The notes under the pieces were generated by a model, which had not been told where the DNA came from, did not search any database, and worked only from the letters and a program-made list of their open reading frames with translations. The position numbers were made by a program, and so were the translations under genes. A DNA stretch of 64,000 nucleotides from Bdellovibrio bacteriovorus (lineage in GTDB: Bacteria; Bdellovibrionota; Bdellovibrionia; Bdellovibrionales; Bdellovibrionaceae): the NCBI RefSeq assembly GCF_001592735.1, contig NZ_LUKE01000005.1:62001-126000 (forward strand), read 5' to 3'. Position 1 is the stretch's first letter; the number at the start of each line of letters is the position of its first letter. Of this stretch, positions 1-64,000 are shown in pieces.

Positions 1-463
1 TATGACTTAAAAACACATTTTCTTTTTGTTGCCCCAGCGGCCAGCGCTGAAAAACATCCACATTTTCTTTACGAGGTTGCGGCAAAAGTTCGCGCGGAAC
101 AATTCGATGAAAGGGATGACGTAAGATCTCACGCGAGCTTAACTGCAAACCATTGCTAAAGTTATAAACAATGATGGAAGTCCAACGATTCTGTTCATTG
201 ACCTCGTTAAAGTAGTGTTCGGAAAAGGCGGTTAATTTTTTTCGGAAGACTTCCGGCATATGCCAGGTAGAGGGGGCCAACAGCTCACGGTGTGGATTGG
301 GCGTGTGAAATGAATAAGCGCTTAAATCTTCAGTTAAAAATGACGATAAGGACTCGTCTTTCAACAAAGGCGCGTCTTCTAAAAAGAAACTGATCGAATC
401 TAACTTTGTCACCGGCTCGGACACTCTTGGATACCCCACTTGCGCAAAAAAGGCATCGCTCAG
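1..463 (-). CDS. Hypothetical protein, 3' part missing (runs off left edge), start uncertain
   Basis: The minus strand is open from about 469 to the left edge and reads like a real protein, with normal codon use and no low-complexity sequence. I do not recognise the family. The natural start would be the ATG overlapping the stop of the upstream GNAT-like gene (ATGA overlap near 490-493), but that frame hits TAA after a few codons and again before the open part. Either translation begins at CTG 463 or GTG 439, or an indel in the T5 run or the CTCT repeat separates the true start from the body. Tight coupling to the upstream gene suggests they form a pair. Confidence 0.5.
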   Translation of the reverse strand, partial: MSDAFFAQVGYPRVSEPVTKLDSISFFLEDAPLLKDESLSSFLTEDLSAYSFHTPNPHRELLAPSTWHMPEVFRKKLTAFSEHYFNEVNEQNRWTSIIVYNFSNGLQLSSREILRHPFHRIVPRELLPQPRKENVDVFQRWPLGQQKENVFLSH

Positions 464-489
464 AGTTGCTTACTTTTAGCAAAAAGTCA

Positions 490-1230
490 TCATAAAACTC
501 CCTCTGAATCCTTTTCTTCTGCGGGTGGTTTTAAAGCAATGCCATGGGAATCCACTATTTCCAATGGTTCCAGACTGAACTGGATATTTGCACTTGCATT
601 TTTTCGCGTTTGATACTTATGCCATAAGCGATTCACCCAATGTCGAGTCAGGGGGTTTTCAAAGGCTCGCTCGCGCTTTTTCTCAAAAACAACGACGGCA
701 CACTCGTAATTCATTTTATTCACATAGCCCCGAATGCTGGCTCCTAAACGCGCACACATTTGATCCACTTTAAGATCCGTCCTTGGGGTGCCCACACCTA
801 GCTCCACACAGGATTGATCCATGTATTGCAAACCTAATCCCGCTAAGATCTCACCCCAGTGTATTTCTTTATTCTGTTTGCGCCATTGCGGTGCCACGGT
901 GAAATATTCCATCGTCATGACCTTTCCAGACTTTGAGGTCACGCTTTCTATCATTCCCGCATCTAGACCTTTGAAGTAAGGGTGATCACGATGCGCGTGC
1001 AGTTGAAAGTTAAAGTTGGTAAAAAGATTAAAGGCGACGACTTCTTCTTGATAAGTCAACACCCCCGCGTTGTGAGAGCGGAAAAAATCCCCGATGTCTA
1101 GCTCTGCACCGGCGTTTTCTAACACTCGACCGAAAGTATTCTTCCAGATGGTGTAAATATCGTTCACCAGTTCTTGCTGTGTTTCACATACTTGCTGTAA
1201 AGGCACAATAGCATAATTGAATTTTGGCAT
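490..1230 (-). CDS. GNAT-like acyltransferase-fold protein
   Basis: 246 residues with no signal peptide or membrane segment. The pattern (a central stretch with EYFTVAPQWRKQ, then an LGVGTPRTD region) resembles the core of N-acyl amino acid synthase or GNAT-type acyltransferases, where the residues after the 'V.P..R' strand bind acyl-CoA. This is weak, motif-level evidence and the substrate is unknown. It overlaps the start of the fragmentary gene to its left (ATGA), so the two are probably co-transcribed and translationally coupled. Confidence 0.55.
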   Translation of the reverse strand: MPKFNYAIVPLQQVCETQQELVNDIYTIWKNTFGRVLENAGAELDIGDFFRSHNAGVLTYQEEVVAFNLFTNFNFQLHAHRDHPYFKGLDAGMIESVTSKSGKVMTMEYFTVAPQWRKQNKEIHWGEILAGLGLQYMDQSCVELGVGTPRTDLKVDQMCARLGASIRGYVNKMNYECAVVVFEKKRERAFENPLTRHWVNRLWHKYQTRKNASANIQFSLEPLEIVDSHGIALKPPAEEKDSEGVL

Positions 1231-1335
1231 GAATTAACATTGAGGGATTGCAATGAAAATACAGAGTCCTGATTTACATTTCCAGTCCATCGTAACAGTC
1301 CTGTGTCAAATGTCGGTGAGACTTTAGCCGAAAAG

Positions 1336-1364
1336 TTGACAGCGTTGTAATACTCCCCTACAAA
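1336..1364 (+). promoter_or_regulatory. Sigma70-like promoter for the pseudouridine synthase gene
   Basis: TTGACA at 1336-1341, a 17-bp spacer, then TACAAA at 1359-1364. The expected start site would be only about 7 nt before the ATG at 1378, which would leave almost no leader. No good Shine-Dalgarno sequence is visible, which fits that reading. Confidence 0.4.
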
Positions 1365-1377
1365 CGGCGATTGAAAC

Positions 1378-2103
1378 ATGAATATCCTCTATGAAGATTC
1401 TCACTTTTTTGCGATCGACAAGCCGGCGGGGCACTTCGTGCATCCCCCCGAACGCTCGCCTTATCCCGTTCCGCCAGAAAAAATCTGTTTGTACACCTTA
1501 AGACGTCACTACAAACAAGAAGTCTTTCCGGTTCACCGTTTAGATGCGCCCACCACCGGGATCGTCTTATTTTCATTTGAAAGATCCGGCGCACGTGAGC
1601 TGGGTCGTCTTTTTATGGAAAGGCGCATGCATAAAGGTTACGAAGCTGTCGTGCGCGGGCATTTAGAAAAACAAGGCCGTATTGATCTGCCGCTAGAAGT
1701 TTTAGGCGAAGAACAAATGATGGAGGCAAAAACCCAATATCAAGTTCACGCCGAAATAGAGTTGCCGTTTTCAGTGGGTAAGAAATATTCAACCAGCCGT
1801 TATTCTTGGCTTAAGATCCAACCAGAAACGGGCCGCTGGCACCAGATCCGCCGCCACTTTGATCGTATTGCGCATCCTTTGATTGGCGATATTGAACATG
1901 GTGATACCTATCACAATCGGTTCTTCCGCGATCAGCTAGGCATTCAAGGTCTTTGCCTGAAAGCAACACAGCTAGAGTTCGTTCATCCGTGGACCAAAAA
2001 ACAAATGGTCCTCACCGCTCCTATTTGCGAAAGATGGAAACGCATTGAAAAGCTCTTCCTCGATACAGAAACTTTTCTGCAAGAGTCTCAGTCTCGAGAA
2101 TAA
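1378..2103 (+). CDS. RluA-family pseudouridine synthase (TruC-like)
   Basis: 241 residues. It converts uridine to pseudouridine in tRNA or rRNA. The family signature HRLD lies at residues 53-56 within PVHRLDAPTTG; D56 is the expected catalytic aspartate. The N-terminal stretch (DEDSHFFAIDKPAG-like) and the later GRWHQIRRHF motif are typical of the catalytic domain. No S4 domain is present, and the short length fits the TruC branch (tRNA U65) better than RluC or RluD. Exact target is an inference. A compact 10-kb housekeeping neighbourhood gives no further clue. It is followed 37 bp later by a small XRE regulator on the same strand. Confidence 0.85.
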   Translation: MNILYEDSHFFAIDKPAGHFVHPPERSPYPVPPEKICLYTLRRHYKQEVFPVHRLDAPTTGIVLFSFERSGARELGRLFMERRMHKGYEAVVRGHLEKQGRIDLPLEVLGEEQMMEAKTQYQVHAEIELPFSVGKKYSTSRYSWLKIQPETGRWHQIRRHFDRIAHPLIGDIEHGDTYHNRFFRDQLGIQGLCLKATQLEFVHPWTKKQMVLTAPICERWKRIEKLFLDTETFLQESQSRE

Positions 2104-2140
2104 TTTTGAGTTCTCCGCGAGCCCGTGGGACATCTGTCGT

Positions 2141-2410
2141 ATGGGAAAAAAATCAGAATTTCATATTTACCTTAAAGACCTGCGCCTGCGGGCCGCACTT
2201 TCTCAAGAGGCCGTGGCGCATGCCCTTGGATATGAAAGTTCGCAGTTTATTTCAAATTGGGAAAGAGGCCTTTCGCATCCTCCTTTAAAAGCCGTACCGA
2301 CTCTGGCCCAAATATACCAGGTGTCCATACGAGAAATGTATGAAAAGTTAGAAAGCGCGATCTTAAAGGATCTAAAGTCCTCATTAAGAAAGCGCTTTGA
2401 GAAAATTTAG
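2141..2410 (+). CDS. Small XRE-family helix-turn-helix regulator
   Basis: 89 residues from ATG 2141, which I prefer over the longer frame starting inside the upstream gene because homology to the HTH_3 domain begins right after it. The helix-turn-helix spans about residues 8-62, with the pattern LRAALSQEAVAHALGY, then SNWERG, as in Cro/CI-like regulators. The C-terminal tail is basic and helical. It has no sensor domain, so it would act as a dimeric DNA-binding protein. Target unknown; it may be co-transcribed with the pseudouridine synthase. It converges on the lipoprotein gene to its right. Confidence 0.75.
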   Translation: MGKKSEFHIYLKDLRLRAALSQEAVAHALGYESSQFISNWERGLSHPPLKAVPTLAQIYQVSIREMYEKLESAILKDLKSSLRKRFEKI

Positions 2411-2419
2411 AGTGGATGC

Positions 2420-3421
2420 TTAAAGTGGGACCCAGCCAATAGTGCTTTGCACGTTAAAACCGTTGTTAATACAGGTCGCGGTGCTCGTTGAAACAAGATA
2501 AGTTCCTGTAGACGTTTTAAAGCAGTTGTACAATGGAACAGAGTTTGATGCGCTGTATGTCCAAACATATCCCAAGCTGCCTTCGGTGGTGTTCGCTCCA
2601 CAGTTTGCCGCCGTCGTTAAATAGCGACCTCCATTGGAAGCAACATAACAACGAAGCAATGAGGCACTGGCTAAGTAAGCTCCATTAAGAACTTTAAAAG
2701 TCGGACTGCTTGATTGAAGCACGTAACCACTGCCGGTTCCTTCAGTGGTCGTCTTCGAATATAAATACTGCTTCGCCGAAGAATTATATAAGAGATAAAT
2801 AGGTGCAGTTACGATCGTCACTTCCGAACCCACGTTAATGGTAAAGGTAGAAATCTTTTGTGCGGAATCGCGAACCCCAATCACCGCCGTTCCAAATGAT
2901 GTCGCATAAAATTTATTCCCAGAGATAGTACCGACGCCTGAATACATAAAGTAAGAATAGGGGGCAACTCCACCCGCAGCAGATAAAGTAAGCTCACTAT
3001 TTACTTTCACCGCGCCGGTCGGCGTGTAACCCAAGGTCATTGACGATGACGAGTTCACGGACACCTTGATAACGGCTTGACCGATTTTGCCCGTGATGTC
3101 TTCCACATTAATGACAGCGTCAGAATCAATCGACGCGGCAACGTAAACACCTGTATTGGGGTCAATACTGCCGCCACCGCTGCTCAGGCTAAAACGATAA
3201 GGTTTGGTTCCGCCCGTCACCGCCAACTGCAATGATTCACCTAAACCAATGGTTTTAGCGGATGGGGCAATTTGTAATTTATTAGCTTCGGAATCACTCA
3301 TCGACGAGTAGGGACTGGAACCGCTGTCATCCACTTTAGGATTGGAGCAGTTTGTATACCCCAACAGCAATACCCCCATGATCGAAAGCGACAATGATAA
3401 TTTCATTGCGTAACGAGACAT
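2420..3421 (-). CDS. Secreted Ig-like lipoprotein
   Basis: 333 residues starting at ATG 3421 behind a GGGGGAA ribosome-binding site. A hydrophobic signal (residues about 5-22) ends in GYTNC, which may be a divergent lipobox with Cys at about residue 26 as the lipidated residue. The mature part carries two Ig/bacterial-cadherin-like repeats (patterns such as 'AVTGGTKPYRFSLSSGGGSI' and 'SAAGGVAPYSYFMYSG') followed by a C-terminal Ser/Thr/Tyr-rich domain with several Cys. Likely surface-exposed; function unknown. It lies directly downstream of the fibre gene on the same strand and may be co-expressed with it. Confidence 0.65.
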   Translation of the reverse strand: MSRYAMKLSLSLSIMGVLLLGYTNCSNPKVDDSGSSPYSSMSDSEANKLQIAPSAKTIGLGESLQLAVTGGTKPYRFSLSSGGGSIDPNTGVYVAASIDSDAVINVEDITGKIGQAVIKVSVNSSSSMTLGYTPTGAVKVNSELTLSAAGGVAPYSYFMYSGVGTISGNKFYATSFGTAVIGVRDSAQKISTFTINVGSEVTIVTAPIYLLYNSSAKQYLYSKTTTEGTGSGYVLQSSSPTFKVLNGAYLASASLLRCYVASNGGRYLTTAANCGANTTEGSLGYVWTYSASNSVPLYNCFKTSTGTYLVSTSTATCINNGFNVQSTIGWVPL

Positions 3422-3506
3422 CAATTCCCCCTAAGACTATCTTAGTATGAATTTATCGGAGTATTGTTGAAAAAGTGTGAGGTTTCTCAATATGAAACAA
3501 AGAAAG

Positions 3507-3538
3507 GGACCTCTAGATTAATTAAAATCCTGAGGTCC
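3507..3538 (-). terminator. Hairpin overlapping the 3' end of the fibre gene
   Basis: Arms GGACCTC (3507-3513) and GAGGTCC (3532-3538). On the minus strand the hairpin contains the stop codon of the fibre gene in its loop and is followed by CTTTCTTTG, a weak T-rich tail. Possible terminator or attenuator before the lipoprotein gene. Confidence 0.35.
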
Positions 3539-6500
3539 ATGAAACAAGCACTTCATTGCCAACGCGAAGAAGCGTGTACACAGTGTAAGACGAAGCCGTA
3601 CGAGCCGCATTGGCTGGTTTAAAGCGATAAGAAACCGTACCGGAATCAGTACCCGTCGTCGTTGTTGAGAAGCTACATTGAGTTGTTCCCGTGCTTGTCA
3701 CAACGAGGGTATAGGTACCGCCATCACGAAGGTTGGCGAAGCTTAAGTTCCCGCTGCAATCATAACTTGTTTTAGCGGTGTTGCCTGAATTCCAATCAAT
3801 CGATGCCACAGTTAAAGCTTGTGAAGGCGTGCTGATCTGTCCTGTCGTGCGAAGGTTTCCGGTCACCGCGACATTTGTACCATCATCCGAGATGCCACTG
3901 GCCACTAGGGCCGAACCATTCCACTTAGACACATAGTTTGTTGAATTAGAGCCTATCTTTGGGTCTGTCTCCGAATAGCTCACATTTTGCCAAGACGCTA
4001 AACCCGCCCCATCGGAGGTTAAAACTTTTCCATTCCCGGGCGACCCGCCAGTGATCTTCACTTGCCCCGCGACTTCCAATTTAGCGCCCGGAGACGTGGT
4101 GCCGACGCCCACGTTGCCCGATGCCGTAATTCTTATTTTTTCCGTCGATGAGGCCGCGCCGGAAGACGTGGTCGCAAAAGTCATGTAGGAAGCGGCGGTA
4201 CCGTCGGTGAATGTTTCTTCTGTACCAACAGAAATCTTTGCGCCTTGAACCCAGTCGGTTGCGCCCATACCGTAAAAGGACATAATACCTAACATATCAC
4301 CGGATGTCGTGGCTGAAGCAGAAGCGGAGGTACCGCGGAGATTGACGAAGCGAGTTTCCGGGAAACCTCCCGAACCGGCAACGGCTCCTTGGTAATTTAC
4401 GATGGCAACCCGAGGATTTCGAGCGGCGGAAGAAGAAGTATTTTCAATACGAATTTCGTCCGAGGCGTTGGCCGAGCGCACGTGAAGTTTTTGAGAAGGG
4501 GAAGCCGTTCCGATTCCCACGGACCCAGAAGACTCAGAAACAGCGCTGGCTACTAAAGCAGTGCCATTCCATTTCGAAAGATAGTTGGTCGTGTTGGCGC
4601 CCACTTTGGGATCGGTTTCCGACGAGGAGATGCTTTGCCAAGTGCCGTCCCCACGTAAATAGGTGGTGGCATCAGCGGTCCCGGTACCAAGTCGGCCGGT
4701 GGCTAAAACTCCCCCCGTGATAGTCGAAGCATTCAATGAACCGATGCTTTGACAGGTAAAACGATCTGTCACCACACTCCAAGCCATCGTTTCACTGGCA
4801 GTACAAGCTGTCGAGGGAATCATTTGTGTGCCACCCCAAGCATTGCGGATGTCTTGCATACGCACATACTCTGGCTTCCACGTATTTGTATCCCACAACA
4901 TCACTTGACCATCAGCCGGTGCCGTACTTGCTACGGCCCGCCCCTGTACACGCACGACTTTTGGATTAGGTAAACTGCCCGAAAGGTCATCACCTAAAGT
5001 GGTCGACGTTGTCACCAGATCCGTTGGCAATACCGCTGCTAGCAATTTTCCAGAGCCATCAAGTTGCGGGATTTGGTTGGCACCCGTCCCCACATTCACC
5101 GCTAAAGTCCCTGTCGTTGTGATTGTACCGCCTGTCAAACCAGTTCCCGCCGCCACACTAGTGACCGTTCCACTGCCACCAGCCGTCGGTGTGACCCAGG
5201 TCGCATTCCCGTTAGCATCTGAAGCCGTCAGGACTTTTCCCGCGCCCGGTGTACCCCCACGAATGCGAACAACGCCATTCACGTCTAAGGCAGATGTGGG
5301 GGATGTCGTGCCGATACCCACATTGCCACCGCTGGGATTAAACACAAGGTCTACGCCCGAAGAGGTGTTCCAATTATACGCGCCAATTGTGGCACTCGTG
5401 TTGCCCGTGGAATACCCAAAAAGATAAGCATTTCCCGTAGTATTACTAAATACAAATTGATCGGCGCCTCCGGCGGCGTTTAGGCCCAATTTCACGGTGC
5501 CGCCAATATCTAAAGGAGCACCCGGACTTCCCGTTCCAATACCAACATTGCCGCCGTTTTCAAAAACTCCACTTGTGACCAACGCAGAGCCATCCCATTT
5601 AGAAAGATAGTTTGTGGCATTGGCGCCCACTTGTGGATCCGTTTCGGTAACAGAAGCCGTTTGCCATGTTGCTAAACCATTCGCATCCGAAGTTAAAACT
5701 TTACCCAGACCAGGAGATCCCCCGGTGATTTTTATCTGACCTGCCACATGAAGTTTAGCATCCGGCGAAACCACTCCGATACCTAGGTCACCCGTCGCCG
5801 TCATACGCATGCGCTCATTTTGGCCCGTGGCCAAGAAGCGAATGTCTCCGTTTTCAGCAGCCAAGGTTAGCCCCGAGACGTTCGTGGCGGCAACCACATT
5901 GAAGCGATCCTGATAAGCCGTGACCGCCGCATAATTTGCGGAAGTACTAAATATATTACCCGCGATGCCCGCATTGTTTTCAATAACAATGCCGGCTTCT
6001 GAAGCATTTCCGGTATTGGTGTTACGCAAGCGTAAAGAGGTTTCACCGTTATGATTTTTTTGAATCTCTAATGGATAAGAAGCGGAGGCGATACCTATGC
6101 CGACATTACCACTGACTTCCGAAATTCCGCTGGCAACCAGAGCTGAACCATCCCATTTAGAAACATAGTTCGTAGTATTAGCGCCTACTTGTGGATCCGT
6201 TTCGGTGACCGAAACCGGTTGCCATGTGCCATCGTCACGCAAAAATTTTGTTCCGTCCGGTGTGCCCGTTGCTAATCTCGCAACCGGAAAAACACCGGTC
6301 GCGATTTTGGCAGCATCCAAATTTGGAATATCCGTCGCGGCCAGCGAAGCCCCTGTCGTCACACGACCTTTCGCATCCACGGTGACTTTTGGGTATGTAC
6401 CGGCAACTAAGCCTGACACATCTTCAAGTTTTGCTCCGGTCACGGCGCCGTCATTAATCTTAGCTGTGACAACGGCATTATTAGCGATAGATGTGGTCAA

Positions 6501-8405
6501 AGTTCCTGCAGAATAACCTGTCGAAGTCACATCACCCGACAAAGCCGTAGCGTAATTTCCGGGAGCCTGTTTCGCAGCAAAGCTGTCGTATTCTGTTTTT
6601 GAAATCGTGCCCGCCGTCACACCCGCGCCACTTGCGGAAGGGATTGAGAATGTGTGCGTATTTGAACTTGTCGTAAATCCGTAAGAAGTCCCCGACGCTG
6701 TCGGAGCAAGGGTGTGCGCGGCACCGGTAGCACCATTAACAGAAGTAATCCCCGAACCCGCAGCTCCGGCTGTGAACCATTTCCACTCTTTCGCAGTATC
6801 ATCCCAACGAAGTGACTGCATATCGTTACTACCGCCAGGATTTACGGCCGTCCAAGGAACATTTGATACATTCGTGATCTTATGCGTATTCATGTCGATG
6901 TCGCCAGCCATCTGACCACCAGCTAAAGGAAGTTTGGTCGCATCACTGGAAGAAATTGTTTGCCAGGTCCCATCCCCACGCAGATATTTCGTATTATCTG
7001 CTGTGCCCGTACCTAATCTTCCTGTGTTTAAAACACCCGTTGTTATTGCGGCGGCATCTAAAGAACCGATATTCTGACATGTGAAACGATCCGTGAGCAC
7101 ACTCCAGATCATCGCTTGGTTCGCAGCACACGCCGTCGCCGGAATCATTTGCGTGCCACCCCAAGCGTTCCGCACGTCTTCCATTCTTACGTGTTGGGCT
7201 TTCCAAGTTGTATTGCCATTATCCCAAATAAGAACTTGTCCATCAGTTGGTGCCGTCGCATCAATCGCACGTCCCCGGAGACCCACCACATTTGGATTTG
7301 GTAAGTTTCCAGAAAGATCGCCACCTAGGGTCGTTGATGACGTCACAATATTTGTGGGGATGACAGCGGCCACTAATTTTCCTGAACCATCAAGCTGAGG
7401 AATCTGGTTTGCCCCGGTTCCCACATTGACCGCCAACGAACCCGACGTGGTAATAGGCCCCCCCGTTAAACCGGTTCCGGCACTTACACTTGTCACAGTC
7501 CCTGAAGAGCCCGCAGACACTGTCGCCCATTGAGGATTGGCGCTAGCACCTTGAGTTTGTAAGTATTGACCATTTGTTCCCGGAGGTAATGCCACCCATC
7601 CGGTATTGTTGCGGTAAAGAATACCACCTTGAGTATTGGAAATCGCGCTATCAATCAACGCTGAGATCGTCGTCGCCGTGGGTACGGCCGAGGAACCACT
7701 GATATTTGCTAAAAGACTTTTATCGGCGATCGGTGCTAATGAAATAGTTCCGGTCGTAGTGATCGTACCGCCGGCAAGACCGGCACCCGCCACCACACTT
7801 GTCACGGTTCCGCTGCCGCCACCACCGCCGCCACCAGCGGCACAGTTAAAATTGGTGCCATCAAAAGTAATAACCTGGCCTGCGGTACAAACCGCCGGAC
7901 GGGCGACGAAATCCGCCGCCGTCTTATCACCCAGTTTTGCCGCCGATGTTGCGTAACCGGCATAAGGCACAGAACGAATTTGCGTGTCAGGAGAAATCAA
8001 ACGCCAAGCCGTGCCATCATGAAATTGCACGCGCATGATGCGCCCTTCAGTGGCTGAAGGAGCAAATACAGATCCGCCATCACAAGTTTGATTAACGGAG
8101 TTATTAAAACTATCCACGATACTAAAAGACGCACTTAAAGGATAACTATGAGAGGCTCCGATTCTCACATCGAAGATACCGTTTGAGTGCACCATGTTGA
8201 TGCCGTTAACTTGTTCGCGATACAAAACACAGAGACCTGAGGAGCTAAGGATTTCAAATTGGAAGCTCACGTTGCCGTATTCAAGGGGACTGCCATCTGC
8301 TTTTACGATGCGACCTTGATACGTCAGAGATGCTGGAGACGCATGCGCATTTAAGCCTATCATGAGGCTCAAAAGCATTATTCCTTTTAATAAAGAACGT
8401 TCCAT
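3522..8405 (-). CDS. Very long repetitive fibre-like surface protein
   Basis: 1627 residues with a Sec signal peptide (1-22), then a beta domain (about 25-140, starting LTYQGRI) found at the N-terminus of many tail-fibre-like bacterial proteins. After a Gly8 linker near residue 190 come two long homologous blocks (about 200-480 and 1080-1260; shared GTGLTGG, NAWGGTQMIP, TDRFTCQ and YLRGDGTWQ motifs) and four ETDPxxGxNxTNYxSKW repeats near residues 735, 920, 1262 and 1478, mostly followed by VGIG segments. The last 110 residues form a distinct beta-rich tip domain. This mosaic layout resembles the trimeric chimeric fibre (MAT) adhesins described for B. bacteriovorus and prophage tail fibres. 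That it binds prey is an inference. Start supported by GAGGAATTAG upstream. Confidence 0.75.
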   Translation of the reverse strand: MERSLLKGIMLLSLMIGLNAHASPASLTYQGRIVKADGSPLEYGNVSFQFEILSSSGLCVLYREQVNGINMVHSNGIFDVRIGASHSYPLSASFSIVDSFNNSVNQTCDGGSVFAPSATEGRIMRVQFHDGTAWRLISPDTQIRSVPYAGYATSAAKLGDKTAADFVARPAVCTAGQVITFDGTNFNCAAGGGGGGGSGTVTSVVAGAGLAGGTITTTGTISLAPIADKSLLANISGSSAVPTATTISALIDSAISNTQGGILYRNNTGWVALPPGTNGQYLQTQGASANPQWATVSAGSSGTVTSVSAGTGLTGGPITTSGSLAVNVGTGANQIPQLDGSGKLVAAVIPTNIVTSSTTLGGDLSGNLPNPNVVGLRGRAIDATAPTDGQVLIWDNGNTTWKAQHVRMEDVRNAWGGTQMIPATACAANQAMIWSVLTDRFTCQNIGSLDAAAITTGVLNTGRLGTGTADNTKYLRGDGTWQTISSSDATKLPLAGGQMAGDIDMNTHKITNVSNVPWTAVNPGGSNDMQSLRWDDTAKEWKWFTAGAAGSGITSVNGATGAAHTLAPTASGTSYGFTTSSNTHTFSIPSASGAGVTAGTISKTEYDSFAAKQAPGNYATALSGDVTSTGYSAGTLTTSIANNAVVTAKINDGAVTGAKLEDVSGLVAGTYPKVTVDAKGRVTTGASLAATDIPNLDAAKIATGVFPVARLATGTPDGTKFLRDDGTWQPVSVTETDPQVGANTTNYVSKWDGSALVASGISEVSGNVGIGIASASYPLEIQKNHNGETSLRLRNTNTGNASEAGIVIENNAGIAGNIFSTSANYAAVTAYQDRFNVVAATNVSGLTLAAENGDIRFLATGQNERMRMTATGDLGIGVVSPDAKLHVAGQIKITGGSPGLGKVLTSDANGLATWQTASVTETDPQVGANATNYLSKWDGSALVTSGVFENGGNVGIGTGSPGAPLDIGGTVKLGLNAAGGADQFVFSNTTGNAYLFGYSTGNTSATIGAYNWNTSSGVDLVFNPSGGNVGIGTTSPTSALDVNGVVRIRGGTPGAGKVLTASDANGNATWVTPTAGGSGTVTSVAAGTGLTGGTITTTGTLAVNVGTGANQIPQLDGSGKLLAAVLPTDLVTTSTTLGDDLSGSLPNPKVVRVQGRAVASTAPADGQVMLWDTNTWKPEYVRMQDIRNAWGGTQMIPSTACTASETMAWSVVTDRFTCQSIGSLNASTITGGVLATGRLGTGTADATTYLRGDGTWQSISSSETDPKVGANTTNYLSKWNGTALVASAVSESSGSVGIGTASPSQKLHVRSANASDEIRIENTSSSAARNPRVAIVNYQGAVAGSGGFPETRFVNLRGTSASASATTSGDMLGIMSFYGMGATDWVQGAKISVGTEETFTDGTAASYMTFATTSSGAASSTEKIRITASGNVGVGTTSPGAKLEVAGQVKITGGSPGNGKVLTSDGAGLASWQNVSYSETDPKIGSNSTNYVSKWNGSALVASGISDDGTNVAVTGNLRTTGQISTPSQALTVASIDWNSGNTAKTSYDCSGNLSFANLRDGGTYTLVVTSTGTTQCSFSTTTTGTDSGTVSYRFKPANAARTASSYTVYTLLRVGNEVLVSWTSGF

Positions 8406-8440
8406 CTAATTCCTCGGTTTCCAGAAATACCAAAATTGAG

Positions 8441-8465
8441 TTAAGTAATTATTCGGATTACTTAA
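8441..8465. promoter_or_regulatory. Inverted repeat upstream of the fibre gene
   Basis: Perfect 9-bp arms TTAAGTAAT (8441-8449) and ATTACTTAA (8457-8465) with a 7-bp spacer, 36-60 bp before the fibre ATG. Size and position fit an operator for a dimeric regulator. The rest of the 8406-8668 divergent intergenic region is AT-rich and shows nothing else I can name. Confidence 0.4.
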
Positions 8466-8668
8466 GTGATCAATAAAGGGCCTTGGATTACAAAACGGCA
8501 AATAATTAGGTTTCGTAATTAAATCATCTCATGGCGAGACATCTTTACAGACGTTTGATGAGTGAAAGGCTGTTTGTAAAAAAGTTTTGCAAAATGCGCT
8601 AAAGAAAGTCCGACCTGGACAAAGATAGATAAACAGCCCCCGACCAAAGCAGTGTTACTATTAAAAGC

Positions 8669-9520
8669 ATGATCAAGGAACTTTGGAATACGTTTCCGCA
8701 TAACTTAGAACACAAGATCAACGCTTTATTGGATGAAGCTGAACCTTCTGAAGAGAAAGCCTTTCAACTCTATAAGAGCTGCCAGCGTGAAGACGCTTGG
8801 AGTGGGAGTTTTGAAAAATTCTCAGAGCATTTAAGCAGCTTCTTTGCTTTAGCAAAAACAGAACGACGTAAAAGTGTCTTTGATATTCATTTAGAAAAAC
8901 CCCTAAGCGCTTATGCCTTTGAAAGCTTTGAGCTGGATTTCCGCAATGCCGAGGTCAACGCAAACTCGGTTTTGGAGATCACAAGCTGGGCTCATCATCT
9001 GATGCGTGTCGGGCATAAAACGGATAGCGTCATCATCTCTGAGGATGTTTTAGGGAAAACCCTTAACAACATCATCCATCCCGGTTTTTACGAAAAAGCT
9101 AAGAATATTAAGTTTGAAGATTTCTGCATTGCTTGGAAAGCCATCGTTTTTAAACTGTTCGGCAAAAAGCACGATGCCGAATTTGAAAAGATTCTGACAG
9201 AGCTTCGCTGGATGTATTCACAACAAGAAGCGGCAATGAAAGAAGTTCGCACGCCCTTTACACCTACAATTTATCTGACTCAAACAGAGATTGACTGGAC
9301 GTCCTCGGTAAAAATGGCGACAGAGAAGAACTTAGAAATTCCTAAATTCCCTTTATCGCGGGGGCCACAAAAGCAACGTCTTATAGATTTAGAAAGAACG
9401 GTGAGCCTTTATAAGATCGTTCAAAAATCTCAAATTGCAGAGTTCAAGAAACACCGAGATTCCATAAAAGCGACAATTTTAAATCACTGTGACACACTCT
9501 TGCGCGAGTGCGCCCGCTAA
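8669..9520 (+). CDS. Hypothetical cytoplasmic helical protein
   Basis: 283 residues, rich in charged helices, without signal peptide, membrane segment or recognisable motif. Composition (many Lys/Glu, scattered Trp) suggests a soluble all-alpha protein. I do not recognise the family. It is divergent from the fibre gene and is followed 54 bp later by the carbonic anhydrase on the same strand, so co-transcription is possible but unproven. Confidence 0.6.
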   Translation: MIKELWNTFPHNLEHKINALLDEAEPSEEKAFQLYKSCQREDAWSGSFEKFSEHLSSFFALAKTERRKSVFDIHLEKPLSAYAFESFELDFRNAEVNANSVLEITSWAHHLMRVGHKTDSVIISEDVLGKTLNNIIHPGFYEKAKNIKFEDFCIAWKAIVFKLFGKKHDAEFEKILTELRWMYSQQEAAMKEVRTPFTPTIYLTQTEIDWTSSVKMATEKNLEIPKFPLSRGPQKQRLIDLERTVSLYKIVQKSQIAEFKKHRDSIKATILNHCDTLLRECAR

Positions 9521-9574
9521 ACTTCGATCCTTTGGTTGCCGATGAGTTGCACAAACATCAACCAAAGGATTTTT

Positions 9575-10339
9575 GTGAGAGCCCTCGCTTTAACGTTACT
9601 ATTTACTCCCCTAGTCACATTAGCCAACGACCCCACCCCGGGAGTATCCGCGTCTCAGTCCCTCTCATGGCTGAAAAATGGCAACACACGCTACACCCAT
9701 CATAAACTGCGCGCTGACGGACAAAGCAAAGAGGATGTCACTCGGCTAAGCACGGGACAAAAACCTCATGCCATCGTATTAAGCTGCAGCGATTCGCGGG
9801 TTCCACCTGAAATCCTATTTGATCAAAAGTTGGGAGAAATCTTTGTGGTCCGAACCGCGGGTGAAGCCTTGGGCGACAACGCCATCGGCAGCATTGAATA
9901 CGCGGTCGAGCACTTAGGATCAAAGTTGATCGTCGTGATGGGTCATACATCTTGTGGCGCCGTCAAAGCAGCCCATGGCAGCCTTGACGGATCATCAGTG
10001 GGAACCCCCGCCTTAGACAATTTGGTCAAAGATATTCATCCCCGAATTTCTTCGTTTAAAGGAAAATCACCAAGCGCGAATTTCGAACAAGAATCGTGGG
10101 CCAATACCGAAGGTGTGGCTCAGGATTTAGGGAAAAGATCAAAATTGCTTGCCGAGAAGTTAAAAAAAGGCGAAGTGACCATCGTGCCTTCTTTGTATAA
10201 TCTTGAAACCGGGATCGTCACTTTCCGAGAAGGTCCCACCACCTTACCCACGCGCGCCGTTGCTAATTCCAACGATAAAAAATTTAATCCGATCACAGCC
10301 GCGAAACCAGCTAAACCCGAGTCCCACGATCATCACTAA
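9575..10339 (+). CDS. Exported beta-class carbonic anhydrase
   Basis: Interconverts CO2 and bicarbonate with a Zn ion. I choose GTG 9575 because AAAGGA lies 5 nt upstream and the protein then begins with a clean signal peptide (residues 1-17, cut after LANDP-type site); upstream TTG or ATG codons lack this. Zn ligands are visible as Cys71, Asp73 and Arg75 (CSDSR) and His124/Cys127 (GHTSCG), typical of the beta class. 254 residues, so slightly longer than cytoplasmic homologues because of the signal and a His-rich C-terminus. It should act in the periplasm, possibly in pH or bicarbonate supply during growth in prey (inference). Confidence 0.88.
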   Translation: MRALALTLLFTPLVTLANDPTPGVSASQSLSWLKNGNTRYTHHKLRADGQSKEDVTRLSTGQKPHAIVLSCSDSRVPPEILFDQKLGEIFVVRTAGEALGDNAIGSIEYAVEHLGSKLIVVMGHTSCGAVKAAHGSLDGSSVGTPALDNLVKDIHPRISSFKGKSPSANFEQESWANTEGVAQDLGKRSKLLAEKLKKGEVTIVPSLYNLETGIVTFREGPTTLPTRAVANSNDKKFNPITAAKPAKPESHDHH

Positions 10340-10352
10340 ACCAGATCAAATA

Positions 10353-10386
10353 AAAAAGGCTCTCAATAATCGAGAGCCTTTTTTTT
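10353..10386. terminator. Bidirectional rho-independent terminator
   Basis: GGCTCTC (10358-10364) pairs with GAGAGCC (10372-10378), flanked by an A run on the left and a T run on the right, so it can end both the carbonic anhydrase and the convergent coiled-coil gene. Confidence 0.85.
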
Positions 10387-10406
10387 ATTTCTGTATTCTT
10401 AAAAAA

Positions 10407-11216
10407 TTAGTTGGAGCTTAGACGACCCAAAGACTTCTTTTTACGCTCTTTAGCTTCACTTAAGCGTTGGCGTTTTTGTTTAAGACGTTCTTCGTGTTGT
10501 TGTCTTTTTTCTTCCAACATTTGCGCTCTTTTTTCGTTCTTTTCAGCTTGCGCGATCAAAGTACGAGTTTGTTGATCAAGGCGCTTTGTTTCTTTGCTTG
10601 CGTAAGCCTGCATTTTTTGAAGTTTGCTTTGTGCATTTTTTAGGGCGACAGCACTTCTTTTTTGTTTTGCTTGCGCCTGGCGAAGCTCGCTTTGGCTGTT
10701 TTTAAGTTCTTGCTGTAGGCGGCTCATGTCGCTTTGAGCAGACTTCACGGAATTCACTGCTTGTTCATGCTTTTCTGTCGTGCGAGTATTTTGGTCACGC
10801 ACCTGAGCAAGCTTATTAGAAACCTGTTCGGCCTTAGCACGGACTTGGTTTTCTTTTTGTTCCATCTTACGGATGTCACCTTCAAGCTTTTTCGTATTCG
10901 CCGCTAAGCGAGATGTTTCTTTTGAATTCGCGGCTTGCTGAGATTGCAAACGTTGAATTTCAAAACGCACACGAGACGCTGTCTCTGCATTTTTACGGAT
11001 CATAGACGAATTGCTGTCTTTGGCCACCGCCAATTCTTCTTGGCTGACTTCTAATCCTCCTTGAGCTTCTTCAAGATTAGCTTCGGCGCTTTCAAGCTCA
11101 GATTGCGATTCATAAACCGAACCATTTTGTCCAAGTGCATGCAATGGAGCCATTCCACCGACGAAAGACGCTAATACCAAAAACGAAAGCATGTTGCTTG
11201 TATACTTTTTGTACAT
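10407..11216 (-). CDS. Secreted coiled-coil protein
   Basis: 269 residues. A signal peptide (about 1-28, ending LHALG) is followed by an almost continuous Gln/Lys/Glu/Ala-rich coiled coil to about residue 240 and a basic tail (KERKKKS). Heptad spacing is regular, as in Tol/EnvC/LPP-like periplasmic coiled coils, but no LytM or other catalytic domain is present. It may be a periplasmic scaffold or spacer protein. Start supported by AAAGGAATAAGAA before the ATG. Confidence 0.65.
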   Translation of the reverse strand: MYKKYTSNMLSFLVLASFVGGMAPLHALGQNGSVYESQSELESAEANLEEAQGGLEVSQEELAVAKDSNSSMIRKNAETASRVRFEIQRLQSQQAANSKETSRLAANTKKLEGDIRKMEQKENQVRAKAEQVSNKLAQVRDQNTRTTEKHEQAVNSVKSAQSDMSRLQQELKNSQSELRQAQAKQKRSAVALKNAQSKLQKMQAYASKETKRLDQQTRTLIAQAEKNEKRAQMLEEKRQQHEERLKQKRQRLSEAKERKKKSLGRLSSN

Positions 11217-11288
11217 TTCTTATTCCTTTTCCAAGGGGTCGCAACGCAATATCCACAAACCATGCCCGGCCTCAGATGGAAATAAAAC

Positions 11289-11314
11289 AAAGCCAGGTCA
11301 CAATGCCCGGCTTT
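11289..11314 (-). terminator. Terminator after the Cys/Gly-rich secreted gene
   Basis: Arms AAAGCCGGG and CCTGGCTTT (one G-T pair) on the minus strand followed by GTTTTATTT. It sits downstream of the 11385-12944 gene and upstream of the coiled-coil gene. Confidence 0.6.
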
Positions 11315-11384
11315 GTCAGATAAAACTTTCACGAAGAGATGCCGCAAAAAGAACTTCGCGGCACATAAATGTCACTTTAGATAA

Positions 11385-12944
11385 CTAAGGATGAAGTGTG
11401 TCCTTTAAGACCTGATAACGGTTCTGCACCTTTTGCCAAATATTTGAATTTGGTCCGGTAATTCCATCTATCCCCACGCGTCCACCGATCATATTATTTT
11501 GTCGAGGGTTGAAAGATCCGCCTGGAAGGAATTGACGTAAATCAGGTGTCCCCGGCGACTTGGTACCCGCCGTATTTCCACCACCTGGAGCATAGCCTCC
11601 ACGTGCGCCGCCGGCTTGACTGCCAAAGCGACCACCAGCTCCACCACCGCCGCCACCAAAAGTTCCGGCAGAGCCTGCTGGCATATCATTGGGATCGACA
11701 TGGGCTTTACCTAAACCACCCGCTCCCCCGCCACTTCCCACAGTGGAAGATCCCACACCCGCTCCGCCTTGACGACCATCAACCCCTTGCACATCGCCAC
11801 TGCGAACCGGATCTACCATCGCGATCCCCGGAGTGCTTGGTAAATCCCCACCAGGATTTGTGGCTTGAGACGGTAAACGTGATGATGAATCCACCGAAGA
11901 AAATCCAATTGAATTATCCGACGCGGAATTATCCATCACCCGACAAGAATAAGGATTCGCGGCACACTGACAGACCTTATTAGTTGCCGCATAAGTGGGA
12001 TCACTGCAACTGGCTTGCGCGGTGGCCCCACAACCAGGGTATGTCGGGTTTGCCGTACAGAAAGCCACCACGGCTTGGGGGGTGGCTGTTGCAGATTGTT
12101 TTGCAAGCATGGCCGCGGCCATGCTGCCAAGCTGACCTAAAAGATTTCCGGTGTTGCTTTTAGATTTTGAATCCCCGCCCGCCGTTTCTGTTTTACATGC
12201 ATCCGCACCATCAGCTGTTGTGCCATAGGAAGCGATATTACGGTCCGCGCTGTCCACTTTGGCTTGAAGATCTAAACACTGATCTGCTTTGGGGCTGAAT
12301 ACTTGTGCAGCCATTTGATCTTTCGTCATGCCATTCATCGGAAAACAGCTGGGGTTGTTATTCGCCCAAGTGATCATCTCGTTGCACGTATTTACGCAGC
12401 TCTCCATCCCGGAGTAACAACTTTCACGATATGAAGTCCACGCATTTTTGGCACCCGAATTTAAAGCCGCAGCCGAGTTACATGAGTCCGTCACACCGGT
12501 CGTATTCGTATTAGAAGAAGACGCGGAAGACGAAGCATTGCTAATCGCCGAGTTTTTTGTTTCATCACAAGTGTTTTTAGAAGAACTCACTTGCGCATCA
12601 CATTTTTGAACTAAGTCATTGTATTCGGTCTGACATTTGTTGGGGTTTGCCGTAGGAATTGGAACATCCGCAGAACTGGTTTGACCATTACACTGTTCTT
12701 CGGTCATGTGAATGGTTTGCGCCTTACATTGATCCCACTCGTCTTGCTTTCGACGAAGTGCTTCGGCTCGTTCGGTCGGCGAAAGATCTCCAAACTTTTT
12801 CCCTAAAGAGGCTGCATAGCCTGTGGCCGCGTTGTTGGCCTGCTTGCCGCACCAATTGTGACAACCTTGACCGGTTTGGGCCGTGGCATAGTGGGGAGTG
12901 TATAGAAAAAGTCCGAATAAAACAAAAGCCGTAAGATGTTTCAT
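11385..12944 (-). CDS. Secreted Cys-rich, Gly-rich protein
   Basis: 519 residues. A signal peptide (1-22) precedes a Cys-rich region (about 25-350, roughly 20 Cys, with CHNWCGK, CAKT and CxxNP patterns), then a long Gly/Ser-rich low-complexity stretch (about 395-480) and a short C-terminal helix. The many Cys suggest disulfide-stabilised periplasmic or outer-surface localisation. I do not recognise a family. Strong start (GGGGGAATTATCC then ATG). It is a separate transcription unit with a terminator on its 3' side. Confidence 0.65.
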   Translation of the reverse strand: MKHLTAFVLFGLFLYTPHYATAQTGQGCHNWCGKQANNAATGYAASLGKKFGDLSPTERAEALRRKQDEWDQCKAQTIHMTEEQCNGQTSSADVPIPTANPNKCQTEYNDLVQKCDAQVSSSKNTCDETKNSAISNASSSASSSNTNTTGVTDSCNSAAALNSGAKNAWTSYRESCYSGMESCVNTCNEMITWANNNPSCFPMNGMTKDQMAAQVFSPKADQCLDLQAKVDSADRNIASYGTTADGADACKTETAGGDSKSKSNTGNLLGQLGSMAAAMLAKQSATATPQAVVAFCTANPTYPGCGATAQASCSDPTYAATNKVCQCAANPYSCRVMDNSASDNSIGFSSVDSSSRLPSQATNPGGDLPSTPGIAMVDPVRSGDVQGVDGRQGGAGVGSSTVGSGGGAGGLGKAHVDPNDMPAGSAGTFGGGGGGAGGRFGSQAGGARGGYAPGGGNTAGTKSPGTPDLRQFLPGGSFNPRQNNMIGGRVGIDGITGPNSNIWQKVQNRYQVLKDTLHP

Positions 12945-13016
12945 GGATAATTCCCCCGTATCCTAGAGTGTATCTTATCGGTCTTTCACTCTGAAATCTG
13001 GAGCAATGAACCTGTC

Positions 13017-14060
13017 TCAATTTGAGAATTGCAGAGCGGATTTCCCCAAAGCTTCGGTAATCTCTTTTGCGGAACGGGGTTTATTGAGCGAGGCCGATTG
13101 CCCGGCCCATAAAGACGAAAAGTCCCCTTTTTCAGAAGAGCCTGCCGCTTCTTTAAGAGGAGCCAAGGCTCCTCCCGCCAACGGAAATTCCGGGACCAAA
13201 GAGTTCATTGCCCCCAGATCTTTCATCAATCGATTCACAATCCCGCGCGCAGGTCGCCCACTAAAAAGATTCGTGAGAGCCGTTGGCGCATATTTTTCAG
13301 ATAATTTTTCTTTATGGAAAGCAGAAATCTTCGCCTCGGGGCAAAAAAGATACGACGTTCCCACCTGAATGGCTTTGGCCCCCAAAATCATGGCGGCTTT
13401 TGCTCCCCGTTCATCACTGATACCGCCACTCGCAATCACCGGAACCTTAAGAGCATCTGCAAGCAGCGGCACCAACGAGAAAGTTCCCATTTGTATTCCC
13501 AGATCATCACTTAAAAAGTTTCCGCGGTGTCCGCCAGCCTCCAGACCTTGTGCAATCACCGCATCACATCCGTGAGCTTCAAGCCAAACTCCTTCAGCCA
13601 CGGTAGTGGCAGACGCGATCACCATAGCCACTTTTTTGACTCTTGCTAAAAGATTTTCTGACGGCAAACCAAAATGAAAACTGACAACTTCAGGCTTTAG
13701 TTCTTCAACAAGCGCGCACAAAGTTACATCAAAAGGACTGCGCGACGGAGAGTTCACCTTTAAGTTTGGATCAACTTTGAACTCACGATAGTACGGCTCT
13801 AATAACTTCCTCCATGCAGCCTCTTTACTTGAAACCGCCGGGGGCGCTTGATGACAAAAGAAATTTAAATTCAAAGGTTTTTGCGTCGCCGCACGAAACT
13901 TAGCGACTTCACCGCGAATTTGTTCTGGATTTAACATCGCACAAGGCAATGATCCCAAGCCTCCCGCCTTAGCTACCGCAATAGCGAGTTGAATATCTTG
14001 GGCGCCCGCCATAGGGGCTTGAATGATTGGAAATTCGGTTTTAAGAAAGTGTGACGCCAT
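13017..14060 (-). CDS. Nitronate monooxygenase-like flavoprotein
   Basis: 347 residues. N-terminal FPIIQAPMAGAQD, a central VIASATTVAEG strand, then GCDAVIAQGLEAGGHRG and VIASGGISDERGAKAAMILGA are the FMN-binding motifs of the 2-nitropropane dioxygenase / nitronate monooxygenase TIM-barrel family. His in GGHRG is the expected catalytic base. These enzymes oxidise nitronates such as propionate-3-nitronate using FMN and O2. Substrate is an inference from family. It follows the DsbA-like operon in opposite reading sense order (same strand, upstream of it). Confidence 0.85.
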   Translation of the reverse strand: MASHFLKTEFPIIQAPMAGAQDIQLAIAVAKAGGLGSLPCAMLNPEQIRGEVAKFRAATQKPLNLNFFCHQAPPAVSSKEAAWRKLLEPYYREFKVDPNLKVNSPSRSPFDVTLCALVEELKPEVVSFHFGLPSENLLARVKKVAMVIASATTVAEGVWLEAHGCDAVIAQGLEAGGHRGNFLSDDLGIQMGTFSLVPLLADALKVPVIASGGISDERGAKAAMILGAKAIQVGTSYLFCPEAKISAFHKEKLSEKYAPTALTNLFSGRPARGIVNRLMKDLGAMNSLVPEFPLAGGALAPLKEAAGSSEKGDFSSLWAGQSASLNKPRSAKEITEALGKSALQFSN

Positions 14061-14117
14061 ATCTTTAAGTATGGCGCCACAAGTTGACGGCTGTCACTCA
14101 CACGGGACGTCAATTTT

Positions 14118-14882
14118 TTATTCTTGAGCCGTCACTTTTTTGGCCAAGGCCTCTAAGGCCGCCAAACTTTGCGCCCCGTCCATCGCCACACCGTTCATAA
14201 TTAACGCCGGCGTTCCACTAAAGCCGAAACTTTGAAATTCATCCATGTCCGCGTCGATGATCTTCTTGATCTGGTCTGATTTCATATCAGCCTTAAGTCT
14301 TTGCATATTGGCCCCAACTTTTGCGGCCGTCTTATTAAAAAAACTTTCAGACAGGTCTTTTTGATTCAAGAAAAGCTCATCGTAAAACTTCGCCGCTTTA
14401 TTTTTATCCTGCAACCGAATGGCTTCGTAATAAACAGCCGCGGGATAAGCCATGGGGTGAAAGTCTAAGGGCATGTGCTTGTAATAGAACTGCACTTGAT
14501 CTTTATATTTTTCTTTAAACTGTTTCAAAGAAGAGTACGCCATTCGACACGCCGGACACTGAAAATCCGCGTATTCCACAATCACGATCTTGCCCTCATC
14601 ACTTCCCGAAATGCGGCGGTCTTTTTGGATACTTGGTTTTTTGGGATTTTTTAGATCCTGATCTTGTTTTTGTTTTTCAATTTCAGCTCTCTTTAAGTAT
14701 TGAGCCTCTTGAGCTTTTTGCGCTGCCCGATTAACGACCTCAATAAAACGCTCCGGGTTTTCCTCGATCGTGTCAAAAACGATTTGAGGGTTCTTCCGGA
14801 GGGCTTCTTTCACTTGATTTTCACCCAAGGCACACCCTGTTAGCAATGCTGCGATAATTAAAGCTCCAATGATGTTTTTCAT
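14118..14882 (-). CDS. DsbA-like thioredoxin-fold lipoprotein
   Basis: 254 residues from ATG 14882, chosen because AGAGGAAG precedes it and a lipoprotein signal (LLTGC, Cys at about 16) follows. A basic linker leads to a thioredoxin/DSBA domain with active site C109-P-A-C112 (FQCPAC) and the cis-Pro loop near FSGTPALIMNG. Layout matches the DsbA/BdbD-type group that reduces or oxidises disulfides in the envelope. Likely anchored in the inner membrane facing the periplasm. It is the last gene of the BlaI-M56 operon, so it is a candidate output of that switch. Confidence 0.85.
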   Translation of the reverse strand: MKNIIGALIIAALLTGCALGENQVKEALRKNPQIVFDTIEENPERFIEVVNRAAQKAQEAQYLKRAEIEKQKQDQDLKNPKKPSIQKDRRISGSDEGKIVIVEYADFQCPACRMAYSSLKQFKEKYKDQVQFYYKHMPLDFHPMAYPAAVYYEAIRLQDKNKAAKFYDELFLNQKDLSESFFNKTAAKVGANMQRLKADMKSDQIKKIIDADMDEFQSFGFSGTPALIMNGVAMDGAQSLAALEALAKKVTAQE

Positions 14883-14967
14883 TTTCTTCCTCTTTTTAGG
14901 CAATAAAAGACCCCTCTCTTGTTTTCGCAAAAGATTTTTTGGGTAGGATCTTTGATTATTATTTAAA

Positions 14968-16038
14968 TTACTCTTCGCACTTATTCTTTTCGACCGGAAT
15001 ACGCAACCAAGATTCAATCATCTGTTCGTGATGAACCTGGGAACACATCATCCCCGTCTCAAAGTTTCGTTGTACGGACTCTTGCACTGTCGACCGCGCT
15101 TGAGCCACGGAAAAACCTAATGAAATTAAAACCGAACCAAAGATCATGAAATTCACCAAATTCTTTTTTGGCTTTAGCTCTTGGTTTAAAACCAATGCCT
15201 CCATGCGTTCCTTGGTTTCTTTAAACGTGCGACTGGCATTCAATGCCAACGGATTATGTCCCGTCACGCGGTGCAAACTTACCACTTCAATCAAAGTCTT
15301 AATATAATCTTTAGCTTTTACTTGCGTCGTCACGACCGCTTGTTCATCCGCCGCCATTTCAATGGCCAGTAAATGCTTTTTTGCCAAGAAATACAGAAAC
15401 GGATTGAAAAATAAAACACGACGACCCAAGAGTTCTAAAACTTTCCAAATAGAATCTTTATCACGCACATGAACCAGTTCATGGGCGATAATATGGGTTA
15501 TATTTTCAGAACTCATTTTCAAAATTTCTGACGGCAAAACCACCTTATGCGAAAAAAGACCTTCCGCATAGGGACTAGAAGAATTCTTAGAAATTTTTAA
15601 AACCACGCCAGACTTGATTTCAAATTTGAACACAAGTCCTTGGAAGCGACTAAGCAGTTCTTTGTCTTGGGTATCTTGAAGATCGGCGTCGGTTGATTTC
15701 CAGATTCTAAAAAGGTCTAATACCGCAAAGCCCACGAATCCTGCCACCCATAAGGCCGCCAAAAAACGCGTCACCGTAAAGAAAGATTTATCTTTAGCAA
15801 AAAGACTAAAACAACCACTAGCAAGTTCTGGATCGACACAAACAACCCAAGCGAAACTTAAAATAAAAACCACCAGTGATAAAGTCACCTGCGTATGAAA
15901 GAAATATTTCATCTGCTGGCGAGTGGCTTTTTTATCAATGAACAAAGAGGTCACAAAAAGAACTGCCAGCACGATCGCCGAGCTCAAAACCCCGACCGTT
16001 AATCCTCTCCATACGTAATCAAAAAAGGTGAAGTCCAT
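14968..16038 (-). CDS. M56-family (BlaR1/MecR1-like) membrane metallopeptidase
   Basis: 356 residues with about four membrane segments (near 8-32, 42-62, 90-112 and 295-312). The zinc protease motif HELVH (His186, Glu187, His190) lies on the cytoplasmic side and is followed by IEMAADE, the third ligand region. In BlaR1/MecR1 the protease relays an outside signal to cleavage of the BlaI repressor. Here the C-terminal part is short (about 45 residues) and has no penicillin-binding sensor domain, so the signal must differ. It starts 1 bp after the BlaI-like gene. Confidence 0.85.
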   Translation of the reverse strand: MDFTFFDYVWRGLTVGVLSSAIVLAVLFVTSLFIDKKATRQQMKYFFHTQVTLSLVVFILSFAWVVCVDPELASGCFSLFAKDKSFFTVTRFLAALWVAGFVGFAVLDLFRIWKSTDADLQDTQDKELLSRFQGLVFKFEIKSGVVLKISKNSSSPYAEGLFSHKVVLPSEILKMSSENITHIIAHELVHVRDKDSIWKVLELLGRRVLFFNPFLYFLAKKHLLAIEMAADEQAVVTTQVKAKDYIKTLIEVVSLHRVTGHNPLALNASRTFKETKERMEALVLNQELKPKKNLVNFMIFGSVLISLGFSVAQARSTVQESVQRNFETGMMCSQVHHEQMIESWLRIPVEKNKCEE

Positions 16039-16039
16039 T

Positions 16040-16423
16040 TTACCCCCCCTTTTGATCTAGCTTCGCCGCGAGGGTTTTAAGCTGATTAATTTCTTCGTCC
16101 GATAACTTGTCTGAGGAAAGAAAATACGAAAGCAAGGGGCTCATAGAACCGCCCAAAGTCTTTTCGACAAAGTCAGAAACCTTGCTTGAAAGCACATCGC
16201 CCGTTTCAAATTTAGCAGAGTACTTAAAAACTCCATCAACCTGAGAGCGAGTTAAAAAACCTTTTTTTCTTAAACGTTCCATCACGGTTAAGACCGTGGT
16301 ACGCGCTAAGCCTTTGGACTTTTCAAAATGTTCCGCCACGTCTCGCACCGCCACCGGCGCGCATTCGTTGACGTACTTTAGAATTTCCATTTCTTGCTCT
16401 CCCAAACGGGGCATCTTCTTCAT
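16040..16423 (-). CDS. BlaI/MecI-family transcriptional repressor
   Basis: 127 residues with a winged helix (about 5-80: LGEQEMEILKYV, then TTVLTVMERLRKKGFL) and a helical dimerisation tail, as in BlaI, MecI and CopY. It should bind TACA-N2-TGTA dyads; such sites are found just upstream of its own start. First gene of the M56 / DsbA-like operon, so autoregulation with release by the M56 protease is the likely logic. Confidence 0.9.
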   Translation of the reverse strand: MKKMPRLGEQEMEILKYVNECAPVAVRDVAEHFEKSKGLARTTVLTVMERLRKKGFLTRSQVDGVFKYSAKFETGDVLSSKVSDFVEKTLGGSMSPLLSYFLSSDKLSDEEINQLKTLAAKLDQKGG

Positions 16424-16436
16424 AAGGTCCTCGCAT

Positions 16437-16473
16437 ACTACAGCTGTAGTCTATCATGACTACGGATGTAGTC
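16437..16473. promoter_or_regulatory. Two BlaI/MecI-type operators
   Basis: Site 1, 16437-16450, is a perfect 14-bp palindrome ACTACAGCTGTAGT containing TACA-N2-TGTA. Site 2, 16458-16473 (GACTACGGATGTAGTC), matches with one changed half-site. Both lie 14-50 bp before the repressor start, overlapping where its promoter should be. Confidence 0.8.
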
Positions 16474-16688
16474 AAAAAAATCTTGAGGCCAGTCTTTGTT
16501 TGAGACAAAATAACTAGACGAAAGGGACTTGACCCTCACACGATGGGATAGCCGACACAGTCCGCTTGTAAATACTCAAAACCTCGAGTTCCGGGGTGAT
16601 CTTCGCGTGTAAGCTTTTTAAACTCCCCTTATGGAATTGAATCCTGTAAGGGGGTTCGGGTATTGAATTTCAAAAGAGAGGGGGTCAA

Positions 16689-17450
16689 ATGATGAAGTTA
16701 TTATTCTGTTTACTATTGCTCCCTGTCTTTACAATGGCCGAAGCAGAACAGACACTTCCTGCGCCAACAATGCCCCCGGTGGTGGTTCGTCCTCTGCCAA
16801 AACCTGACGACATATTATTCTTAAGTCCGACCATTTATTATAAGCCCGTATTAAGTGCGGATCCCGCCCAATGTGCCGGAACTCCAATGGTTGAGCTTAA
16901 AGATATCGAAGATAAAGTCCTGACCGTCTTGTGCCCGAAAGATCACGCCAACTGCTTGATGCAAGGCGCTTGTTACGTGGCTGACGAATGGGGGCGCTTG
17001 CGATCCTTTAACTATGTTCGTCGAGGCGTTGACCAATTACCGCGTTGGGGCGAAGTGAATACTTCAAAATGCCCTTACGGCTATGGCGTGCGCAATGTCT
17101 GCTTAGATCCGCATTACTCTGTCGCTGCTGATTTAGATTTTCATAAATTAGGCGATGTGATTTTTGTGCCTCGCTTAGTCGGCGTGGCAATGCCTGATGG
17201 ATCCACTCATCATGGATATTTAGTTATTCGTGATAAGGGAGCGGCCATCAAGGGTCCTCATCGCTTTGACTTCTTCACCGGCTTTGTCGAACCTTATGTT
17301 TCAGCCAACATCATGCGCAAGCTTGGATTTTCTGAAAGTAAAAACAGCTTTGTCTATCGCAAAGCGACTGCAGAAGAAGCTGAAATGGTTCGCCGTTACA
17401 CGGCCTACCCAGGACTTATCCCAGTCCCCACTCCTCGCCCGGAATTATAA
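16689..17450 (+). CDS. Secreted 3D-domain protein (double-psi beta-barrel)
   Basis: 253 residues with a signal peptide (1-18). The C-terminal half has the 3D-domain signature: VAADLDFHKLGDVIFVP, then VIRDKGAAIKGPHRFDFF, with three spaced Asp residues as in MltA-type lytic transglycosylases and YuiC/Sps proteins. These act on peptidoglycan glycan strands. No substrate-binding LysM or SH3 part is present. Peptidoglycan cleavage or binding is the likely role, attractive in a predator, but this is family inference. GAGAGGGGG precedes the start. The region 16474-16688 upstream holds a possible stem (CCCCTTA / TAAGGGG near 16632-16655) and nothing else I recognise. Confidence 0.75.
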   Translation: MMKLLFCLLLLPVFTMAEAEQTLPAPTMPPVVVRPLPKPDDILFLSPTIYYKPVLSADPAQCAGTPMVELKDIEDKVLTVLCPKDHANCLMQGACYVADEWGRLRSFNYVRRGVDQLPRWGEVNTSKCPYGYGVRNVCLDPHYSVAADLDFHKLGDVIFVPRLVGVAMPDGSTHHGYLVIRDKGAAIKGPHRFDFFTGFVEPYVSANIMRKLGFSESKNSFVYRKATAEEAEMVRRYTAYPGLIPVPTPRPEL

Positions 17451-17777
17451 AATCATCGGCCCGCTGACAAAATAGTTTGCCGTGCCGATAGCAGCACCTA
17501 AAAGCAAACCGCAGATCGCCGTTGGTAATGTCGCTTTCGGATTTCGCTGTGAGGTTACAATCATTGTGGGAATCATACCCAGAAATCCGATAACCGCCCC
17601 TTTAAACCACGGCGCCATATCCCAAGACACAAATGGAATTAAAAGACCAATAAACACCCACTGCGCAAACAGCGACGCTATGGAAACACGGGGGATGTTT
17701 TTATTTTTAATCATCGGCAAGATATCAATAAGTCCGGCCAAGATTCCAAAAAAAAGAGCAATTAAAACGGCGTACAT
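17445..17777 (-). CDS. Small integral membrane protein
   Basis: 110 residues from ATG 17777, preceded by AAAGGAGG. Four predicted membrane helices (about 2-20, 34-52, 57-75, 82-105) and almost no soluble part. It resembles DUF-type small membrane proteins of the GGDEF-lacking kind but I cannot name a family. It converges on and overlaps the 3D-domain gene by a few bases (shared TTATAA). Confidence 0.6.
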   Translation of the reverse strand: MYAVLIALFFGILAGLIDILPMIKNKNIPRVSIASLFAQWVFIGLLIPFVSWDMAPWFKGAVIGFLGMIPTMIVTSQRNPKATLPTAICGLLLGAAIGTANYFVSGPMIL

Positions 17778-17894
17778 AAGGCCTCCTTTGCTAGCTTGGC
17801 AAAGAGTGTTGCCAAGGGCAAACACGATTCAAAAAAAGGCGTCAAAGATTGAAATTTTGCTGCAAAATCGAAAGATTTGACAGTAAGTTGACTC

Positions 17895-18716
17895 ATGGCC
17901 AAAGAACCCCAAGAACTTAAGTGGATTGAAAACCTATTGCCCGAAGGCGGATACCGCCGTCGCGGGATGTTCGGCGGCTTTGGCTATTACGTCGACGACA
18001 AGATCGTGCTTTTGATTTTTGAAAGTGAAGGCGGCAGCCGTACTTACAAGAAAAAAACTTATAACTTTGATCTGTGGAATGGCTGCATGTTCCCGGTGGA
18101 TCACGAGCTGCAAGAAAAAGCTTTGCAGCAATGCCCGTTTCTGGTTCCGCACCCTATTTTGCCTAAATGGCTGTATCTGCCTTTGCATACCGAAAATTTT
18201 GATGATTTGGTCGAAGAAGTGATCACGCGCGTTTTTCGTCCAAATTCTTTTTGGGGAAGCATTCCAAAACCGAAGGGCAAAAAAAATTCCACCAAAAAGT
18301 CTAAGTCTATCGACGATGGAATTTCCGTTAAAATGGATACCCGTCGTCCGCGCATGTTTTCCGATGAACCTGCCGAAGACGTCTTAGCAAAAGCGACCAA
18401 AATTTCAGACTTAAAAAATCTTGGGGCCACGGCCGAAAAATCATTTCATCAAGCCGGCATTAAAACTCCGAAGCAGTTTTTTGCTTTAGGTTGGAAAAAG
18501 ACTTTATTAAAACTTGCGGCCGTAAATAAAAAGAATCTGCATGCCATTTACGGTTATGCCTTGATTGGGGCTTTGACCAATAAAGAATTCAACATGATCA
18601 CTGAGGACGAAAAACAGCAGGCGCGTGAGTTCACCAAAGCGGTCCGCGAGGCCGAAAAAGCCAAGTCCAAAGCCAAACCCAACGCGACCGTTAAAAAGAA
18701 GACTAAAAAACGCTAA
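17895..18716 (+). CDS. TfoX-like two-domain protein
   Basis: 273 residues. The N-terminal part (1-110) carries an MFGGFGYYVDDKIVLLI stretch like TfoX N-terminal domains. The C-terminal part (about 170-240; ISDLKNLGATAEKSFHQAGI, then LHAIYGYALIGAL) matches TfoX C-terminal domains, which are helix-hairpin-helix-like. The tail is Lys-rich. In Vibrio and Haemophilus TfoX regulates competence; whether this branch does so is unknown. Confidence 0.75.
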   Translation: MAKEPQELKWIENLLPEGGYRRRGMFGGFGYYVDDKIVLLIFESEGGSRTYKKKTYNFDLWNGCMFPVDHELQEKALQQCPFLVPHPILPKWLYLPLHTENFDDLVEEVITRVFRPNSFWGSIPKPKGKKNSTKKSKSIDDGISVKMDTRRPRMFSDEPAEDVLAKATKISDLKNLGATAEKSFHQAGIKTPKQFFALGWKKTLLKLAAVNKKNLHAIYGYALIGALTNKEFNMITEDEKQQAREFTKAVREAEKAKSKAKPNATVKKKTKKR

Positions 18717-18775
18717 CTCCCTAGATCTAGGGCTTTGATTACTAGTGGACCTCTGCGTTAGCCAAAACACCCCCA

Positions 18776-18806
18776 TTGACCTTGCCGTTACGTCAAACCC
18801 TATGGT
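18776..18806 (+). promoter_or_regulatory. MerR-type promoter with 19-bp spacer
   Basis: TTGACC (18776-18781), 19-bp spacer (18782-18800), TATGGT (18801-18806). A 19-bp spacer is typical of MerR-activated promoters. The -35 region and spacer also form TTGAC...GTCAA. This lies 27 bp before the MerR-fusion gene, pointing to autoregulation. Confidence 0.6.
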
Positions 18807-18832
18807 TGATTTAACGGAAAGGATTCCTTTGT

Positions 18833-20368
18833 ATGCTTTCAATTGGTCGTTTTGCCCAACTAGCCCAAGTTTCACCACGCACGATTCGTTACTATGAGTC
18901 TATTGGCTTGATAGAGTCCGGATCGCGTGGCGAAAACAACTATCGGTATTACGACGCTGTCCTTGTCGACAAGGTGGAAAAAATTCGAAATCTGCAAGGG
19001 TTGGGTTTCAGCCTGGATGAAATCAAAGACATCATTCAAGTTTCTCCGAATTTATTTGTGCAAAACCTGCGTAAAAAATTAGAAGAAGTTGATACCGAGA
19101 TTGCGACGCTTCGCGAGCGTCGCTCCAAACTGAAAGACCTTCTTTCCGTATCACTTAAAGTGGATTCAAGAGAATCCATCAACGATACTGAAAGGAAACA
19201 GTACATGGACGCTATTCACGAAGAGATTTTAACCAAACTTAAAGAAAAGCACGGGATCGTTAGCGAAAAGCATCTGCAATATTTAAAGCGCGATCGCACC
19301 TATGCCACCGAAGAACAGCAAGATTTTTTACGAGCCTTAAAACGCTGCTTGGATTTTGCCAAAGAACGAAATTTAAGATTAGGCCCCGTCCGCGGTGGTG
19401 CGCCCTCAAGCTTGGTCTTACACGCCTTAGGGGCGAACCCCTTGGATCCAACCCAGCATGAAGGATTTTTTCCAGAACGTCTTTTGACTCAAGCCCCCGA
19501 GGTGCATATTGATGTCGAGTTTGAAAGAGGCCAAGAGTTTGTCGACTTCTGTAAAGAGACCAATCGCGTCTTAAAATACGGAAAAATCGAAGCTTTCAAG
19601 ATGCCGTTCTTAGATATCATGAACAATGTCGACGCAAGATTAGGAACCCCGATTGATTACAATTCTTATGATTCAGATTCGGACATCGTTTTAAAACCTT
19701 TCCGCACCGGAGATCTAGAAAAAATATTTGATTTCGATATTTCTCCAGGAGCCATGATTGAAATGTTGGATAAAAGTCTTCCCGGTCATGCCGGATCCGA
19801 AGCCTTGAAGAACTATGTTCGTTCTCAGAAAATCCATTCGTTCCGAGATGTGATTAACATCACCGCCGTGTGGCGTCCGTATTCACCAGAAATGATAGAT
19901 CACTTAAATCAATATCGTGCCGCCAAAATAAATCCATTTAAGCACGAGTGTTTAGCACCTGAACTGCAAGAATATTTAAAGCCCAACTTCGGCATGGTTT
20001 TGTATCATGAAGACATCCTACGTATTTTAACTTATTACACCGGATGGGAAGCCGAACGTTGCAATAGACTTCGTCGGGATCTTTTTAGAGCAAACAAAAA
20101 AGTCGCCAAAGAGGATCTTGCGGACTATCAAGAGCTTTGCCAGATCGCTCCACCCAAGGTGGTGCAGCTGATCTTAGACAAAGCCCCCACTTCATTTTGT
20201 CTTCCGCATGCGGTGGCTTTTGCCGGCTTCACGAAGGCGTCGGCCATTCTTCAAACTTTACATCGTGACATTTATTTTGAAGAGATCAAAAAATGGGAAG
20301 ATAAAAACAAATTTAAGTGGGATGATATCGGCGTAGCCTGGGAAGGCTTTTCGATATTGCAGACTTAA
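18833..20368 (+). CDS. MerR regulator fused to a DNA polymerase III alpha-like core
   Basis: 511 residues. Residues 1-75 are a MerR winged helix (FAQLAQVSPRTIRYYE...), followed by a coiled coil (about 80-125). From about 160 to 490 it matches bacterial PolIII alpha (DnaE) palm/fingers in order: VRGGAPSSLVLHALG with R187 (GRGSGAGSLVAYAL in DnaE), LDPTQHEGFFPERLL, PEVHID (PDFDID), TAVWRPYSPEMI (ALFRPGP), GMVLYHEDILRIL (GIILYQEQVMQIA), CNRLRRDLFRANKK, and FCLPHAVAF with H459 (FNKSHSAAYA). Catalytic Asp 1 is H225 and Asp 3 is P258; only D227 remains. PHP, tau-binding and OB domains are absent. It is therefore likely an inactive polymerase core used by a transcription factor. Downstream DUF4336 gene is 20 bp away. 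Confidence 0.85.
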   Translation: MLSIGRFAQLAQVSPRTIRYYESIGLIESGSRGENNYRYYDAVLVDKVEKIRNLQGLGFSLDEIKDIIQVSPNLFVQNLRKKLEEVDTEIATLRERRSKLKDLLSVSLKVDSRESINDTERKQYMDAIHEEILTKLKEKHGIVSEKHLQYLKRDRTYATEEQQDFLRALKRCLDFAKERNLRLGPVRGGAPSSLVLHALGANPLDPTQHEGFFPERLLTQAPEVHIDVEFERGQEFVDFCKETNRVLKYGKIEAFKMPFLDIMNNVDARLGTPIDYNSYDSDSDIVLKPFRTGDLEKIFDFDISPGAMIEMLDKSLPGHAGSEALKNYVRSQKIHSFRDVINITAVWRPYSPEMIDHLNQYRAAKINPFKHECLAPELQEYLKPNFGMVLYHEDILRILTYYTGWEAERCNRLRRDLFRANKKVAKEDLADYQELCQIAPPKVVQLILDKAPTSFCLPHAVAFAGFTKASAILQTLHRDIYFEEIKKWEDKNKFKWDDIGVAWEGFSILQT

Positions 20369-20388
20369 AATTCATCTAAGGAGTAATC

Positions 20389-21045
20389 ATGACCGACGTG
20401 CAATTTCTTGAATGTAAAATCAGAATGCCAATGATGGATTTACCAGTACGGACGACGGTCATCACTTTAAGCAATGCCAAGGTCATGATTTCCCCAGGGT
20501 CTAAGCTCACTAAAGAAGATTTAAAAAAAGCCGGTGCGGTGACGGATATCGTGGCCCCTTGCATGCTTCATTGTGGTGGCATTCAACAAGCACGCGATGT
20601 TTTCCCGCAGGCGCGAGTATGGGGCCCTCAAGGTGTGAATTTAGTAAAGCCTGAAATTCCGTGGAACGGATTTTTAGATGAAAAGACGTGGCCTTACCAA
20701 AATGAACTCAAACTGATTGAACTTAAAGGCCTGCCCCGCAACAGCGAATGTGCGTTTGTTCATAAAAAATCAAAATTGCTGATCGTGCAAGATCTGTTTT
20801 TCAATATGGGTAAACCTAAAGGCTTTGGAGCGTGGCTTTTTACGCATTTATTTGGCACCTACAACCACTTTGCCATGAGTCGGCTATTTAAAATTTTTAT
20901 TAAAGATAAAGAGGCCTTTAAAGTTTCCGCTCAACAGCTTTTAGAAGAAGATTTCACCAAAATTGCGGTTGGACACGGAAATCTTTTTGACGGTGGCCCA
21001 GCAGAAGTCCTAAGCGCCTTCCAAGAACGCGGCTTTAAAGTTTAG
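20389..21045 (+). CDS. DUF4336 protein, metallo-beta-lactamase-like
   Basis: 218 residues. The pattern (IVAPCMLHCGGIQQARDVFPQARVWGP, then VGHGNLFDGGP) fits DUF4336, a family related to the metallo-beta-lactamase fold but with altered metal residues. No signal peptide. It starts 20 bp after the MerR-PolIII alpha fusion with a good Shine-Dalgarno sequence (AAGGAG), so the two form an operon and may act together. Substrate unknown. Confidence 0.75.
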   Translation: MTDVQFLECKIRMPMMDLPVRTTVITLSNAKVMISPGSKLTKEDLKKAGAVTDIVAPCMLHCGGIQQARDVFPQARVWGPQGVNLVKPEIPWNGFLDEKTWPYQNELKLIELKGLPRNSECAFVHKKSKLLIVQDLFFNMGKPKGFGAWLFTHLFGTYNHFAMSRLFKIFIKDKEAFKVSAQQLLEEDFTKIAVGHGNLFDGGPAEVLSAFQERGFKV

Positions 21046-21103
21046 TCTTGTAATTTTACGTCCTTCGCTGACAGGTCAGTTTAAATCAGGTTTTACTGAA
21101 CCT

Positions 21104-21571
21104 ATGAAGCTGGCTTTTCTTTCTTTAATTCTCTTTATCCTGCCTACCCACTCCTATGGTAAACTTTGTGCGGTAAGTTCGACGTCTTGCGAATTCTATT
21201 CTTGCATGGAGCAAAAAACTCAGTGCGGAGACAGCGGTTATTGGAAAAAGTTAGGCCTTTATTACTGTCAGAAGTTTTTGTTTCATGAATCTGATTTTTC
21301 GCCAGCTTCTCAAAAATGGCTCCAGGATTCGCGTCTTTGTTTACAAAAAAGATCCCAGCATCTAGCATCCGCGGGACTTACTTGCGATCAGATGCGGGAA
21401 GAAGCGCTAGACACCCACGTTGGCTGCTATGTCGATACCGGTTTTTGTAAGTTAAATCTTCAAGACAAAAATAAAATCTATTGGCGTCTTTCTTCGGCCA
21501 TGGCTTATCCCGCTATTTGGAAGCAAGTTTTTAAGGTCAGTCAGATATGTCAAAGCCAGGGATCTCATTAG
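21104..21571 (+). CDS. Secreted Cys-rich protein
   Basis: 155 residues with a Sec signal (1-19) and about 13 Cys in the mature part, implying disulfides and periplasmic or extracellular location. I do not recognise the family. No ribosome-binding site is clear. It converges with the membrane protein gene to its right; the two ends overlap by 4 bp. Confidence 0.55.
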   Translation: MKLAFLSLILFILPTHSYGKLCAVSSTSCEFYSCMEQKTQCGDSGYWKKLGLYYCQKFLFHESDFSPASQKWLQDSRLCLQKRSQHLASAGLTCDQMREEALDTHVGCYVDTGFCKLNLQDKNKIYWRLSSAMAYPAIWKQVFKVSQICQSQGSH

Positions 21572-22374
21572 GCAATTTTAAAGACAAGATACTGTTCGTC
21601 TTGGGTACGATTGAATTTTAAACGCACACTTTTTTTGCGATCAATCGAATCTAGGATCAGTGAACGGCTTTGCAAGTCTTTCGGAAGCTCGCCTGTTCCT
21701 TGCAACCAAATTTCGTCGCCATGGCATTTTATGACTTTCGCAAAATGACCAAAGCCTTCAAACTCCACCACCGTGCCCCGGGCAATAACAAAGTCTTTGA
21801 CCTTGCGCCCTTTGCGCACCGGTTTCTTCGTAATTGGAACAACGGTCGCTTTGTTTGTCTCTGATCTTTGTTCGATTTTTTTTGTCGCAATGGCCGTCAG
21901 CTTTACCGTCCTGGGAGCACTGTCTACGGATGCTGCTTTAGCCGCTCGCACGGCTTTAAGCTTACGTTCCACTTCTTGGTTCAACCGGAATTCCGCACGG
22001 AAGACGATGGAAAAAAGAATGATATTTACAACCAATCCCAGCACCGCTTGCACAACACTGAATTGGATGTCTTTTTTGAAAGTATAAAGATTTAAGAATA
22101 TCGTTACACCTAAGATCGCAAGGACTGGAACCCAGGCAGAACTTTTCCCGCGAAACATCAAATAGCCGACGACAATTTTAGAAATGCGCAAAATCCACTG
22201 CACGGTGGTCGCCGCCATAAAGATGGCCCATAACTGAGTCGGTGACCATTTATCGGGAATATGGGGGTTTGAGGCCACACTTAAAAAGAAATTAAAAAAT
22301 GGAGACGCTAGCAGTAAAGCCCCGGCGATACGAATGTAGCGCTCATCATCGAGCCACTTCATTCGGCTGCCCAT
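21568..22374 (-). CDS. Four-TM protein with a C-terminal beta domain
   Basis: 268 residues: about four membrane helices (15-35, 50-75, 80-98, 105-128), a basic Ala/Thr/Lys linker (130-185), then a beta-rich domain (about 190-268) with RGTVVEFEGFGHFAKVIKCHGDEIWLQGTG, reminiscent of PilZ-like barrels but without the RxxxR signature, so I would not call it PilZ. Starts as TAATG overlap with the upstream phage-like gene, indicating coupling. Confidence 0.6.
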   Translation of the reverse strand: MGSRMKWLDDERYIRIAGALLLASPFFNFFLSVASNPHIPDKWSPTQLWAIFMAATTVQWILRISKIVVGYLMFRGKSSAWVPVLAILGVTIFLNLYTFKKDIQFSVVQAVLGLVVNIILFSIVFRAEFRLNQEVERKLKAVRAAKAASVDSAPRTVKLTAIATKKIEQRSETNKATVVPITKKPVRKGRKVKDFVIARGTVVEFEGFGHFAKVIKCHGDEIWLQGTGELPKDLQSRSLILDSIDRKKSVRLKFNRTQDEQYLVFKIA

Positions 22375-23180
22375 TAGATCGCCTCTTTTTTATCATCCGT
22401 TGCGGGAACTTCGCCCTCTTCGGCGAAACGCATTCTTAAAGTGGGCTCATCAGAAGCGGATTCAACAATGACTTCTTCCTCTGCGCCACCGGCACGACGT
22501 TTTTTGATGGCATCACTGAAAGCAATAACCAAACAGATCGCCAAAGGGTCAAACACCACGACAAAGACCATGATCAGATACTTCACTACATCGTCGATGT
22601 TCATGTTAAAGGCTTTAGCAATGTAAATCAGCGGACCGACTTTTTCTTTGACCTTAATGATGTTCAATTTAGCTTGTTCGATTTCGCCTTCGATTTGCGC
22701 ATTTTTATCTTTCAATTCGCGAATCATTGGTTCGGCTTCTTTTCGAGCCGCCAATTTTTTAGAGATACGTGTATCCGGGATTTCGTCCACCCCGCGTGTG
22801 ATACGATCGGCTTCCTGATTATTGTGCAACTGTTCGTTTTGCAATTTTGCGAGCTTGATATTTTCAGCTTCAAGAGTGGACGAAGACGCAAGGTAGGCAT
22901 CCGACAAAAAACCAAAAACACCCATGCTGGTAATTCCACTTAAGATGACCACGCAGGCCACTAAATAAGCTTTAAATACGATGTGAATACGATTCCAGAC
23001 TTGATGAAGATAGGCGGCAACCACAAACTTGGCAAATTCTAAGGCACTCGCCATCAGCCACACCGCTACGATAGCACCAGTAAATAGCTTACCCAGGCCG
23101 ACAACTGAAAATGCCGCCCCTAAGGTTGAAACGGCGATTGCCGCTAATGCTAATCCAACTATGACCCAAGCTTGTACCAT
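22374..23180 (-). CDS. Phage-like membrane protein with periplasmic coiled coil
   Basis: 268 residues: three N-terminal helices (about 3-25, 30-55, 68-95), a 90-residue coiled coil (100-190), and one more helix (about 205-228), then an acidic tail. The N-terminal order and the ITSMGVFGFLSDAYL stretch closely resemble an uncharacterised membrane protein of T4-like cyanophages (remembered as ...ITSMGIFGFLSKAHI...). Operon with the four-TM protein downstream. Role unknown; virion, injection or membrane remodelling are possible for the phage homologues, none shown here. Confidence 0.65.
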   Translation of the reverse strand: MVQAWVIVGLALAAIAVSTLGAAFSVVGLGKLFTGAIVAVWLMASALEFAKFVVAAYLHQVWNRIHIVFKAYLVACVVILSGITSMGVFGFLSDAYLASSSTLEAENIKLAKLQNEQLHNNQEADRITRGVDEIPDTRISKKLAARKEAEPMIRELKDKNAQIEGEIEQAKLNIIKVKEKVGPLIYIAKAFNMNIDDVVKYLIMVFVVVFDPLAICLVIAFSDAIKKRRAGGAEEEVIVESASDEPTLRMRFAEEGEVPATDDKKEAI

Positions 23181-23254
23181 AGAGAAAATATCGGAATTTC
23201 TGCCGATCGACTTTATCAGTTCTTAATGGACCTGGACTATGGGCTGGGACTATT

Positions 23255-23584
23255 TTAGAAATGCTCACCATTTTCATAGTAAGCCGCTTTATCTAAGGTT
23301 TGAAAGACCACAACCACATCTTGGGCCTGGGTCTCCGTCTTCACTTTTTGCGTGATCAACGCTGCCGTTTGATCTTGGACTTCTTGAGATCGAGCAAACC
23401 ACAAAACCTCTACAAAGGGATACGATGGTGTCGCTTTACCACCAGAAAAGAATTCAGAACCAATCCATTCAAAGGTGAAGTTGTCTTCTGCCGTCCCAAT
23501 GGTCTTTGCTAAATCTTTAACTAAGATTTCGCTCAAATTTTGCACGTGTTCTTTTTTTAAGGCTCTCATTCGAATATGTGGCAT
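23255..23584 (-). CDS. DUF1904 family protein
   Basis: 109 residues, soluble. MPHIRMRAL at the start and the YPFVEVLWFARSQEVQDQTA pattern match DUF1904, a tautomerase-like small fold in Firmicutes and others. Function of the family is not established. Its start overlaps the upstream frame of the divergent MBL gene, so the two share a promoter region. Confidence 0.75.
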   Translation of the reverse strand: MPHIRMRALKKEHVQNLSEILVKDLAKTIGTAEDNFTFEWIGSEFFSGGKATPSYPFVEVLWFARSQEVQDQTAALITQKVKTETQAQDVVVVFQTLDKAAYYENGEHF

Positions 23585-23623
23585 AGATCGAACATACTGC
23601 GTGTTGCAGAATTTTGCAAATCA

Positions 23624-24958
23624 ATGTACACCACCAACATGTCGGTTCAAATTTCGCGGATTCTGCATGCGGGTTATCTTTTTGAATGCAATGATTTTAA
23701 AATTGCCTTTGATCCCCTATTTGAAAACCCGTTTAGCCGAAACTGCTATGCCTTTCCTTCGATAGAATTTGATCTTGCGGCTGTCAAAGATTTAAATTTC
23801 GATGCCGTTTTTATTTCTCACTACCACGATGATCACTTTTCTTTAGAAAGCTTAAATCTTCTAAAACGCGAAACGCCGATTTATATTTTTTCAATTTTTG
23901 AAGAGCTTATTGAATTGATAAAAGATCTGGGCTTTAAAGACGTCCATGCCGTGGAACTTTTACGCCCGATTCATTTAGGCCCTTTTGAAATAATGCCCCT
24001 TGAAGCTTTGGATGCCGATGTTGACTCCATTTATCACATCAAAGTGGAAGGCAGAAATATTTTGAATGTTGTGGATTCATGGATCGGGCCACGCACCATG
24101 GATCGTTTACGGCAAACCACATGGGATCTTGTGATGTGGCCCATGCAAACCATGCGCGAAATTGAAGTCTTAGCCCCTGCTTCCGCAGAGCCCGTGACAC
24201 CTGAAACTTTAAAACTTCCCATCGAACTTATTGAACAGCTGCAAGAACTTAAACCCAAGGCGGTCATTCCCAGTGCGTGTCAGTTTCGGTTTGAAGATTG
24301 GTCGTGGTACAATCATGCTTTTTTCCCGATCACCTATGCCCAATTCGAAAAACAAGTTCAGGAAATTTTGCCGCAAGCAAAGGTGTTAAGACTGAATCCG
24401 GGAAAATCTTTATTGCTGACTGATAGTGACATCAAATACTCTGACCGTCTTCCTTGGATTAAACCCGTCGGCGATCAAGAGATTGACTATGAATTTAAGC
24501 CGGAATTACCGCCGCAAAGCATCGCCGATATCGCGCAGAGACTGCCCTCTCTAGATGAAAAACAAAAAAACCGGGTTCACGATTTTTGCACAAACGCGCT
24601 GATAAGCCGTTATCCGCAACTTTCAGCATTCGAAGAATCTTATTTTCAAAATAAAAAAATCTGGCGCTTAACGACCTACGATCATTACGGAGAAGCCAAA
24701 CATTATTTTTACGAAGTTTATAGGAATCAGGTAACAATTGCGTCCACGTCCATATCACCCACGTGGATTACGGAAATTCCTGAAGTGAAAATTTATAATG
24801 CTTTAGAGGATGGTGAGTCGTTAACGTCCATTTATGTTCGTGTCACGAACCCCAAAGACTCTGACCCTTTGGAAGATCCATTGATTCGCAGTTTGTATGA
24901 AGGTCTTGTCGGTGGATATCAAAAAGCACAACTTAAGAAACTGGGGCTTCGCAAATAG
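23624..24958 (+). CDS. MBL-fold metallohydrolase with C-terminal domain
   Basis: 444 residues from ATG 23624 (an in-frame ATG at 23639 is also possible). The metal motif HYHDDH is at residues 66-71 (ISHYHDDHFS), within a UlaG-like MBL domain (to about 290; DVDSIYHIKVEGRNILNVVDSW). The C-terminal 150 residues (EESYFQNKKIWRLTTYDHYG...) form a separate alpha/beta domain. Cytoplasmic. Hydrolase substrate unknown. A 10-bp hairpin spans the stop codon. Confidence 0.8.
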   Translation: MYTTNMSVQISRILHAGYLFECNDFKIAFDPLFENPFSRNCYAFPSIEFDLAAVKDLNFDAVFISHYHDDHFSLESLNLLKRETPIYIFSIFEELIELIKDLGFKDVHAVELLRPIHLGPFEIMPLEALDADVDSIYHIKVEGRNILNVVDSWIGPRTMDRLRQTTWDLVMWPMQTMREIEVLAPASAEPVTPETLKLPIELIEQLQELKPKAVIPSACQFRFEDWSWYNHAFFPITYAQFEKQVQEILPQAKVLRLNPGKSLLLTDSDIKYSDRLPWIKPVGDQEIDYEFKPELPPQSIADIAQRLPSLDEKQKNRVHDFCTNALISRYPQLSAFEESYFQNKKIWRLTTYDHYGEAKHYFYEVYRNQVTIASTSISPTWITEIPEVKIYNALEDGESLTSIYVRVTNPKDSDPLEDPLIRSLYEGLVGGYQKAQLKKLGLRK

Positions 24959-24967
24959 CGAAGCCCC
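24943..24967. terminator. Hairpin at the convergent gene ends
   Basis: Perfect 10-bp stem GGGGCTTCGC / GCGAAGCCCC with loop AAATA, overlapping the stop of the MBL gene and lying just before the end of the small gene on the other strand. No T run, so termination efficiency is uncertain. Confidence 0.5.
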
Positions 24968-24974
24968 GTAAACT

Positions 24975-25214
24975 CTATTGATGTGTTCCTGTATCTTTTG
25001 TATCAGAGGTTCCTGGCTGACTCACTTTTGGGTGATCTTTGCCCTTAGAGCCTTTGTGCTTTTTCATTTTGCCTGCATTTTTGTCCGCTGGATTTTGCGG
25101 CGTTGTCGTATCTGTCGTGTTCATCGTGCCATGAGTGTCATGACCCGCAGCCGGATCATTGGCAAAAGCAGTTGAAGATAAAGCCATCGCGATAACAATT
25201 ACTAAATGTTTCAT
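24975..25214 (-). CDS. Small secreted Thr/Asp/Lys-rich protein
   Basis: 79 residues from ATG 25214 (AAAGGA 5 nt upstream). Signal peptide (about 1-19, ending TAFA) followed by a short hydrophilic, Thr/His/Gly/Lys-rich and probably disordered mature part. No family recognised. Confidence 0.55.
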   Translation of the reverse strand: MKHLVIVIAMALSSTAFANDPAAGHDTHGTMNTTDTTTPQNPADKNAGKMKKHKGSKGKDHPKVSQPGTSDTKDTGTHQ

Positions 25215-25326
25215 AAAGTCCTTTCTATTGGGTCCTTGTGAACTCATCTTCGCAATATGTGAGCCGAAGTCTCGTTAAATTTTTGAAGGAATTATCAAGC
25301 TCTGTTGAGCAGATCAAGACTGTTAT

Positions 25327-25354
25327 TTGACCTCACGGAAAAATCGTCTATCCT
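25327..25354 (+). promoter_or_regulatory. Sigma70-like promoter
   Basis: TTGACC (25327-25332), 16-bp spacer, TATCCT (25349-25354), 29 bp before the thioesterase ATG at 25383. Confidence 0.5.
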
Positions 25355-25382
25355 TAAGATCTCTGTATCTCCGAGGATATTC

Positions 25383-25871
25383 ATGCAAAAAGAGAATTTT
25401 AAAAGTTGGTCATTTCGCGTTCTAATGAATATGTACCCCATGTTTTTCGGCACCGGGGGCAAGATCACTTTTCTAAGCGCCGATTATAAAAAAGCCGTCG
25501 TTCGTTTAAAACTGAATATGTGGACTTATAATTATGTCGGCACCATCTTCGGCGGAAGTCAGTTTGCGGCCCTAGATCCTTTTCACATGGTCTTACTTTT
25601 AAAAATCATCGGTCCTGAATATGTCGTCTTAGATAAAGCTGGAAGCATTCAATTTAAAAAACCCGGCCGTGGAAAAATCACCGCCACGATCGAATACGCC
25701 GACCAAGAAATCGAGGACATTAAAGCCCGCGCAAAGGCAGAGGGAAAATTTGAGTTGGTGCGCACCACAAACTGGGTGGATGAAGACGGACAGGTCATTT
25801 CGACCTTGCAGAAAACTCTTTATATCGCGACCAAAGAATACTTTAAAAGCCGCAAGAAGCTAGATCACTAG
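25383..25871 (+). CDS. DUF4442 hot-dog thioesterase-like protein
   Basis: 162 residues from ATG 25383, with GAGGA upstream. The pattern (VGTIFGGSQFAALDPFHMVLL, then FKKPGRGKITATIEY) matches DUF4442 / YbdB-like hot-dog proteins that hydrolyse acyl-CoA thioesters. The usual catalytic Asp/Glu in the helix (AALDP) is present. Substrate unknown. Confidence 0.8.
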   Translation: MQKENFKSWSFRVLMNMYPMFFGTGGKITFLSADYKKAVVRLKLNMWTYNYVGTIFGGSQFAALDPFHMVLLLKIIGPEYVVLDKAGSIQFKKPGRGKITATIEYADQEIEDIKARAKAEGKFELVRTTNWVDEDGQVISTLQKTLYIATKEYFKSRKKLDH

Positions 25872-26047
25872 TTTCCCATTCTTTCTTTCAAAATTTGGGA
25901 AAAGCTTTTCTTAGAGTCACCTTGAGCAAAGTGCTGATGCTGAGATTGAGTATCTAATCCCGAGTTTATGACAGGTTTTGCTCTTTCAATCGCTGCGACC
26001 TGTTTGTAAGCACGGGAAACTGCTTGGACCTTCGTCGAATAGATCAT
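25868..26047 (-). CDS. Small hypothetical protein with SFxQIL(K/R)E(R/K)MG motif
   Basis: 59 residues from ATG 26047 behind GGAGGTTGTCC. The C-terminal SFSQILKERMG closely matches the N-terminus of the J-domain protein at 59546 (SFKQILREKMG). Otherwise unknown, soluble, and converges with the thioesterase (4 bp overlap). Confidence 0.55.
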   Translation of the reverse strand: MIYSTKVQAVSRAYKQVAAIERAKPVINSGLDTQSQHQHFAQGDSKKSFSQILKERMGN

Positions 26048-26078
26048 GGACAACCTCCATGCCTATCTCTGAAGCAAA

Positions 26079-26102
26079 AATGCAGCCCACTTGAGCTGCA
26101 TT
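26079..26102. terminator. Rho-independent terminator
   Basis: AATGCAGC (26079-26086) pairs with GCTGCATT (26095-26102). On the minus strand the stem is followed by TTTTGC, ending the hydrolase gene; on the plus strand TTTATTTTTT follows. Confidence 0.7.
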
Positions 26103-26169
26103 TATTTTTTAATAGACACCTCGACTTGTTCCAAAAAACCCCACACGCGGGGACTTGCGGAACAAGACC

Positions 26170-27024
26170 TTAGCGAGCGGCCTTCATCAACAGGACCGTC
26201 CAAGGTTCAGCAAACCGGCTTGAAATCACCGACATATGCGCGTCCTGAACCGGGTCATCACGCATGATAATGTGATCTTCGTGCTTATCGGGCTGAACCA
26301 AAATCTTCATCGCCGCGACTTGGTATTCACTGCCGAAAAAATCTTTTTCGTGTAAAAGACTGAAATATTTCGCACGCGGAGTTTCAGACTTCAGCGCCAA
26401 CCACCCCACCGGTCGACCATCTGCAAAGCGGTCTTGAGGGCCAGCTAGCATCACCACTCCCCTAGCCGGATGAAGCTTTGCCAAATAAGCCGCGTGCCCG
26501 GCCCCTTGCGAGTGGCCCGAGAAAATCACCTTATTCCAATTCACACCTTTATTGGAAATGTAACCAGCCCAGCGCTTCGCATCTGATTTAGCCAAAAATT
26601 TTAAAAGCTCTAAAATACGCGATTCAAGCGAGTTGATTTTATCTACTTTTACGATGCTGCTGACATCATCACCGGTCGCAATTTCTTCGCGAAAATGATC
26701 AAAACATTGTAAGTCTTTAGAGTCCTTACACGTTGTGGAAATCACACTGTTATCATAATCCATGGTGACGACATCAAAGCCCAAGCCTGCCGCATGTTCC
26801 GCATAAGCTTTTAGATCTGACGGCAGACTGCCTGTCCCACCAAAACTGATAAGCAAAATGTTTTTGGATTTTTTCTTAGACCAATAAACCTGATGAGGTC
26901 CCCGCATCTGCAAAATTTGTGGATTGGTTTCCTTCACCGGAACTTGACGGTTGATGACTTGAGCTTCGGCCAAAACCGCCGAAAATAAAAGAGTAACCAT
27001 AAGAAATGAAATAAGATTTTTCAT
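26170..27024 (-). CDS. Secreted alpha/beta-hydrolase
   Basis: 284 residues from ATG 27024. A signal peptide (about 1-22) precedes an alpha/beta-hydrolase fold: FGGTGSLPSDL oxyanion region and the nucleophile elbow GHSQGAG (Ser) with a downstream HMSVISSRF His candidate. Resembles secreted esterases or PHB depolymerase-like BPSS1187 proteins. Likely periplasmic or secreted lipase/esterase; substrate inferred only. Confidence 0.75.
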   Translation of the reverse strand: MKNLISFLMVTLLFSAVLAEAQVINRQVPVKETNPQILQMRGPHQVYWSKKKSKNILLISFGGTGSLPSDLKAYAEHAAGLGFDVVTMDYDNSVISTTCKDSKDLQCFDHFREEIATGDDVSSIVKVDKINSLESRILELLKFLAKSDAKRWAGYISNKGVNWNKVIFSGHSQGAGHAAYLAKLHPARGVVMLAGPQDRFADGRPVGWLALKSETPRAKYFSLLHEKDFFGSEYQVAAMKILVQPDKHEDHIIMRDDPVQDAHMSVISSRFAEPWTVLLMKAAR

Positions 27025-27130
27025 ACCCTCTAGCTTACTTAAGAAGACTCCCCTTGGCAAACTTCCGAAGCAAGACCCCCTGAATAGGGGGTCTAAAATC
27101 GTTTTAATTAAAATGAGCTATCCTGCGCCA

Positions 27131-27268
27131 ATGATTTACTTAGACAGTAAAGCGTTGCAAGCTAAGTACGGATCTGGCGACTTCACCGTGTTTTGGAAAG
27201 CCACCTCCGAAGATGGACAAGCCACGAATCGCGAACTGGCTCGCGTAATGACAAGCTTGACTCCGTAA
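27131..27268 (+). CDS. Small protein of 45 residues
   Basis: ATG 27131 to TAA 27268, on the same strand and 11 bp before the YaiI-like gene. The sequence (start [18 protein letters not shown]) has normal codon use but no good ribosome-binding site. Unknown function. Whether it is expressed is uncertain. Confidence 0.35.
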
Positions 27269-27279
27269 TTAAGGGTTTA

Positions 27280-27735
27280 ATGCTGAATATTTACATTGAT
27301 GCTGATGGCTGCCCCGTAAAAGATGAAACCTACAAGGTGGCCGAACGCTATCAACTGAAAGTCTTTGTTGTCGCCAACCAATATTTGAATATCCCCGCAA
27401 GTCCGCGCCTTGAAATGGTCGTCGCGGATAAAGGGTTTGATGCGGCCGATGATTGGATTGTCGAAAACGTCCAAGCCGGGGATATCGTCATCACGGCCGA
27501 CATCCTGTTGGCCGAAAGATGTGTAAAATTGAAAGCCCGGGTTTTAGGGTCTAAGGGCATCGAATTCACCGAAGACAGTATCGGGTCCGCAGTCGCCCAT
27601 CGCGAACTTATGCAGAACCTGCGCCATATGGGCGAAATGCGCGGGGGCCCAGCCCCCATGGATAAAAAGGACCGCTCACGATTTTTAGGCAAATTGGATG
27701 AAATTATCCAAGGCTTAAAGCGCGAAATGCGTTAG
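27280..27735 (+). CDS. YaiI/YqxD family (DUF188) protein
   Basis: 151 residues from ATG 27280. [29 protein letters not shown], and [14 protein letters not shown] are the conserved blocks of the DUF188 PIN-like family; the aspartates suggest metal binding and a nuclease-like fold. RNA or DNA substrate not established. Confidence 0.9.
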
Positions 27736-27827
27736 GAAAATGACGTTTTTTTGGTGATTTTTTCTATATATCCCCCAGCTCTAAATTCCCCTTGCGAATT
27801 TACCCCGCGACTGGCTAATTACAGCCC

Positions 27828-30398
27828 ATGGAAATCAAAGATTTAAAGCGCCCCGAACTGCTTCTTCCCGTAGGTACCAAGGACATGGCCTTAGCCGCCA
27901 TTCACAATGGGGCCGATGCCATTTTTATGGGGGTTCCAGGGTTCAATGCCCGCGGACGCAGCCACGATTTCCAAATCGAAGAAGTCAAAGACATCATCGA
28001 CACCTGCCATCTTCACGGTGTGAAAGTAAATTTAGCTTTTAACATCCTCATCTTCCAAAACGAGTTCCAAGGAGCCGTAGAAGTTTTAGAAAAAATCTTA
28101 CCACTGAAACCTGACGCCTTCATCGTTCAAGATTTGGGCTTGGTGCGTTTGATTCGTCAAATGGCTCCGAACCAACGCGTGCATGCCTCCACCCAAATGA
28201 GCATCACCAATGCCGAAGCCATCTCATGGCTTGATGACTTGGGCATCCAACGCTTTGTTTTAGCCCGCGAAAACTCGATCAGCGAAATTCAAAGTATTAA
28301 GAAAAACACCACAAAAGAAATCGAAGTTTTTGTTCATGGTGCATTGTGCGTTAGCTATTCAGGCCAATGCTTTACTTCAGAAGGTATCGGCGGCAGATCC
28401 GCCAATCGTGGTCAATGCGCGCAAAGCTGCCGCTTCACTTACGAAATGCATGTCGATGGCGAAAAGAAAGACCTTCAAGGGAAGTCTTTCTTGGTGTCCC
28501 CGCAAGACTTGTGCGGTATCAACGAAGTCCCAAAACTTTTAGAAGCTGGTGTGGATTGTTTTAAAGTCGAAGGCCGTCTTAAAACCCCTGAATACGTTGC
28601 CACTGCGGCCCGCAGCTTTGATGAAGCCATCACCTCAGCGCAAACGGGTCAGCCCCTGGGCAGTCCGGTCACCCTGAAAAAACAAATGGCCACCGCCTTT
28701 TCTCGCGGGTTTTACAGTGGCTGGTTCCACGGTGTAAATCACCAAGAACTGGTCGAAGGCACCTATAGTGCCCATCGCGGTTTTGAGTTTGGTAAAATCA
28801 CTCGCGTGAATACCAACTCGTTAGAAGTCGAACTCAGTGACCTGACTTTCTTGCAAGGCTTAAAGGCTGACTTCATTAAACCTGGCGACGGGATCCTTTG
28901 GGTTTTCAAAGATCACCAAGGTCAAAGTGCAGAAAAAGGCGGATTTGTTTTTGCGGTTAAAAACCTTTCAGCCCGCAAATTTGAATTGGAATTCTCTCGC
29001 GATATCTCAATGGATGGCATCTACTTGGGCGCACGCGTGTTTTACAATCACGATAAAGATCTTAAAAAAGACGTCGCTTTAAGCGTTGAAGATAAGCAAA
29101 GAAAAAAACGTCTGCCGGTCTTTATTCGCGCGGAAGCCTCTTTAGGACAGCCCTTAAAAGTTCAATACACCGATGGAACCTACACGGTGACCGCCGTTTC
29201 TGAAAATATTTGCGAAGCGGCTAAAAATCGCGGCTTAAACAGCGAAGACCTTAAAGAAGAGCTTTTTGCTTTGATGGGAAGCCCTTTCCGTGGTGAAGGT
29301 TTTGAATGCGTGATTGATTCTTCAACGCCGCTGTTCTTACCAAACCGCCAAGTTAAAGAATTGCGCCAGAAACTTGTCAAAGAATTGGCGGACTTGCGCA
29401 TTCAAAATGGCGCGGCCCCCGTCATCCCGCCGCAAGACGAAGTCATGAGCTGGATTGCGAGCAAAAAGGTTTCTAAAAACGCCACAGCAGGCCTTAAATT
29501 AAATCTTTTACTGCGCGATAAGGGACAAGCTGAAGACGTGGCTAACGCCGTTAAAACAGGCGAGCTGTCCGCTTCGGGAATCAATCTAGCCATCTTAGAC
29601 TTTGAATTCGGTTTAGATTTTGGACCAAGTTTAAATGTCTTAAGAGCCGTCGGCCTTAAAGTGGGTGTGGCGACAACGCGTATTTTAAAACCCCTTGAAC
29701 AGCGCAATATCAAACATCTTGCGAGCCTTAACCCTGATGCGATTTTAGCCCGCAACTTAGGGGCCGTTCAGTATTTGCAAGCGAACAACTATCAGGGCCA
29801 AATCCTTGGCGACTTTAGCTTAAACGTGGCCAATCATTTGACGGCGGAATACCTGTTAAATAAAGGCATTTCCACGTTGTGTTTGGGTTATGACCTTAAT
29901 CACCTACAAGTCAGCGAATTGATTCAAGCCGGTCAGGCGGACCGTTTTGAGGTCACCGCCTACCAATACATGCCAAGCTTCCATATGGAACATTGCGTGT
30001 TCGCAGCATTCCTAAGCAAAGGTTCTAGTTTTAAGGATTGCGGTAAACCATGCGAAAAGCATGATGTGAAATTAAAAGACCAATTCGGCAACTGGCACCA
30101 AATTAAGCCAGATCAAGAATGCCGTAACACCATGTACAATGGAACATCGCAGTCTGCGGCTCGTTACGTTAAGGAATGGGAATCATTCGGTCTTGGGTAT
30201 ATTCGCTACGAGGCTTTAAAAGAGCGTGGCGCTGAACTTATCACGAAGATTCAAGCGCATTTGGACTTTATCAGTGGCAAAAAGAATTTGGATTCGTTGA
30301 TCAAGGATTTGGGCAATGTTGAAAGTTACGGACTTTCTGAAAGCCACTTCCAACGCGAAAAAGAATATCAAAGCCGCAAAAAGGAACTTCGGGTGTAA
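27828..30398 (+). CDS. Large U32-family protein (RlhA/TrhP-type RNA hydroxylation)
   Basis: 856 residues. The N-terminal U32 TIM-barrel (1-320) has the signature HGALCVSYSGQCFTSE and RGQCAQSCR, with four Cys expected to bind a cluster or metal. A long central collagenase-like region follows, and the C-terminal part (about 700-800) shows CVFAAFLSKG, DCGKPCEKH and ECRNTMYNG. RlhA makes 5-hydroxycytidine in 23S rRNA and TrhP hydroxylates tRNA; the size and the C-terminal motifs point to the RlhA side. The exact target is an inference. Confidence 0.8.
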   Translation: MEIKDLKRPELLLPVGTKDMALAAIHNGADAIFMGVPGFNARGRSHDFQIEEVKDIIDTCHLHGVKVNLAFNILIFQNEFQGAVEVLEKILPLKPDAFIVQDLGLVRLIRQMAPNQRVHASTQMSITNAEAISWLDDLGIQRFVLARENSISEIQSIKKNTTKEIEVFVHGALCVSYSGQCFTSEGIGGRSANRGQCAQSCRFTYEMHVDGEKKDLQGKSFLVSPQDLCGINEVPKLLEAGVDCFKVEGRLKTPEYVATAARSFDEAITSAQTGQPLGSPVTLKKQMATAFSRGFYSGWFHGVNHQELVEGTYSAHRGFEFGKITRVNTNSLEVELSDLTFLQGLKADFIKPGDGILWVFKDHQGQSAEKGGFVFAVKNLSARKFELEFSRDISMDGIYLGARVFYNHDKDLKKDVALSVEDKQRKKRLPVFIRAEASLGQPLKVQYTDGTYTVTAVSENICEAAKNRGLNSEDLKEELFALMGSPFRGEGFECVIDSSTPLFLPNRQVKELRQKLVKELADLRIQNGAAPVIPPQDEVMSWIASKKVSKNATAGLKLNLLLRDKGQAEDVANAVKTGELSASGINLAILDFEFGLDFGPSLNVLRAVGLKVGVATTRILKPLEQRNIKHLASLNPDAILARNLGAVQYLQANNYQGQILGDFSLNVANHLTAEYLLNKGISTLCLGYDLNHLQVSELIQAGQADRFEVTAYQYMPSFHMEHCVFAAFLSKGSSFKDCGKPCEKHDVKLKDQFGNWHQIKPDQECRNTMYNGTSQSAARYVKEWESFGLGYIRYEALKERGAELITKIQAHLDFISGKKNLDSLIKDLGNVESYGLSESHFQREKEYQSRKKELRV

Positions 30399-30401
30399 TC
30401 G

Positions 30402-30482
30402 ATGACGGTCCTTTTGGTAGGCGTCATCGCGCCCATAGCCCTCATCGTCGTCTTTGACTTCTATTTCAGGGATAAAGCCTGA
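30402..30482 (+). CDS. 26-residue membrane peptide
   Basis: ATG 30402, TGA 30480-30482 overlapping the ATG of the next gene (TGATG), starting 4 bp after the U32 gene. One hydrophobic helix (VLLVGVIAPIALIVVF) and a short charged end. The overlap implies translational coupling and supports expression. No known family. Confidence 0.5.
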   Translation: MTVLLVGVIAPIALIVVFDFYFRDKA

Positions 30483-30952
30483 TGTTCATCGGCCATTATG
30501 CGATCGCCATTGGGAACGCCTCATTTACCAAGGAAAAGGGTGCATTGACGTTAATCGCCCTTTCTTCCGCACTTCCTGATATTTTGATGCTGTCATTAAA
30601 CCGTGTCGGAGTTTCTCTAAATTTTCACGCGGACCTTGGACTGTTAGCTTGTGTTTTGATTGTGATGCTATGTAGAGCTTTGTTGCGAGTTTCCAGAAAA
30701 GTATTTCTTTTGGCAATCCTGGCAATGGTTTTACATTTGCCTTTAGACCTTCCTTATATTTCGCATGATTCATCGAACTGGTACGCGCATCCGGCTTGGG
30801 ATTTCACCCTGGAAGTGTCTTTACTTGTACTGTGCGGTGGATTTTATCTTCATCGGCAAAGACTTTCAAAACCAGCTTCTATGGCGTTTGTGACGATGTG
30901 TGCAGGGATCGTGGGTCTTCAGGCCGTTTGGAACTTTGTTGTCGGTTTTTAA
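30482..30952 (+). CDS. YdjM/DUF457-like membrane protein
   Basis: 156 residues with about four membrane helices. The start FIGHYAIAIG and the ALPDILML and HLPLDLPYIS patterns (His and Asp in membrane-adjacent positions) match metal-dependent hydrolase-like membrane proteins of the DUF457/YdjM type. Coupled to the 26-residue peptide upstream. Confidence 0.65.
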   Translation: MFIGHYAIAIGNASFTKEKGALTLIALSSALPDILMLSLNRVGVSLNFHADLGLLACVLIVMLCRALLRVSRKVFLLAILAMVLHLPLDLPYISHDSSNWYAHPAWDFTLEVSLLVLCGGFYLHRQRLSKPASMAFVTMCAGIVGLQAVWNFVVGF

Positions 30953-30961
30953 CCGGCAATC

Positions 30962-31246
30962 TTACTTAAATTTCGACTTTAAATAGGTCTCATACTCTCT
31001 TAAAACAGAATTCATAACCCCTTTAAGCAGAGCCTCAAACTCAGGGTCCGCCTGTTGGTTTACTCCTAAGGCCACAAAATCCTTCACGATCTGTGCTTCA
31101 CGTTCGGCATTGAAAAAAGGCTGACCTTCTTGTTGTTTGATTTTCCAGATCGCCATCGTTAAATCACGACGGCGCAAAAGGAGCGCATGCATCTCTTTGT
31201 GAACCTGGTCAATTTCTTGGCGAAGACTGGCGATAGTTTCCATCAT
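30962..31246 (-). CDS. Chorismate mutase (AroQ type)
   Basis: 94 residues from ATG 31246. One AroQ helix bundle: LRQEIDQVHKEMHALLLRRRDL, KIKQQEG and REAQIVKDF keep the Arg, Lys and Glu residues that bind chorismate. Single-domain, cytoplasmic, making prephenate for Phe/Tyr synthesis. It starts 14 bp after the stop of the methyltransferase gene on the same strand. Confidence 0.85.
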   Translation of the reverse strand: MMETIASLRQEIDQVHKEMHALLLRRRDLTMAIWKIKQQEGQPFFNAEREAQIVKDFVALGVNQQADPEFEALLKGVMNSVLREYETYLKSKFK

Positions 31247-31259
31247 AAACCTTTTTAAA

Positions 31260-32477
31260 TTAATCCAAACGGAACAGCGCAAATTTTAAATACCTTAGCT
31301 CTTCCATAGCCAAAGGATACGGATGATCCACCGGCTGCCCGCCCATATACACCAATGTCCCCTTTTTACGCGCACGTGAAAAGGCTTCCTGGCAGATTTC
31401 CATAAACTCTTTGGTCGAGATGTGGCTGGAACAAGAACTCGCCGCAAAAAGGCCCTCGTTATTCACAAGCTTGATTGAATTAGAAAAGACCTTGGCATAA
31501 GCCGCCTTGGCTTGCTCTACCGATTTTTCGTTGGGGGCAAAGCTAGGGGGATCGGTAATGACCAAATCATACTTTTTCTTTTCGGTGTTTAATTGCTCTA
31601 AATACGCAAAGGCATCGGTCGCGACATCGTGGTGAACTGTTTTAAGACCGTTGATTTCAAAGTTTCTTTCAACGGCTTGGATGGCGACCTTCGCGATATC
31701 GACGCTCGTCACCTCTTTCGCGCCACCTTTAGCGGCAAAAATAGAAAAGCCGCCGGTGTAGCTAAAAAGATTTAAAACGGTTTTATCTTTAGCAAAGTGC
31801 TGGATCATCTTGCGGTTGTCGCGCTGATCTAGGAAAAAACCGGTTTTTGCAGCATCACGAATGTTCGAGGCAAACAGAACGCCATTTTCAAGGAACTGTA
31901 CTTCCGGGCGCAGAGTGCCGACGATATTGGTTCCTTTTTCATCAGCATCATTACGACGCTTTAGGTACACACACTTCACTGCCGGGAAAGCGGCCTGAAT
32001 TTTCTCGGCAATCGCTGGCGCATGCCAGGTTCTTTCCATAATGGCGTGGTCATGCTTAATTACGGCGGTGTCGTTATAAACATCCACGATCAAGCCTGGT
32101 AGCCCGTCGCCTTCTCCGTTTATTAAACGGAAAGAATTGGTGACCGCCAGATCAAAAGTGCGACGAATTTCCACGGCCTTACGCCACTGGCTTTCAAAAT
32201 AAAGTTCCAACGTCCGCTTGATATTGTTTTTTCTAAAAATCGGCTCATCGGCTAAAACCAAGACGCGAAAGCGCAACTGGGTGTCGTTTTGCCAGATCCC
32301 TAAGGCTAAGGTTTCGCCTTTATAACTTAAAAGGTGAATGCCGGACTTGACGGAACGACCCTCATCAAAGCAGTTCGCAAAAATCCAGCGGTGGCCTTGT
32401 TTAAGGTGCTTTGTCACATCCCTTTTAAGCTCTAGGGTGTGAACAGGTTCTTCAAATATAACGGCCGCTGGATTCAT
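31260..32477 (-). CDS. RlmI-like 23S rRNA methyltransferase
   Basis: 405 residues. A PUA-like N-terminal part (GHRWIFANCFDEG) leads to an EEHEE domain and a class I SAM-dependent methyltransferase: NLFSYTGGFSIFAAKGGAKEVTSVD (SAM binding) and ITDPPSFA (catalytic loop). Matches the RlmI/RlmK group that makes m5C1962 or similar in 23S rRNA. Start backed by GGAGAAATC. Operon with the chorismate mutase. Confidence 0.88.
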   Translation of the reverse strand: MNPAAVIFEEPVHTLELKRDVTKHLKQGHRWIFANCFDEGRSVKSGIHLLSYKGETLALGIWQNDTQLRFRVLVLADEPIFRKNNIKRTLELYFESQWRKAVEIRRTFDLAVTNSFRLINGEGDGLPGLIVDVYNDTAVIKHDHAIMERTWHAPAIAEKIQAAFPAVKCVYLKRRNDADEKGTNIVGTLRPEVQFLENGVLFASNIRDAAKTGFFLDQRDNRKMIQHFAKDKTVLNLFSYTGGFSIFAAKGGAKEVTSVDIAKVAIQAVERNFEINGLKTVHHDVATDAFAYLEQLNTEKKKYDLVITDPPSFAPNEKSVEQAKAAYAKVFSNSIKLVNNEGLFAASSCSSHISTKEFMEICQEAFSRARKKGTLVYMGGQPVDHPYPLAMEELRYLKFALFRLD

Positions 32478-32615
32478 TAAGATTTCTCCGAAGGATGGGA
32501 AGTTTTAAGCTAATTTTACAGGGGCCACAAGGGGTTCTAGAGCTCCCTTCGCCCGGTTGGTAAATTTACAAGCCCGCCTTGACTCTAAAATCATTCTAAA
32601 CGACTCTTCACGCCT

Positions 32616-33848
32616 ATGAAATCCGTGGCCTTAGATCAAAAATTTTGGAAGCACTTTGCGAAGAATATTTGGGAAAAACAGGCCCTAGCGCTTAAGAACG
32701 TCAAATCCGGTTTGTTAGAGATGAGTGCTGCGGAAATCTTTGATCTTTTAGTCCTTTACAGCGACCGCTGCCGCAAGCTTAATGACCCTGAAGGGTTTAA
32801 GTTTTACATTGATGGCTTTAAGGCCGGCCCCGAAGACGTCTTGCAAGTCCTTCCAGAAAAATCAGACAAGTCCCTTTTAGGCTATCACCAGCGCATGGAA
32901 GCAGAGTTTTCAGATTATTGCCTGGTTTGTGATGAACTTTTGCAAGTGAACTTAAAAAAACAACACCTGCTCACCGACTTCACCGACGAGCTTTATCGCC
33001 ACGTGGGATTCCCCAATCGTTTTTCAGAGATGGGCCTTTATTTAGGCAACTACCGCCAAACTCCGTTTGGAGTTCACGTCGATTCTTGCGGAGTATTCAG
33101 CTTCCCGGTTGTTGGAACTAAGAACTTCCGTTTATGGCCCGCGGGTTACGGCGAAAAGCATCCCGCCTTAGATCGCGCGTTTAAATACGACAAATACAAA
33201 AAAGATTCCGTGGTGATCAAAGCCGGCCCCGGCGATATGGTCTATTGGCCTTCATCCGCATGGCATATTGCTGAATCCGATGGGTCTTTCAGTGCGACAT
33301 GGAGCTTAGGCGTTTGGGTCAACCAGCCCCACAAAGAAATGTTCACCGACTCCTTAAAAGATATTTTAAGCACCAAGCTGGGAGCCAAAGGCGATCTTCC
33401 GACAACAAAATTTAAAAGCTTGCACAACAAATCCGGTGAAGTGAGTGAGCTGCCGCAGGCTTATCAAGACTCACTGAGAACCTTACAAAACTTAACTTCC
33501 GAAGAGCTGCAAGAGGCCTTTTTAAAGTCTTGGATGAAGCATATTTCGCTACAAGGATTTAAAACCGTCCCCGGGGTCCGCTTGAAACTGTCCTATAAAT
33601 CTAAAATAAAACTGCGTAGCGATAGGTCCCTGATCTTGTGGCAACAAGGTGTGATCAAGAAAAATACTTATTATTTTAGTTTCGGTGGAGTTTTGGTAGA
33701 AAGTAATTCTTTTCCACTATTAAAACTTGTGCAGGCCCTTAATGACCGCAAAGCTTTTGTGGTCGGTGAGTTTTTAAAAGGTAAAACGGCCCAAGCAGAT
33801 CTTAAAAGTTTGCAAACCCTTGCGGATGCCGGCGCTTTAAGTCTTTAA
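32616..33848 (+). CDS. JmjC/cupin-domain oxygenase-like protein
   Basis: 410 residues. Central cupin with HVDSCGVFSFPVVGTKNFRLWP (HxD iron ligands) and later WPSSAWHI (third His), as in JmjC / RoxA (YcfD)-type 2-oxoglutarate oxygenases. In bacteria such proteins hydroxylate ribosomal proteins or modify peptides; the target here is unknown. The C-terminal third is a separate helical domain, typical of ROX enzymes for dimerisation. Converges with the NUDIX gene (12 bp overlap). Confidence 0.8.
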   Translation: MKSVALDQKFWKHFAKNIWEKQALALKNVKSGLLEMSAAEIFDLLVLYSDRCRKLNDPEGFKFYIDGFKAGPEDVLQVLPEKSDKSLLGYHQRMEAEFSDYCLVCDELLQVNLKKQHLLTDFTDELYRHVGFPNRFSEMGLYLGNYRQTPFGVHVDSCGVFSFPVVGTKNFRLWPAGYGEKHPALDRAFKYDKYKKDSVVIKAGPGDMVYWPSSAWHIAESDGSFSATWSLGVWVNQPHKEMFTDSLKDILSTKLGAKGDLPTTKFKSLHNKSGEVSELPQAYQDSLRTLQNLTSEELQEAFLKSWMKHISLQGFKTVPGVRLKLSYKSKIKLRSDRSLILWQQGVIKKNTYYFSFGGVLVESNSFPLLKLVQALNDRKAFVVGEFLKGKTAQADLKSLQTLADAGALSL

Positions 33849-34310
33849 CCACTCAACCGAACTTACGGTTTTTAAATCCTCGCCATAAAATATTTTAGCG
33901 TTCACGGGCTCGTTCTTTAAAATTTTAGGCAGCCAGTACTTGGCATCATCCCACATCTTTTCAAATGGAATTTGTGATTTCGCCACCCACTGGGGTTTGA
34001 TCTCCGCCGTTTCGGTGGGCGTGCCCTGCCAATGGGTGCAGGTGAATATGTAAACGTCGTGATGCCAGCCGGAAGATTCAGGAAAGATAAACTCTACGCG
34101 TCCGCCCTCGTACAAATTCTTTGGATCTATAGTGACATGAATTTCTTCAAGCACCTCGCGACAGGCGGCCTCAATGACCGTTTCGCCAGCATCCACCTTG
34201 CCACCAATGCCTAGCATTTTGCCTTGGCCAAAGCCGGTTTTCTTAACCCCTAAAAGAACAAGGTCTCTCTGATCATCCACCAGAAAGACCAATGTCATTT
34301 TCTTTTTCAT
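33837..34310 (-). CDS. NUDIX hydrolase (MutT-like)
   Basis: 157 residues. NUDIX box GGKVDAGETVIEAACREVLEEIHV is complete with the REVLEE metal site, near residues 35-60. Likely hydrolyses (oxidised) nucleoside triphosphates such as 8-oxo-dGTP. Cytoplasmic. Confidence 0.88.
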   Translation of the reverse strand: MKKKMTLVFLVDDQRDLVLLGVKKTGFGQGKMLGIGGKVDAGETVIEAACREVLEEIHVTIDPKNLYEGGRVEFIFPESSGWHHDVYIFTCTHWQGTPTETAEIKPQWVAKSQIPFEKMWDDAKYWLPKILKNEPVNAKIFYGEDLKTVSSVEWLKT

Positions 34311-34335
34311 AATCCCTATTCTGAAATCGCTGGTA

Positions 34336-34872
34336 CTAGTGTTGGCGATCTTCCAGATACTTTTCTAACTTATCAAAGGACTGAGACCAACCCTGAACAC
34401 AATCTTTTTGCAGCTCGTTAGGAATCCCTTGCTGCGAAAGTTTAAATCGACTGCCGTTCGACCCCAAAGAAGCGAAATCAAAGGTAATATAAATCACCTC
34501 AGGCCAATGCCCGGGCATTTTAGCTTCTCTGGCCGAAATGGGATTTCCTTTATCGTCGGAAAAATAGTCAGTCATCACGATGCGCTTATTAGGAATGATT
34601 TCTTCAAAACTTCCCGTCATACCGCCGCCACCTTGATGATAACCCTTCATGTTGAAAAAGTACTTTCCACCCTCTTCAAATTTAATTTCCACATGATCGG
34701 TGTACAGATCTTTGGGCCACCACCACACCTTCACCGCTTCTGCCGTGGTAAAAGCTTTAAAAAGATCTTCAACCGGAACATCAAAGTTCCGCACGATCTC
34801 TAGAAGTTTTGAATCCGGTGACGAGCCTTTATAATGAGTGGTCGGTGTGCTTTTAGCTGGGGATGATTGCAT
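34336..34872 (-). CDS. AHSA1-like SRPBCC protein
   Basis: 178 residues. FDVPVEDLFKAFTTAEAVKVWWWPKDL and the ITFDFASLGSNGSRFKLSQQG patterns match the activator-of-Hsp90 / AHSA1 (START-like) family of ligand-binding SRPBCC proteins. Start has AAGGAGATATT. Ligand unknown. Confidence 0.85.
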   Translation of the reverse strand: MQSSPAKSTPTTHYKGSSPDSKLLEIVRNFDVPVEDLFKAFTTAEAVKVWWWPKDLYTDHVEIKFEEGGKYFFNMKGYHQGGGGMTGSFEEIIPNKRIVMTDYFSDDKGNPISAREAKMPGHWPEVIYITFDFASLGSNGSRFKLSQQGIPNELQKDCVQGWSQSFDKLEKYLEDRQH

Positions 34873-34889
34873 AATATCTCCTTAATAAA

Positions 34890-35039
34890 TTACCGACTGG
34901 ATGCCGGCGGAGTTTTTGTAGAGATCTTGCTCGTAGATCTTCCCGTTCCCGGGCCGGAATTCACACGGCCTTGAGGATTTTTGATCGCCTGTTCTTGTTT
35001 TACGTCATCAGCCTGGGATGATCGCGGATCTTTTTTCAT
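34890..35039 (-). CDS. Small basic hydrophilic protein (49 aa)
   Basis: Third gene of a three-gene set of tiny proteins. ATG 35039 follows AAGGA with good spacing. Rich in Lys, Ser, Thr, Pro and Gly and likely disordered. Starts 1 bp after the end of the middle gene. No family recognised. Confidence 0.55.
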   Translation of the reverse strand: MKKDPRSSQADDVKQEQAIKNPQGRVNSGPGTGRSTSKISTKTPPASSR

Positions 35040-35040
35040 T

Positions 35041-35211
35041 TTAAGGTCCTTGAACAGGGGTTCTTTTTTTATCGATTAAAACTTGCTGATGATCTTTGGC
35101 GTTTTGATTTTTTCCACCCTTATCACCCAGCTCACGATCGGCAGAACGTCCCGCCGGATTAGAGTTTAAAGAATTTTCCTGAACTTGATCTAATTCTTTT
35201 TTTGATTTCAT
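35041..35211 (-). CDS. Small hydrophilic protein (56 aa)
   Basis: ATG 35211, TAA 35041-35043. Lys/Asn/Asp/Gln-rich, no hydrophobic core, probably unfolded, like stress-type hydrophilic proteins. Its start is 3 bp beyond the stop of the first gene of the set, so the three are one unit. Confidence 0.55.
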   Translation of the reverse strand: MKSKKELDQVQENSLNSNPAGRSADRELGDKGGKNQNAKDHQQVLIDKKRTPVQGP

Positions 35212-35214
35212 AAA

Positions 35215-35385
35215 TCACTTCTCTTTTCTGACGCCTTTAAATTTGGTCTCGCCTTTATTGTCGATGAATTGACCATTTTCTTTATTGCGTTTGGTGTATT
35301 GGTTCGAATCATCATGTTCGACTTGGGAGCGTTTTCTGACAGCGCCGTTACGATGATTGTCTCCGGATGGTTTATTTGTAGCCAT
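35215..35385 (-). CDS. Small protein of the RSQ...GQF.D.K family (56 aa)
   Basis: ATG 35385 with a perfect TAGGAGGTGCCC leader. The protein contains GAVRKRSQ, NGQFIDNKG and FKGVRKEK, which resembles a widespread small proteobacterial family of unknown role (remembered pattern VRKRSQ..NPQTG..TKRD...GKFMDQK...FKGVRKEK). First gene of the set; hydrophilic and basic. Confidence 0.7.
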   Translation of the reverse strand: MATNKPSGDNHRNGAVRKRSQVEHDDSNQYTKRNKENGQFIDNKGETKFKGVRKEK

Positions 35386-35527
35386 GGGCACCTCCTAGGA
35401 ACATTATCAAAGCATCTGGATTTATTTTCTAGCCATAAGGGCCTGTTTCTAAACAGATCTGCCGCTGAACAAAGCGTTCGCTAAAAATTCGGAATTTTCT
35501 TAGATTTTAGCCGATGAAATTACCGTG

Positions 35528-36502
35528 CTATGCCTGGGTTTCGTTTAAAACCATTCGGTAATTTAAAATGAAAACCGAAATAATAATGATAGCCACCCCC
35601 ACAAGTTGCGCGGGGCCAATGTGTTCGCCTAGCAAAATAAATGCGATCATCATCGCAAATGGAAGTTCGATTGAAGAAATAATACTTCCCAATCCAACAC
35701 CCGTGATCGGGAAACCTTTGTTCAACATGATCGGGGGCAACACGGTCCCGAAGATCGCCACAAACAAACCGTAAGTAAGAAAAATACTAAAATCAAAACT
35801 TTTGCTGCTGGTAAATTCCGGACTTAAGATCTTAACGCCCCAATAATAAGGTGCAATTTGGGTGACGATCGCAAAAATCAGAACGACCAATGCACCACCA
35901 TAAAGCATGATCTGACTGCGCTTAATCGGAGGCAAATGCGAAGCAATGCTGCCAGTTGCCGCCATCGTCCCACTAAATGAAATCGCCGCTAACATCCCGA
36001 AGAAAAAACCACGTATATCAAGATGACCGGCCGAGGCATCTAGTGCATTTGTCGCCAGCACGGTTCCAAATAGAACTAAGACGACGGCGATAATTTTATC
36101 AAGGCTGGGCCAAGTTTTCTTAATAATGCTTTCAAACAAAACACCCAACCAAATTGACTGCATCAAAAGCACCACCGCCACCGAGGCCGCGATATACTGC
36201 ACGCTTAAATAATAAAGCACACTTGTAAAACCTAATGTCGTCCCCGCGGCCACTAGCTGGATATATTCAGACTTGGAAGGCTTAGGCGCGTTCTTAGAAA
36301 AAAACATCGCAAGCAAAGTAAGAATAAGTACTCCCCATCCGAATTGCGCGACGGTGACTTCAGCGGTGGTGTGACCATGTTTGTAAGCAAGTTTTACGAA
36401 GGTCGAAAGCATCCCGTAACTTGATGACCCAATAAGAATCATCAAAATGCCCGAAAGCAATTTAGGGGATCGACTCGTTTGATTGGAACCTGCTTGATAC
36501 AT
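35528..36502 (-). CDS. EamA/DMT-superfamily transporter
   Basis: 324 residues with ten membrane helices in two repeats, typical of drug/metabolite transporters of the EamA type (first repeat start GILMILIGSSSYGMLSTFVKLAY, second about 155-310). Substrate is not readable from sequence, but the leader RNA carries a purine-riboswitch-like fold, which would point to a nucleobase or nucleoside substrate. No close operon partner. Confidence 0.85.
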   Translation of the reverse strand: MYQAGSNQTSRSPKLLSGILMILIGSSSYGMLSTFVKLAYKHGHTTAEVTVAQFGWGVLILTLLAMFFSKNAPKPSKSEYIQLVAAGTTLGFTSVLYYLSVQYIAASVAVVLLMQSIWLGVLFESIIKKTWPSLDKIIAVVLVLFGTVLATNALDASAGHLDIRGFFFGMLAAISFSGTMAATGSIASHLPPIKRSQIMLYGGALVVLIFAIVTQIAPYYWGVKILSPEFTSSKSFDFSIFLTYGLFVAIFGTVLPPIMLNKGFPITGVGLGSIISSIELPFAMMIAFILLGEHIGPAQLVGVAIIIISVFILNYRMVLNETQA

Positions 36503-36543
36503 ACACTTCTACCATCTGTTTTTGAGGGACACTCCCTCAAGAT

Positions 36544-36604
36544 AGGTAGGCAACTATTGGCGGTAGTTGGTAGAGACGTTCAACCGAATTATGAACTTAT
36601 ACCC
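36544..36604 (-). promoter_or_regulatory. Purine-riboswitch-like aptamer in the EamA transporter leader
   Basis: Read on the minus strand. P1: GGGTA/TACCT (36600-36604 / 36544-36548). Joint TATAA. P2: GTTCA/TGAAC (36592-36596 / 36578-36582) with loop TAATTCGGT. Joint GTCTCTACC (36569-36577). P3: AACTA/TAGTT (36564-36568 / 36552-36556) with loop CCGCCAA. Joint GCC. The GG of loop 2 can pair with the CC of loop 3, and UAUAA, UCUACC and the C at the 3' joint are at the positions of the purine aptamer; C there is the guanine-type residue (A73 is C). The 3' side of P1 can instead pair with AGATGGTAG before the start codon, and a hairpin TTGAGGGA/TCCCTCAA (36522-36540) lies between, so control of translation is likely. 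Loop 3 differs from CCGUAAA. Confidence 0.7.
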
Positions 36605-36693
36605 GGGTTATCTAGGACCCAATATACCTTAATTGATTGAATTCAGGCAACGGGATTTACTGTGAATGACTTAATACGAGCCGAATTCAGACC

Positions 36694-37113
36694 TTAAGGG
36701 AAAAGCTGGCAGACCACGTGAATGCGAAAAGCGTTTCCTTCTTCTTCAGACCCGACAGTCAAATTGATCGCCGTCACGGGGGTGAACAAAGGACTATCAA
36801 ATCGCGCGACCTGGCTTTTAGATTTATTAAAAATCACAAGACTGATTAACGTCGGACGGCCCATGTAAGTCGGTTCATCGGGATCATCCATTAAGTCTCT
36901 GGTCAATCCAGTTGTGACGGCGTAAGTAAAATCCGTCTGAGGAATTTGACGAGTGACGCGCGTGTCTTGACGAAAGCTTTTCACCTCTTCCACAAGCTCT
37001 GTCACTTCAAGAGAGGTGGATTTATTCGTCAGATTGCTAGCGCAGCGCAAACTTGCCGCAAATGTGGACAAAGGCAAAAAAACAATTAAAGGGAAAACAA
37101 GAAGCTTTTTCAT
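36694..37113 (-). CDS. Secreted hypothetical protein
   Basis: 139 residues with a signal peptide (1-19, ending TFAAS). The mature part has two Cys (about 24 and 135) that may pair. No family recognised. Ordinary codon use. Confidence 0.55.
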   Translation of the reverse strand: MKKLLVFPLIVFLPLSTFAASLRCASNLTNKSTSLEVTELVEEVKSFRQDTRVTRQIPQTDFTYAVTTGLTRDLMDDPDEPTYMGRPTLISLVIFNKSKSQVARFDSPLFTPVTAINLTVGSEEEGNAFRIHVVCQLFP

Positions 37114-37197
37114 AAAGGGGGATTAATGGATTCCGTCCTCGTTGTCATCGGCTCTTTTCTAACTCGGCGCAGAACCGATGCGGTGGTGAAAAAATCA

Positions 37198-37225
37198 AAA
37201 AAGCACCCGAAGGTGCCTTTTTGAA
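37198..37225. terminator. Rho-independent terminator
   Basis: GCACC/GGTGC stem with flanking A and T runs. On the minus strand it ends the 37238-37537 gene (GGCACC TTCG GGTGC then TTTTTTG). Confidence 0.75.
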
Positions 37226-37237
37226 GTTATTTAGAAG

Positions 37238-37537
37238 TTAGTACACATCCGCAGGCTGTGTAGAACTTCCCGGTCCGCCACGCTCTTGTTCCGCATCGCG
37301 GGCCGCACGTCGTTCTTGGGCCGCGGCTTTAATTTCATCCGCCGTCATGGACGTACCATATTTCGTATTGATGGTCGTCGTGCGCGTATTTACGTCAGAC
37401 AATAATGAACTGTCGCTGGGAGTGTAAGTTGAAGAGGAAGAGCCGCTATTTGGAACTAATCCTGGGTGCTGCTCGCCTTCCCACGCAAATGATGTCGATG
37501 TCGCTGCTAGAACTAATGCACAGATAAGTGACTTCAT
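37238..37537 (-). CDS. Small secreted Ser/Thr-rich protein
   Basis: 99 residues with a signal peptide (1-18) followed by a hydrophilic, Ser/Thr-rich then Arg/Glu-rich mature part with no recognisable fold. AGGAGG ribosome-binding site. Unknown function. Confidence 0.55.
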   Translation of the reverse strand: MKSLICALVLAATSTSFAWEGEQHPGLVPNSGSSSSTYTPSDSSLLSDVNTRTTTINTKYGTSMTADEIKAAAQERRAARDAEQERGGPGSSTQPADVY

Positions 37538-37635
37538 AAGACCTCCTAGTCTCTACAAAAACATTTTGCCATTAATGATGGTTTGATGGTCTTTTCTGAC
37601 TAAAAACAAGGCCCCAATTTGTACAACTGCAGAAA

Positions 37636-37660
37636 AAAAAGCGCTATCGGTTGATAACGC
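37636..37660. terminator. Terminator downstream of the DTW gene
   Basis: Imperfect stem AGCGCTATC / GATAACGCT with a loop GGTT. On the minus strand it is followed by a run of eight T, after the end of the 37699-38316 gene. Confidence 0.65.
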
Positions 37661-37698
37661 TTTTTCAATTTTAATTTAAAAGATCTTTAGTCGCGAAA

Positions 37699-38316
37699 CT
37701 AAGACAAAATACCGCGGCCTTTTAAGGTCGCCTGCAGTTTTTTATTGTACAGTTCTCTCAAGACATCCCCGACTTCTTTGCCTTCGATGATTCCAAAAGC
37801 CAAAGCAATGGCCTCAAGGGTTGCCATGCCTTCGCTGAAATGTTCTTTGCGCAAGTGATGTTGGGCGGTGTTTGCGCCACTGATTTTCACGCGAGGCACA
37901 TGATTTAACTCTGGATGACGCGTGTTGAGTTTGCTTGCTTGGCGCCAGTTTCCGTCGGTCACGATCAACTGAATCGGTTTTTGTGGTTTAATAGTTTCCA
38001 AATCCAATGCCTCATCGGCAGGAAATAAAACATAGGTTTCATATTCAGGCATAAGCAATGAACTTAAATCCAAGCGCTCGGTCGTTTTCCCTCGCACATG
38101 AATTTCGGAATTAATCAGCGCTTGCGTCGCTAAGCGGCCCGTGTTTGTCGTGCGTTTTAATTCTTTGGCGTGAATGATTAAACTTAAACGCGTCTTAAGG
38201 TCTAATTTCGGAATAAAGGCGCAAATACACCGTTCGCGATGCAGGAAGCAGACAGGACAAGGATCCACAGTTTTTCGTTTGCGCTGAACAAATGTTTTTA
38301 ACAACTTTTCTGCCAT
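37699..38316 (-). CDS. DTW-domain protein (tRNA acp3U synthesis type)
   Basis: 205 residues. CPVCFLHRERCIC (zinc-like Cys pairs) and the HAKELKRTTNTGRLA region are typical of the DTW/TapT family that adds the 3-amino-3-carboxypropyl group from SAM to tRNA uridine. The eponymous motif appears as VTDGNWRQASK, so the central Thr is Asn here, a change at a conserved position. Start supported by AAAGGGAG. May be an active variant or a degenerate one. Confidence 0.8.
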   Translation of the reverse strand: MAEKLLKTFVQRKRKTVDPCPVCFLHRERCICAFIPKLDLKTRLSLIIHAKELKRTTNTGRLATQALINSEIHVRGKTTERLDLSSLLMPEYETYVLFPADEALDLETIKPQKPIQLIVTDGNWRQASKLNTRHPELNHVPRVKISGANTAQHHLRKEHFSEGMATLEAIALAFGIIEGKEVGDVLRELYNKKLQATLKGRGILS

Positions 38317-38459
38317 CTCCCTTTTAGAACTACTGAATTAATAAAAATCTGGCAATCGAATTTCCGAATTTGCCCGGATCTTTGCTTGATGATCGCAAAA
38401 TTAAAACGCTATCATTTCTATTTGCTTGTCGAACAGGTACGTCAACGGAAGGATATCGC

Positions 38460-39515
38460 ATGACACACAATTTTCGCCCCGGCCCTCGCAACAGCATTAC
38501 GGACGTCGACTCCATTCGCGTGGGGCAAGCTGAGGACTCGAGTGTTTGGACCGGAACCTCGGTGATTCTTTTTGACTCTCCTGCGGTCGCCGGAGTGGAC
38601 GTACGTGGCGGTGCGCCCGGAACCAGAGATACAGATGCCCTAAACCCAAGTTGCCTGGTGGATCGCGTGGATGCCATTGTTCTTAGCGGTGGCTCCGTTT
38701 TTGGCTTGGGGGCTTCGGCCGCCGTCACTGATGCCTTGGCCGCTCGCGGAATTGGTTTCCCGATTGGACCAGCTAAAGCGCCGATCGTTCCCAGCGCCGT
38801 GCTTTTTGATTTGCTCAATGGAGGAAACAAAAATTGGGGCGATAAATCCCCTTACGCTGATCTGGGACGAGCGGCTTTAAATTCTGCCTCTAAAGATTTT
38901 AAATTGGGAAATGCGGGTGCGGGGTTTGGCGCTAAAGCCGGACCTTTTAAAGGAGGACTTGGAACCGCGTCGTCAATTTCTGGCGATGGTTTGCAAGTAG
39001 GCGCTATTGTTGCCGTGAACTGCGTGGGAAGTCCGCTTATGCCGGGCCAATCTTGTTTGTGGGCATGGCCCTTTGAGCAGTCCAACGAAATGGGAGGACA
39101 ACCTTTGCCGACAGCGGCGATTGATTTCTCTTCTCCGCAAGAAGCTTGGACAGGATCTCCTTTAGACAGTCTCACAAATCAAGCCGGCGAAAACACCACG
39201 ATTGGCCTTGTGGCAACGAATGCGAAGTTAACAAAAGCCGAAGCCCAAAGAGTCGCGATCATGGCGCAGGACGGATATACGAGATCCATTCGCCCCATAC
39301 ATACTCCGTTTGATGGAGACACCGTGTTTGCTGCGGCCATGGGAACATGGGGCCAAGACATTGAGGCCCGCGCTGATTTAGTCAATCGTATTGGACTGGT
39401 CGCTGCAGATTGCTTAGCGCGTGCCGTAGGACGAGGCGTTTATGAGGCTTCGCCATTAGGAGCTTTGCCCGCGTATCGCGAAGTTCATGGATCTAAACTT
39501 CGCGCACGAAAATAA
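38460..39515 (+). CDS. P1-family (DmpA/NylC) N-terminal-nucleophile peptidase
   Basis: 351 residues from ATG 38460 (GGAAGGA upstream). GVDVRGGAPGTRDTDAL, VLSGGSVFGLGAS and GAGFGAKAGPFKGGLGTAS are the family blocks. These enzymes self-cleave and use the new N-terminal Ser or Thr as nucleophile. By comparison with NylC the cut is predicted at N245/T246 in ENTTIGLVATNA. They hydrolyse small amides or D-amino peptides. No signal peptide, so cytoplasmic. Confidence 0.88.
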   Translation: MTHNFRPGPRNSITDVDSIRVGQAEDSSVWTGTSVILFDSPAVAGVDVRGGAPGTRDTDALNPSCLVDRVDAIVLSGGSVFGLGASAAVTDALAARGIGFPIGPAKAPIVPSAVLFDLLNGGNKNWGDKSPYADLGRAALNSASKDFKLGNAGAGFGAKAGPFKGGLGTASSISGDGLQVGAIVAVNCVGSPLMPGQSCLWAWPFEQSNEMGGQPLPTAAIDFSSPQEAWTGSPLDSLTNQAGENTTIGLVATNAKLTKAEAQRVAIMAQDGYTRSIRPIHTPFDGDTVFAAAMGTWGQDIEARADLVNRIGLVAADCLARAVGRGVYEASPLGALPAYREVHGSKLRARK

Positions 39516-39545
39516 TTCCTGAAAATTTAAAGGAGTCCGGAGGCC

Positions 39546-40545
39546 CTAAGGGGCCAGCGGTACACCCGGCTTAAAACCTAAAAGATATTTCACACAAGTC
39601 TCGCTATTGACAATAATCGATGAGGGGACCGCCAAGCCGGCCCATTTATTTTCGTATTGTCCAAGTCTGTGTTTGCCCGTTTGAGGATCCACGTAAGGAA
39701 CCTGTGACGATATCTGAATTTTTAATGGTTGAAATGTTATATAATGTTTAGTCCCCGCACCCGCTTCGGCCGACACTTTTTGACAGAAGCTGCGCACGTT
39801 GGCCTCGTTAAAACCCCATGCCGTCATAGGACTATAACTTAAATACCCATATTCTTCCTTCACGAGGGTGATCTTAAAGTGATCGCCAGCCATCCCCATC
39901 CCCGCTGCATTTTCCATAAGTTTAAAACTTAGAAGCTGATCTGGAATATTAAACGCATCCACATCACGAGCTAAATCTTTAAACCAGCTCCAACCTTTGA
40001 TCGTTGGTTCAAAATCACGAGAGAAAATAAAGCTTGTCGCCTTACGGGCGAACACACTTTCTTGACGGAATGGCGTCGCAGTATGACCTCCGGAAGTGCT
40101 GGCTTTAGGTACAACTAATGCGTAAAAAGCCTCATGGAGGACCAATGCAGCTTTGTTAGCATCGTCCATTTTCCGCCACACCCCATGATCAATCGTGATC
40201 ATTTCTTGTTTGCTAGTTTTAAAATTTGAATGATTGAATTTCAATAAAGGATGTGATGATCGGATCGTCCGCGTAAAGCTCTGATAATTTTGCCGATAAC
40301 ATCTTATTCGGAAAAATCGCCGGATCGAGCGCTTGGTTGACCGCACTTTCAACATAGGGATTCAAAGCGACCCTTCGAAAATAGGGCGCTTTTTCTAATC
40401 CCGCCTCATAAAGATCAAACGAATAGGACCGCTCGCCCACCAAAACGGCGTCTCCTCCATTGCCCTGATCGTTGCCGATCATTGCCGATGCCTGTGACGA
40501 AACTGTTGCTATTATCATAAAAGCGCTAATCCATAATTTTTTCAT
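39546..40545 (-). pseudogene. Secreted protein gene broken by a +1 frameshift
   Basis: The 5' part (start ATG 40545, signal peptide 1-21 ending SSQASA) and the 3' part both read like one protein but are in different frames. The frames overlap between about 40219 and 40260. Deleting one base of the T4 tract in AAATTTTAAAAC (near 40220-40226) joins them to FKFKTSKQEMITIDHGVW. The 3' part has the ALVLHEAFYAL motif with a metal-binding HE pair, seen in secreted Bdellovibrio-type proteins. Overlaps the regulator stop (ATGA). Either a pseudogene or a consensus error. Confidence 0.65.
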
Positions 40546-41291
40546 TTTGCCCTGCCTGTTAATGGAAATAATTGAATACATATTTTATATACTTCTTTTT
40601 TTTTGCCGGACTCCATCACGCGGGTGAAATCACGGCGAAAATTCTTAATCATTTTTCTTGCATCATTTAAACGGTCTGGATCAAAACACAAAGTCATCGC
40701 CGTGAAGTCACGGCGTTCGACCGGGACACTTTCCAGTGCGTCGGTGATGAGTTCGATATTTTGACGATTGGCCTTTTTTAGCGCGGGAGTCGCAATTTCC
40801 GAGATAGCTTCAAACTGCTCGCCCGTGGTTCGCACCTCGCCCGTAACTTTGGACTTTTCAAGCATCCCTAGGCGTAGAAGGCGTTCTAAAGCTTCTTCGG
40901 TGAGTTTCTTAGAAAGCCCCAGCCGTTCAGCGATCCAAGGTGCCGTTCCCTTAAAATCTTTTGTTTCAGCCAAACTTAAAATCGCATAATAGTGCCACTC
41001 AGAAATTAGATGAAAAGTGTCCATGTCTAGAGACTTGTACTTAGAAGCTTGGGGGCGTTCTTGGGCTTCTAAAAGCCCAGCAATTTCAGCGGGGGACTTA
41101 TCTAAGCCGCTTAATATTTTTTGAGCAGTCTTTGCCGTCAGGGGTCGTTTGCCCGAAAGTACTTCAGACACCGCGGCTTGCGAAACCCCAATCTTTTTTG
41201 AATAAGAGCGCATCGAATAACTCGGATTTCGAGCCTGAGCCTTCACAAATTCTTCTAGTAAAATAAGTCTTATCTTTTCCATCTGTTTCAT
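40542..41291 (-). CDS. TIGR02147-family regulator
   Basis: 249 residues. An N-terminal HTH (about 20-65: SYSMRSYSKKIGVSQAAVSEVLSGKRPL) is followed by the long helical TIGR02147 domain, a family expanded in Bdellovibrio and Fibrobacter. Role in controlling the adjacent secreted gene is an inference. The next gene starts inside its stop (ATGA), so they form one operon. Inverted repeat 41341-41370 lies just upstream. Confidence 0.85.
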   Translation of the reverse strand: MKQMEKIRLILLEEFVKAQARNPSYSMRSYSKKIGVSQAAVSEVLSGKRPLTAKTAQKILSGLDKSPAEIAGLLEAQERPQASKYKSLDMDTFHLISEWHYYAILSLAETKDFKGTAPWIAERLGLSKKLTEEALERLLRLGMLEKSKVTGEVRTTGEQFEAISEIATPALKKANRQNIELITDALESVPVERRDFTAMTLCFDPDRLNDARKMIKNFRRDFTRVMESGKKKEVYKICIQLFPLTGRAK

Positions 41292-41340
41292 GGAAAAGGA
41301 TGTACCCGCTAGAGGAGCGCGATGTCCACCATTTTTGAAT

Positions 41341-41370
41341 CAAAGTGATTCAAAATACTGAATCACTTTG
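41341..41370. promoter_or_regulatory. Perfect 12-bp inverted repeat, operator or terminator
   Basis: CAAAGTGATTCA (41341-41352), 6-bp spacer, TGAATCACTTTG (41359-41370). It lies 50-79 bp upstream of the TIGR02147 gene and 32-61 bp downstream of the subtilase gene. An extra GAATCA half-site precedes it. No T tail on the minus strand, so an operator is at least as likely as a terminator. Confidence 0.5.
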
Positions 41371-41401
41371 TCTTTTTCAAGATCACAGCTGCAATAGCAG
41401 G

Positions 41402-43306
41402 TTAACTTCCCGCCCTGCTAGAGAAGCACTGCACGTAATAAGGGCGGCCCTTTCCATCCAGGGCGTAACCGATGCCTGTTGAATTAAATTTACTATTCAG
41501 AATATTCGCACGATGCCCGCTTGAATTCATCCATGCCGTGACAACGGAAGTTGTCGTGTACCCGTAGGCGATATTTTCACCCGCGGATCCACCAGTCACC
41601 CCGAAGGTTGTTGCCCGCTGACTGAAGGATCCTTGCGTGGGGCTTGTGTGAGAAAAGAAATTATTCTTTGCCATGTCTTCAGCATGGGATTGCGCTAAGG
41701 CCTGGCAATTTGATAGCACTTTTAAGCTATTCAAACCTTGAGCTCTTCTTTGCGCGTTAATACCTTTCATCACTTCGCAACCCGCCCCGGTCAAAGATCC
41801 ACACTCTGTCCCCGGAGTGGGAGTGGGCGTAGGAGTTGGTGTAGGTGTCGGACTTGGTGAGGGCGAAGGAGAAGGCGCAGGTGTTGGTGTCGTTGGATTT
41901 GACGCAGAGGAATTGATCGCTTGCGCTAAGACTTTTAAATTTAATGAATTTCCATCTTTGATTCTTGATGAAAGCGCTGACACCTTCTGTGCGCCATTTA
42001 ACATCATACGCTCAACAATCTCTGGCGTAGGAGTCACGCCCCGGGATTTTAATAATGCAAAAGTCATCGCGGCTGCGCCCGCAGCAACCGGCGACGCCAT
42101 GGATGTGCCGCTCATGTTGACGTAACGATTGTTCGTTGATATCGAAAGAATATTCTGCCCTGGAGCCGCGAGTTCCACATAATCGGTGCTGTAATTTGAA
42201 AAGCTTGCCAAAGCCGTCGCAGAAGAAAGAGCGCCGACGGAAATAAATCCCGCAAATTCTCTCGCGTAAGAGGCAGGACTTTGAAATGTTGTGGCAGAAA
42301 GCTGTGCGCCGTTATTACCGGCGGCGGCCACAACAATGACACCTTTTTTGATGGCGTTAGAAATCGCGGTTTTCATGATTGAGGACTGTCCTGAAGATCC
42401 CAAACTTAGATTGATAACGTTAGCCCCGTTTTCAACGGCATAGTTGATACCATTGACCACACCCGAGGTGGCGCCAGAACCGCTGCTGCTGAGAACTTTA
42501 ACGGCCATCAGTTTTACTTGCGCGGACATAACCCCGGCAACACCGACATTATTATTAGTCACAGCACCGATGATACCGGCGACATGCGAACCGTGTCCAT
42601 GATCATCCATTGGGTCGTCATCTTTAGATATGAAGTCGGCACCGTAACTGCCGTTAGAACTTCTCCACATATTTTGTGCAAGATCTGGATGAGAATAGTC
42701 CACACCCGAATCAACGATCGCAACAATAACACTCGTATTAATTCCGTTAGCGCCAAAGAAGGTGTCGTTCCCCGTGGAAGCTTCAATCGCCGTCATATGC
42801 CACTGACGACTGTACATAGGGTCATTGGGCACTGCTGCAATCGTAACATCAGCGTCGTTGCTGATTTGCACGATACAGTCATCGCTTTCAGCGTCCTGGC
42901 TTAGCTCTGCAAGCTCGGTATCTTTAGAAAGCTTAAACGCATAGGCTTGATATCTTAATTTTTTCTTTTCGCCTGAAGCATTTTGAATTTCATGAGAAAG
43001 GCGGCCGGCGGATCTTTCCACGCATTCGGTGTCAACTAAGCCAACCAGTCTCGTTCCGTGACGTAGAACTTTATTACGAATAGCCTTAGCTCCCGCCTTA
43101 GATTGCGCGGACCGGCCCTCAATTTCGATGGCGTCAAATCCTTGGGCGGCTAAAACTTCATCATCGATCTCGACCTTGTCACCTTCTGCGACGAGGGGCG
43201 CAGAAAGCGACTCGATCTGAGCGACGGATTGAGAGTTCTCTTTACTACAAGCAGTGAGGATCAGACATATCAATAATAGACCTTTAAAGTTAGCCGATAG
43301 ATTCAC
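41402..43306 (-). CDS. Subtilisin-like protease lipoprotein with C-terminal CAP domain
   Basis: 634 residues with GTG start (GGGGG 7 nt upstream). Lipobox LTAC gives lipid-anchored Cys20. The S8 protease domain has Asp199 (VDSG), His241 (HGSH) and Ser402 (GTSMASP), so it is catalytically complete. A Pro/Thr/Ser-Pro linker (about 475-500) leads to a CAP/SCP domain with NAQRRAQGL, HAEDMAKNNFFSH and WMNSSGHRANIL motifs. Lipid anchoring puts it on the membrane, probably surface- or periplasm-facing. Role in prey digestion is an inference. Confidence 0.9.
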   Translation of the reverse strand: MNLSANFKGLLLICLILTACSKENSQSVAQIESLSAPLVAEGDKVEIDDEVLAAQGFDAIEIEGRSAQSKAGAKAIRNKVLRHGTRLVGLVDTECVERSAGRLSHEIQNASGEKKKLRYQAYAFKLSKDTELAELSQDAESDDCIVQISNDADVTIAAVPNDPMYSRQWHMTAIEASTGNDTFFGANGINTSVIVAIVDSGVDYSHPDLAQNMWRSSNGSYGADFISKDDDPMDDHGHGSHVAGIIGAVTNNNVGVAGVMSAQVKLMAVKVLSSSGSGATSGVVNGINYAVENGANVINLSLGSSGQSSIMKTAISNAIKKGVIVVAAAGNNGAQLSATTFQSPASYAREFAGFISVGALSSATALASFSNYSTDYVELAAPGQNILSISTNNRYVNMSGTSMASPVAAGAAAMTFALLKSRGVTPTPEIVERMMLNGAQKVSALSSRIKDGNSLNLKVLAQAINSSASNPTTPTPAPSPSPSPSPTPTPTPTPTPTPGTECGSLTGAGCEVMKGINAQRRAQGLNSLKVLSNCQALAQSHAEDMAKNNFFSHTSPTQGSFSQRATTFGVTGGSAGENIAYGYTTTSVVTAWMNSSGHRANILNSKFNSTGIGYALDGKGRPYYVQCFSSRAGS

Positions 43307-43461
43307 TTGTGCCCCCTAAAACTTAGGAATGCAAAATGGGGGCTAGCCGAGCCTCACTTATATTAGAGACCAAAATTTATTTTTGATTTGAATGTGGAAG
43401 AATCTGACAACGATCATTTAATACACAATCCGTAATGTTCGGATCATGCTGAATTCGTTTC

Positions 43462-43932
43462 CTATTGATCCACTTTCAAGAATGCAAACACCCGCGTTTC
43501 TAAAAAATCCGGCTCCATAATTTTTGAGCAATGGGGGCAAGGCACTTTGGGGAGCCTCACTTCAGATTTTTTAGATATCATGTCTTCAGCATAAAAATAG
43601 TCTTTGTTTCGCTCCATCTGCACCAAGACTTCCTCGGAATCATCGGGGCAAAAAAAGTATCCACGAACGGACTGAATTTTCATGAACGGTGGAAAAAAAC
43701 GATCGATAAGATGGGATTGCACGGCTAAAGAGTTCGGGACGTTCAATAGATATACTCGAATGCCCGGCGGCAATGTTTTGCACCAACGCATCCAACGAAG
43801 GATCCCGGTAGAGTTAATGATCTTAACTTTTTCCAGATTGATCCAAAGCTCAGCCGTTGATTCAGGCAAAACTTCATCGAAAAACTGAGTATCTTGGTCG
43901 ATGTTCTCGTTGATGACTCGATCTAACCGCAC
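43462..43932 (-). CDS. STAS-like protein with C-terminal Cys motif
   Basis: 156 residues, GTG start with TAGGAG. Residues 1-100 (LPESTAELWINLEKVKIINSTGILRWMRW) read like a STAS domain, as in anti-anti-sigma factors, with a Ser/Thr in INSTG as possible phosphorylation site. A C-terminal CPHC is a likely zinc knuckle half. Neighbouring SpoIIE-type gene on the same strand suggests partner switching. Confidence 0.6.
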   Translation of the reverse strand: MRLDRVINENIDQDTQFFDEVLPESTAELWINLEKVKIINSTGILRWMRWCKTLPPGIRVYLLNVPNSLAVQSHLIDRFFPPFMKIQSVRGYFFCPDDSEEVLVQMERNKDYFYAEDMISKKSEVRLPKVPCPHCSKIMEPDFLETRVFAFLKVDQ

Positions 43933-44112
43933 TCTTTTGCTCCTAAATTAGTTCTTCCCAGTTATGTGGGGACGCCAAGAAGTCTAACAATCAGCCCAGA
44001 CATTTGGCAAATGTTCACCATAGTATCAAGACATAATTGTCGTTAGAAGGCACTCTGCGGTCAAGGACAGAGGAAAAAATGACGAAATAGCGGGCACGCA
44101 AGGTGATTTGAG

Positions 44113-44872
44113 TCAGTCCTTATTAGAAATTCTTATGACTGTAAGGTCATCAGGAAAGGACTTTTCTATATTTTCTAATACCAGGGATTCCCATAACCCC
44201 CGAGGCCACTCGTCAAATCTTGTATTTTCTAAAGCTCTGACAAGCTTCCGTTCACCGAAATGTCGACCATTAGCTACGAAAAACTCAAAAGCCCCCTCTG
44301 AATAGAGGTAAAGCTTGGTATTTGGCTCAAAAACAGAACTAGCCACTTTGGCGGGGTGAGACGATGAAGCCGAAGAAGTACGCGAAATGGGAGGACTTGG
44401 AGGGACATCCTGTTCTACCGCCGCCGCCGTCCCAACAATGGAAATCGGACAGGGAGAGTTTGAGCGCAGATAATCAACCTTCCTATTTTTTTTATTGATA
44501 CGCACTAGCTGCAAAGCGAGATCATAATTTAACTGGTGAGCAATATATTTTGTCCGCACAATATTAAATAAAGTGGAAAGATCAACCTCTTCAACTAAGG
44601 CGGTTTTAAAGATCTCTTTTACTAGGAAGGTGATTTGTGCCGCTGGAAGGCCGTGACCGGTGACGTCCGCAAGATATATGTAAATCCACTCCTCACAGAC
44701 AATAACGTCAAAAAAGTCCCCGGAAAGATCGGCGCTGGGTTCGTAAAGCGCTTCAATTTTAAAGTCCCCAATTTCTTGATTGAGCGGCGGCAAAAGTGCT
44801 TGCTGGATATCTTTGGCTGCCCCAATCTGCTTTTTGCAACAGCGCTGATTGCTGCCTTAGCTCATGCCGCAC
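44113..44872 (-). pseudogene. SpoIIE-type PP2C phosphatase gene with a frameshift near its start
   Basis: The main open part (from TTG 44793) covers a PP2C-like SpoIIE domain (DLSGDFFDV, LADVTGHGLPAAQ, DDLTVI) with an unusual Pro/Ser insert near its middle. Upstream, the conserved AAKDIQQALLPP helix continues, but a +1 shift at the A5 run (plus-strand T5 at 44831-44835) is needed to reach a plausible RHELRQQSALLQK coiled-coil linker and GTG 44872. One base fewer in the run would restore the frame. Could be decay or a sequencing error. Confidence 0.6.
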
Positions 44873-45349
44873 AAGAAGAATTGTTTAGTGATCAGCAAAG
44901 ATATCCCCCCTGTCCGCCCGTACGACGGTCAAAAGGTATCCTCGGCCATATAACTAGATTTAAGATATCCATATTGGTGCCGCATTTTTCTGTGCTCCTA
45001 CTCTTTGCAGACTACCACCGCTTGTCCTGTGACCCGAGGCTCATGCAAGAGAAAGTTTGCATCCTGTTCATTGATCGACCCTGGATTTCCGTTCGGATTT
45101 ACGCTGATCGAACTATCCAATAAAAGTGGTTGACGATATACCGCTTCTGAAACTTCGGTATATGAAGGGCCAAGCAAGGGTTACGTCTTGATTGCGGAAG
45201 ATGTTTACGAAGGAATGAAATCAAAGCGAATCCACATCCCCAGAAACTAAAAAGACGACCTCTCGGTCGTCTTTAATAGAACTTTTTAGCGCACTTAGGC
45301 CCTTGGAAAACCAGGGTTATTGTTCACTCATAGCTAGAGAGAAAAATCT
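44873..45349. other. Gene-poor stretch with coding remnants and a terminator
   Basis: Minus strand 45178-44999 is open for about 60 codons without a good start (contains SYTEVSEAVYRQ and a final VVVCKE), likely a remnant of a larger gene. On the plus strand a 38-codon open end (45129-45250) is probably a shadow. A perfect 10-bp stem AAAGACGACC/GGTCGTCTTT (45251-45274) is the terminator of the papain-like gene. No complete gene is visible. Confidence 0.4.
45251..45274 (-). terminator. Terminator of the papain-like gene
   Basis: Perfect 10-bp stem with TCTC loop. On the minus strand the stem is followed by TTTTTAGTTTC. Confidence 0.75.
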
Positions 45350-46558
45350 TTATTTGGTCGGCTTGTTGGCTAATCTCAAAAGTTTGCCGATACCAGAAGT
45401 TGATCTTTCTTTATTAGCGTCTGAGTCTTCAAGCACTTGATCCATCTCAAAATCCGCACCCCGCACGCGGCCAGACATGCAAACTAGAGTGTTGAGTTTC
45501 GGTCTCAAAACAGAGTCTACCTCGGGGTATAACGAATTATAGACATAGACTTTATGTCCGTTTTCATCCATGACTTTGTAAAACATAGCCGTATCCCACG
45601 GTTTTCCTGTTAGTGTGCCACACAAGATTTCACTAGATTTCTTACTTATCCAATCTAGAGAAATTTTGTCACCTTGATTTGCTAACATAACTTCGGGCAC
45701 CCATACTTTACAATCCTGTTCATATTGCAATTTGCGATTTGCACTTGGCTTACGACACCAGTCCTCTCCCCATGAATTCTTTAATAGATATTCGGTTTGC
45801 GATTTATTCACCCGTTTTCCAACGATGGCGATCGCATGTTGGCCGCATCCATTTTCACCTGTTCTTAAAATGTTTGCACAAAATCCTAAGCCCACAGGTT
45901 GAGGATTTTCGGCACACAAACTTTGATTTACAACTGTTCTAATAACTGTAGCATTATTCTTAGGCTGGTCGAGATTAAGGGAGTTTAGCTGAATTGAGGC
46001 ATCAGGCTCAATGGAATCTGATCCGCATATTATCGGCACAATTTTTTGATTGATAAATTTTGCTGAAGAAGTCCGACTCCCAGATGAAAAAAGCTCTTCA
46101 AAACTATTCAAAATAGCCATTTTTTTTCCCGAATCAAATTTATAGTCGTCCAAAGATTTTTCGACTGACATCAACGCCTCGGACGTATTGCCTGGGATGC
46201 TCTCCGCGGCCCAATGCAGGGCATCCGTGAATGATGACATAGAATTATTCCCGAAAAACTTGTTTAGGATACCATCAGTACAAAGTGTCGTTTTAAAGGG
46301 AATTTCTTGAGGTAAAGATATCGCAAGTCCCATATTGTAGATATCTGTCGACCTTTTATAAAAGAAAACATTTCTATCTGAAGAGGTTCTCTTTAAATCC
46401 GTTTCGCCGTGACTAAATCTCCAAGCATCTTTAAGTGCTAATGCCATTTGATACGTACACGTACCACCCACTTGATTTCGCGTGGGAATGGATCGCATTA
46501 AATCTTGCTTTCTGAAATGATGCTGTAGTTGCACTACAAGACACTCAGCAATAATCAT
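45350..46558 (-). CDS. Papain-family (C1A-like) cysteine protease
   Basis: 402 residues. The catalytic triad is visible: Cys34 in NQVGGTCTYQ, His241 in GCGQHAIAIVG and Asn261 in LLKNSWGEDW. The long middle part (about 60-230) contains inserts not usual in C1A. There is no signal peptide and only 33 residues before the active Cys, so a prodomain is absent and the start may be truncated or the protein is cytoplasmic or secreted by another route. AT-richer than its neighbours. Confidence 0.75.
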   Translation of the reverse strand: MIIAECLVVQLQHHFRKQDLMRSIPTRNQVGGTCTYQMALALKDAWRFSHGETDLKRTSSDRNVFFYKRSTDIYNMGLAISLPQEIPFKTTLCTDGILNKFFGNNSMSSFTDALHWAAESIPGNTSEALMSVEKSLDDYKFDSGKKMAILNSFEELFSSGSRTSSAKFINQKIVPIICGSDSIEPDASIQLNSLNLDQPKNNATVIRTVVNQSLCAENPQPVGLGFCANILRTGENGCGQHAIAIVGKRVNKSQTEYLLKNSWGEDWCRKPSANRKLQYEQDCKVWVPEVMLANQGDKISLDWISKKSSEILCGTLTGKPWDTAMFYKVMDENGHKVYVYNSLYPEVDSVLRPKLNTLVCMSGRVRGADFEMDQVLEDSDANKERSTSGIGKLLRLANKPTK

Positions 46559-46767
46559 TCCGTGCCGCTAGCAATAAGTTATTTAATAAGTGTCTCAATT
46601 TAAGATTCGACGTATTTTGTTAGTCATAAAGGGAATGGTTTCGGAGCGCTGCCTCTCGCCATAGCATGGATGCTAAGTCGAAGTGTAACCCGAAGGGCAA
46701 AGGCAGGAGCCTGCTTAATTAATGACGAGATGGTCACTAAACCCAAAGTTTGGCCGGAAAAGAAATA

Positions 46768-47691
46768 TTAACGACCGCCCAGCTCCTTTACCCGCTTTGT
46801 TCGCACCTCATCTCCATCAATAAGGCCATCCGACTTGGTAAGCTCATCATAAGCAAAGCCAAAGTATTTCTTCGCCTCTTGGGTATGATTCAGAACCAAA
46901 AGATTTTCCGCGATTTCTTCAAAGACATAACCATCTGGGGCAGAATCAGCAGCGAACTCGGCTTCAAGTCTACGAAGGATCTCGAGAGCCTCAACGTTAC
47001 GTTCTAATCCACGAAGGGCGCGTGCTACAAACCAACGAGCGACTTGGTGCTCATAGCGGTTTTGTGGCAGCAATCGGTCATAATACTCGACTTGCTTCTG
47101 AAGAACAGAAAGAGCCGCTTTATAGTCATTCAATTGGATGTAGGTGTAGCCAATATTATTATAAAGAGATCCCAACCATGATCGAGCACCCGGATCTTGT
47201 GATTTTTCCGCAAATTCGAGAGCCTTTAAGTTCCATTCCAACTGTTTTTTAATATCCGGTTCAGCGATTGCCACCATATGGTAGGCATCGACTACGTAGC
47301 CATCCTGCTTTGTTGCGATTCCTAAATCTACCGCTTTCAAAAATAGCGGCAAAGCCAAGTCTGGTTTCTTGCTCGAGTTGAACGTACGTCCACGCTCCAA
47401 CAAATACCTCACTTCTGCGACGGGCGTATCGGGACCTATTTTTACTTCTACTGTATCCAATATGGCGTGGGCCTTTGCAAATTTACTTTGAAGAGACTGA
47501 GTGCGAGCAATTTGGGTGAGAAGCTGGAGGTAATAGTCTTTGTTACCGGATTTTTCAGCCTCGGGAAGGATTTCGCGAAACCTCGCTTCAGTTTCGGCTG
47601 GATTACGGTAGTTCCACATCTTATCGAAATTTGGAAGCTCGTTGCTCGCATACACCATAAAACACCCCACAAGAAGAGTTAGAAATTTCAT
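46768..47691 (-). CDS. Secreted TPR-repeat protein
   Basis: 307 residues from ATG 47691 (GGAGAGGATA upstream) with a signal peptide (about 1-16). About six TPR helices pairs (AETEARFREILPEAEKSG, YNNIGYTYIQLNDYKAALS, etc.) fill the mature part. A scaffold for protein binding in the periplasm is likely. The intergenic region 46559-46767 shows one short hairpin (GCAGG-AG-CCTGC) and nothing else I recognise. Confidence 0.7.
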   Translation of the reverse strand: MKFLTLLVGCFMVYASNELPNFDKMWNYRNPAETEARFREILPEAEKSGNKDYYLQLLTQIARTQSLQSKFAKAHAILDTVEVKIGPDTPVAEVRYLLERGRTFNSSKKPDLALPLFLKAVDLGIATKQDGYVVDAYHMVAIAEPDIKKQLEWNLKALEFAEKSQDPGARSWLGSLYNNIGYTYIQLNDYKAALSVLQKQVEYYDRLLPQNRYEHQVARWFVARALRGLERNVEALEILRRLEAEFAADSAPDGYVFEEIAENLLVLNHTQEAKKYFGFAYDELTKSDGLIDGDEVRTKRVKELGGR

Positions 47692-47893
47692 TATCCTCTC
47701 CAATTCAAACCTTTTGCGGCGGAATCCTATCAATAGATGTTTCCATCTTCTATGAAGACCATGCTAAAGGAATTTTTTACTCTTAAATGACTAGGGAGAA
47801 GTACTATCAAAGAGTGCGAAACCAAAACCGAACGGGGTTAGAAGCTTTAGAAACTATAGAACCGTAGAACCTATCGAACCCACAAATAAAAAA

Positions 47894-47914
47894 AGGAAGC
47901 CTTGCGGGCTTCCT
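47894..47914 (-). terminator. Terminator after tRNA-Asp
   Basis: AGGAAGCC/GGCTTCCT perfect 8-bp stem. On the minus strand TTTTTTTATTT follows, 42 nt past the tRNA 3' end. Confidence 0.85.
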
Positions 47915-47955
47915 TCATTATTCCTTTTCGTGGGGACCGGCCATTCTTTAACAAA

Positions 47956-48032
47956 TGGCGGGGTGGACGGGACTCGAACCCGCGGCCTTCCGCGTGACAG
48001 GCGGACGTTATAACCAACTTAACTACCACCCC
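47956..48032 (-). tRNA. tRNA-Asp (anticodon GTC)
   Basis: 77 nt including an encoded CCA. Acceptor GGGGTGG/CCACCCC, anticodon arm CCGCCTGTCACGCGG with GTC, T arm with GGTTCGAGTCC, and discriminator G, all as expected for bacterial tRNA-Asp. Confidence 0.97.
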
Positions 48033-48202
48033 TCGAATTAGGAGAATCTTTTATAGCTATTAGAAACCCGCAATACAACAAGATTTTTTAAAAATCTACG
48101 TAGCACGGGGCTTAATGCACCGTTTTTAAGCATTTCCAGCACTTGGAAGACCCCAAATTCCGGTATAGGCTTCTAAAACACCCATCAAGGGAAAGGACGA
48201 CC

Positions 48203-48478
48203 ATGAAAACAGCCTCTCTTTTAATCACTCTTTTGCTTAGCTCTGCCGCTTTGGCGGAAACCGTGACTTATAACGTGGAAGGCATGCACTGCGGATCTTG
48301 CGCCAAAAACGTAAAGGCCGAAGTCTGCACCATGAAGGGCTTAGAAAAATGCGAAGTCACTACCGGCAAAGTTGTTATCACCCCTAAAGCAGGTGTCATG
48401 ATTTCTCAAGATCAGATTCAGGCCGCCATTACTAAAGCGGGCGAATACAAAATCACGGGCTCAGAGAAATCCAAATAA
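48203..48478 (+). CDS. Periplasmic HMA-domain metal-binding protein
   Basis: 91 residues from ATG 48203 (AAAGGA upstream). A signal peptide (1-18) then one heavy-metal-associated domain with GMHCGSC (Cys30, Cys33), as in copper or mercury chaperones such as MerP and CopZ. Export makes it more like MerP. A terminator (GACCGTC/GACGGTC, 48529-48561, then a T8 run) follows. Confidence 0.85.
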   Translation: MKTASLLITLLLSSAALAETVTYNVEGMHCGSCAKNVKAEVCTMKGLEKCEVTTGKVVITPKAGVMISQDQIQAAITKAGEYKITGSEKSK

Positions 48479-48528
48479 AAATCCTTAACAGGTTTTTGAG
48501 TTTATTCACTTTCAATCCAAGATAAATT

Positions 48529-48574
48529 GACCGTCCTCACTCTAGCAGAATGATGACGGTCCTTATTTTTTTTG
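48529..48574 (+). terminator. Terminator of the HMA gene
   Basis: GACCGTC (48529-48535) pairs with GACGGTC (48555-48561); a T8 run follows at about 48565-48573. The loop is long (19 nt). Confidence 0.6.
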
Positions 48575-48589
48575 GCATACTTAGAGTGT

Positions 48590-49000
48590 ATGCATAGCAA
48601 CTCAGCACTCTCTACAATGACAAAAGGTCGACTCCTTATCATCGACGACGAATCCGAACTGCGTGAAGTTCTCACCGCCCTTCTAGAAGAATCCGTTTCT
48701 GAAATTCAGTTAGCGGCTAACGGCCTTGAAGGCATCGACATGCTTAAAAACCAAAAGTTTGATGCTGTTTTGTCTGACGAAAAAATGCCGAAAAAATCCG
48801 GCTTAGAAGTTTTAAAATGGATGCGTGAAAACGGACTTCAGATCCCTTTCATCATCCACACCGGCTATGGCCAAAAAGAGATGGTCCAAGAGGCTCGTAA
48901 GCTGGGCGTTTACGCCTTTATTGATAAACCTTGGGACGAACGCGCCCTGATTAAAACCGTGCAGGAAGCTTTGCGTTCCGGCATGGAGCAACAAAAGTAA
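48590..49000 (+). CDS. Single-domain response regulator
   Basis: 136 residues from ATG 48590 (a nearer ATG, MTKGR, is also possible). Receiver domain only: IIDDES acidic pair, phospho-acceptor Asp63 in LSDEKMP, switch Thr in IIHTGYG and Lys in FIDKPWD. No output domain, so it acts through protein contact, like CheY-type regulators. No kinase gene nearby. Confidence 0.9.
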   Translation: MHSNSALSTMTKGRLLIIDDESELREVLTALLEESVSEIQLAANGLEGIDMLKNQKFDAVLSDEKMPKKSGLEVLKWMRENGLQIPFIIHTGYGQKEMVQEARKLGVYAFIDKPWDERALIKTVQEALRSGMEQQK

Positions 49001-49086
49001 TCCCCTTACATCCGACTTGTCTGTTGAGGTAAGTTCCATCATGATGGAGCTTTCCGGGCTTTCTAGGGCCCTAGAATGGATACGTT

Positions 49087-49614
49087 ATGCAAAAGCTTTT
49101 TTGGCTCGACATGGAGATGACCGGTCTTGATGTTAATAAAGAAGTCATCATCGAAGTCGCCGCCATCGTCACAGACCTTGATTTTAAAGAGCTGGAAACC
49201 TTTGAAACGGTCGTAAAACAACCGCAAAAATATCTAGATTCCATGGATGCTTGGAATACCGAACACCATAAGAAATCCGGCCTTACTGCCAAGGTTCCGA
49301 ACGGCATGGAGCCTGATCAAGTCGAAGCCAAGCTTTGCGATATGGTTAAAAAGTTTTTCCCTGATCCGAAAGACAAACCTGTCTTGGCCGGAAACTCGAT
49401 CATGCAAGATCGTTTGTTTATTGATAAGTACATGCCCGACTTTTCATCGCGCCTGCACTATCGCATGGTGGATGTGTCTTCTTGGAAAGTGATCATCAAT
49501 AATAAATTTAAATACGTGTATCACAAGGCCAACAAACATCGCGCCTTGGAAGACATCCGCGAAAGCATCCAAGAGCTTCGTCATTATTGCGACAAAATGC
49601 ATTTTGAAAAGTAG
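49087..49614 (+). CDS. orn: Oligoribonuclease
   Basis: 175 residues. DEDDh exonuclease: WLDMEMTGL (Asp8, Glu10), NSIMQDRLFID and HRALEDI (His and Asp of the final motif). Family length is about 180. It degrades 2-5 nt RNAs and pGpG, the end product of c-di-GMP breakdown, which fits a lineage rich in c-di-GMP signalling (inference). Confidence 0.92.
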   Translation: MQKLFWLDMEMTGLDVNKEVIIEVAAIVTDLDFKELETFETVVKQPQKYLDSMDAWNTEHHKKSGLTAKVPNGMEPDQVEAKLCDMVKKFFPDPKDKPVLAGNSIMQDRLFIDKYMPDFSSRLHYRMVDVSSWKVIINNKFKYVYHKANKHRALEDIRESIQELRHYCDKMHFEK

Positions 49615-49632
49615 TTGGTAAAGTAACTCCGA

Positions 49633-50766
49633 ATGCCACAAAAGAAAAAAGCCACCGAAGAAACCGCGTTTAAAAATTGGATCAATAAAGACCTGGTCGA
49701 ACGCATCGCCCGCCACATTCAAAAGCATGAAAGTGATTTTGACGTAAAATCTTTCGTGGCCTTATCAGCTAAGCTTTCCGCCTTAGAAATGAAACCGCGA
49801 GTGCACCTGATTCGCGATGAATTAAAAAAGCACCTGCCTCAGGATTATAAAAAATCCTTGGCGATTCTTTTAAAAGCCACATTAGAACCGAAAAAAGGTT
49901 TAGAGCCTTTATCGGGCTTCGACCTTTGGCCTTTCTTAGAATTTATTCAAACTTACGGCTTAGAGCACACCAAGACTTCTTTAGCCGCGCTTTATCAGCT
50001 GACTCAAGTTTTTACGGCCGAGTGGGCGGTGCGCCCTTACCTGATTCATCACGAAAAAGAAACTTTGGCGCAGCTGATGAAATGGACCAAAGATAAAAAC
50101 ACCCACGTGCGCCGGTGGGTTTCAGAAGGGTCTCGCCCCCGCCTGCCTTGGGGGGAACAATTAAAACATTTTATCAAAGATCCCGCACCCACGATCAAAC
50201 TGTTAGAAAATCTAAAATACGATGAAGAGCTTTACGTTCGCAAGTCCGTGGCGAATCACTTAAATGATATTTCCAAAGATCATCCCGCATTGGCAGTTAA
50301 AATTGCGACAAAATGGAAAAAAGAAGCGCCTGCCAAACACCAAGCCAAAATTGACTGGATCGTTCGCCATGCCTTGCGTGGCCAGCTGAAAAAAGGCGAC
50401 CCCGCAGCTTTAAAACTTCTGGGCTACGGCACCGACACCAAAGTGCAGTTAAAAAATTTGAAAATCGAAGACAACACCGTCACCGTGGGGAACCACTTGG
50501 TATTTTCCTTTGAGCTTCACACCGGCAGCAACGTCAACGTCATGGTGGATTACATCATCCACCATCGTAAGGCCCACGGCAAAACCTCGCCGAAAGTTTT
50601 TAAACTGTCCGCAAAACCTTTGGTTGCGGGACAAAAACATCTTTTCCAAAAGAAGCATTCTTTCAAAGTGGTAACCACCCGTGTCTACTATCCGGGCGAG
50701 CATGTTTTAGAGATCATGGTGAATGGGAAAAACTTAGGAAAGATTCCTTTTCAGCTCAAAGAATAG
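49633..50766 (+). CDS. AlkC/AlkD-like DNA alkylation repair protein
   Basis: 377 residues. HEAT-like helical repeats with VRRWVSEGSRPRLPWGEQL, the conserved block of AlkC/AlkD alkylpurine DNA glycosylases, and YVRKSVANHLNDISKDHP. The C-terminal 90 residues form an extra Ig-like beta domain typical of AlkC. It would excise alkylated bases. Starts 19 bp after orn. Confidence 0.85.
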   Translation: MPQKKKATEETAFKNWINKDLVERIARHIQKHESDFDVKSFVALSAKLSALEMKPRVHLIRDELKKHLPQDYKKSLAILLKATLEPKKGLEPLSGFDLWPFLEFIQTYGLEHTKTSLAALYQLTQVFTAEWAVRPYLIHHEKETLAQLMKWTKDKNTHVRRWVSEGSRPRLPWGEQLKHFIKDPAPTIKLLENLKYDEELYVRKSVANHLNDISKDHPALAVKIATKWKKEAPAKHQAKIDWIVRHALRGQLKKGDPAALKLLGYGTDTKVQLKNLKIEDNTVTVGNHLVFSFELHTGSNVNVMVDYIIHHRKAHGKTSPKVFKLSAKPLVAGQKHLFQKKHSFKVVTTRVYYPGEHVLEIMVNGKNLGKIPFQLKE

Positions 50767-50873
50767 GTTGTTTGGGCCCGAGCTCTCCCCCTTCTTATGT
50801 ATTCTTTCAAAGTCGGTTCTGAGTTTAGCAAATATGCGCTAAAACTTTCGGGAACCCTTTAAGGAGTCCACTT

Positions 50874-51254
50874 ATGAAGATGCTAATTTTAATCCCGATG
50901 TTATTTTTTTCCGTTGTTACTCGCGCCGATGTCATTAAATGCTTTTTCACAGAGCCTTTTGTCAACTCCACTTATGATATGAAAAAAGCAAAACTGGTAT
51001 TTAAGGACTCTGAAGGCCGAGTCACCATTTATCCTAAAGCCACTTTTGAAATCACAGGGCCCACCACCTTTGAAATCAGAACTAAAGATGGCACCGTTTT
51101 ACAAACTTTAAAATTAGACAACCAAGGATCTGACGGCATGAGTGATTTCATCTATCCGTACTCGGTCAAAGATGACTCCGGCTTGACCGGTTCCCCGTCA
51201 GGTTATGGGGGTTGTGAATCCAACCACCTCAAACGCACAGAGCCGCCGCAATAG
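50874..51254 (+). CDS. Secreted hypothetical protein
   Basis: 126 residues with a signal peptide (1-18) and three Cys in the mature part. AAGGAG upstream. Family unknown; beta-rich. Confidence 0.6.
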   Translation: MKMLILIPMLFFSVVTRADVIKCFFTEPFVNSTYDMKKAKLVFKDSEGRVTIYPKATFEITGPTTFEIRTKDGTVLQTLKLDNQGSDGMSDFIYPYSVKDDSGLTGSPSGYGGCESNHLKRTEPPQ

Positions 51255-51268
51255 CGGTTCTGTCGAGT

Positions 51269-52117
51269 TTATTTTTTAAAATGCATTAAGTAAGTTCCTA
51301 ACTGAACTAAGTCATCACAGTCCGTGTGACCTTGACACCACCCAATGATTTCGTCTTGAAACTGTCGGATCTTTTCTTGAAGCTCTGGCAGTTTTGTTTT
51401 GTTGATCGGAATATTTAAGACCCCTAGCTCTTGATGCTCATAACCTAATTTTTCAATATTCTGCGACCACGCTTTAAGGGTTTGGCCGTGATAATCTTGC
51501 ATAAAGCTGTGATTAAAAATATCAATCCCGGTATCTAAGATTGGATCGGCTTGGATGTATTTGCCTTTTTTAAGTTCCAAATACCCAGCCTTTAGCAGAA
51601 ACGTAAAAGATTTTTCTGCTTCCTCAGCCGTGATAATTCCCTGCAATCTTTCAGAGATGTATTCCCCCGACGCTTCAAAATCCTTTAGATTCACCATTTC
51701 GCGCACTAATAAATGATACCATTTGCCTAAAATGTCTTGCGCGTCTTTTTCCACGTATCGCGATAACATTTTTTTTAACGATGCATGGATATTTTTTTGC
51801 GCCTTGATTTTTTCTTCACCGGAGGTGGCATTATCCAAACGGATTAGGGCCTCTAAGTGAAGGCCTTCTTCCTTGGAAAGCTTTAAGGCTTTAGCGACCT
51901 TCTGACCTGTTTCCTCGGTCATATTGCGCTTTCCTTGAATGACCAGTTGCAGGTAATTGGGACTTTTTAAACCCACCAACCCTGAAAACTGACGGTAAGA
52001 AAATCCTGACCGTAAAGACTTTTTATATTCAAAAAAATCACGCAAGAAATCCCGATACGAAGTGTATCGGGATATTTCTGGATAGATGATTGTTTTCGTG
52101 GAAAGACTTACTTCCAT
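51269..52117 (-). CDS. TIGR02147-family regulator
   Basis: 282 residues from ATG 52117. An N-terminal HTH (RDFLRDFFEYKKSLRSGFSYRQFSGLVGLKSPNYLQLVIQGKRN, about 18-62) and the long TIGR02147 helical domain. Last gene of a three-gene operon with two secreted proteins; its start overlaps the stop of the preceding gene. A palindrome lies upstream of the operon. Confidence 0.85.
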   Translation of the reverse strand: MEVSLSTKTIIYPEISRYTSYRDFLRDFFEYKKSLRSGFSYRQFSGLVGLKSPNYLQLVIQGKRNMTEETGQKVAKALKLSKEEGLHLEALIRLDNATSGEEKIKAQKNIHASLKKMLSRYVEKDAQDILGKWYHLLVREMVNLKDFEASGEYISERLQGIITAEEAEKSFTFLLKAGYLELKKGKYIQADPILDTGIDIFNHSFMQDYHGQTLKAWSQNIEKLGYEHQELGVLNIPINKTKLPELQEKIRQFQDEIIGWCQGHTDCDDLVQLGTYLMHFKK

Positions 52118-52617
52118 GCGCAAGACCCCGGCTCAATCTCTAGTGACGCAAGCATGGCTGCTATCGATCTTTCGCTGTATTCAAGCTTTGAGGCATTAAT
52201 CACAAAACCGCGACCAGCCCCCCAGGTGACAACATACGAAAGAACTCCTCCCGATTCGTTCTTAAATACCTTTTCACAAGTGCCTTGCCAGTGTACTCGG
52301 ATCCAACCGGATTTGCTTAAACGCTGTTCAAGCTGGTCCGCCGTTAGATCCTGGGCATCTGCAAAATAAGTTGAAAACTCACTGATGCGGATGAAGGCCT
52401 CAATCCTTCCCGTCGCTGAGCCAAAGAACATAGGCCCTCGTGCTATAACGGCATTTTCTCCTGAAGCTTCCACTCGAAAATATTCTGAAGGTATGGTCAG
52501 AGCAAATCCTGAAAACTGGCTTCTGACTTTTCCTCCACCCACTCGCGAGACGGCCCCCGAAGGGTCCGCCAGAAAGCATGTTAAGGCTGCTAAAAAAACC
52601 GACGCCCATTTTTTCAT
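52108..52617 (-). CDS. Secreted hypothetical protein (operon middle gene)
   Basis: 169 residues with signal peptide (about 1-21), mature part beta-rich with two Cys. Starts by TAATG overlap with the upstream gene, so translation is coupled. Family unknown. Confidence 0.6.
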   Translation of the reverse strand: MKKWASVFLAALTCFLADPSGAVSRVGGGKVRSQFSGFALTIPSEYFRVEASGENAVIARGPMFFGSATGRIEAFIRISEFSTYFADAQDLTADQLEQRLSKSGWIRVHWQGTCEKVFKNESGGVLSYVVTWGAGRGFVINASKLEYSERSIAAMLASLEIEPGSCAWK

Positions 52618-53225
52618 TATCGGGTCTCAAACTCGGCCGTCGCCGCATACACCACGGGGTTAATAACTACACAATTGTCATAGGTTCCCGCAGGAGCGAT
52701 ATTCAGTAACGAAACAGGCGTTGTCTCTTTGCCAGAACTTCCCATGCAAGTAACACCTTGAGCAGGGGAAGATTCTAAGATCAGATTTTTCAAATTCAGA
52801 TCGCGTGTTCGCGCCCAATTAGGTTCTGCCGGTGGAATGTTTTCAGGTTGATTATCCAAGGGTCTAAACCACATTGAATGGGAATATGTCTTGACCGACT
52901 TATAAACCCCATCATTTCCCACCGCCGCATTGAAGCTGATCCAAAATTCGCGCTCTCGTCCGTCCACTATGGCAGTGCATATTGTTGGACGGGGAGCCTC
53001 CCAAAACGTACCCGGTGGCATATTTCTAAGATCAGGAACTGCCATTTCACTTTCTCCTGAGCAAATAGTCGTCACCTTGAATTCATATTTATCATTTTTA
53101 AAGGACAGTTCGCGACGCTCTAATTTGTAAGTAACCTTCTGGGTTTCATACGTCGGCGGTTGCCAAGGGGAAGCAAAACTAGAAGCTGTTGTTGCCAGAG
53201 TTATAATACCAAAAATCCATTTCAT
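52617..53225 (-). CDS. Secreted hypothetical protein (operon first gene)
   Basis: 202 residues with a Sec signal (1-18). Several Cys in the mature part, Trp-rich. Family unknown. First gene of the TIGR02147 operon, 31-48 bp downstream of the 18-bp palindrome. Confidence 0.6.
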   Translation of the reverse strand: MKWIFGIITLATTASSFASPWQPPTYETQKVTYKLERRELSFKNDKYEFKVTTICSGESEMAVPDLRNMPPGTFWEAPRPTICTAIVDGREREFWISFNAAVGNDGVYKSVKTYSHSMWFRPLDNQPENIPPAEPNWARTRDLNLKNLILESSPAQGVTCMGSSGKETTPVSLLNIAPAGTYDNCVVINPVVYAATAEFETR

Positions 53226-53256
53226 GTTGTGACCTCGTTAAAGTAAGTTAGAAATA

Positions 53257-53274
53257 TTTCGAAGCGCTTCGAAA
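53257..53274. promoter_or_regulatory. Perfect 18-bp palindrome before the TIGR02147 operon
   Basis: TTTCGAAGCGCTTCGAAA, 32-49 bp before the first start of the operon. Length and symmetry fit an operator of a dimeric regulator; the central AAGCGCTT also resembles LacI-family sites, so which protein binds is uncertain. Confidence 0.6.
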
Positions 53275-53339
53275 CAAAGACTAACTCACAACCAAACGAA
53301 GTCAACCACCCCAGAATACATTTTGAAGACCGTTTGTCT

Positions 53340-54995
53340 TCACGAAGACTGACAGTCTTCACTCTTAGATTCAGTCCGAAGATTAAGATATTCGGGTGAT
53401 AAAATCTCAACCCCGGCCTTGTTAAAGACGTCTTGGATATTCTGTCTTAAAAGTGAATACACTAGCTGGGCTTTGTTAGGCTCGTCGGTAAATACATTGA
53501 GTTCATAACTTATATCAAAATTATTAAAACCCGTCTGCAAAACGAAAGGTTCGGGCTTTTGTTTTACCATATTCGTTTTTTCCGCGGCTTCGCGTAAAAG
53601 GTCATGCACCTGACGCCAAGGCACTTCATAACCCACCGTCACGACAGGATTGAGGATCAACCCTGCGCGCGCCGTCGTGCTGTAGTTTAAGATATGGCTA
53701 TTTAAAACCAAAGAATTTGGAATCGTGATATCCACATTCTTAATTGTACGCACCCGAGTGACTAACAATGTTTTTTCAATGACGTCTCCCACTGTGCCCG
53801 CAATCTCGACGCGATCCCCGATCACAAAAGGGCGCATATAAGTCAAAACAACACCGGCCACCATATTCCCGATCGCCGACGAAGAGCCCAAGGAAAGCAA
53901 GATCCCCAGAAACACCGAAATTCCCTTAAATGCCGGCGAATCAGATCCCGGCAGGTAAGGGAACGCCATGACCAAGGCAATCACCAAAAGAAAGGTGCGC
54001 GCTAATTTGTAAGTCGGCGTTGCCCAATCGCGATGAAAACCTTCAAAACGGATATGACCCTGTTCAACTTCTTTAAAAAAGAATTTCACCAGCTTCAATG
54101 ACAGATGAGTCAGGTAACCAATAACCGCCAGAAAAAACAGACTTGGTAAGTAATCAACAAACACATCCCACACCCGACTGACGGGATGCAAAACATACCC
54201 CGCCACCTTCGGTGCTAGATTTTCCGTCCAAGGGAAAAATACCAAAATCAAAGGAACCGCAAAATACAGAGTAAAGAGAGTGATTACCAGACGAATTAAA
54301 CGAATAGCGCCCGCCAGTAAATCCGAAATACGATCTGCGGTTAATACTTCATAAGACTTAATCTTTAATGAAGTCACCCAATGGCCTTTGCTGGCGTGAA
54401 TAGTTTCAATCAGGCGTCGCGAGAATCTAAACACCAGGGCCAAAAACAGAATCAACAGGGACAGAGCCAAAAGACTGTACAAAGCCCCGAACAATAAATC
54501 ATGAGGACTGCGTTGCTTGCGATAGACGTCAATTTGTTGACGAATCTTTTCGGCCGTGGCTTGCACGACATCTTCGAACTCTGAATCTGGAGGAATTGCA
54601 AGATCCTCAACCCCGAAACGAATCAATGGTTGCTGTTCAAAAACGATGCTGTAGTTTTCACCGTCAGCAACAACCTTAATGTCTTCTGATTCCTTCGTGC
54701 GATCATCGGCAATGATTTTAATACGATGAATAAAGCTATCGACTCTTTCGGTGGGTGAAAAAGACCCAACGCCACGACGAAGACAAAACATTTCTTCGGA
54801 ATTAAAAATAGCCGGACGGCATTTACGCTCTTGCGTTTTTGCTTGAGCCCCCGTCGGGACAAGCTCATCCGGTGCATCTTCTAATAAGGACTCCGATTTT
54901 GCCGACTCTTGCTCAGCCTCTTGCGCCTGCGCCCAAGAAAAATTCATTGATAAAAGAAAAACACCCACAACAAAAACAAATTTATTTATCTTCAT
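53340..54995 (-). CDS. MscS-family mechanosensitive channel
   Basis: 551 residues from ATG 54995 with signal peptide (1-22) and an extra N-terminal periplasmic domain (25-150). About five membrane helices follow. The pore and beta domain show GIGNMVAGVVLTYMRPFVIGDRVEI (typical MscS TM3 glycine-rich motif) and PNSLVLNSHILNYS. It opens under membrane tension to release solutes; likely useful when osmotic conditions change inside prey (inference). Confidence 0.9.
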   Translation of the reverse strand: MKINKFVFVVGVFLLSMNFSWAQAQEAEQESAKSESLLEDAPDELVPTGAQAKTQERKCRPAIFNSEEMFCLRRGVGSFSPTERVDSFIHRIKIIADDRTKESEDIKVVADGENYSIVFEQQPLIRFGVEDLAIPPDSEFEDVVQATAEKIRQQIDVYRKQRSPHDLLFGALYSLLALSLLILFLALVFRFSRRLIETIHASKGHWVTSLKIKSYEVLTADRISDLLAGAIRLIRLVITLFTLYFAVPLILVFFPWTENLAPKVAGYVLHPVSRVWDVFVDYLPSLFFLAVIGYLTHLSLKLVKFFFKEVEQGHIRFEGFHRDWATPTYKLARTFLLVIALVMAFPYLPGSDSPAFKGISVFLGILLSLGSSSAIGNMVAGVVLTYMRPFVIGDRVEIAGTVGDVIEKTLLVTRVRTIKNVDITIPNSLVLNSHILNYSTTARAGLILNPVVTVGYEVPWRQVHDLLREAAEKTNMVKQKPEPFVLQTGFNNFDISYELNVFTDEPNKAQLVYSLLRQNIQDVFNKAGVEILSPEYLNLRTESKSEDCQSS

Positions 54996-55090
54996 GCCGA
55001 TATTTTTAACCGCGAATGTCATGGACGCAACCAAAACCATTCACTAAAAATGAAATACGGAAATATTTTGTTTTTTTACCAAAGATCTTT

Positions 55091-55642
55091 TTATTTCGGC
55101 TGATATTCGGAATGCAAAATTCCGTAAATCACGCTGTCATAATAGACGGAGTTCTTACAAATATCCTGACGAAGAACGCCCTCCTGCTTCATCCCGGATT
55201 TTATCATCACTTTGCCCGAAGCCGGATTGCCGGACATATGCCGCGCAACGATGCGATTCAGTTTTAATTCTTCAAATCCATATTTAATCAAAGCTTGGCA
55301 CGCCTCTGAACAATAACCTTGTCCCCAAAAAGGCCGCCCCACCCAGTAACCGATTTCTGCCTTATTGTGAGCTTTCGACATCGCACAAAAATCGATACAG
55401 CCGATAAGTTCGTCGGTCGATTTTAAAACAATCGCAAACTGCAGCCCCGTGCCTTTTTCAAAATTTTCCTGATGACGGGAAATCCAAGTCTCTGCCATGC
55501 CCTCAAGATAAGGATGAGGCACCGCCAAAGTTGTCGCGGCAATTTCCGGATCCCCCGCCAATTTCATGACTCTAGGACCATCAGAAATTTCAAAAGGACG
55601 CAGAATAAGTCGATCTGTTTTTAAGGTCGGTCTTGTCTTCAC
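55091..55642 (-). CDS. RimJ-type GNAT acetyltransferase
   Basis: 183 residues, GTG start. TDRLILRPFE and IGYWVGRPFWGQGYCSEACQALIKYGF (acetyl-CoA site) are RimJ/RimL-like motifs. Probably acetylates a protein N-terminus or small amine. Substrate unknown. Confidence 0.88.
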   Translation of the reverse strand: MKTRPTLKTDRLILRPFEISDGPRVMKLAGDPEIAATTLAVPHPYLEGMAETWISRHQENFEKGTGLQFAIVLKSTDELIGCIDFCAMSKAHNKAEIGYWVGRPFWGQGYCSEACQALIKYGFEELKLNRIVARHMSGNPASGKVMIKSGMKQEGVLRQDICKNSVYYDSVIYGILHSEYQPK

Positions 55643-55706
55643 CTGATCACCCTATTTCTTTACTCGTGCTAACACACCCATCCAAATTTCCTAAGACTTC
55701 TCAATT

Positions 55707-56162
55707 TCATAATTTTTTCTGCAAGCGATAGCTAATGATTTCAAATCCCAGTTTTTTGTTTAAATCGACCATAGGTTCATTCTGAACGAAGGTGTGGGTA
55801 TAAATGCAGTACAATCCTTGTTCACGCCCCCAGCGCTCGGCACGTAATTTCAGATTCTTCGCCACACCCTTACGACGATGCGCGGGATCCACCCAAAGAG
55901 TCGAAACATTCCCCACCGCGCGACCAAAGAAAATATCTTTGCGAATAAGATGAAAGCCCACAACATGACCCGAAGAATCCACCGCCACATCGGCAAAATC
56001 CTCATCCCGCATTTTACCCAAAGACTGAATACGATCCGAAAGCATCGTAGGTGCTGGCTGCAAATCCGGATCAAACAGAGTCGGAATCAAGATATCCCTT
56101 TCGGCAATACTCAAAACCTCAACTGGATCCGCCCCATTCATACGTCGAAACTCAAATTCCAT
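55707..56162 (-). CDS. GNAT acetyltransferase
   Basis: 151 residues. WVDPAHRRKGVAKNLKLRAERWG is the acetyl-CoA-binding motif A. The C-terminal NKKLGFEIISY is standard. Substrate unknown. Confidence 0.85.
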   Translation of the reverse strand: MEFEFRRMNGADPVEVLSIAERDILIPTLFDPDLQPAPTMLSDRIQSLGKMRDEDFADVAVDSSGHVVGFHLIRKDIFFGRAVGNVSTLWVDPAHRRKGVAKNLKLRAERWGREQGLYCIYTHTFVQNEPMVDLNKKLGFEIISYRLQKKL

Positions 56163-56279
56163 AAAAAAAGCATACCGCCCCGACCGCCGAAGGCCACGAA
56201 AAAAACACCACGACGTAACTTTCTTGAAACATTTTTTTCATCTGTTCGAGTGCATTCGAGCAACTCTACAGATACTCCA

Positions 56280-56450
56280 GCGAATAAAATAGGGGCTTGG
56301 GGAGCCGCAAAACCGAGTTCCACAGCGTCCGAGAGAACTTAATTTGTAATCAGAGGGCTTTAGAAAAAGAAAAAGGGAGCCAAAGATGGCTCCCTTCACG
56401 CGAGGACTGTCTGAGAGTTTTGCGGCTCCCCAAGCCCCTATTTTATTCGC
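56280..56450. repeat. 171-bp element with perfect 34-bp inverted ends
   Basis: Left arm 56280-56313 (starting GCGAATAAAATAGGGGCT) and right arm 56417-56450 are exact reverse complements over 34 bp; the 103-bp interior holds the ahcY terminator. The right arm lies 4 bp from the ahcY stop. No transposase is inside. Fits a MITE-like or long cruciform element. Confidence 0.65.
56375..56394 (-). terminator. Terminator of ahcY
   Basis: Stem GGGAGCC/GGCTCCC inside the inverted-repeat element, followed on the minus strand by TTTTTCTTTTTC. Confidence 0.75.
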
Positions 56451-56454
56451 GGGT

Positions 56455-57858
56455 TTAGTATCTGTAGTGATCCGGTTTGAATGGACCTTGCGGGCTCATG
56501 TGAAGATACTTAGCTTGTTTTGAAGAAAGCTTAGTTAATTTCACTCCCAATTTATCCAAATGCAATGCTGCCACTTTTTCATCTAAGTGCTTAGGCAAAC
56601 GGTAAACAGCGATTTCTTGGTACTTATCACGGTTGTTGAAAAGTTCCATTTGCGCCAATACTTGGTTTGTGAAGCTGTTAGACATGACGAATGATGGATG
56701 TCCTGTAGCACAACCTAGATTCACCAAGCGGCCTTTTGCCAAGATGATGATTTGGTTGCCGTTTTTCAACGTATGGATGTCCACTTGTGGTTTTACTTCG
56801 CGAACTTTTGAATTTTTGTTCAACCAAGCCATGTCGATTTCGATATCGAAGTGACCGATGTTGCACACGATCGCGTTGTTTTTCATTTTTGTGAAATGTT
56901 TGTCCGCGATGATATCGCAGCAACCAGTCGCCGTAACGAAGATATCGCCCAATGGAGCCGCATCTTCCATAGTCACAACTTCGAAACCTTCCATTGCTGC
57001 TTGAAGAGCACAGATAGGATCGATTTCAGTGACAAGAACGCGAGCACCAAGACCGCGTAATGAGTGAGCAGAACCTTTACCTACGTCGCCGTAACCAGCA
57101 ACCACGCAGATTTTACCAGCGATCATAACGTCAGTAGCACGTTTGATACCGTCCGCAAGTGATTCGCGGCAACCGTAAAGGTTGTCGAATTTAGATTTAG
57201 TAACAGAGTCATTGATGTTGATTGCTGGAACTTTCAATTTTCCGGCTTTCAACATGACTTCAAGATTGTGTACGCCCGTTGTTGTTTCTTCAGAGATACC
57301 GATGATTTTCTTCATCTCTTTAGCAAAGCGCGGCTCATGCATCATGTTGGTAAGGTCGCCACCATCGTCAAGGATCATGTTGAAGCCTTCTTTACCCCAA
57401 CCAACGATAGTTTGCTCGATACACCAGTTGAACTCTTGCTCCGTCAAACCTTTCCAAGCAAATACAGGGATACCTGCTGCTGCGATCGCAACGGCTGCGT
57501 GATCTTGAGTCGAGAAGATGTTGCAAGAAGACCAACGGATTTCTGCACCCAACTCTACAAGCGTTTCAATCAACACCGCCGTTTGGATTGTCATGTGCAA
57601 GCAACCCGCGATTTTTGCACCTTTAAGAGGTTTAGATTTGCCGAACTCTTTACGAAGAGCCATCAAACCAGGCATTTCAGTTTCAGCAATTTTGATTTCT
57701 TCGCGACCCCATTTAGCTAATTTGTCGAAAGTAGCTTGGTCTTCCATCGCTTCTTTGCAAACGGCAAAGTCACCTTTAGGCATTTTAGCTGCAGACTTCG
57801 CTGGAGCTTTCATATTTTTTTTCATCGCAGATTTCCCATTCGTTGTCGTTAGAGACAT
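56455..57858 (-). CDS. ahcY: Adenosylhomocysteinase
   Basis: 467 residues. Splits S-adenosylhomocysteine to adenosine and homocysteine with bound NAD. The NAD-binding motif is [15 protein letters not shown], and the C-terminal PDHYRY is the conserved end. [12 protein letters not shown] and KVRQ-type catalytic stretches are intact. The leader does not show a SAH-type riboswitch, only 51 bp separates it from map upstream. Confidence 0.97.
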
Positions 57859-57909
57859 TCTTGAATCCTTTGTTAATAAAAACGTGCTTTAAAAAATCTA
57901 ATTTAAAAA

Positions 57910-58674
57910 TTAAGGCAAAGTTAAAATTTCGTATCCAGTATCTGTCACAAGCACCGTATGTTCAAACTGTGCTGACAAAAGACCATCCGCAGTATTGTAG
58001 TACTTGATAGTCGATCCCGGGATATCGAATTCAATAAACTCATCCGTTCCCTGGTTCACCATCGGTTCCACCGTGATGCAATGAAACGGCACGAGCTTTT
58101 CGCCCTTCCCCTTCTTACCAAAAGCAGGGACAAAAGGCTCTTCATGAAATTTGCGCCCCACGCCATGACCACCGATCTCTTTGATCGCAGTGTAGCCTCG
58201 ACGGGTCACTAGCTTGTTTGTTTCAAAACCGATGTCACCAGTGGTTGCCCCAGGAACAATCGCCTTGATACCCACTTCACGGGCCATATAAGCGGCATCA
58301 ATAAGATCCTTAGCCTCTTCAGAAACATTGCCGATCGTGTACATTCTTGACGTGTCGCCATAAAAGCCATCGATAAAGGCGGTCACATCCACATTCACAA
58401 TGTCGCCATCTTTAAGAATCGTTTTGTCATCAGGAAGACCATGACAAATAACTTCGTTCACAGAGATACATGTGTACTTAGGGTACCCATGGTAACCAAG
58501 GCAAGCCGACTTAGCCCCACGAGTTTGCATGTAATCAAAAGCCATTTGATCAATTTGATTGGTAGTAACGCCCGCCTTCACATACTTTTCCAAGTAAGTC
58601 AGGGTATCCGCAGCAATGCGGCAAGCCAGGGTCATTTTTTTGATCTCTTCAAGGGAAAGAGGCTTAATAGCCAT
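57910..58674 (-). CDS. map: Methionine aminopeptidase type I
   Basis: 254 residues from ATG 58674. Removes the N-terminal Met. Blocks YPKYTCISVNEVICHG, DGDIVNVDVTAFIDGFYGDTSRMY (Asp ligands) and HGVGRKFHEEPFVPAFG (His and Glu) give the five metal ligands. No N-terminal SH3-type extension. Followed 51 bp later by ahcY on the same strand, likely one operon. Confidence 0.95.
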   Translation of the reverse strand: MAIKPLSLEEIKKMTLACRIAADTLTYLEKYVKAGVTTNQIDQMAFDYMQTRGAKSACLGYHGYPKYTCISVNEVICHGLPDDKTILKDGDIVNVDVTAFIDGFYGDTSRMYTIGNVSEEAKDLIDAAYMAREVGIKAIVPGATTGDIGFETNKLVTRRGYTAIKEIGGHGVGRKFHEEPFVPAFGKKGKGEKLVPFHCITVEPMVNQGTDEFIEFDIPGSTIKYYNTADGLLSAQFEHTVLVTDTGYEILTLP

Positions 58675-58804
58675 CACTAAAATCCAGTCTTTAATTCATT
58701 AACAGAGACTACCGGTATAGCACGCCCAAAACCGATTGAACAAGACCCGTTTTCACTCGAGAAAAGGTCACAAAACCCCCGAAAGAGGCCCTGGACCAAT
58801 AAAA

Positions 58805-58828
58805 AAAGCCCAGGTTACCCCGGGCTTT
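58805..58828 (-). terminator. Terminator of the SWIB gene
   Basis: AAAGCCC/GGGCTTT stem. On the minus strand a TTTTTTT run follows. Confidence 0.75.
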
Positions 58829-58859
58829 CCGCTTAAATTAGCTTTAAACGCTCTTAATA

Positions 58860-59255
58860 TTACTTAAGGTGTTTAGAAACTAGTTTAGTCATGTCGAACA
58901 TAGACACTTGTGTCTTGCCGCCGAAAACTTCTTTAAGTTTAGCGTCTGCATTGATGTTGCGACGATTTTTTTGATCTTGAAGATTGTTCTTCTTGATGTA
59001 AGCCCAAAGTTTTTTAACAACTTCAGTGCGTGGAAGTGGAGAGTTACCAACAACTGCTGCCAAAGCTGCAGATGGAGTCAACGCTTTCATGAACGCTGCG
59101 TTTGGTTTACGAGCTGTTTTAGCTTTTTTAGGAGCTGCAGCTTTTTTAGTTGTAGCGGCTTTTTTAGGAGCAGCTTTTTTTGCAGTTGCTTTTTTAGCAG
59201 GAGCTTTTTTAGCTGCCGCTTTCTTAGTAGTCGCTTTTTTAGAAGCTTTTGCCAT
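58860..59255 (-). CDS. SWIB-domain protein with histone H1-like basic tail
   Basis: 131 residues. The first 48 are Lys/Ala/Pro repeats like a bacterial histone H1 tail. The rest is a SWIB/MDM2 domain (TPSAALAAVVGNSPLPRTEVVKKLWAYIKKNNLQD, then VSMFDMTKLVSKHL). Likely a DNA-binding nucleoid protein. Strong start (CGGAGGAAG). Such fusions are also known from Chlamydia and some proteobacteria. Confidence 0.9.
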   Translation of the reverse strand: MAKASKKATTKKAAAKKAPAKKATAKKAAPKKAATTKKAAAPKKAKTARKPNAAFMKALTPSAALAAVVGNSPLPRTEVVKKLWAYIKKNNLQDQKNRRNINADAKLKEVFGGKTQVSMFDMTKLVSKHLK

Positions 59256-59545
59256 TGTGTACTTCCTCCGTTTTGTTTTCAGTACGTTTATCCGAATGAC
59301 CTAAGTGTGTATCCATTCCCAGGCCTTTGTCCAAAAAAAAATGCATCGAAAATCACTTTTTTTGCATTTTTCCCTCTAAAAAACGTATTTCCCCGAGGGA
59401 AAGCGGCCAAAATCACCGTTTTCCCCTCTGAAAATCCACTCCCAAGGGCAAGTTCTACGTCAGGCCCCCCAGGAAAAAGGACCATTTCTATTCGGAAATC
59501 TTTGTCTGGACTGCGGTCGTCTCAAGCTGAACCGATAAGTTGAGC

Positions 59546-59959
59546 ATGAGTTTTCAGACGAGTTTCAAACAAATTCTTCGAGAGAAAATGGGGCAACAAG
59601 AAGCGGCTCCGGCTCAAAATCCCTCTACATATATAGATACCGATCCTTCTCACTTAGCTTTCCTGATGAGCCAAATCGGCAAATTTGAATTCGAAACTCG
59701 ACGTGGACACTACCCCCGCCCAGCAATTCGTCCACAGCGTCCCCGTCCCGCGCACGCCTTTTCCGAATCTCAAAAACAGTCTTTTGAATTCCTAAAATCC
59801 TATATTCATGATTTGTCAGAGGGGTTTACAGGAGCCGAGCTAAAGACAGCCTTCAGAAAAGCAGCCATCCGCCTCCATCCCGACCACGGCGGCTCAACCC
59901 AAACATTCATGGATCTAAAGACGCACTATCAAATCTTGACCGAAATCGTTTCAAGATAA
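59546..59959 (+). CDS. Short J-domain protein
   Basis: 137 residues from ATG 59546. C-terminal J domain with HPDHGG in RLHPDHGGSTQTFMDLKTHY, which recruits Hsp70. An N-terminal SFKQILREKMG is shared with the small protein at 25868. It lacks the DnaJ zinc and substrate domains, so it is a type III J protein. Target unknown. Confidence 0.8.
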   Translation: MSFQTSFKQILREKMGQQEAAPAQNPSTYIDTDPSHLAFLMSQIGKFEFETRRGHYPRPAIRPQRPRPAHAFSESQKQSFEFLKSYIHDLSEGFTGAELKTAFRKAAIRLHPDHGGSTQTFMDLKTHYQILTEIVSR

Positions 59960-60024
59960 TTTAATTGCTAGCAAAATTTGGCGAGGAAAGCCTTTGGGCA
60001 TCTTGCCCGGAATGAGGGGTTTGT

Positions 60025-60199
60025 CTCGGGCTCCTGCCCGAGCCCCTAACGGGCTTCGCGAAAAAATGCCCTCCTGGCATTTTTTTGTCGGCGCCACGAT
60101 GGCGCGAACCCTCCGCAGGAGGGCGACAACGCAGGCTGGACGCCGTCCCTCTTGGAGCGGCAGAAAGCCCCAAGTGGCTTTCTTACCAAATCCTGCGTT
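60025..60199. repeat. Cluster of hairpins downstream of ettA
   Basis: Between ettA and the J-protein gene. Stems: CTCGGGC/GCCCGAG (60025-60042), a strong AAAAAATGCC/GGCATTTTTTT terminator (60061-60086), GCGCC/GGCGC, CCCTCC/GGAGGG, and AACGCAGG/CCTGCGTT (60128-60199) enclosing smaller stems. More GC-rich than the neighbourhood. No CDS supported. Confidence 0.55.
60061..60086. terminator. Bidirectional terminator
   Basis: Stem AAAAAATGCC / GGCATTTTTT with 5-nt loop; ends ettA (minus) and can act on the plus strand too. Confidence 0.8.
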
Positions 60200-60206
60200 T
60201 ACAAAA

Positions 60207-61877
60207 TTAGATCATCTTGAAGCGCACGCGTTTGGGACCCGCATTCTCGCCCAAGCGCTTCTTGCGATCTTCTTCGTACTCACTGAAGTTTCCAGGGAAG
60301 AATTCAATCTTAGAATCCCCTTCAAACGCCATAATATGGGTACAAACACGATCCAAGAACCAGCGATCATGCGAGATCACCACGGCAGATCCACCGAACT
60401 CTAGCAAAGCCTCTTCCAGGGCACGCATGGTGTTCACGTCTAAGTCATTCGTGGGCTCATCCAGCAAAAGCAAATTGGCGCCTTGCTTCAAGATTTTTGC
60501 CATGTTCACGCGGTTGCGCTCTCCACCAGAAAGCTGTCCCACTTTCTTTTGTTGATCAGAACCCGAGAAGTTAAACCAGGAAACGTACTGACGAGATGGA
60601 ATTTCGCGGGTGCCGAGTTGGATCACATCCGCCCCGCCCGAAAGCTCTTCATAGATCGACTTATTCGGATCCAAAGTTTCACGCGTTTGATCCACGTAAG
60701 CAATCTTCACTGTTTCGCCGACTTTGAATGTTCCAGAATCTGGTTTTTCTTTGCCCGTGATCATGCGGAACAATGTCGATTTACCGACCCCGTTCGGCCC
60801 GATAACGCCGACGATGGCACCCTTCGGAATGGTGAAGCTGACGTCATCCAAAAGAACTTTGTGATCATAGGCTTTGGTAACACCATGAGCCTCCACCACG
60901 ATATCGCCCAAACGAGGTCCCGGTGGAATATAGATAGACATCTCTTGGATTTTTTCCGGAGAGGCTTCTTTCAGCAAGTTTTCATAATTAGAAATACGCG
61001 CTTTTGATTTCGCCTGGCGAGCTTTCGCTCCTTGACGGATCCAATCAAGCTCACGCTCTAACGTGCGCGCTTTTCGGGCTTGGTCTTTGGCTTCATTGGC
61101 CGTGCGTTTGTCTTTTTGCTCTAACCAAGAAGTGTAATTCCCTTTCCAAGGAATGCCTTCACCACGATCCAATTCTAAGATCCAACCTGCCACGTTATCT
61201 AGGAAATAACGGTCATGCGTCACGGCGATCACGGTGCCTGGGAACTTAGAAAGATATTGTTCAAGCCACGCCACGGATTCTGCATCCAAGTGATTCGTCG
61301 GCTCATCGAGTAATAAAATATCTGGCTCTGACATGATCAAACGAGCCAAAGCCACGCGGCGTTTTTCACCACCTGACAATTTGGTGACGCCCATGTCGCC
61401 ATCTGGACAACGAAGGGCATCCATCACGATTTCGATCTTTTGATCCACGTCCCACGCGCCCAAGGCTTCTAATTTTTCCTGGATCACGCCTTGTTTTTCG
61501 ATAAGTTTATTCATCTCGTCCGGATCTAAATCAGGATCGCTGAATTTGTCGTTGATGGCGTTATATTCTTTCATCAACTTTGGAAGTTCGCCCATGCCAG
61601 CAAAGATGTTTTCTTTAACGGTTAAAGACTCATCAAGCTGGGGTTCTTGCTCGAAATAACCGACCTTCATTGTTTTTGAAGGAAAGGCTTCCCCGATAAA
61701 TTCATGGTCGATACCTGCCATGATTCTAAGCAAAGTGGATTTACCAGAGCCGTTCAGACCTAAAACTCCGATTTTGGCTCCGTAAAAGTAAGACAAATAG
61801 ATGTCTTTTAGGACGTATCTATTTGGAGGATATACTTTACTTACACCTTTCATTGTGTAGATAATCTCTTGAGACAT
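60207..61877 (-). CDS. ettA: Energy-dependent translational throttle protein EttA
   Basis: 556 residues, ABC-F family. Two ATPase cassettes: Walker A GLNGSGKST (about 40) and GPNGVGKST (about 360), signatures LSGGEKRRVALARLI and LSGGERNRVNMAKIL, and the arm/linker with KARQAKSKARISNYENLL. EttA binds the ribosomal E site and senses the ATP/ADP ratio. Start with GGGAG upstream. Confidence 0.95.
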   Translation of the reverse strand: MSQEIIYTMKGVSKVYPPNRYVLKDIYLSYFYGAKIGVLGLNGSGKSTLLRIMAGIDHEFIGEAFPSKTMKVGYFEQEPQLDESLTVKENIFAGMGELPKLMKEYNAINDKFSDPDLDPDEMNKLIEKQGVIQEKLEALGAWDVDQKIEIVMDALRCPDGDMGVTKLSGGEKRRVALARLIMSEPDILLLDEPTNHLDAESVAWLEQYLSKFPGTVIAVTHDRYFLDNVAGWILELDRGEGIPWKGNYTSWLEQKDKRTANEAKDQARKARTLERELDWIRQGAKARQAKSKARISNYENLLKEASPEKIQEMSIYIPPGPRLGDIVVEAHGVTKAYDHKVLLDDVSFTIPKGAIVGVIGPNGVGKSTLFRMITGKEKPDSGTFKVGETVKIAYVDQTRETLDPNKSIYEELSGGADVIQLGTREIPSRQYVSWFNFSGSDQQKKVGQLSGGERNRVNMAKILKQGANLLLLDEPTNDLDVNTMRALEEALLEFGGSAVVISHDRWFLDRVCTHIMAFEGDSKIEFFPGNFSEYEEDRKKRLGENAGPKRVRFKMI

Positions 61878-62032
61878 GATGTCACACTCCCTTGGGGATG
61901 TATTAGCAGTTAAAGGTCGTAATGTACCAGTCTGAAAATACTTGTCAAATGGAGTTCGGTTCTACAAACTGTGGACCCTCAAAGGACTGAGGAAGAATTC
62001 ACAACTTAGATAGACAGAAGATTCAACGACGA

Positions 62033-62302
62033 ATGAGTGACGACAGCATAACAAAGGGGCCTTCGCCCTTCAAAAAAGACGAAAGTTCTTTGGCTTCGGC
62101 CCCCCAAGGGGGTGGCGGCGCTACTAAGAAATCTCGTCCGCTGTTTGGTCGCCTGAATCAAGATCTGCAAGATGCCCTTAGTACCTGGGACACCCTTACT
62201 GAAGAAATGTCGACAAAGCTTTCCCCGGAAGAAGAACAGCTGCAGGAAGTCAAAAGACTGCTTTCCGAATTAAAATCAAAATTAAACGAATTTGAGGATT
62301 AG
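62033..62302 (+). CDS. Small hypothetical protein with C-terminal coiled coil
   Basis: 89 residues. N-terminal Ser/Pro/Gly-rich part, then a helix (about 45-85, EEEQLQEVKRLLSELKSKLNEF) with heptad pattern. Unknown family. Divergent from ettA. Confidence 0.55.
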   Translation: MSDDSITKGPSPFKKDESSLASAPQGGGGATKKSRPLFGRLNQDLQDALSTWDTLTEEMSTKLSPEEEQLQEVKRLLSELKSKLNEFED

Positions 62303-62352
62303 CGCTGGCAGGAGCAGAGCGCAGGCCCTGCGGGTCGGAGCTGAAGCAGTAC

Positions 62353-62679
62353 CTATTTCGGATCGTGTTTCGAGCCCCCCAGGCAATTGGGGGATTCGAA
62401 GTTTAAAGCCGCTTTTTGTTTTTCCCACTCCGTTGGAGTTAAGGTCTTTTGCGTTAAGGCATGCAGACCGTTTTCAAGCTCTGACTTTAAAAGATCATTG
62501 ATCATTCGTTGGCGATCAATACGGGATTTGCCCTCGAAAGCGGCAGAGACCACTAAAACTTTAAAATGAGTTTCGCGATTCGGCGGCCCTGAGTGCATAT
62601 CGCTTTCGTTATCGATTTCGATATGCACCGGGGTTAATGCTTTAGAGATGGTTTCAAAAATTCTCGAGGCGCGATTCAT
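62353..62679 (-). CDS. BolA-family protein
   Basis: 108 residues. HIEIDNESDMHSGP, HFKVLVVSAAFEGKSRIDRQRMINDLL match BolA, a class II KH-like fold that often binds monothiol glutaredoxin and a shared [2Fe-2S] cluster through His. Start 2 bp after the end of the upstream gene, so same operon as the ParA gene. Confidence 0.85.
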   Translation of the reverse strand: MNRASRIFETISKALTPVHIEIDNESDMHSGPPNRETHFKVLVVSAAFEGKSRIDRQRMINDLLKSELENGLHALTQKTLTPTEWEKQKAALNFESPNCLGGSKHDPK

Positions 62680-62680
62680 A

Positions 62681-63247
62681 CTACTTCTTGTCGATTTTAG
62701 ATTTCAAATAATCTAAACCCATGCGCGCCATCATAAAGACGCCTTTTTCTTCTAATTTTTTTTCAACATCTTTGGCTTTACGCAAAGCTTTAGACGCAGC
62801 CAATTGCGCAAATGGGTTCCCCACAGGCAAACCTTGGAACTCGCCGTCTTTCACCCATTCATCAGCCACGGTGTCGGCAAGCTCCATCACTTTCGGAGCT
62901 TTCATGCGAATCAGGTCGCTGCCGTAAAACTCCAAGTGAACTTTTTGAGGCTCTTCTTGTTTTTGATGAAATGATTCGTAAGTTTTTTCTGCGGCTGTTT
63001 CTTCGGACGTATCATCGGGAGCCACATAAACTTGTGAGTGCCCCTCAGGGAATACACCTTCATTCAGGGCTTCCGTATTAATGGCTTCAGCTTCTGTTTC
63101 GGCCTCAGCCCCGTCGTACACGGCTTCTTCTGAGGAAACAGCATCCACCGCTTCGTCATTCAGCTTATCCGCCATCTCATGGCGCGGGCGACGTTTTGAA
63201 GATGAAGAAGAGCCTTTTTTACCTTTGTATTCTTTTGTCTGTGGCAT
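62681..63247 (-). CDS. Hypothetical protein of the ParA operon
   Basis: 188 residues. A basic then strongly acidic, Glu/Ala/Asp-rich disordered part (about 25-110) precedes a C-terminal helical part (LASKALRKAKDVEKKLEEKG). No family recognised. Follows ParA by 14 bp and precedes bolA. Possible partner of the ParA ATPase. Confidence 0.6.
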   Translation of the reverse strand: MPQTKEYKGKKGSSSSSKRRPRHEMADKLNDEAVDAVSSEEAVYDGAEAETEAEAINTEALNEGVFPEGHSQVYVAPDDTSEETAAEKTYESFHQKQEEPQKVHLEFYGSDLIRMKAPKVMELADTVADEWVKDGEFQGLPVGNPFAQLAASKALRKAKDVEKKLEEKGVFMMARMGLDYLKSKIDKK

Positions 63248-63261
63248 CGGAAACTTCCTTT

Positions 63262-64000
63262 TTATGCAAAACCAAGTACTTCGCGGGTCACAATGTCATA
63301 GTCCTCTTTCACCGGGGATTTCCCGGCAAAAAGGCTTTTTCCAGAACGGATCGAGTTTTTGACCTCGCTGGAAGTGCGAATATAGCCCTTCATCAGCGAA
63401 TCTTCAAAAGAATCAATGCACTTTTGCAAAAGTTCATGACTGGTGTTTTCTCGCCCATCAAATTTCGTGAATAGGATCTTACGAGTGAAATCTAACGAAA
63501 AGTCGCTCTTGATGTCTTCTAACTCCGTCAGGTTTTTCTGTAACCCTAAGAATGAGAATTTATCAGGGTTCACCGGTAAAATGATCTCATCTGAAGCCAC
63601 GGTGACGGCTGTATTCACGGCACTGAGCGCCGGGGCCGTGTCGATCAAAATCAGGTCATAGCGGTGTCTAATTTTTTCTAATGGAGCCTTAATCACTTGG
63701 GCCCAGTTGCGATTGGAATTCATCAAGACTCGGTCTAACACCGAGTTATTTAATGACGAAGGAATTAAGTCCACATGAGGCTCAATAAAACGCACGCACT
63801 CTTCAATGCTTTTGCGTTTTTCGGCGATATCAACCCACACCGGAACTTCTTCGTCTTCAACCCCAAGGGCAAAGCTTAAGTTGGCTTGTTGATCTAAATC
63901 GATAAACAAAACGCGCGCGCCGTACATGGCTGCTCTTAAGCCCATGTTTAACACGGACGTCGTCTTGGCAACACCGCCTTTAAGCATTTGGACAGAGATC
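63262..64000 (-). CDS. ParA/Soj-family ATPase, 5' end off the right edge
   Basis: The reading frame continues to the window edge. It has the deviant Walker A KGGVAKTTS, Walker A' FIDLDQQANL and Walker B LILIDTAPAL, typical of ParA/MinD ATPases that position plasmids, chromosomes or proteins. First gene of the operon with the acidic protein and bolA. Start not in view. Confidence 0.9.
   Translation of the reverse strand, partial: ISVQMLKGGVAKTTSVLNMGLRAAMYGARVLFIDLDQQANLSFALGVEDEEVPVWVDIAEKRKSIEECVRFIEPHVDLIPSSLNNSVLDRVLMNSNRNWAQVIKAPLEKIRHRYDLILIDTAPALSAVNTAVTVASDEIILPVNPDKFSFLGLQKNLTELEDIKSDFSLDFTRKILFTKFDGRENTSHELLQKCIDSFEDSLMKGYIRTSSEVKNSIRSGKSLFAGKSPVKEDYDIVTREVLGFA

Follow-up and report, generated by a model that had tools for sequence, protein, structure and literature searches.

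The analysed stretch of Bdellovibrio bacteriovorus DNA, 64,000 nucleotides long and hereafter called the window, carries on its minus strand a gene for an EamA-family protein whose leader contains a purine-type aptamer (Table 1). PF00892 domains and fold place the protein among the EamA, or drug/metabolite transporter (DMT), proteins: its AlphaFold model (pLDDT 86, pTM 0.84) matches DMT structures in Foldseek with E values of about 1e-6, including nucleotide-sugar transporters, the LicB choline importer and the triose-phosphate translocator. Solved structures searched by sequence yielded no match. The substrate of the protein is given neither by fold nor by sequence. Two genes downstream lies a gene for a NUDIX (MutT-like) protein (33837-34310, minus strand; annotated by reading the translation alone), with a START/AHSA1-like gene and a gap of 655 nt between it and the EamA gene.

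An earlier, sequence-only reading had described the full layout of a purine aptamer on the minus strand upstream of this gene, and every element that it named is present in a 61-base aptamer with UAA as J1/2. An outer extension of P1 can be drawn; it is not significant against shuffles in the window (p 0.66-0.90) and is clear in two orthologous leaders, G005 and L113. The promoter-like site 5' of the aptamer has 9 of 12 consensus matches and is weak evidence alone; after shuffling, 0.5 sites of this quality occur in the region. A transcript from it would begin just 5' of the aptamer.

Table 1. Positions of the transporter gene and its leader elements in the window
Feature	Position	Strand	Detail and basis
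EamA-family (drug/metabolite transporter) gene, 324 aa	35528-36502	-	PF00892, E 6.5e-24
Start-proximal competing strand AGAUGGUAG	36509-36517	-	MFE fold; partners are the P1 3' strand (36549-36540) or J2/3
Eight-pair hairpin UUGAGGGA-GUG-UCCCUCAA, expression platform	36522-36540	-	Leader fold
Guanine-type purine riboswitch aptamer, from P1 5' strand to P1 3' strand	36544-36604	-	RF00167; 13/13 orthologous leaders; covariation
P1	36604-36600/36548-36544	-	GGGUA/UACCU
P2	36596-36591/36583-36578	-	GUUCA/UGAAC, loop AAUUCGG
P3	36569-36564/36556-36551	-	CAACUA/UAGUUG, loop CCGCCAA
J2/3 GUCUCUAC with U47, C48, U51; guanine-type pocket	36570-36577	-	Pocket-base comparison with relatives
J3/1, CC (C73 and C74)	36549-36550	-	Orthologues have A73
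Possible outer P1 extension, 5' strand AGAUA	36609-36613	-	Partner UAUCU 36544-36540; complementarity read from the sequence
Promoter-like site, TTGCCT 36650-36645, 18-nt spacer, TATATT 36626-36621	36621-36650	-	Consensus scan

Conservation of the aptamer before EamA genes

In the Rfam scan, the RF00167 match at 36624-36527 scored 35.1 bits, 1.9 bits short of the gathering score of 37, with an E value of 2.3e-4 for a 201-base stretch against all 4227 families and of 0.0011 genome-wide. At gathering thresholds a tRNA alone is reported in the window and no riboswitch is matched, so routine annotation would miss this one. An HDV-like ribozyme candidate on the plus strand reached 14.3 bits where the cut-off is 44 and was rejected as a chance match.

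Orthologues of the EamA gene were collected from the first 60 relatives (8, including the window), from 369 genomes of the phylum (12) and from named Bdellovibrionaceae and Bacteriovoracaceae records; after removal of duplicates, 13 distinct leaders remained. The aptamer lies directly 5' of the EamA gene in all 13 of these Bdellovibrionota orthologues, including 8/8 among the 60 relatives, which supports the proposal that an aptamer of the purine class heads an EamA-family gene. The check that had been suggested for it, an RF00167 match with covariation in homologous leaders, also came out in its favour: the 12 other leaders all exceed the gathering score (38.4 to 63 bits), and it is because of this homology that we take the window copy, the lowest-scoring of the 13, to be real. 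All three helices around the junction covary across the 13 leaders, with 92.7% of cells paired and six pairs changed on both sides, whereas structures slid along the alignment give at most 39% paired and none of 500 shuffles reaches the covariation score. The contact between loops 2 and 3 (G37 and G38 with C60 and C61; U34, A65 and A66) is invariant in all 13, the window included.

Among the sequences compared, the aptamer is shown to be strictly linked to the EamA transporter across two families. In the three carriers from a distant family (f12), the EamA-linked aptamer is the only purine aptamer reported per genome, so that gene and switch travel together. No purine aptamer motif was found upstream of distant EamA homologues (30-35% identity) in Paenibacillus and Chitinophaga. 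Judged from these comparisons, the window leader is a genuine guanine-type riboswitch of a known class in an unusual gene context, overlooked at standard thresholds.

Pocket bases and ligand class

Comparison of the leaders shows a three-way-junction aptamer with a guanine-type pocket. The window has the guanine-class bases U22, U47, U51 and C74, which are conserved, and C74, the pairing partner of guanine, is found in 13/13 EamA-linked aptamers. U22, U51 and C74 are the guanine-contact bases (PMC9295807), and with all three in its pocket the window copy agrees with guanine-I at these positions; guanine is the ligand that we infer. The window also resembles the guanine-I riboswitch (RF00167) in its J2/3 of the form GUYUCUAC and in the GG-CC contact between loops 2 and 3. 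It differs in the C48 that EamA-linked copies have for U48, in its own C73, and in standing before an EamA transporter gene with a predicted translational ON platform, as opposed to the common OFF control.

Other classes of the scaffold were rejected base by base. The suggestion of a 2'-dG-like class found no support: selectivity for 2'-dG depends critically on a C at position 51/58, and U51C alone converts guanine aptamers to 2'-dG (PMC8872408), whereas the window has U51 in place of the C51 of 2'-dG-I and 2'-dG-II (PMC8872408), and RF01510 (2'-dG-I) gave no match up to E 10 in the 201-base stretch. The 2'-dG-II aptamers of Bacteroidetes share the scaffold, but besides C51 they carry an insertion in J3/1 and have G-C as the junction-proximal pair of P1, in contrast to no insertion and A-U in the window. 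The adenine class requires U74, as against the C74 of the window and of all 13 EamA-linked aptamers, and xanthine-II needs G51 with J2/3 and J3/1 insertions (PMC9295807), where the window has U51 and no insertions.

The loop-3 sequence and A73C had been taken as possible signs of a variant. Both differences are present, but they are minor and fall at variable positions: the loop-3 departures lie where orthologues vary, with C60, C61, A65 and A66 kept, and although A73C is unique to the window among the 13 EamA-linked aptamers, 35 of the 69 non-EamA aptamers of relatives have A at position 73 and the other 34 have U, so that this position tolerates change. The real marker of the EamA-linked clade is C48, present in 12/13 (A48 in L114) and, among relatives, in 8/8 EamA-linked aptamers versus 0/69 others. 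In published crystal structures residue 48 is flipped out, and it is not known to contact the ligand. A C48 purine aptamer also stands before an EEP-nuclease-like gene (L124:600-690), so C48 is not exclusive to EamA leaders.

Sister aptamers before nuclease genes

The same genomes hold one to four purine aptamers each. All 71 other classified purine aptamers of the relatives precede nuclease-type genes, namely 36 HNH, 27 endonuclease I, 4 PD-(D/E)XK-like, 2 EEP and 2 DUF3465 genes, the HNH and PD-(D/E)XK genes having been assigned from motifs that we read ourselves, with no Pfam hit. DUF3465 is not known to act as a nuclease. Elsewhere in the phylum, 12 of 13 further aptamers fit the nuclease pattern, L124 and L126 by our own EEP-like reading. 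The window's genome has two nuclease-linked purine aptamers, one with an HNH and one with an endonuclease I gene, at G000:C3:249159-249256 (L025) and G000:C1:978908-979003 (L080); those of relatives are L001-L030, L054-L101 and L118-L131. The nuclease-type genes behind the aptamers encode signal-peptide-like N-termini.

In these nuclease leaders the start codon follows 11-18 nt past U75 (67 of 68 measured), and a purine-rich ribosome-binding site nearly always lies in or just past the P1 3' strand. Because of this position in or next to P1, the ligand is predicted to repress the nuclease genes, and the purine riboswitches of Bdellovibrionota are likely to form a guanine-repressed nuclease regulon. 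A parallel is found in 2'-dG-II aptamers, some of which precede endonuclease I and ComEC genes (PMC8872408). The sister aptamers (RF00167) thus share class and genomes with the EamA-linked one but differ in platform: the window has its start codon (36502) 46 nt past the U75 equivalent, a competing strand and a predicted ON sign. Riboswitch candidates upstream of EamA-annotated genes are known also in ykkC subtype 2d (PMC7266159), which has an unrelated aptamer fold and no ligand assigned at the time of review (PMC7266159). We found no paper on purine riboswitches in predatory or related bacteria in the literature searched, which was incomplete.

Expression platform and sign of the switch

A scan of the leader region found no intrinsic terminator, which makes transcriptional attenuation unlikely; the platform hairpin was rejected as one, as no U-run follows it. 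In the MFE fold of the isolated leader, CUACC-U-AUCU (36549-36540; C74 and the P1 3' strand) pairs with AGAU-GGUAG (36517-36509), as the sequence-only reading had expected of the P1 3' strand near the start codon, and this start-proximal strand also occupies the ribosome-binding-site position. The competing strand suggests translational control, as that reading had proposed. In the window itself, pairing of this strand with the aptamer does not exceed that in shuffles (p 0.28 in one test, 0.066 in another), and the whole leader is only moderately stabler than shuffles (z -1.6). In six other leaders (L113, G005, G029, G021, G022 and G012) the pairing between the start-proximal strand and the leader's own aptamer surpasses that of shuffles (p <0.05); it is borderline in G011 (p 0.063), and strong in G005, G029, G021 and L113; in L113 it forms 17 pairs to J2/3-P3-L3 (p <0.003 versus shuffles).

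Locking the aptamer raised the mean unpaired probability of the window start region from 0.44 to 0.63. Across the 13 EamA leaders, start-region accessibility goes up on locking in 9-10, and the segment between 5 and 14 nt before the start opens in nine and closes in one, whereas in 67 nuclease leaders the start region closes in 57 and opens in five (Mann-Whitney p 9e-7, uncorrected for related sequences). The gain is modest, as shuffled platforms give 0.05 against 0.10, half of the mean effect, and an earlier test that enforced the aptamer core alone, with no shuffled control, pointed in the same direction. Four of the 13 leaders (G022, G011, G012 and G005) show no ON effect in equilibrium folding.

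Two orthologous leaders have features of their own. The L113 leader (L113:2832-2990) has an outer P1 extension of 10 perfect pairs (GUUAAUAGGC/GCCUAUUAAC) and, adjoining the start codon, an anti-aptamer strand that can form 17 pairs; no other leader of the set shows an ON-switch design so clearly, and for testing it would serve better than the window copy. In the L116 leader (L116:2433-2530, minus strand; 63 bits), J2/3 UCUCUACC has its complement in the ribosome-binding site GGUAGGAG, and the aptamer core itself could act as an anti-ribosome-binding-site.

The start-strand pairings and accessibility shifts together favour ligand-activated translation, and we give a probability of roughly 65% to the reading that the leader is a guanine-type purine riboswitch controlling translation of the EamA/DMT transporter, ON with guanine, with a suggested role in efflux. 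Without ligand, AGAUGGUAG would pair with the P1 3' strand (or J2/3) and hide the translation start; bound guanine would lock P1 and free AGAUGGUAG, turning translation ON. The predicted ON sign favours efflux, as an importer would more naturally be OFF, and the transporter may then export surplus guanine, or a compound related to it, while the nucleic acids of the prey are digested. The same guanine riboswitch could instead be OFF, bound guanine permitting a start-sequestering hairpin before an importer for purine scarcity. Guanine riboswitches commonly reduce expression (PMC9295807), the sister aptamers in the same genomes resemble OFF switches, and in G022, G011 and G012 the start-codon hairpin stays when the aptamer is locked, with no rise in accessibility; yet locking opens the start region in the window, G025, G021, G029, L115, L117 and L113, and the partners of the competing strand are aptamer strands and not an anti-sequestor, so that we regard OFF control as rather unlikely.

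A caveat to the favoured guanine-ON reading is A73C in the aptamer core, which could mean a changed affinity or specificity, or a copy in decay. That EamA-linked aptamers sense a non-guanine purine compound, exported by the transporter during prey nucleic acid digestion, seems distinctly unlikely, and it is very unlikely that C48, the altered loop 3 and the window's C73 mark a change of specificity towards a different purine, or a derivative, as the compound exported by the transporter. The near clade-exclusiveness of C48 among relatives, a gene context unusual for guanine riboswitches and the known new-ligand variants of the scaffold (PMC9295807) would accord with a changed ligand, but every known ligand-contact base is guanine-type, C51, G51 and U74 are absent (PMC8872408, PMC9295807), and the C48 aptamer of L124 precedes an ordinary EEP nuclease. 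Loss of function by decay of the window copy we consider extremely improbable: its lowest score, unique A73C and altered P1 3' strand are set against a P1 altered on both sides with pairing preserved (G-C, columns 6/62), intact P2, P3, J2/3 and loop contacts, and an intact transporter reading frame.

A link between nucleobase level and the transporter had been called sensible for a predator that scavenges prey nucleotides. The predicted ON sign favours efflux, or relief from excess purine, over scavenging uptake; the link to scavenging is better seen in the sister aptamers before secreted nucleases. With the favoured guanine-ON reading, a transporter family that is uncharacterised in predatory and related bacteria acquires a link to a ligand that can be tested. 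The reading also suggests that a single sensor fold may be used with opposite signs in one cell, high guanine turning the nucleases OFF and the transporter ON; if true, this opposite-sign use would provide a bacterial predator with a simple nutrient circuit at the RNA level.
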